Below, piece by piece: positions 1 to 22,161 of a stretch of 22,161 nt of DNA. The DNA lies in the NCBI GenBank assembly GCA_001687465.1, contig LVLI01000096.1:1-22161 (forward strand). Reading direction: 5' to 3'. Below the pieces are notes generated by a model that was not told the origin of the DNA, made no database searches, and worked only from the letters and a program-made list of their open reading frames with translations. The stretch is from Halocafeteria seosinensis (Eukaryota; Sar; Bigyra; Bicosoecida). Position numbers and translations under genes: made by a program. The stretch's first letter is position 1, and each line of letters begins with the position of its first letter.

Positions 1-30
1 GTTCAAAACTATACAGAATACGACTTCAAC
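1..30 (+). repeat. Left terminal inverted repeat
   Basis: Inverted copy of 4344-4373 with one mismatch. After a 6-bp TTCAAC duplication in the right copy the match extends four more bases. The repeat probably continues left of the window. Confidence 0.6.
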
Positions 31-188
31 AAAAGCAACGGGCAAACTACTTTTTCATGTTATTCTGCCACTTTACGACACTTTGCTAACAGCATTTACA
101 TCAATTCTACCGGTGAAAGCTTCATTATACCCATATCGTTGTATATACTGTACTTGGAGTGCTTCCGATACGTGTATTTCCGATAATC

Positions 189-1050
189 ATGGCAGCAAGG
201 TCTCCAACCGAGGTACGTGTTGCTGAACTTGAGAATTTAGCGTCCCTGTTTAGGATGATGGAGTGTACAAACGCTAAGCCGGATACGGCAAAGCAAAGTC
301 AATAACATTTCTCACCTTTTATTCTGAACAGAGTTCCCAAGAGGGACAGACGGCTGCTGTGGAAGATCGAGGACATCCTGCCAGCGAGGTACTTCTGCTT
401 GAAATATGCAGCGAGGTGAAATGCTTAATATGCTCTCTCGTATGAGTACACAGCAATCGTCTGAGGATACCTGTCAAATTGAACCGTCGTTGGAAGCATA
501 TGGCGAAGCACTGCACGAAGTATGTACCCAGATTGTGCCAATCCGTAGTGCTGCTCGGCCTACTACCCTTTTCCAAATATAACAGGAAGAATTGGGTTTG
601 GTTGTGAGCTTACCACAAACATTGGCACCAACATTGGACTCTATTTTCCCTCTCCCTGAATCCGCTGAAGATCGAGCGATGTTTTACAAGCTTTGCCAAC
701 AACGACCTGCGTATATTGATGAAAAATCGTTCTGCGACTTAGTCAACAAGGTCATGGGCCCGATACGAACGAAGCAGGAGCTAATTGGGAAGGCCGCATT
801 AACTCGCGTGATCCTACGGCTGTATAAAACCTTCGCCTACTCTCGAAGCGGCGTGAAGGAATACCTAACGGAAGCTGGCACTCTCTTGGGGATAATCCAA
901 ACGCTGACGTATACGACGAGGATGAAACGGCTAGCCCATGGAAAAGCGTCTCGAGCTTACGGACTGCAAAATACGATTAACTTCACTAACAACGGTTATG
1001 TTGGCGTCATTGTTTTTCGGTTGCATATTCTTGAACGAGGTACAAGGTAG
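189..1050 (+). pseudogene. Unidentified ORF remnants inside the left element
   Basis: I do not recognise this protein. An ATG at 189 opens about 38 codons to a stop near 305. Further open stretches in shifting frames run through about 415-582 (with EMLNMLSRMSTQQ) and 592-1050 (about 152 codons, with ESAEDRAMFYKL and SFCDLVNKVMGPI). The last stretch has protein-like composition but no ATG at its start. No known domain is visible. The position between the left inverted repeat and the transposase suggests an element-encoded ORF or the lost N-terminal part of the transposase. A splice acceptor-like tract ends near 330 (TTATTCTGAACAG), but its matching donor is weak, so I call this broken rather than spliced. 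Confidence 0.3.
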
Positions 1051-1100
1051 TAGCAACAGATTTACGACCTGCGATTCTAAATGGAACTGAATCCTGCTTC

Positions 1101-2400
1101 CACTATAAAGCGGCTCAACACCAGTTTGAAATGAACTGTAATGTGTTGGTTTGGGGTGATCATGGCTATACGAACCAAGATTATATTTCGTTGGGTGAGA
1201 CGTTCGACGTTGGTCGGCAAAATGGGCACATTATAGATCTGAACGGAATAACGGATTTCCAAGGATTGTTCACGATACTGGACGGTGTTACATCATTTGC
1301 TCAAGCTCCATTGATCCGGAATCTTGCTATTAGGAATGGGGAAACTGCACGCAGAGGTGGATTTATTGTCCAACAAGAGAAGAAATTCTTTATCATAGAT
1401 TCAGGAGATATTGCTGGCAATGGCTGGTCGTGGTATACATGTATGTGGTTTTCGAAGTGGTCTTGATAATGGTCAAATTAAGATATCGAATTCGTATTCG
1501 GCAGGGAGGGTACTGGGCAGACTTGCAGGTGGTATTGCAGGAGTTCATGTTGGATACAATCATGGGATTGCCAATATCACGGATTGCCATTCCACTGGAA
1601 CTATTGAAGGACAAGAATTAGATGGTATCTGTAGAAACGGTGCTGGTTTTTCGAATGGTCAAGTGTATATAACTCACAGGAGATATCATTCTTGCTAGTT
1701 CAAACAGTGGTGGTATTGTGGGCAGCAATGCTGGTCTTGACAATGGATTCGTCTTAATCAAGGAATGTTATAGTATGGGACAAATATCTGCAGACTGTAG
1801 TGGAGGGATTAGCGGCGATGATACAGCAGATCGTGAGGGTGAAGTCCATATCATAGCTTGCTATGCACGAGGTGAAAAACAGGAGGTATTACAGGGGAGA
1901 GGACAGGAGGGGAACCAAACCATCCTACAGGAGATGTCTACATCACAAATACGTATGCATCGGGTACAGTCGCGGGTAGGGATGCTGGTGGGATTATAGG
2001 ACAGATAGGGGGTGGTGCAAGTGGTACTATTCACGTGAAATACTCAGTATACAATGGAAATGGAGGAACCGAGACTACCGGTATAGTTGGAGTGAATGGT
2101 GGTAGTAATCTTGCAGAGACAAACAATACAGATGATTTGACGGGCATACGGGGACAACTGTATCAACTGGGAGGGTGGTCGGATGACGTATGGGCTTTAG
2201 ATAGAGGAGAAAGTGACGACACAGAGAATCTGCTGCCAATTCTACGATTTCAAGTAGCACCGTCATCTACTCCTTCACCCATGTCGACGCCTTCAGCGAC
2301 AACGACAAGGTCGGAGACTCCTTCAAGCAGCTTTACCCCTTCTGGGAGTGCCACTCCATCGTTGTCGCACAGCCGCCCGCCGTCGGTGGGGTCAAGATAA
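1101..2400 (+). pseudogene. GLUG-repeat adhesin-like gene, frameshifted
   Basis: Successive frames encode a protein rich in Gly, Asn and Ser with the GLUG-type pattern of paired strands: GHIIDLNGITDFQGLF, SYSAGRVLGRLAGGIAG, GGIVGSNAGLDNG, then CYSMGQISADCSGGISG and YASGTVAGRDAGGIIGQIGG. The C-terminus has LLPILRFQ followed by a Ser/Thr/Pro-rich tail with repeated TPS units, ending at the TAA at 2398-2400. The frame changes near 1430, 1680-1700 and 1890-1930, so no full protein is made unless unseen introns fix this. GLUG-type beta-helix proteins are normally secreted or cell-surface adhesins. The start is not identifiable. The gene lies between transposon ORFs, which suggests capture by the element or interruption by it. 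Confidence 0.5.
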
Positions 2401-3458
2401 GCGCCGCAACGAAGAAGCGGATTCAACGTGAAGCGTCAAATATTTTACTCCGAGAACGAAGAGCGTACCGTGATCTCGTTTTTCGAGAGGAATGACTGTA
2501 GATATCGAATTGTACCGGACGTTTGCGCATGTTGGTCGTCTCCCGCCATGCAAAAGTCGGCGGAGCTCTACCAGGATCACTTCGACAGTACACACAACAT
2601 TCCGATAGACGGTCTTCAATTAAACAAAACGAAGGCACAGCTTTATCAGTTCGTGACGCCGTCAAAAGAAGGCCAGGTCCTAGTTCTTGTGCAGGCGCTC
2701 GCTTATGGAGAAAGCGAGGCTGTAACCACCGTAATCCTGAAGTTCATTCACGAGCTTCTGGGGGCAGTTCCGCCGGGCGTGATCATCTCAGATGTTGCAG
2801 AGGGATTTCGAAAAGCTGTACATGAGGTGTGGCCTCAGGGAATTCATAAGTCATGTGGGTACCATCTGATTGTCAACTGGAACAAGCGATTCACTAAGTT
2901 CCAGAACCGAGACGACGTACTTCCAGGCAAGATCCTACTACGAAAGGCTGCTACTACCATAGACATTTTTCAGTCTAAAGGATATTGGGACGAGCTGGAG
3001 ACGCTTTGTCAGGCAAACTTGTCGGAAAAACATGCAGATTTCATCGAATACTATCGGGATAACTTGAGCTTTTGGACTCTCGCGGGGATTCCGAAGAGCG
3101 TTTACGTGGGTTACTCTTTTGCGAACAGTATCACTGAAGTGCCAACCATATGGTTAAGGGGCAGGATATAACCCACGCCACCAGCACGCTTCGAGTAATA
3201 TACATCGCATGTTCGACTTTCGATCGTTCTGTGATAACCCCAGATGTGATGACGTGTCCGCCTATTATCTCCGCAAAACTTGAGGGATCGACGACGCGAA
3301 ATAGAACGGAGCTGTTGAAAACGCTGAAAGATTGCTCTTCACCAGTAAAATGGGATGGTGTACCCGACACCCTAACGAACCGCTTCCTGGAAGTGCTGAT
3401 ACGAAGGTTTAGACTGACCCTGACATCCAGCATTCCCAGAGACTGGCTGGAAAACTAA
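2401..3458 (+). pseudogene. MULE-type DDE transposase remnant
   Basis: The open frame from 2428 (247 codons) carries the MULE transposase core. FDSTHNIP holds the likely first catalytic Asp (residue 53). PPGVIISDVAEGFRKAV holds the second (residue 122), followed by HKSCGYH, the C-x2-H pair typical of MULE/FAR1 proteins. SITEV (E237) is the likely catalytic Glu. Right after this Glu, at about 3139-3141, a missing base shifts the reading frame; the next frame (3150-3458) continues with NHMVKGQDITHATS, the expected stretch after the Glu. A second shift lies near 3440. Upstream, 2401-2485 encodes a Lys/Arg-rich segment in another frame. The gene cannot make an intact enzyme. The assignment rests on pattern recognition of these motifs. 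Confidence 0.65.
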
Positions 3459-4018
3459 GCACCAAGAACAAACCAGTCAAGCGAAGTCGATCTTCCACCG
3501 TCGCCAAGAAGAAATCTTCGAGTCTAGCGACCATTCATAAGGCAGGAAGTTCCGTCCAACAAGTTGAAAAGAGCGCATCAAGTGTTTCCAAATGTAGCGG
3601 CAGGTCAGCCAGCCGCGTTCCAGGAGAGAAGTCGTCGAGGAGAACGTCAACTGGTGTTCCTATTGCAGCACCTGCTTGTGAAATAGTTTAGAACAGGCCG
3701 TCAAGCACTTCGAAACGCAGCTTTGGATCAGGTAAGAGGACAAAGAAGCATGTGGTCGAAAGGTTCGTCAAGTATGATCCCGCGAAGAAGCGTGTGTCTG
3801 TGAAGTGGAAGGGCTACCCAGAAAGCGAAAACTCATGGGAACCCGTTCGTTTCCTTAAGAACGACCTTTCGGGAACATTCCAGACATTCTGGAAAGCGCT
3901 ATTTCCTGATGACAAGGGTGTACAGTTGCTGCCTGGTGACGAGAGTAGCGATTGCGACAGTGACACTCCTCTCAGTGAGCTGATGCCAGCCAAATCAGCC
4001 AAAGTTAGCAAGTGCTAG
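3459..4018 (+). pseudogene. Chromodomain ORF attached to the transposase remnant
   Basis: One frame (codons from 3458) reads through a Lys/Ser-rich, nuclear-localisation-like linker (KPVKRSRSSTVAKKKSSS), an in-frame TAG near 3689, and then a chromodomain. The chromodomain is in VERFVKYDPAKKRVSVKWKG and YPESENSWEPVRFL, with the aromatic cage positions (Y/F, W, W) kept. An acidic Ser/Asp tail (DESSDCDSD) ends at TAG 4016-4018. Chromodomains of this form bind methylated histone H3 tails and are well known at the C-terminus of chromovirus integrases. Here the domain directly follows a MULE-type transposase, so it was probably the C-terminal targeting module of that protein. The TAG and the frame change near 3440 show decay. 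Confidence 0.6.
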
Positions 4019-4343
4019 ACAGTTGGACTTCGCCAGACCACACGCTCTTCACAGTCGAAGGACGAATTTCCGCTGTTCATTTGTCCGCATCGTATCAGAA
4101 ATATTAAGAACGCATACTACATGCATATGCGATATACTTGTCGTCCAGATGTGTACTTCCAGGCGCCTGCTTGTTGGAGGAGTATTGGCAACTTGTTTTT
4201 GCCTCTGTACCAAAACACCGCAATGATAGTGAAGCCACTTCACCGTTGATTATCAACATGGTCATGTTATACAAATTGACCGAAACAAACATGTAATACA
4301 CGTCGGTTTATGTAAGACTTTGGTACCACCTAGTTTTGTTGAA

Positions 4344-4373
4344 GTTGAAGTCGTATTCTGTATAGTATTGAAC
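4344..4373 (-). repeat. Right terminal inverted repeat
   Basis: Reverse complement of bases 1-30 with a single mismatch (T/A). It overlaps the first unit of the 24-bp tandem repeat. Confidence 0.6.
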
Positions 4374-4404
4374 TGTACGTTCTGTATAGTTTTGAACTGT
4401 ACGT
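4357..4404 (+). repeat. 24-bp tandem repeat, two full copies
   Basis: Units at 4357-4380 and 4381-4404 (TCTGTATAGTATTGAACTGT plus ACGT) differ at one base. A degenerate third start (TCTGAACAGTTG) follows. Subterminal tandem repeats of this kind are often transposase binding sites, but that role is inferred only from position at the element end. Confidence 0.65.
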
Positions 4405-4409
4405 TCTGA

Positions 4410-5179
4410 ACAGTTGTCCCAAATTTAGCGGACACCACGGTTGCTTCCACGAAGAAGCGAAAACCTTCTGCGTCCTGTGGTCCAGGCAAGCGCTCGCGCA
4501 CCCTTTCGGATTGCACCAGTTGTGGTGGCAATACCGATGACGAGTCGCTTCCTGATAGCAGCGGTGATGATGACAACACTGCCTCTGATTCCAACAGTGT
4601 ATCGCAAAGTGAAAGTGAGGACTCCCGCAGCGGCAACAAGAGCACGGATGCTGCCGATAAGTCCAGCCCGAATCATACTGAAATTCTAGAGCGTTGGAAG
4701 GCGACTGCACGCGAGCTACGTTCACTGGAAACTGCAGAATTTAATGACGAACCAAAAGTTACAATGAGAACTATGGAGGAACTACATCAACTGACGACCA
4801 CGAGCATAGTGAAAGTTGGTGAGGTTTTTGCCCGCAAGGCAGACGTGCTACTGAGGTTTGCTGAAGTGTGCCATTTCTTACGAATAAGTTCAGTTGACAT
4901 GCGAGGCACGTTATCTGTTGTTATCTCTCGGGTTAAACTTGCTGTTTTTCACTGTAGATAAACACGAGGAAATTAGCCAGCTCGCCTATTGAGGTGAATA
5001 TTGTAGCTTTCAAAGAGAAGAAGAATCCCTCCAGGAAGAAGGCGGACTCATTCTCTCTACGCGCGCGGTTCTCGACAGCTTTTCCCACTAAGCCGTGGAA
5101 GGTGACTGCTGTGAACATCCCTGCAACAGCCATTTCAGGAGAATATGATGGAACAGGGCCCCCTAATTACTGTTACTAA
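4410..5179 (+). CDS. Possible two-exon gene, Lys-rich and Ser/Asp-rich nuclear-type protein (partial)
   Basis: I do not recognise this protein. The frame is open from 4410 with no ATG before 4752. It encodes a basic stretch (STKKRKPSASCGPGKRSR), a long Ser/Asp/Glu-rich region (DDESLPDSSGDDDNTASDSN) and a helical region (ERWKATARELRSLE). A splice pair is plausible: donor GTGTGCC at 4866 and acceptor CTGTTTTTCACTGTAG ending at 4957, 92 bp, phase 0. It would join to the frame ending at 5177-5179 with EVNIVAFKEKKNPSRKK. The basic and acidic blocks suggest a nuclear or chromatin protein. The open frame begins just after the right end of the transposon, so the 5' part may have been lost or displaced by the insertion. 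The composition resembles the linker of the chromodomain ORF upstream, so an element-derived gene is also possible. Confidence 0.3.
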
Positions 5180-5287
5180 ACGGCGAAACAACTGGCAACT
5201 TGCTGCACAGCTCTCGTTAATCCCTTAGCACCGCTTCCTTCAGAACGAACTCTTGCAGCGATGCTTAAGCACCATCTAAAAATACTC

Positions 5288-5335
5288 TATCACCCGCCAT
5301 TGTGAAATCAATTGATTTCACAATGGCGGGTGATA
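5288..5335. repeat. Perfect 48-bp palindrome
   Basis: Two 24-bp arms (left arm starts TATCACCCGCCATTGTGAAA) are exact reverse complements with no spacer. The match stops at 5287/5336. No gene lies on it. It could extrude as a cruciform, or be a remnant of paired element ends or a minimal foldback element. Confidence 0.9.
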
Positions 5336-5340
5336 TGTAA

Positions 5341-5616
5341 CTATGGACCTTGCCAGGTCCTTCTTAAGCATGGCTCTTCATTTTCTCGTACTTCCTTGTA
5401 TCTGAAACAATAAACACGAAACCCTAACCAAGAGATACTCAGCAGAAATACGAAAGCTACCGCAATGGGTCGGAAGACGGAGTCATTGCCGGAGCTATAG
5501 TTGGAGAGCACACAAAAAGAGTAAAGAACTTGGGCACTGTGGCTAATACATGTACTCATGATACAATAAACGCGGGTACATACAGACCAGTGCGAACCAA
5601 GTTTCATAACGATCAC
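5341..5616 (-). other. Weak ORF with one hydrophobic segment; gene-poor region 5180-6056
   Basis: About 90 codons are open on the minus strand and include one probable membrane segment (IAVAFVFLLSISWLGF). No family is recognised, there are no clear splice sites, and the ORF ends beside the palindrome. It may be chance or a fragment of a membrane protein. Apart from this and the palindrome I see nothing coding between 5180 and 6056. GGACCTTGCCAGGTCC at about 5344 is a small hairpin. Confidence 0.15.
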
Positions 5617-6056
5617 TGCAGCGACCCGTAATAAGGCTGCAAATCATGCTATGTGGTTCAGCCGCGTAGTTAAAGTATAGGTAGATCGAGGTGTGTACAC
5701 CTCGCCCCATGTAGTTAAGTCACATCGGACATAAATTTTCACAACCCTAACCATTTAAGCCGCTGTATACGCTTCCCACAATGCCACCACCGGGGTGTCG
5801 TGCTTTACACTGCCGAAAGCATAGGAATTGATAATTTATACGGTGCCTGTCGGTGTGTCATCAGAACAACATTGTCTTCCGGTTTGGACTCCCCAATCGC
5901 AAGTGTTTATTACCATCAGATCGCCAACGTAAAACAATCGAGTCCCATCGCCCTACTTTAAGAGACAGCAGGGATTCTGGCTCAACAACGACGATATTTT
6001 CCAATCACAAAACCGATAACTATTTCCCGATAGACGAGAATATTTGCTCGAGTTAA

Positions 6057-6251
6057 GCGCTCACAATAAATTTCGTCCGAACAGTTCTGACGACGAAACT
6101 ATGGCGAGAGTTGTCTAGAGATTACTCATTCAGGAGTAATACCTCTTACATCAATACATTTCCTAGAAGCATTACATTGTGGAAACCAGATCTTAATATC
6201 TCAAATGCTGCTTTAAAAGATATACCTAATCTTTTATTCTCAGGTAGATAA
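6057..6251 (+). pseudogene. AT-rich ORF relic 1
   Basis: About 64 codons without an ATG are open up to TAA 6249-6251, encoding KLWRELSRDYSFRSNTSYIN and then WKPDLNISNAALKDIPNLLF. Base composition turns strongly AT-rich from about 6120 to 6250, and codons prefer A/T at the third position, unlike the housekeeping genes to the right. The product is not recognised. Its style matches the AT-rich relics at 7716-7975 and 11139-11278, which suggests a common foreign source. Nothing is seen between 6252 and 6511. Confidence 0.25.
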
Positions 6252-6511
6252 AGGGATACGTTTCACGAATTGTTTGACGACAGGTGACCCATGAGCAAAC
6301 GTGTACTTCGTCAGATAAGATTTCAGTGTTCTGAGACATACTGGGTAAAGTCCAGTGTCCAGATGCGAAGAAGAGCTTGCGTTCATCGTTGGTATGTGCT
6401 ATTAAGTAGTACTACATTGGTAAATGGCTGCCTCTTACGGACGGTTTCTTACCTTCTTCCCTGGGCACATATTCTTAGTATATGGGACCAGTACTCCCAA
6501 TACATGAGCTG

Positions 6512-7706
6512 CTACTCCTTTAAGGCGTCGTTATCTATAGAGTTGGTGGATTCACCAACGTTGATGGCGACTACAGCTTCGGGCCGGACCGACGACACAG
6601 TCTTCACTTCATTTGGTGTGTCGGTGAAGGACACTAGAGACAATTTGAACTCTATCTTCATCTTGGACAACGACGAGGTTTTAATGCACACAGAGAAGTG
6701 CTTTTCTGTTTCTTGCTTATCCCATTTCAACAGTAGGTCTATGGGGTTATAGTCCACGCCACTCGTCGCAGAGATACCCGTTGTCCATACACGGGTGAGA
6801 ATTATATGTTGAGGTTCTAGAGATTCATTGAGACTACGTCGCCTGATTGCGATATCCACATTTTGTAACGTAGAGTCGAACTCATATTTCTCATCCGATA
6901 AGAATGTCTCCTGTTCTCACGGATGCCGGAGAGGTAAGCTGCACACGACACAGGCTGAGGCTCAGGAGTTCCCTTTAGGTTTGCAATTCTCCGCTCTATG
7001 TCTTCAATGCTTGAGCTTAATTCTTCGCTCCGAGATTCTGCGTCATTCAGCCTTTGTTCTATGTTCTCCAATTCTGTTTTGTTCTGCAACTTAATTCTTA
7101 GCGTGCGATTAGCCTCAAATCCTTCAAAATCCTTCGTCAAATTTCGTCTATTCCCCGATAGACGAGAGAAGACTACCTCTTTTCTTTCTACAACATTCTG
7201 TGCATGGTCTAAAGTAAGAGTCAGATTTTCATGCACTTGTTTACTGGTTAGGATTTGTTCCAACAACCTTCCATCAAAGCCGAATTCGCAACTATCATCA
7301 TCCATATGAGCTTGACAATCCTCAAAATTGATTGCCTCTTCGTAAGTGCATCCGCAAATCGGAAAGATGCATGAACCATCGTTAATAGTCGCATCAGGGT
7401 CAAAGTCAAAAGCTTCTCTACAAGTACACTCTTCTCTTAGTCCCGCTTCGAGCAAACATTCTCTATTCTCTATTTCAGCATCTGGGTCGTGGTTCTGCGG
7501 AGGAATGAAAACAGGTACGCAGATTGAGGCATACTATGTCACAACTACGTGCATTTAATGCGGTCACATACCTTAATCAAAGAATAACTACAGCCAATAG
7601 TCTTTTTGTTTGAGCATGAGCCATCATCAGTCCTTGCTCGTGGATTGTAATTCCCATAGCTAGGCGACTCAACCAGAATATTCAACAAGAATAAGCAGAA
7701 CGACAT
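6512..7706 (-). CDS. Secreted DDGSC-repeat and coiled-coil protein, with a frameshift
   Basis: Exon 1 is 7706-7572 and exon 2 is 7494-6512; the 77-bp intron has donor GTATGTG and acceptor CCTCCGCAG, phase 0. The start ATG at 7706 gives a short hydrophobic leader (MSFCLFLLNILVESPSYG), probably a signal peptide. Four Cys-rich repeats follow: GNYNPRARTDDGSC, IKNHDPDAEIENREC, AFDFDPDATINDGSC and EAINFEDCQAHMDDDSCEF. This 'A-x-N-[FY]-D-x2-A-x3-DDGSC' repeat is known from secreted proteins of marine bacteria and protists. A coiled coil of about 100 residues comes next (IEQRLNDAESRSEELSSSIE), then a C-terminal region without a recognised domain (GVDYNPIDLLLKWDKQETEK). A one-base deletion near 6911-6918 separates the two halves: without correction the first frame ends at 6817, and the C-terminal frame runs to TAG 6512-6514. 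It may be a recent pseudogene or an assembly error. Full length would be about 370 aa. Confidence 0.6.
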
Positions 7707-7715
7707 AGCACAAGC

Positions 7716-7975
7716 TTTTGAACGACGAAATGAACAAGATAGTCTTGGTAATAGTTTTAGAGATAGTCAAACGTTAGATGGTTTTAGTGATGTTAGTGGA
7801 CTTACACTAACAGAATCAGAAAGAGAAAATATAAGAGGGGATGTAAGAAACGAATTAAGAACTAATGTAATTGGTAGTGCTAAAGAGAGTAGCGGTAGTG
7901 AACTGTTATTTTCTCCCGAAAATTACGGTGCTGGACTTGATCAATCAAAAATACTTTATTTCCATCCGACCAAAC
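7716..7975 (+). pseudogene. AT-rich ORF relic 2
   Basis: One plus-strand frame is open from 7660 to the stop after 8184. The part from about 7716 to 7975 is strikingly AT-rich and protein-like: SGLTLTESERENIRGDVRNE, then SAKESSGSELLFSPENYGAG. There is no ATG and no recognised family. Codon choice (AAT, GAA, AGA, AGT, TTA) differs from the neighbouring minus-strand genes. It lies between the 5' end of the DDGSC gene and the 3' end of the ubiquitin-fold gene, which fits an inserted scrap of virus-like, plasmid or organelle DNA. The extension to 8184 only overlaps the antisense of the ubiquitin-fold gene and is probably chance. Confidence 0.35.
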
Positions 7976-8084
7976 AACACAAGGGCAAATGGGTGGACAC
8001 GGTATGGGTGGTTTCTAGACGCGGACGGACCGATTTAAAGCCCTGTGGTACAGTTCTCCGCTCAACCTATTTACTTTTGCCACA

Positions 8085-8090
8085 TTTATT
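8085..8090 (-). terminator. AATAAA overlapping the stop codon of the ubiquitin-fold gene
   Basis: The minus strand reads ATGATTCAATAAATG. The canonical poly(A) hexamer AATAAA includes the TAA stop. Cleavage would then be expected about 10-30 bases downstream, leaving a very short 3' UTR. Confidence 0.35.
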
Positions 8091-8971
8091 GAATCATGCA
8101 ACATGCTACCATACCAATCCTCGTGGCCGAGGGCCTCACCGGTTGCTGTTCGTCGGAATTTTGTTTAGCTCCTCCCAGCCGGCTTGATGACGGTGTATAT
8201 AAAGGGCTCGTCTGTACCGTTCCTATGCCCTGTCCATGTGATCCACCTTGACCACTAGCGATTTCGTATGGTGGCTGTGACCTCACCGGCTGCTGTACCT
8301 TGGAATTTTGGTTAGCTCCTCCCAGTCGGACGGTACCGAGGACAAGATGAAGAGTAGCTCCTTCCTGAACCTTATATGCTCCTATTGGTTGCCCATCGTA
8401 CAACCGTGTACCCGCAAAAATCAGTTGCTGCTGATCCGGGGGGATTTCTGAAACTCGCTGAATCTCAAGTTTGACAAGCTGCAGACACGACGTGGCTAGG
8501 AAAAACTATAAGTACTAAACCGTACAGTCAAGCCAGACTACTAACATACGTAAACGTCCTGCTGGAGGTTGATTGGAACTGAATACGTTTTACCTGTTAG
8601 AGTTTTCACACTGCGATTATTATAGTTCAGAACCGTAGGTAACATCATAAATTTACAAAGCTTCGCATTGGTTCAGAAAGGGTAAAGGAAGAAAAGCAAA
8701 AAAGAGTTTCTACTCACGTTATATTCACAGTCTGGCCACCAAATGTTGGGTGCAAAGGGCTTATCTGTGATGACTCTTGTGCCGAGCTTTGGTTAGTGGT
8801 CCCAACCTGCGGAGCTTCTGAAGGATGTACTGGAGGCTCTTCCATCAGGTAGCTTGGGGGTGGTTGGCCACCGCCAGTGCCACTGCTAGCAGTGCCGTAG
8901 GCGAATGTATAGCTTGGAGGAGGTTCCCCTGCCGCCGGAAGGTGTTGATTATGACTGGAATACGGGTCCAT
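8086..8971 (-). CDS. Ubiquitin-fold protein with PPxY motifs and a CaaX box
   Basis: Three exons (8971-8718, 8610-8550, 8478-8086; introns 107 and 71 bp with GTGAGT and GTATGT donors) give 235 aa. Residues 1-81 are a Pro/Ser/Gly-rich tail with two PPPSY (PPxY) motifs, the usual ligands of WW domains such as those of NEDD4-type ligases. Residues about 82-159 are a ubiquitin fold: [29 protein letters not shown]. Across both splice joins the spacing equals that of ubiquitin. The Ile44, His68 and Val70 patch is kept (I125, H149, V151), as are Lys6, 11 and 27, while the positions of Lys29, 33, 48 and 63 are changed. After LVL comes GTV-RLGG-A, a diglycine followed by a longer tail. The protein ends CCMIQ, a CaaX box (probably farnesylated) with an adjacent Cys. 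The start is the first ATG after an in-frame stop. CaaX-ended ubiquitin-fold proteins (UBL3/MUB) are the nearest functional analogues; a prenylated, membrane-bound adaptor is inferred. Confidence 0.85.
8133..8331 (-). repeat. Duplicated 16-residue block in the ubiquitin-fold protein
   Basis: The protein has [16 protein letters not shown] right after the ubiquitin fold and [16 protein letters not shown] about 45 residues later. The DNA copies (about 8133-8180 and 8283-8331) are also similar, so this is an internal duplication that copies the diglycine as well. Confidence 0.75.
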
Positions 8972-9025
8972 TTCTTGTTTGGAAAAAGTAGATGGACGCA
9001 ATGTTCTGGGTTCCGCGTTCCTCAA

Positions 9026-9535
9026 TACTCAGTGATGGTGTGGTCCGATCCTTAATCCATGCACCAATCTCAGGCGCCTACTGGCAAGCAGAGGTGGTGC
9101 CGGAATGCAGCAAATAGAGTTTGCTAAGGAAAGTACATTAACCATCGTAGTTGTATTATCAACCCAAATCAGTCGGCACAAACCCTGCCGGTAGTTCGTA
9201 GGCGACCAACACTCACTACCGACGGAAGGCCGTGTTCTGGACACGGTGTTCAGCTGCTTCACACACCAGGGACCCGGGTCACCGGCGCGGGCAGACGTGG
9301 GCACTGCGCAGAAACCCGAGCGGGACCGAAATAATAATAATGGTCACCGAATGTTTCGGTGTCCGGTTTTTGGGGTCCTCTGAAAGTTTCAGACTGAAAC
9401 CTCGGTCATCGGGTTAACAAATTCGAATTCTCCTGTGAGGATTTGTGTACAATGGTGCGCGCATACAGATGCCTAAGTATATTTCAATCGGGCGAAGGCC
9501 CCTGACAAGCCTTGCAGATTTGCAGGAGTGATGTA
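9026..9535. other. Gene-poor stretch, upstream of the ubiquitin-fold gene
   Basis: Only low-quality overlapping ORFs occur here. It should hold the promoter of the minus-strand ubiquitin-fold gene, but no TATA box or other element can be assigned with confidence. CACCGAATGTTTCGGTG near 9347 is a small hairpin. Confidence 0.3.
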
Positions 9536-9741
9536 CTACTCTTCTTCTATTCTATCCTCTCCGTCCAGCAACGTGCCAATGCGGTTATATCTGACGACCA
9601 TTATACTTTCAAGCCGTTCACTACTCAGACGAGTCCTTCGATTAATGCCAGCAATACTGAAGGAGCTTTCGGCAGTGGCTGTAGATGCTGGTATAGCCAG
9701 CAAGCACTTCACCACAGAATTTTTGGTGCGTCCAGTAGCAC
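9536..9741 (-). pseudogene. hAT transposase C-terminal (dimerisation) fragment
   Basis: The minus strand encodes about 67 codons ending at TAG 9536-9538: CLLAIPASTATAESSFSIAG, then INRRTRLSSERLESIMVVRY. This is the hAT-family dimerisation motif ('LaiPASta.aESsFS..G....RR.RLs.e.le..m..r.N'). There is no start codon, and the frame is cut at 9742 by the inverted-repeat element. The rest of the hAT transposase is not found on either side of that element, so this is a relic. Confidence 0.75.
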
Positions 9742-9773
9742 TACCCTAGGATGCAGAAATAAGGGCCGATTCT
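9742..9773 (+). repeat. Left 32-bp terminal inverted repeat
   Basis: Exact reverse complement of 11100-11131. A small palindrome (GGTAACTTGAAGTTACC) follows at about 9776-9792. Confidence 0.9.
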
Positions 9774-11099
9774 CCGGTAACTTGAAGTTACCAACATTCG
9801 GATGTCAATTTGAAGGGCGGATTCTTCAAAACGGTCGTATTTGAATGATTCGAAGGTGTTTAACGGAGTGTAAGCAATCAAGATATAAAGAAAAATACAT
9901 GTATATTGTGCTACATTTGTCTTCGCGGACTTAACCTTCATGGAAGTACAGAAAATGGATGGAACAGATCAGATCTGAGGCTGAGCTGCGCGCCAATACT
10001 TGGGCGTATGAAGCATCAAACTCATCGCCAAGGTTCTCCTGGAGCGATGGCGCATACTGCCACGAGTTTTCAGTTTCTGAATAACCTTTTCATTTGTTAA
10101 TAATGCGCTGTTCTTCTTCGTCTCCCGCAAGAAGCTCTCCACGACAAAATGACTGGTGATACACTCAGTGCCCACACATGGTTTTGAATCCGCCTGCTCC
10201 TCTTAGTCAATTACCTCTTGTAGCAGCTGCACAAGAAAGGATTTTGGAGCTCTAGTGCCTGCAAACCCCTTGTTTGAACGATAGCTCTAGCTCAGAACGG
10301 GTCATGCCGGGAAGAGAATCGGTTTGAACAGTTTGCGGCAAATTGCTTCCCGCACTTGGAACAAACATGGATTTTACACAGGGAGTGGGAATGTAATACG
10401 TACCCACAGCACGGAGCATAGGAGCGTTGCGTAAGTCAGCAGATCCAAGCATTGACCCGAATTCTTTGAGGTCCAGAGGTTCAAGAAGCAGTTGAAGCAG
10501 TTCGTGCTGGGACAACAGTGCCGAAAGGATTACAACGAGCCCAAGTAAGTTCGCACCTTTAACGAATCTCCTCGTTCTGCTTGCGTCATGGAGCCCTACC
10601 CTTATGCATGCCCTTATTACAGGTGCGTCCGGGCTTGTGAAACGCTGCTGCGAAGAATTTTGAACTCGTTGCGTCTTGTGCAAGGAGATAAGAAGCGGCA
10701 ATCTAAAACCCGTGGTAATTATTGTTGCTGAGAATGTATGTAATTGGTTTTCGTACGTCAGATCTGCCAACAACCCCTGAAGGGCGTGTGAGATGCGTGA
10801 CTAGGAACCTAAGTCGAACTTCACAGTGGGTGGTTTTTTGCAATCGGTTGGCGAACGTTCTGGACATTCGCAAAACTTCCATCACCCCAAGGGGGAGGCA
10901 AAGGGGACACACAAATTGACCCCTGGCCACTTTTCGAGCCCTCTCGTGACCAAGAAATCGGGCCATATCTTTGTAACCAGAAATGCTTTGAAAGCAAAAA
11001 CTAGACAGAGTACACAAAATATGATTGCCGTTCTCATGGTATCGCTCTCTACCCAGTGGGAGACCTGCATAAGAGCGTCAATAATAAGGGCACATTTAC

Positions 11100-11131
11100 A
11101 GAATCGGCCCTTATTTCTGCATCCTAGGGTA
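11100..11131 (-). repeat. Right 32-bp terminal inverted repeat
   Basis: Exact reverse complement of 9742-9773, followed by TATTTTGAG in AT-rich flanking DNA. Confidence 0.9.
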
Positions 11132-11138
11132 TATTTTG

Positions 11139-11278
11139 AGTATTTTCATTTTCTAAAAAATCTAGAACTTGTTGATTGTAAAATTCTGAACCACGATTAA
11201 CCCAAATAAATTAGGTTTTTGTTTTACTTCCTTCATTAATTTGTTTTAATACCTCTACCATTTCCTCTATTACACGTA
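11139..11278 (-). pseudogene. AT-rich ORF relic 3: Polinton-type integrase fragment
   Basis: The minus strand encodes IEEMVEVLKQINEGSKTK and, after a one-base frame change near 11205-11215, IWVNRGSEFYNQQVLDFLEN. This matches the second-aspartate region of retroviral-type (rve) integrases, most like the Polinton/Maverick form 'lWtDkGsEFyN..f..fL'. The catalytic Asp position is Asn here (VNRGSEF). Together with the frame change, this shows a dead copy. It is AT-rich with A/T-ending codons, like the relics at 6057-6251 and 7716-7975. It is cut at 11131 by the TA-flanked element and ends before the exchanger gene at 11365. Confidence 0.55.
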
Positions 11279-11364
11279 CTCTTTAATGGTAAGCGAAACC
11301 TATGAAGTTCAATACCTATTGCATTCAAGTTAAGACATTGTCTCTTTTCCCCTACCCACTGGAA

Positions 11365-14098
11365 CTATGTAGCTGCAAGGACAACCACAGTTATAAAAAA
11401 CGTTGTATACAATCCCAACATATAAAAGCCAAACGGCCGTTTCATTCGAAACCCTTGTAAGGGTACCAATACTAAGCATGATACCGCAGCCGTGAGTATG
11501 AACCCAAATGCAACATACACCAACGTATTACTGGATTTACCGGGTTGGAGATGCTCTGAACCATGCTTGGCTATACCGACCAGATTCGAGAGGCCAAGCC
11601 CAAAAAGCACATTAAAACTAGGACCAGCATGACAAGCCGCTATTGCCATATTGGGAAGACCTTCCTTAGCTACAGAAAGATCCGCTGCCATGTCACCTGC
11701 ATAATACTCGACAGAAGATCCAAAAAAATATACATGTATGCTCTTACAACTGGCATAACCAAAAAGAGAGCTTACTACTGGAATTGCCAACTGCGAGAAT
11801 TGCAATACCTAAAACGGTTGAAGGGATGGATAGAATCAATCCAATGGCATGCAATATAGTGACTGCAAGGCATAATCGTTGAACATTTTCAGCACATCAG
11901 GGATACCTCGTTCAAATCATACCAATTTCATGAGCCGCATTAATGATCCATGATACACTGGAGAAGAAAGCAAATATCGTGAGGGCTCCACGAAGCACAC
12001 CGTGCGGCAATTGTCCATCGCCTCCAGGAACTTTGCGCGGTAAAACGAAAAAGAGGACGACTGTGCCGAGTATCCCTGCTATCAGTGGTAGAGCATACCA
12101 CGGGAACTGTATCAACCCATACTCACACACTTAGAGGTGCAGATCGTTGTTCCCCTGTGACATATACACAGCACTTACTATGCTTCCAGCAATACCTTTT
12201 TTGAACAACTCAGCAGGCTCGCTAAGCAGTCTCAGACCAGTTATGACAATCCATGGGGAGCCAAAAAATGGAGTCACTGAACACAACTAACGACTAGATC
12301 GGTTGAAGAATGAAAATGAAGCCGCAAACAGGTACTTACCAGTCACGTATCTCCAATCGTACTCGTCCTCGCTCAAAAGCGGTACGGACAGATTGCGAAC
12401 AAATTGACTTGGGAGCAAAAGGTAGTTCAGGAAACAGTACAACGCCGATCCCGGGCCGCAATGTTTGTCAATAAACGACTTCTCAGAGATGTCTTCCACT
12501 TCAGACCCTTTCGAAGGAATCAAATCCTTTGTGAGTTCTTCAGGTTGATCGGGTGTAATATGTGCATCTTGGGCACCTAGACGCGATGACTCCCTCCGCA
12601 TAGTAAGGAGTTCTTCTTCCTCCTCCGCCTCATATCGGAGAGAGCTCAATAATTGATCAACTCTCCTGTGAGCGTGCGGAAACAAAACCGGATCAGGATG
12701 ATCTTCGAACATGTGCCGCAATTCTTCGCGAGTGAGGTGGTGGGCAGGGTGAATATCTGTATCCCACAAAGCCCCAGAATGGACTGAATGCCTCCGGGAG
12801 GATGTTGCATCGTTGTTGGGGGAGTGTACAGAATATGAGTTTCCGACAGGCTTCACTTCATCCTTGAGGATGAATGCCAACTTTTCGTCCATATTCTCAC
12901 GCCCAATTTTTCCTGTGCTCGCTGACCTGCGCAAATCATCGCTCTCCAACTTCTCCTCTAACTTCTCGTCGGGGAGATTCTCACGTTTCACGTTCTCCGC
13001 GCGAGGAGTATTACCATTCATTTCTTTCAAGACTAAGTCGCTGGATGAAAGTTCATGACTAGCCTTTTCATAACCTTGCTCCTTTCGGCTTTTGTATATG
13101 CGGTGTCCAACTACCGCTACAGTCGCGTACAGGACGTAGAGGATCAGAAGTCCTGCTGCTTGGCCGATTCCAAACTTGTTGAAGTGGAAGTTGACAAATA
13201 GGTAAATGATTCCTATCGTATAAAACACAACATCTCGCAAGAATGGGCGACGTTTCAATAAAAACTCCTTGGATATCAGTACAACAGCCCCCAAGATCGC
13301 CGATTGCACAAACATGCCTGCACCCAGGATAGCGGATAGTCCAACTGAAGACTGGCCCGAAGAGTAAGCAGCGAGGGAGGAAAAGACATCTGCAGTACAT
13401 CCAAAAAGTGATGAGCGTAAATTATACTCCTGTTTATCTTTAAAGTGAAACAAAGTTCTTGGGAAGAAGGCATACCTGGAGCACCATTTCCAAAGCTCAG
13501 AAACGTGACTCCAGCTGCATTGGGCGACAGGTTCAACATGTCTACGATTACTTGAAGCGTAGGACAGAAATACGCATCTGCCGAGTTAGCAAGCATGTAG
13601 AACATGTACGCCAGCCAAAAGATCATGCCAACCCAAAGCACTCCTTTATAGTCGCTCCACTCGCACTCGTATAGCATTATATAATTTATAAACCCAGCTT
13701 TCTGTCAAGCAAACAGCACAATGTTTCCATTGTTTGGCTCACATTCCATTACACACTTCAATTGATCGTATGCACGCCTAGCGAATCTCACTTACAGTAC
13801 TCGAGCAGCCAGGAGTGTCGCAGCCGAACTTGTCCGTCAGTTGCTCCGCGCACGATGAAAAGTTTGATGCTTCCAGTGTGCGCCATGGCTCCAATATCCC
13901 TCCGAAATTGCTATATGAAGTCGTCTCTCTTTCTTCCGTTCTCCCTCGTATCAAGTTTCCGTTCGTGTCTGCTCCTTGCTGCGGCCGACTTCCTTTGATC
14001 CGGAAAAGGCCCGCCGTGGTCGCTACTGCCAAGAAGAGCACCAGTGTCAAGCAGCGGACAGAAGCCCGCCGAACCTTTTGAACTTCGGTAGGGGACAT
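11365..14098 (-). CDS. Na+/Ca2+ exchanger, NCLX/CCX type, copy A
   Basis: Seven exons: 14098-13796, 13701-13476, 13389-12340, 12276-12179, 12106-11923, 11862-11776 and 11696-11365. All introns are GT-AG (60-94 bp) and the frame closes exactly at 759 aa. The N-terminal membrane segment (VRCLTLVLFLAVATTAGLF) is a signal anchor or peptide. The Cys-rich KFGCDTPGC and FINYIMLYECEW precede the first transport repeat, TFLSFGNGAPDVFSSLAAYS (about residues 167-186). A long, charged middle loop (roughly 260-500) has HPAHHLTREELRHMFEDHPD and a run of Glu. The second repeat, AVGNSSSDMAADLSVAKEG, is split by intron 6. GNGAPD and GNS are the ion-binding motifs of the SLC8B1 (NCLX)/plant CCX families, which move Na+ or Li+ against Ca2+ across mitochondrial or other membranes. 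The substrate and membrane are inferred. ATG 14098 aligns with the start of copy B. Confidence 0.88.
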
Positions 14099-15628
14099 GT
14101 CGACTGCTTGTAGTGGCCAAACGGAAGGGATAGAAAGTCTTATGGGTTAACTATGATGGGTAATCGAGAGTCAACTCCCCAGGATGACCTCGGTTGGGTT
14201 GGGTGGACCGCGCGCTTCTTCGTATTTGCTTTGCGCACCCACAAACAAGTAGAATTTCGGCTTTTATCAACACGACTACACGTCTTCCTAACGCAAAGCG
14301 TAATATTAACTACTTGCACCTGTGCACTGAAGAAAACAAGCCATATCAAGTTGGTTGCTTTTAGAACTTCGAAGCGCCCGGTGGCGACGGCCAGTCTTCT
14401 CTGCAGAAACTTTGTCTGGTTGGCTGCGTTCGTGTACATACATATATACTGTACTGTACGTCTGTGTTCGCACACACACACAAATGTGACAGATAGCCCG
14501 TGTGCCGTTTATATCTTAGACGGTTGCTTCGGAGGCTTTGAATTCGCAGACGATGTTCCCTACACTGGTGCCGTCAACACATACTGTAATGTAATTGCTC
14601 TTGCCCCAACCCCAAGGCTCCCCGGAAAACGCACACCGACCATCCATCTGCTGGAAGTAAGAATGGGAATCAAAACTTGTCCAGCCGTCATGAGAGACCA
14701 CAGAGTAGCCGCTCCTACAGCTGGCTAGTATGAAGACCCATGTGGAACGGGGCAATACAGCTTGGATGTGCACTCTACTGATATTACAAACAGTTAACTT
14801 AGTATCAGCGGATGGCCGGTCCATCCTTCGTTGCGAAAGGGAGTTTCCCGTTTATTGTTACTGAACGCAACCGAGTTCGATGGAACATGAAGGCGCGGTT
14901 TCCAGGTGGACATGTTCCCCCTCCCGGGACCACCCTGTTTCGCGCAGGGCATACTATGGCCGGCACAGCTCTTCAGGACGAGTATGCAGGAACAAATGGA
15001 AGCAAGTAGGCATCCGTTTAACTACAGTATGTAGTTGTATAGAACCTTACAGAGGCTTCCGGCGATTCGCGGCGAATGAATGCCACAGCTTCACAATTCC
15101 AGGCGACCGAGGTAGCAGGTCAAACTTCAATGGCAATGAATCGTATTTCGCCGATCGCTTTTGAGCATCTTCTAACTGTTTCCTGTCAACTCTGGTAACC
15201 GACACATCTTCGCCTTCCCCTACCGTGAGGGTCTCACGCCGACGCTCACGGACCGGTTAAAAGCAAATGCAACTACACCGCGTGTCAGCGTCCCTTTCAA
15301 ACCCGATTATTGGAACGCTAATTTAAGGCACGACCACTCCCGTCACGCTTGCAACACATCCTTTTCGAGAGTGGGTGCCGAACTGGAATCCTCGAAGAGC
15401 CAATTTCAGAAGGTTTGTGGTGGTTCTGAAGGTGCGGACAAGAGTAGGCGAACTATTCATAATGGTAGAAGAGATGATGAATACCTCAAAGTGTAAAAAA
15501 CGATTCAATGCATTTTCGGCCCAATCCACCCGCCACTAGTCACTGGGAAGTGTGCAACCACAAGTAGTGGTATCAGGAGCAGGCCTTCTCATTCCTTCGT
15601 ACACAGATTCAATTGAACAATTTTCATG
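14099..15628. other. Intergenic region between the two exchanger copies
   Basis: These 1.5 kb should hold the promoter of copy A and the 3' end of copy B. A short (CA)n run lies at about 14467-14482. One minus-strand ORF at 14516-14824 is listed separately. Other ORFs overlap one another and lack family features. I see no RNA gene or transposon ends. Confidence 0.4.
14516..14824 (-). other. Possible Cys-containing ORF or last exon
   Basis: The minus strand is open to TAA near 14516 with a protein-like C-terminal part: GYSVVSHDGWTSFDSHSYF, DGRCAFSGEPWGWGKSNY, CVDGTSVGNIVCEFKASEA. An acceptor-like CTTCATACTAG near 14730 could make it a terminal exon, but no upstream exon or start is convincing. 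I do not recognise it. It may be a decayed fragment of a secreted protein or chance. Confidence 0.2.
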
Positions 15629-18383
15629 TTATCGCGTAGCCGCCAACGCAATCACAGTGATGAAGAATGTTGTATATAATCCCAGCATGTAAAACCCAAA
15701 TGGCCGCTTCATTCGAAACCCTTGCAAGGGCACTAACAACAGACAGGAAGCCAGTCCAGTAAGAATGAAACCAAAGGCCACATGCACCATCGTGATATCT
15801 TTATCTGATTTTGGTTGTAGGTGTTCGGAATGATGATTCTTAGCGATTCCTACCAAGTTTGAAAGTCCAAGTCCGAAGAGCACATTGAAACTTGGGGAAG
15901 CATGGCACGCAGCGACTGCCATTTGGGGGAGACCTTCCTTGGCAACAGATACATCAGCCGCCATGTCGCCTGCAACCACATTACAGAAGAGAGCTGCGGG
16001 CAAGTGTATGGTTGACTCTGCATATCAAAATAGACTCACTACTGGAGTTTCCAATCGCAAGTATTGTGATTCCTAAAACTGTCGCCGGGATGATCAGAAT
16101 TTTGCCAATTGCATCTAATATGCTCACTGCACATATGCATTTTCGTACTCACTTAAGACGGTTCAAAGACGAATCGCCCTGCGCAGTACTTACCGATCTC
16201 ATGCGCAGCATTGACTATCCAGGAGACGCTCGTCAGAAACGCGAATGCAGTAAGACAGCCACGGAGAATACCATGAGGCAGTGTGCCTTCCCCGCCCGGA
16301 ACTTTACGGGGTAAAACGAAGAACAGAACAATGGTACCGACAGTACCGAAAATCAGCGCGAGTGCATACCAGGGGAACTGCATCACCACAAGATACCATA
16401 ACGATTATTTGGTAATTATTGAGGGAAGTGTGAACATACAGAAGTGCTTCCAGTGATGCCCTGAGTAAACACGATAGAGGGCGCACTTAGCAACCTAATA
16501 CCAGTGATGACAATCCATAGCGAACCAAAAAACGGGGTCGCTGAAAAGAGACCAATTACAATGTACATCCATATGGTTCCCTTGAAAAAGCAACGGTCAA
16601 CGGTTACTTACCAGTTACGTATCTCCAATCGTAGCCTTCCTCGCTTAGGAGCGGTACCGAAATATTCCGAGCAAAATTGCTAGGGAGTAAAAGGTAGCTC
16701 AAGAGACAGTACAACGTAGAACTTGGGCCGCAGTGTTTATCAATAAACGACTGTGAATAGAACTCACTCGACACTGACTCCTTGGCGGCAATCAAATTCG
16801 TCGTAATTTCTTCCGGATGCCGGCAATCTGCTTCAGGACACTCGGCGCGTGACAGCTCATTCCTAAACGTCAAAATTTCCTCTTCCTCTTCTGGCTCGAA
16901 CCGCAAAGACCCAAGCAAATGATCAATCCTCTTGTGCGTGTGCCGAAACAACACTGGATCTGGATGATCCTCGAAGAGATGCCGCCAGCCCTCCCGATTG
17001 AGATGATGGTGTGGATACTGTTCCTTATCCCAAGGCGCAGTCGAATGCACCGAGTGCCTCCGATAGGCATCTTCAGCATCAGATGAGTCAGCATATTGCA
17101 CTGAGTAAGGATTGACTCCTTCTTGTTTCAATATCGCGGCGAATACTCCCGGTGTACTCTCTTGTCTAACGTGTCCTGTACTTGCACGGCGCCTATCTCC
17201 AGGTTCACTGCTGTCCGCATGCTCTTCTGTGGCTGCGGGACCCCCATTGGTGTACGTAAGGCCGAACGACTTAGTCTTGCCCTGTTGGTCACTATTAATG
17301 CCCTTTGAGGTCGCTCCATCGCCGTGAAGGTCGCGCCGGTCCGACATTTCTAAAGGGGTTTGTTTCGCGTAGCGTTTCCCGCGTCGGTACACATGATGGC
17401 CAACGATCGCCACAGTTGCGTACACAATATACAAAATCAGCAGACCAAGTGCCTGATAAATCCCAAAGGTGTTAAAGTGGAAATTGATGAATAGATATAT
17501 CACTCCAATCAGATAAAACGACACATCTCGCATGAAAGGACGGCGTTTCAACGTGAATTCTTTAGAAATCAGCACGACCGATCCGAGAATTGCCGTGGAG
17601 GCGAACATACCAGCACCTAGGATTGCGGACAAACCAACAGACGACTGCCCCGAAGAATAGGCGGCCAGTGAAGAAAAGACATCTGCATGTTTTCAGTGCA
17701 TTGTGAGTTCTAATTAGTCATTCACTTAGGCGAAGCGTTGATAACAATCCGGACGTACCTGGAGCCCCATTTCCAAAGCTCAGAAAGGTAACCCCTGCAG
17801 CGTTGGGGGAAAGATTTAACATATCCACAATGACTTGAAGCGTTGAGCAAAAGTAGGCATCTGCCGAATTAGCAAGCAAGTAAAACATGTACGCCAGCCA
17901 GAAGATCAATCCGACCCAGACCAGTGCCTTGTATTCTCCCCAGTGACACTCGTAAATCATGATATAATTGAGGAAGCCACTTTTCTGCATTCCAGTGGAG
18001 GCACGCGAATTTGGTATCGTATGTTAAACATTTGCCGTCAAATAATTTGTACACCTTACAGAACTTTCACAACCGGCTTTATCACAGCCGAACTTATTCT
18101 GTATCCTCTCCGCGCACGTCTGCTCCCCCAGGGACCGTGCGGAGGTAATGGCTTCCCAGGAAACTCTGGAGTCCGTAAGCGCGTCGTATGAATCCGTCAC
18201 CCATCTCCCTCCTCCTCCCTCGGTGAATTCACCATCCCCATCGTGTCTAGTATCCTTTCGTCCATCTGCTGGAGATTGCGCGATGTGTACCATTCCGCCC
18301 AAGATCCCCACGGTCAAAAGCAGCAGCAGGAGTGCTGCTCGGACAGATGTCCGCCGGACTTGGTTGAACTCCTTGGACACCAT
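15629..18383 (-). CDS. Na+/Ca2+ exchanger, NCLX/CCX type, copy B
   Basis: Seven exons: 18383-18060, 17984-17759, 17682-16612, 16540-16440, 16377-16194, 16126-16040 and 15969-15629, all GT-AG, giving 777 aa. Exons 2, 5 and 6 have exactly the lengths of those in copy A (226, 184, 87 bp), and every intron has the same phase, so the two arose by tandem duplication. Key motifs are VRAALLLLLLTVGILGGMVH (signal anchor), KFGCDKAGC, FLNYIMIYECHW, TFLSFGNGAPDVFSSLAAYS (first repeat, about residues 174-193), HHHLNREGWRHLFEDHPDPV and a Glu run in the loop, then AIGNSSSDMAADVSVAKEG (second repeat). The start is ATG 18383; the frame is open further upstream but only from a TTG. Function as for copy A: a cation/Ca2+ exchanger, with the membrane unknown. 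The loop is the most divergent part, so the copies may differ in regulation. Confidence 0.88.
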
Positions 18384-18984
18384 ATTTAACCAGTTGACGG
18401 TGAAGCCGCAAGAAGCTATTGTTGTCAAACTCCACTGTAATCAAGAGACGGGGTGAAGATGACGAACTGAAGCACAAATATTCTCGAGGCGGAAAATTGA
18501 CCTGAAGGCACGCACACCTTGCTGGTTAGTCTTCCCCTGGCGCCAGTAATGCCGTAAAGCGACAGTGGTAAAGCGGGCAAAACGCCCCGCTTCCAACCAA
18601 TTGAATAAAACACACTATGTGCCGCTCTCTAGTAGAGCCCCTATCAATTGGCTGAAGACTGAAGTCATCCCCCTCAGGGACCCCCTGACGCCCGGTCCGG
18701 GCCGCCAGCCCGGCTACAGCCTAAAGGCAAGTTATGTAGCAATGCATAGCCACTTCTGTATGTTATGTTATATTGCATTGGCACGAACCGCTTCAGTTCA
18801 GATCACACGCTACTTATGGTCCGTTCAACACCGATCAGTCGAGGATTCACAAGCCGAATTTGGTAAGCCAATCTCCTTTCTTTCTTACTCATGCTATATA
18901 CCACTAAGTGTACTGTATAACTGTGTTCTGTGCGTGTTTATTACACCCCAAAGCAGCACGACGCCAGGAGCCAAGAAGACTGCA
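18384..18984. promoter_or_regulatory. Shared upstream region of exchanger copy B and the MYST gene
   Basis: Exchanger copy B (minus) and the acetyltransferase (plus) start head to head about 600 bp apart, so this stretch must contain both promoters. No TATA box or palindromic factor site stands out. It includes a strong candidate 5' intron of the MYST gene (18863-18956). Confidence 0.4.
18863..18956 (+). other. Candidate 5' intron of the MYST gene
   Basis: Donor GTAAGCC at 18863 and a pyrimidine-containing acceptor ending AAAGCAG at 18956 (94 bp). If used, an upstream ATG at 18816 would be in frame and add 25 residues (starting MVRSTPISRGF) to the acetyltransferase. Otherwise the intron lies in the 5' UTR. 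Confidence 0.5.
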
Positions 18985-20620
<1,636 letters not shown>

Positions 20621-20621
20621 T

Positions 20622-20627
20622 AATAAA
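20622..20627 (+). terminator. AATAAA just after the MYST stop
   Basis: The canonical poly(A) hexamer begins one base after the TAA stop (20618-20620). The next gene converges 120 bp downstream, so the 3' UTRs must be short or overlap. Confidence 0.35.
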
Positions 20628-20740
20628 TGACCAGACCTTAGATGTATATTCCAAGCTTTCTTCTAGTAAGAAAAGGCAAACCGTGTTTGCCGTTGTACGT
20701 TTTACTACACTGTAATAATCACAGGATACTATGGCTATAC

Positions 20741-21838
20741 CTAGAACTTGAATACCATGTCTTTGGAGTAGTTCATGTCCTTGAGCATCCCCTCTACCTC
20801 TCCTTGGTCAGACTTGCTCTTCTTGTCACCACTGATGGCTTTCATCATCCCAGGAGGCCCGCAAACCATGATTAGATGGTTTTCATCTGGGGGTGGCATA
20901 GTTTCGGCTAGCATCTGCTTGTTCGGTCTTCCTTTGTACCCGTCCCATTCCTGTGATTTAGGGCTGTCCGCTGCGTAGTACACTTTGAAGCGAGGGTGAA
21001 GCATGGCCAACGCATCCAGCCTGTTCTTCAGGATTATGTCTGCGATGAGCCAAGGAATACGTGGGTACCTGATAACACAAACAAAAACTTCACAATCTAA
21101 ACTCGAGTAGCGTACCATCTTCACTGACGTTGCAATACAAGAGCCTTATTTCCGTGTTGTCCCGAGGATCGTCCAAGAGATGCTGCAAATCCGAAAAGCG
21201 CGACAATTACACAAAGAAGTTGAGTCCAGAAGACGCACCACACCAACCTGAATGACCTGTAGCATGGGTGTGATACCACTACCTCCTGCAACAAGACCAA
21301 TGGCATTCTTCATATTCCGTTCAATTTTCATTTTCTGGAAGGGCCCCTTGACTTCTACCTCATCTCCGGGTTGCTTGTTGACCAGATGCTTGCTGACCTT
21401 CCCTTGAGGATAGCCTTTCACCACAAGATCAAAGTACCCCTTTTGGTTGTCTTTCGTTGTGGGAGTGTAAGGGCGGATGACATTCTTCCCATCAATTTCG
21501 GCCTTGGCAACGAGGCAGGATGCCGTTTCCAACCCAGTGACATGATGCTCCGAAGGCAGATCAATCCGCAGGCGCTTGGTGTCGTGCGTCAGGGGTTTGA
21601 CGTCTCGAACTTTGAATTTTTTGAAATTGTTGGGGTCCAGAGCTTGCTTAACGATGAACTTGTCATCGTCCTCATTACCTGCGTTTGCTCCATTCTGTTG
21701 CTCGGCAAACACGGTGCTGGGTGTTGTCCAGCTGCCAAAACTGGAGGCACCAAACGCCAAACTAGCCGCCGCAGCTAGAGGAGCGCCCCCACGACGAGCC
21801 CACATGGCGGCATTCTGGAAGAAAAAGCTGCCTTGCAT
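20741..21838 (-). CDS. NADH-cytochrome b5 reductase, probably mitochondrial
   Basis: Three exons (21838-21248, 21182-21116, 21039-20741; introns 65 and 76 bp) give 318 aa. The N-terminus (MQGSFFFQNAAMWARRGG, then APLAAAASLAFGASSFGSW) looks like a mitochondrial presequence followed by a membrane segment, as in the yeast Mcr1 type. The FAD domain has RPYTPT (122-127) and GKVSKHL. The NADH domain has VAGGSGITPMLQVI (183-196), CGPPGM and the C-terminal MVFKF. The enzyme transfers electrons from NADH through FAD to cytochrome b5, for lipid desaturation, sterol synthesis or redox defence. Intron 2 has two possible acceptors; the one ending CATCGCAG at 21040 keeps the frame (SEDDIILKNRLDALA). The start ATG 21838 is the first in frame after the candidate 5' UTR intron. 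Confidence 0.92.
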
Positions 21839-21870
21839 TCTCTAGATTCAGCTTCAGCAGAAATGCTAGT

Positions 21871-21940
21871 CTGGCGGAGCAATCAACCAATGTGAATGTA
21901 GGTAGGTAACCCGACGCAATGAAAGAACAAGACAACTTAC
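21871..21940 (-). other. Candidate 5' UTR intron of the cytochrome b5 reductase gene
   Basis: Donor GTAAGTTGTC and acceptor GATTGCTCCGCCAG give a 70-bp intron that would end about 32 bases before the ATG. The size fits the other introns here. The donor matches the GTAAGT consensus seen in the coding introns. Confidence 0.45.
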
Positions 21941-22110
21941 ACTTTTTTCTCCGGGGTGCTTGTGACTTGGAAATCTCGGTCAATAGCGTATTGTCTCTAT
22001 CAAACCTTTCTACCACGGTGTTGCCACTTGCTATAGCTACACTGGTTCCTTCGAACACCCAAACTTTGGTCCCAAAGTGTTGCCGAACTTGTCCCAGAAC
22101 ACGCAAAGCA

Positions 22111-22113
<3 letters not shown>

Positions 22114-22161
<48 letters not shown>
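22114..22161. repeat. (TG)24 microsatellite at the window edge
   Basis: An uninterrupted TG dinucleotide run extends to the last base and probably continues beyond the window. It lies upstream of the cytochrome b5 reductase gene. Confidence 0.98.

Follow-up and report, generated by a model that had tools for sequence, protein, structure and literature searches.

What does a cell do with a ubiquitin-like protein that carries PPxY motifs on one side of the fold and a CaaX prenylation box on the other? The question is raised by a gene on the reverse strand of the window analysed here, a 22,161-nt stretch that is one contig of the 30.6-Mb, 605-contig assembly of Halocafeteria seosinensis. The original prediction proposed a membrane-anchored ubiquitin mimic that could recruit WW-domain E3 ligases. 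The reading we favor, with a probability of roughly 55%, is that the gene encodes a ubiquitin mimic that is tethered to membranes, cannot be conjugated and acts in the manner of the UBL3/MUB proteins; the ligase part of the proposal fared poorly.

Gene structure and transcript support

Joining the three exons (Table 1) gave a coding sequence of 708 nt, in frame, for 235 amino acids plus the stop codon. Exon 1 has an ATG whose reading frame is preceded by a stop and stays open from 9028 onward. In a protein search, a EukProt protein (P0001) named after GECG01006869.1 and labeled 'ORF type:complete' was 100% identical over 235 aa, which supports both the splicing and the CCMIQ end. The transcript support thus takes the form of a protein predicted from GECG01006869.1, whose accession presumably denotes a transcriptome (TSA) record, rather than of RNA reads themselves. 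The coordinates and three exons first proposed were borne out by the in-frame join and this identity, and the two PPPSY motifs by the translation. The GECG01006869.1-derived protein also bears on a transcript check suggested at the same time, for it retains each of the three exons as well as the CCMIQ end. The protein is a real, transcript-supported orphan. From N- to C-terminus it consists of an 81-residue arm with two PPPSY motifs (PPxY cores at aa 18-21 and 38-41), a ubiquitin fold (aa 82-153) spread over all three exons, a disordered tail of 82 residues, part of which is duplicated, and a C-CaaX end.

Table 1. Features of the gene, in positions of the window
Feature	Position	Strand	Content or basis
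Exon 1	8718..8971	-	Start Met, PPxY-bearing N-terminal arm, first ubiquitin-fold residues; GTGAGT donor
First PPPSY (aa 17-21)	8909..8923	-	Translation
Second PPPSY (aa 37-41)	8849..8863	-	Translation
Intron 1	8611..8717	-	107 nt, GT-AG (GTGAGT...CAG); missing from transcript-derived protein
Exon 2	8550..8610	-	VKTLTGKT part of ubiquitin fold
Intron 2	8479..8549	-	71 nt, GT-AG (GTATGT...CAG); missing from transcript-derived protein
Exon 3	8086..8478	-	Remaining ubiquitin fold, tail, CCMIQ, stop
Exon 3 part of ubiquitin fold (aa 106-153)	8335..8478	-	
Tail repeat copy 1 (16 residues)	8281..8329	-	49-nt direct repeat, codon comparison
Tail repeat copy 2 (16 residues)	8134..8182	-	49-nt direct repeat, codon comparison
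CCMIQ, CaaX box with second Cys before it (aa 231-235)	8089..8103	-	Translation, transcript-derived protein

Ubiquitin fold and retained residues

The ubiquitin (beta-grasp) fold is backed by a Pfam match to the ubiquitin family (PF00240, E 5.5e-19), by a structure model in which the predicted fold has a pLDDT of ~97, and by comparison with solved structures. The protein shares with the genome's own polyubiquitin the fold, 35 of the 72 fold residues (49%) and uninterrupted runs of sequence (25 residues in the runs noted). Ubiquitin positions L8, I44, G47, H68 and V70 are kept, and F4, R42, K48, K63, R72, R74, G75 and G76 are lost. The earlier description of the fold as very close to ubiquitin was therefore somewhat strong at 49% identity, but its statement that the Ile44/His68/Val70 patch is kept agrees with the polyubiquitin comparison.

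Unlike ubiquitin and polyubiquitin, the protein has a CaaX end and, around the fold, long disordered arms, and it lacks the RGG end; neither R72 nor the LRLRGG terminus of conjugated ubiquitin-type modifiers is present in it. The positions of G75 and G76 are occupied by R and L, and the GlyGly found two residues further on is internal. With the Ile44 patch kept and K48, K63, R72 and the terminal GlyGly lost, the residues present suggest that ubiquitin-binding proteins should read the fold, and conjugation is not expected.

The C-terminal tail and the CaaX box

The CCMIQ end stands as predicted, in the translation and in the transcript-derived protein alike, and lies in a region of the structure model with pLDDT <50. 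Its two cysteines, at positions -5 and -4, are the only ones in the protein. Of 100,000 shuffles of the whole protein, 0.88% had a Cys at -4 and 0.09% ended in a CaaX-like sequence, these motifs having been chosen after the fact. At least 22 matches to the ubiquitin family occur in the genome, and the chance of a CaaX-like end on one of 22 is ~2% at the 0.09% rate, or ~18% for a bare Cys at -4. Because the motifs were picked post hoc and the family is this large, the CaaX box alone is no proof of prenylation; the placement of both cysteines at -5 and -4 is a stronger argument than the box by itself.

The tail contains a direct repeat of 49 nt, the two copies being 88% identical and 147 nt apart. 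Read in frame, it shows that a portion of the tail was duplicated internally, with a period of 49 codons. Between the copies 3 of 16 residues are different, and the similarity ends after them, so the tail looks loosely constrained. Used alone as a query, it matched only this protein among 438 candidates; among these candidates it is thus an orphan sequence, with no homologue that shows the CaaX box to be conserved.

Candidate CaaX-processing enzymes in the genome

A Gln in the X position of a CaaX box suits farnesyltransferase. The genome has eight matches to PF00432, with three prenyltransferase beta-like genes over the cut-off and a weak match on contig C62 below it. Each of the three genes has a different best solved-structure match: farnesyltransferase beta for that on C383 (one 88-aa exon, E 3.1e-30), geranylgeranyltransferase-I beta for that on C116 (E 4e-18), and Rab geranylgeranyltransferase beta for that on C117 (E 1.6e-113). 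Prenyltransferase alpha-subunit repeats (PPTA) occur on two contigs, and there is one match each for ICMT (E 3.2e-23) and for an Rce1-like protease (E 2.3e-5). In control searches of 14 prokaryotic genomes, the ICMT, PPTA and Rce1-like families also matched in 5, 2 and 11 genomes, respectively (4, 0 and 11 over the cut-off), so that the matches to these three families are supporting evidence and by themselves no proof of CaaX enzymes.

Relatives and paralogues

Protein database searches, which required shared five-residue words and similar length and may therefore let distant orthologues escape, gave 96 distinct proteins that were inspected. A search for homologues with the same domain order had been suggested with the original prediction; the full order PPxY-ubiquitin-CaaX was present in none of the other 95. 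PPxY together with a Cys at -4 was confined to this protein among the 96, the single PPxY of P0034 lying within a ubiquitin repeat. A Cys at -4 was found in five of the 96, namely this protein and P0003, P0040, P0042 and P0017, and the last four are also the proteins with CaaX-like ends among the other 95. All four resemble the protein studied here in having ubiquitin-like domains with a terminal C-x-x-X; none has PPxY. P0003, P0040 and P0042 differ from it further in having three or four ubiquitin stretches. They are degenerate polyubiquitins that end in KCVLM, KCVLM and KCVFM, a possible prenylation box, and their similar C-termini indicate that they apparently form one family. P0017 is a ubiquitin-fold protein with one ubiquitin stretch, a longer, different C-terminal part and the CaaX-like end SCTIM.

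Within the genome, exon 1 had no further copy at E <= 1, and exon 3 matched itself and ten ubiquitin or ubiquitin-like sequences. Eleven of the 21 other ubiquitin-family matches were read C-terminally and had no CaaX end at the first in-frame stop, in readings that introns may shorten; two loci (L093 and L100) have CaaX-like strings past an earlier in-frame stop. The portions consulted of the literature on prenylated or membrane-anchored ubiquitin-fold proteins describe no protein with the PPxY-ubiquitin-CaaX order.

Comparison with UBL3/MUB

The closest known system is UBL3/MUB. The protein had no Pfam match at E <= 1 to PF13881, which we take to be the profile covering UBL3/MUB, and PF13881 was not found in the genome either, a weak negative in that no control genome gave a match. 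The 50 solved-structure matches listed for the fold include no UBL3 chain, which is uninformative either way.

Human UBL3, as described in the sections consulted, has 117 residues, with the fold at 10-88 and the end C113-C114-V-I-L (CCVIL), so that its CaaX end lies ~25-29 residues past the fold (PMC10511055); it has no cysteines besides C113 and C114, the second of which is prenylated (PMC6158211). The same excerpts show UBL3 to share with our protein a ubiquitin fold with a C-terminal CaaX, the absence of a terminal GlyGly and a kept isoleucine patch (PMC10511055; PMC6158211). The double-cysteine C-CaaX of animal UBL3 is shared too, CCVIL there and CCMIQ here, in each case made up of the protein's only cysteines, although X is Leu in human UBL3 and Gln here. 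Plant and human forms are described, in the parts of the reports at hand, as membrane tethers for group VI E2s, whose back side they bind (PMC9001657; PMC10511055). Potential UBL3 orthologues with CaaX ends have been reported in unicellular algae and fungi (PMC10511055, in the portion consulted), so that the combination of ubiquitin fold and CaaX is not new as such in a single-celled eukaryote.

The differences are in sequence and layout. The fold here is 49% identical to ubiquitin, as against 13.1-24.7% identity between human UBL3 and other human ubiquitin-fold proteins in the section consulted (PMC10511055), values for which the compared lengths may differ. An 81-residue PPxY arm and an 82-residue tail flank the fold here, against a total of 117 residues in the human protein. 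Membership in UBL3/MUB was considered and rejected because PF13881 is unmatched and the layout differs; UBL3/MUB was kept as a mechanism. Being nearer to ubiquitin, without PF13881 and with long arms, the protein is not filed as a UBL3 member though it probably works alike. The contrast originally drawn with known prenylated ubiquitin-fold proteins, said to end right after the fold and to resemble ubiquitin less, was overstated in view of the distance between fold and box in UBL3, the same C-CaaX there and the four other C-x-x-X proteins found here.

The PPxY arm and its possible partners

At least two PPxY motifs fell within the first 82 aa in 0.34% of 100,000 shuffles, and two PPPSY in 0 of 100,000, again for motifs picked after the fact. 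Ndfip and LITAF are PPxY adaptors of Nedd4-type ligases. The alpha-arrestins are further adaptors of this type, and their PY motifs bind the WW domains of Rsp5 in yeast, according to the portion of the report consulted (PMC2515105). Our protein resembles them in its repeated PPxY motifs within a disordered arm, but has no Pfam arrestin match at E <= 1, and no WW-HECT partner was seen in the genome. The genome was searched exon by exon with the best candidates scored, a procedure by which WW exons split by introns may be missed, and yielded 59 matches for WW and 24 for HECT, the latter at 12 places; in no case did WW and HECT matches from this search lie together on a single strand. The nearest pair, on contig C481, is ~3 kb apart and on opposite strands. 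A WW profile made from eight of the genome's own WW domains was run over the flanks of seven of the 12 HECT places; on the HECT strand it gave only weak matches of 6.0-8.5 bits that lack a WW signature.

PPxY-binding (class I) WW domains carry a typical histidine, as in Nedd4 and YAP. This histidine was found in one of the 59 WW matches, on C59, and the frame around it has as its other Pfam match a C2HC zinc finger rather than an E3 domain; a match on C421 has Ser at the fifth position in register and was not counted, and two matches without a detected 12-residue core proved on visual inspection to have Pro (C106) and Lys (C333) at the histidine position. These counts are consistent with a lineage that may lack a Nedd4 system.

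Proposed mechanism and alternatives

The best reading is of an orphan, UBL3-like protein that was probably derived independently from ubiquitin. The CMIQ box would be modified at Cys232 by farnesyltransferase and matured by ICMT and an Rce1-like protease; a further link, palmitate or other, may be made through Cys231. The flexible tail of ~80 residues would keep the ubiquitin fold away from the membrane, where the Leu8-Ile44-His68-Val70 patch could bind ubiquitin-binding surfaces (E2 backside, UIM, UBA, CUE) and so concentrate the proteins that bear them. The proline-rich arm with its two PPPSY motifs is a second putative docking site. The origin would most likely be a ubiquitin duplication rather than UBL3.

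Absence of the membrane anchor would leave a soluble ubiquitin-like adaptor, its CaaX-like end there by chance, that acts in the cytosol or nucleus through the ubiquitin patch and the disordered arms. Such a protein would accord with a tail that contains a loosely kept duplication and that no homologue shows to be conserved, and chance ends are possible in a genome with so many ubiquitin-family matches; we nevertheless consider it unlikely, because the only two cysteines fall exactly at -5 and -4, CaaX-like ends are rare in shuffles, and the terminal Gln suits farnesyltransferase, of which the genome has a beta-like gene. It is more doubtful still that the PPxY motifs recruit Nedd4-type WW-HECT ligases to a membrane-anchored mimic for membrane-protein sorting. 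Two exact PPPSY motifs, not seen in any shuffle, and the yeast alpha-arrestin precedent speak for this recruitment. It was not supported by the genome, in which no WW match stands beside HECT on one strand (split WW exons could be missed), the flanks scanned at seven of the 12 HECT places gave weak matches and class I is represented once, and this part of the original prediction was not borne out. We regard as very improbable a precursor of a conjugated modifier, in which cleavage after RLGG (aa 156-159) would shed the tail and expose GlyGly, as in SUMO and NEDD8. Its GlyGly does end 7 residues past the last-strand Leu, compared with 5 in ubiquitin, but R72 is Gly, the LRGG run reads RLGG and is shifted by two, the tail duplication carries RLGGA once more, well away from the fold, and cleavage would discard the CaaX box.

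The membrane-tethered mimic can be extended into a more specific proposal, which we put forward tentatively and at less than even odds: that a eukaryote in which UBL3/MUB was not found (a weak negative) independently made a ubiquitin copy prenyl-anchored and non-conjugatable, with a C-CaaX of the animal UBL3 type, and gave it a PPxY arm, so that it serves as a bivalent scaffold for ubiquitin-binding proteins at the membrane. If so, the membrane-anchored ubiquitin fold arose more than once, and its repeated origin would point to a general use of a fixed, lipid-held ubiquitin signal at membranes. With a fold far closer to ubiquitin than that of UBL3, the protein would then offer a clean, naturally occurring example in which to ask what ubiquitin-binding proteins are drawn to such an anchor.

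Genomic neighborhood

Transposon remnants lie near the gene, of hAT type at 9536-9745 (-; PF05699) and of MULE type at 2401-3171 (+; PF10551). The window also contains a MOZ/SAS-type histone acetyltransferase exon at 19864-20223 (+; PF01853), an FAD-binding oxidoreductase frame at 21146-21841 (-; PF00970), and two neighboring, tandem sodium/calcium exchanger-like genes (PF01699) at 12287-13585 and 16604-17692, both on the reverse strand.
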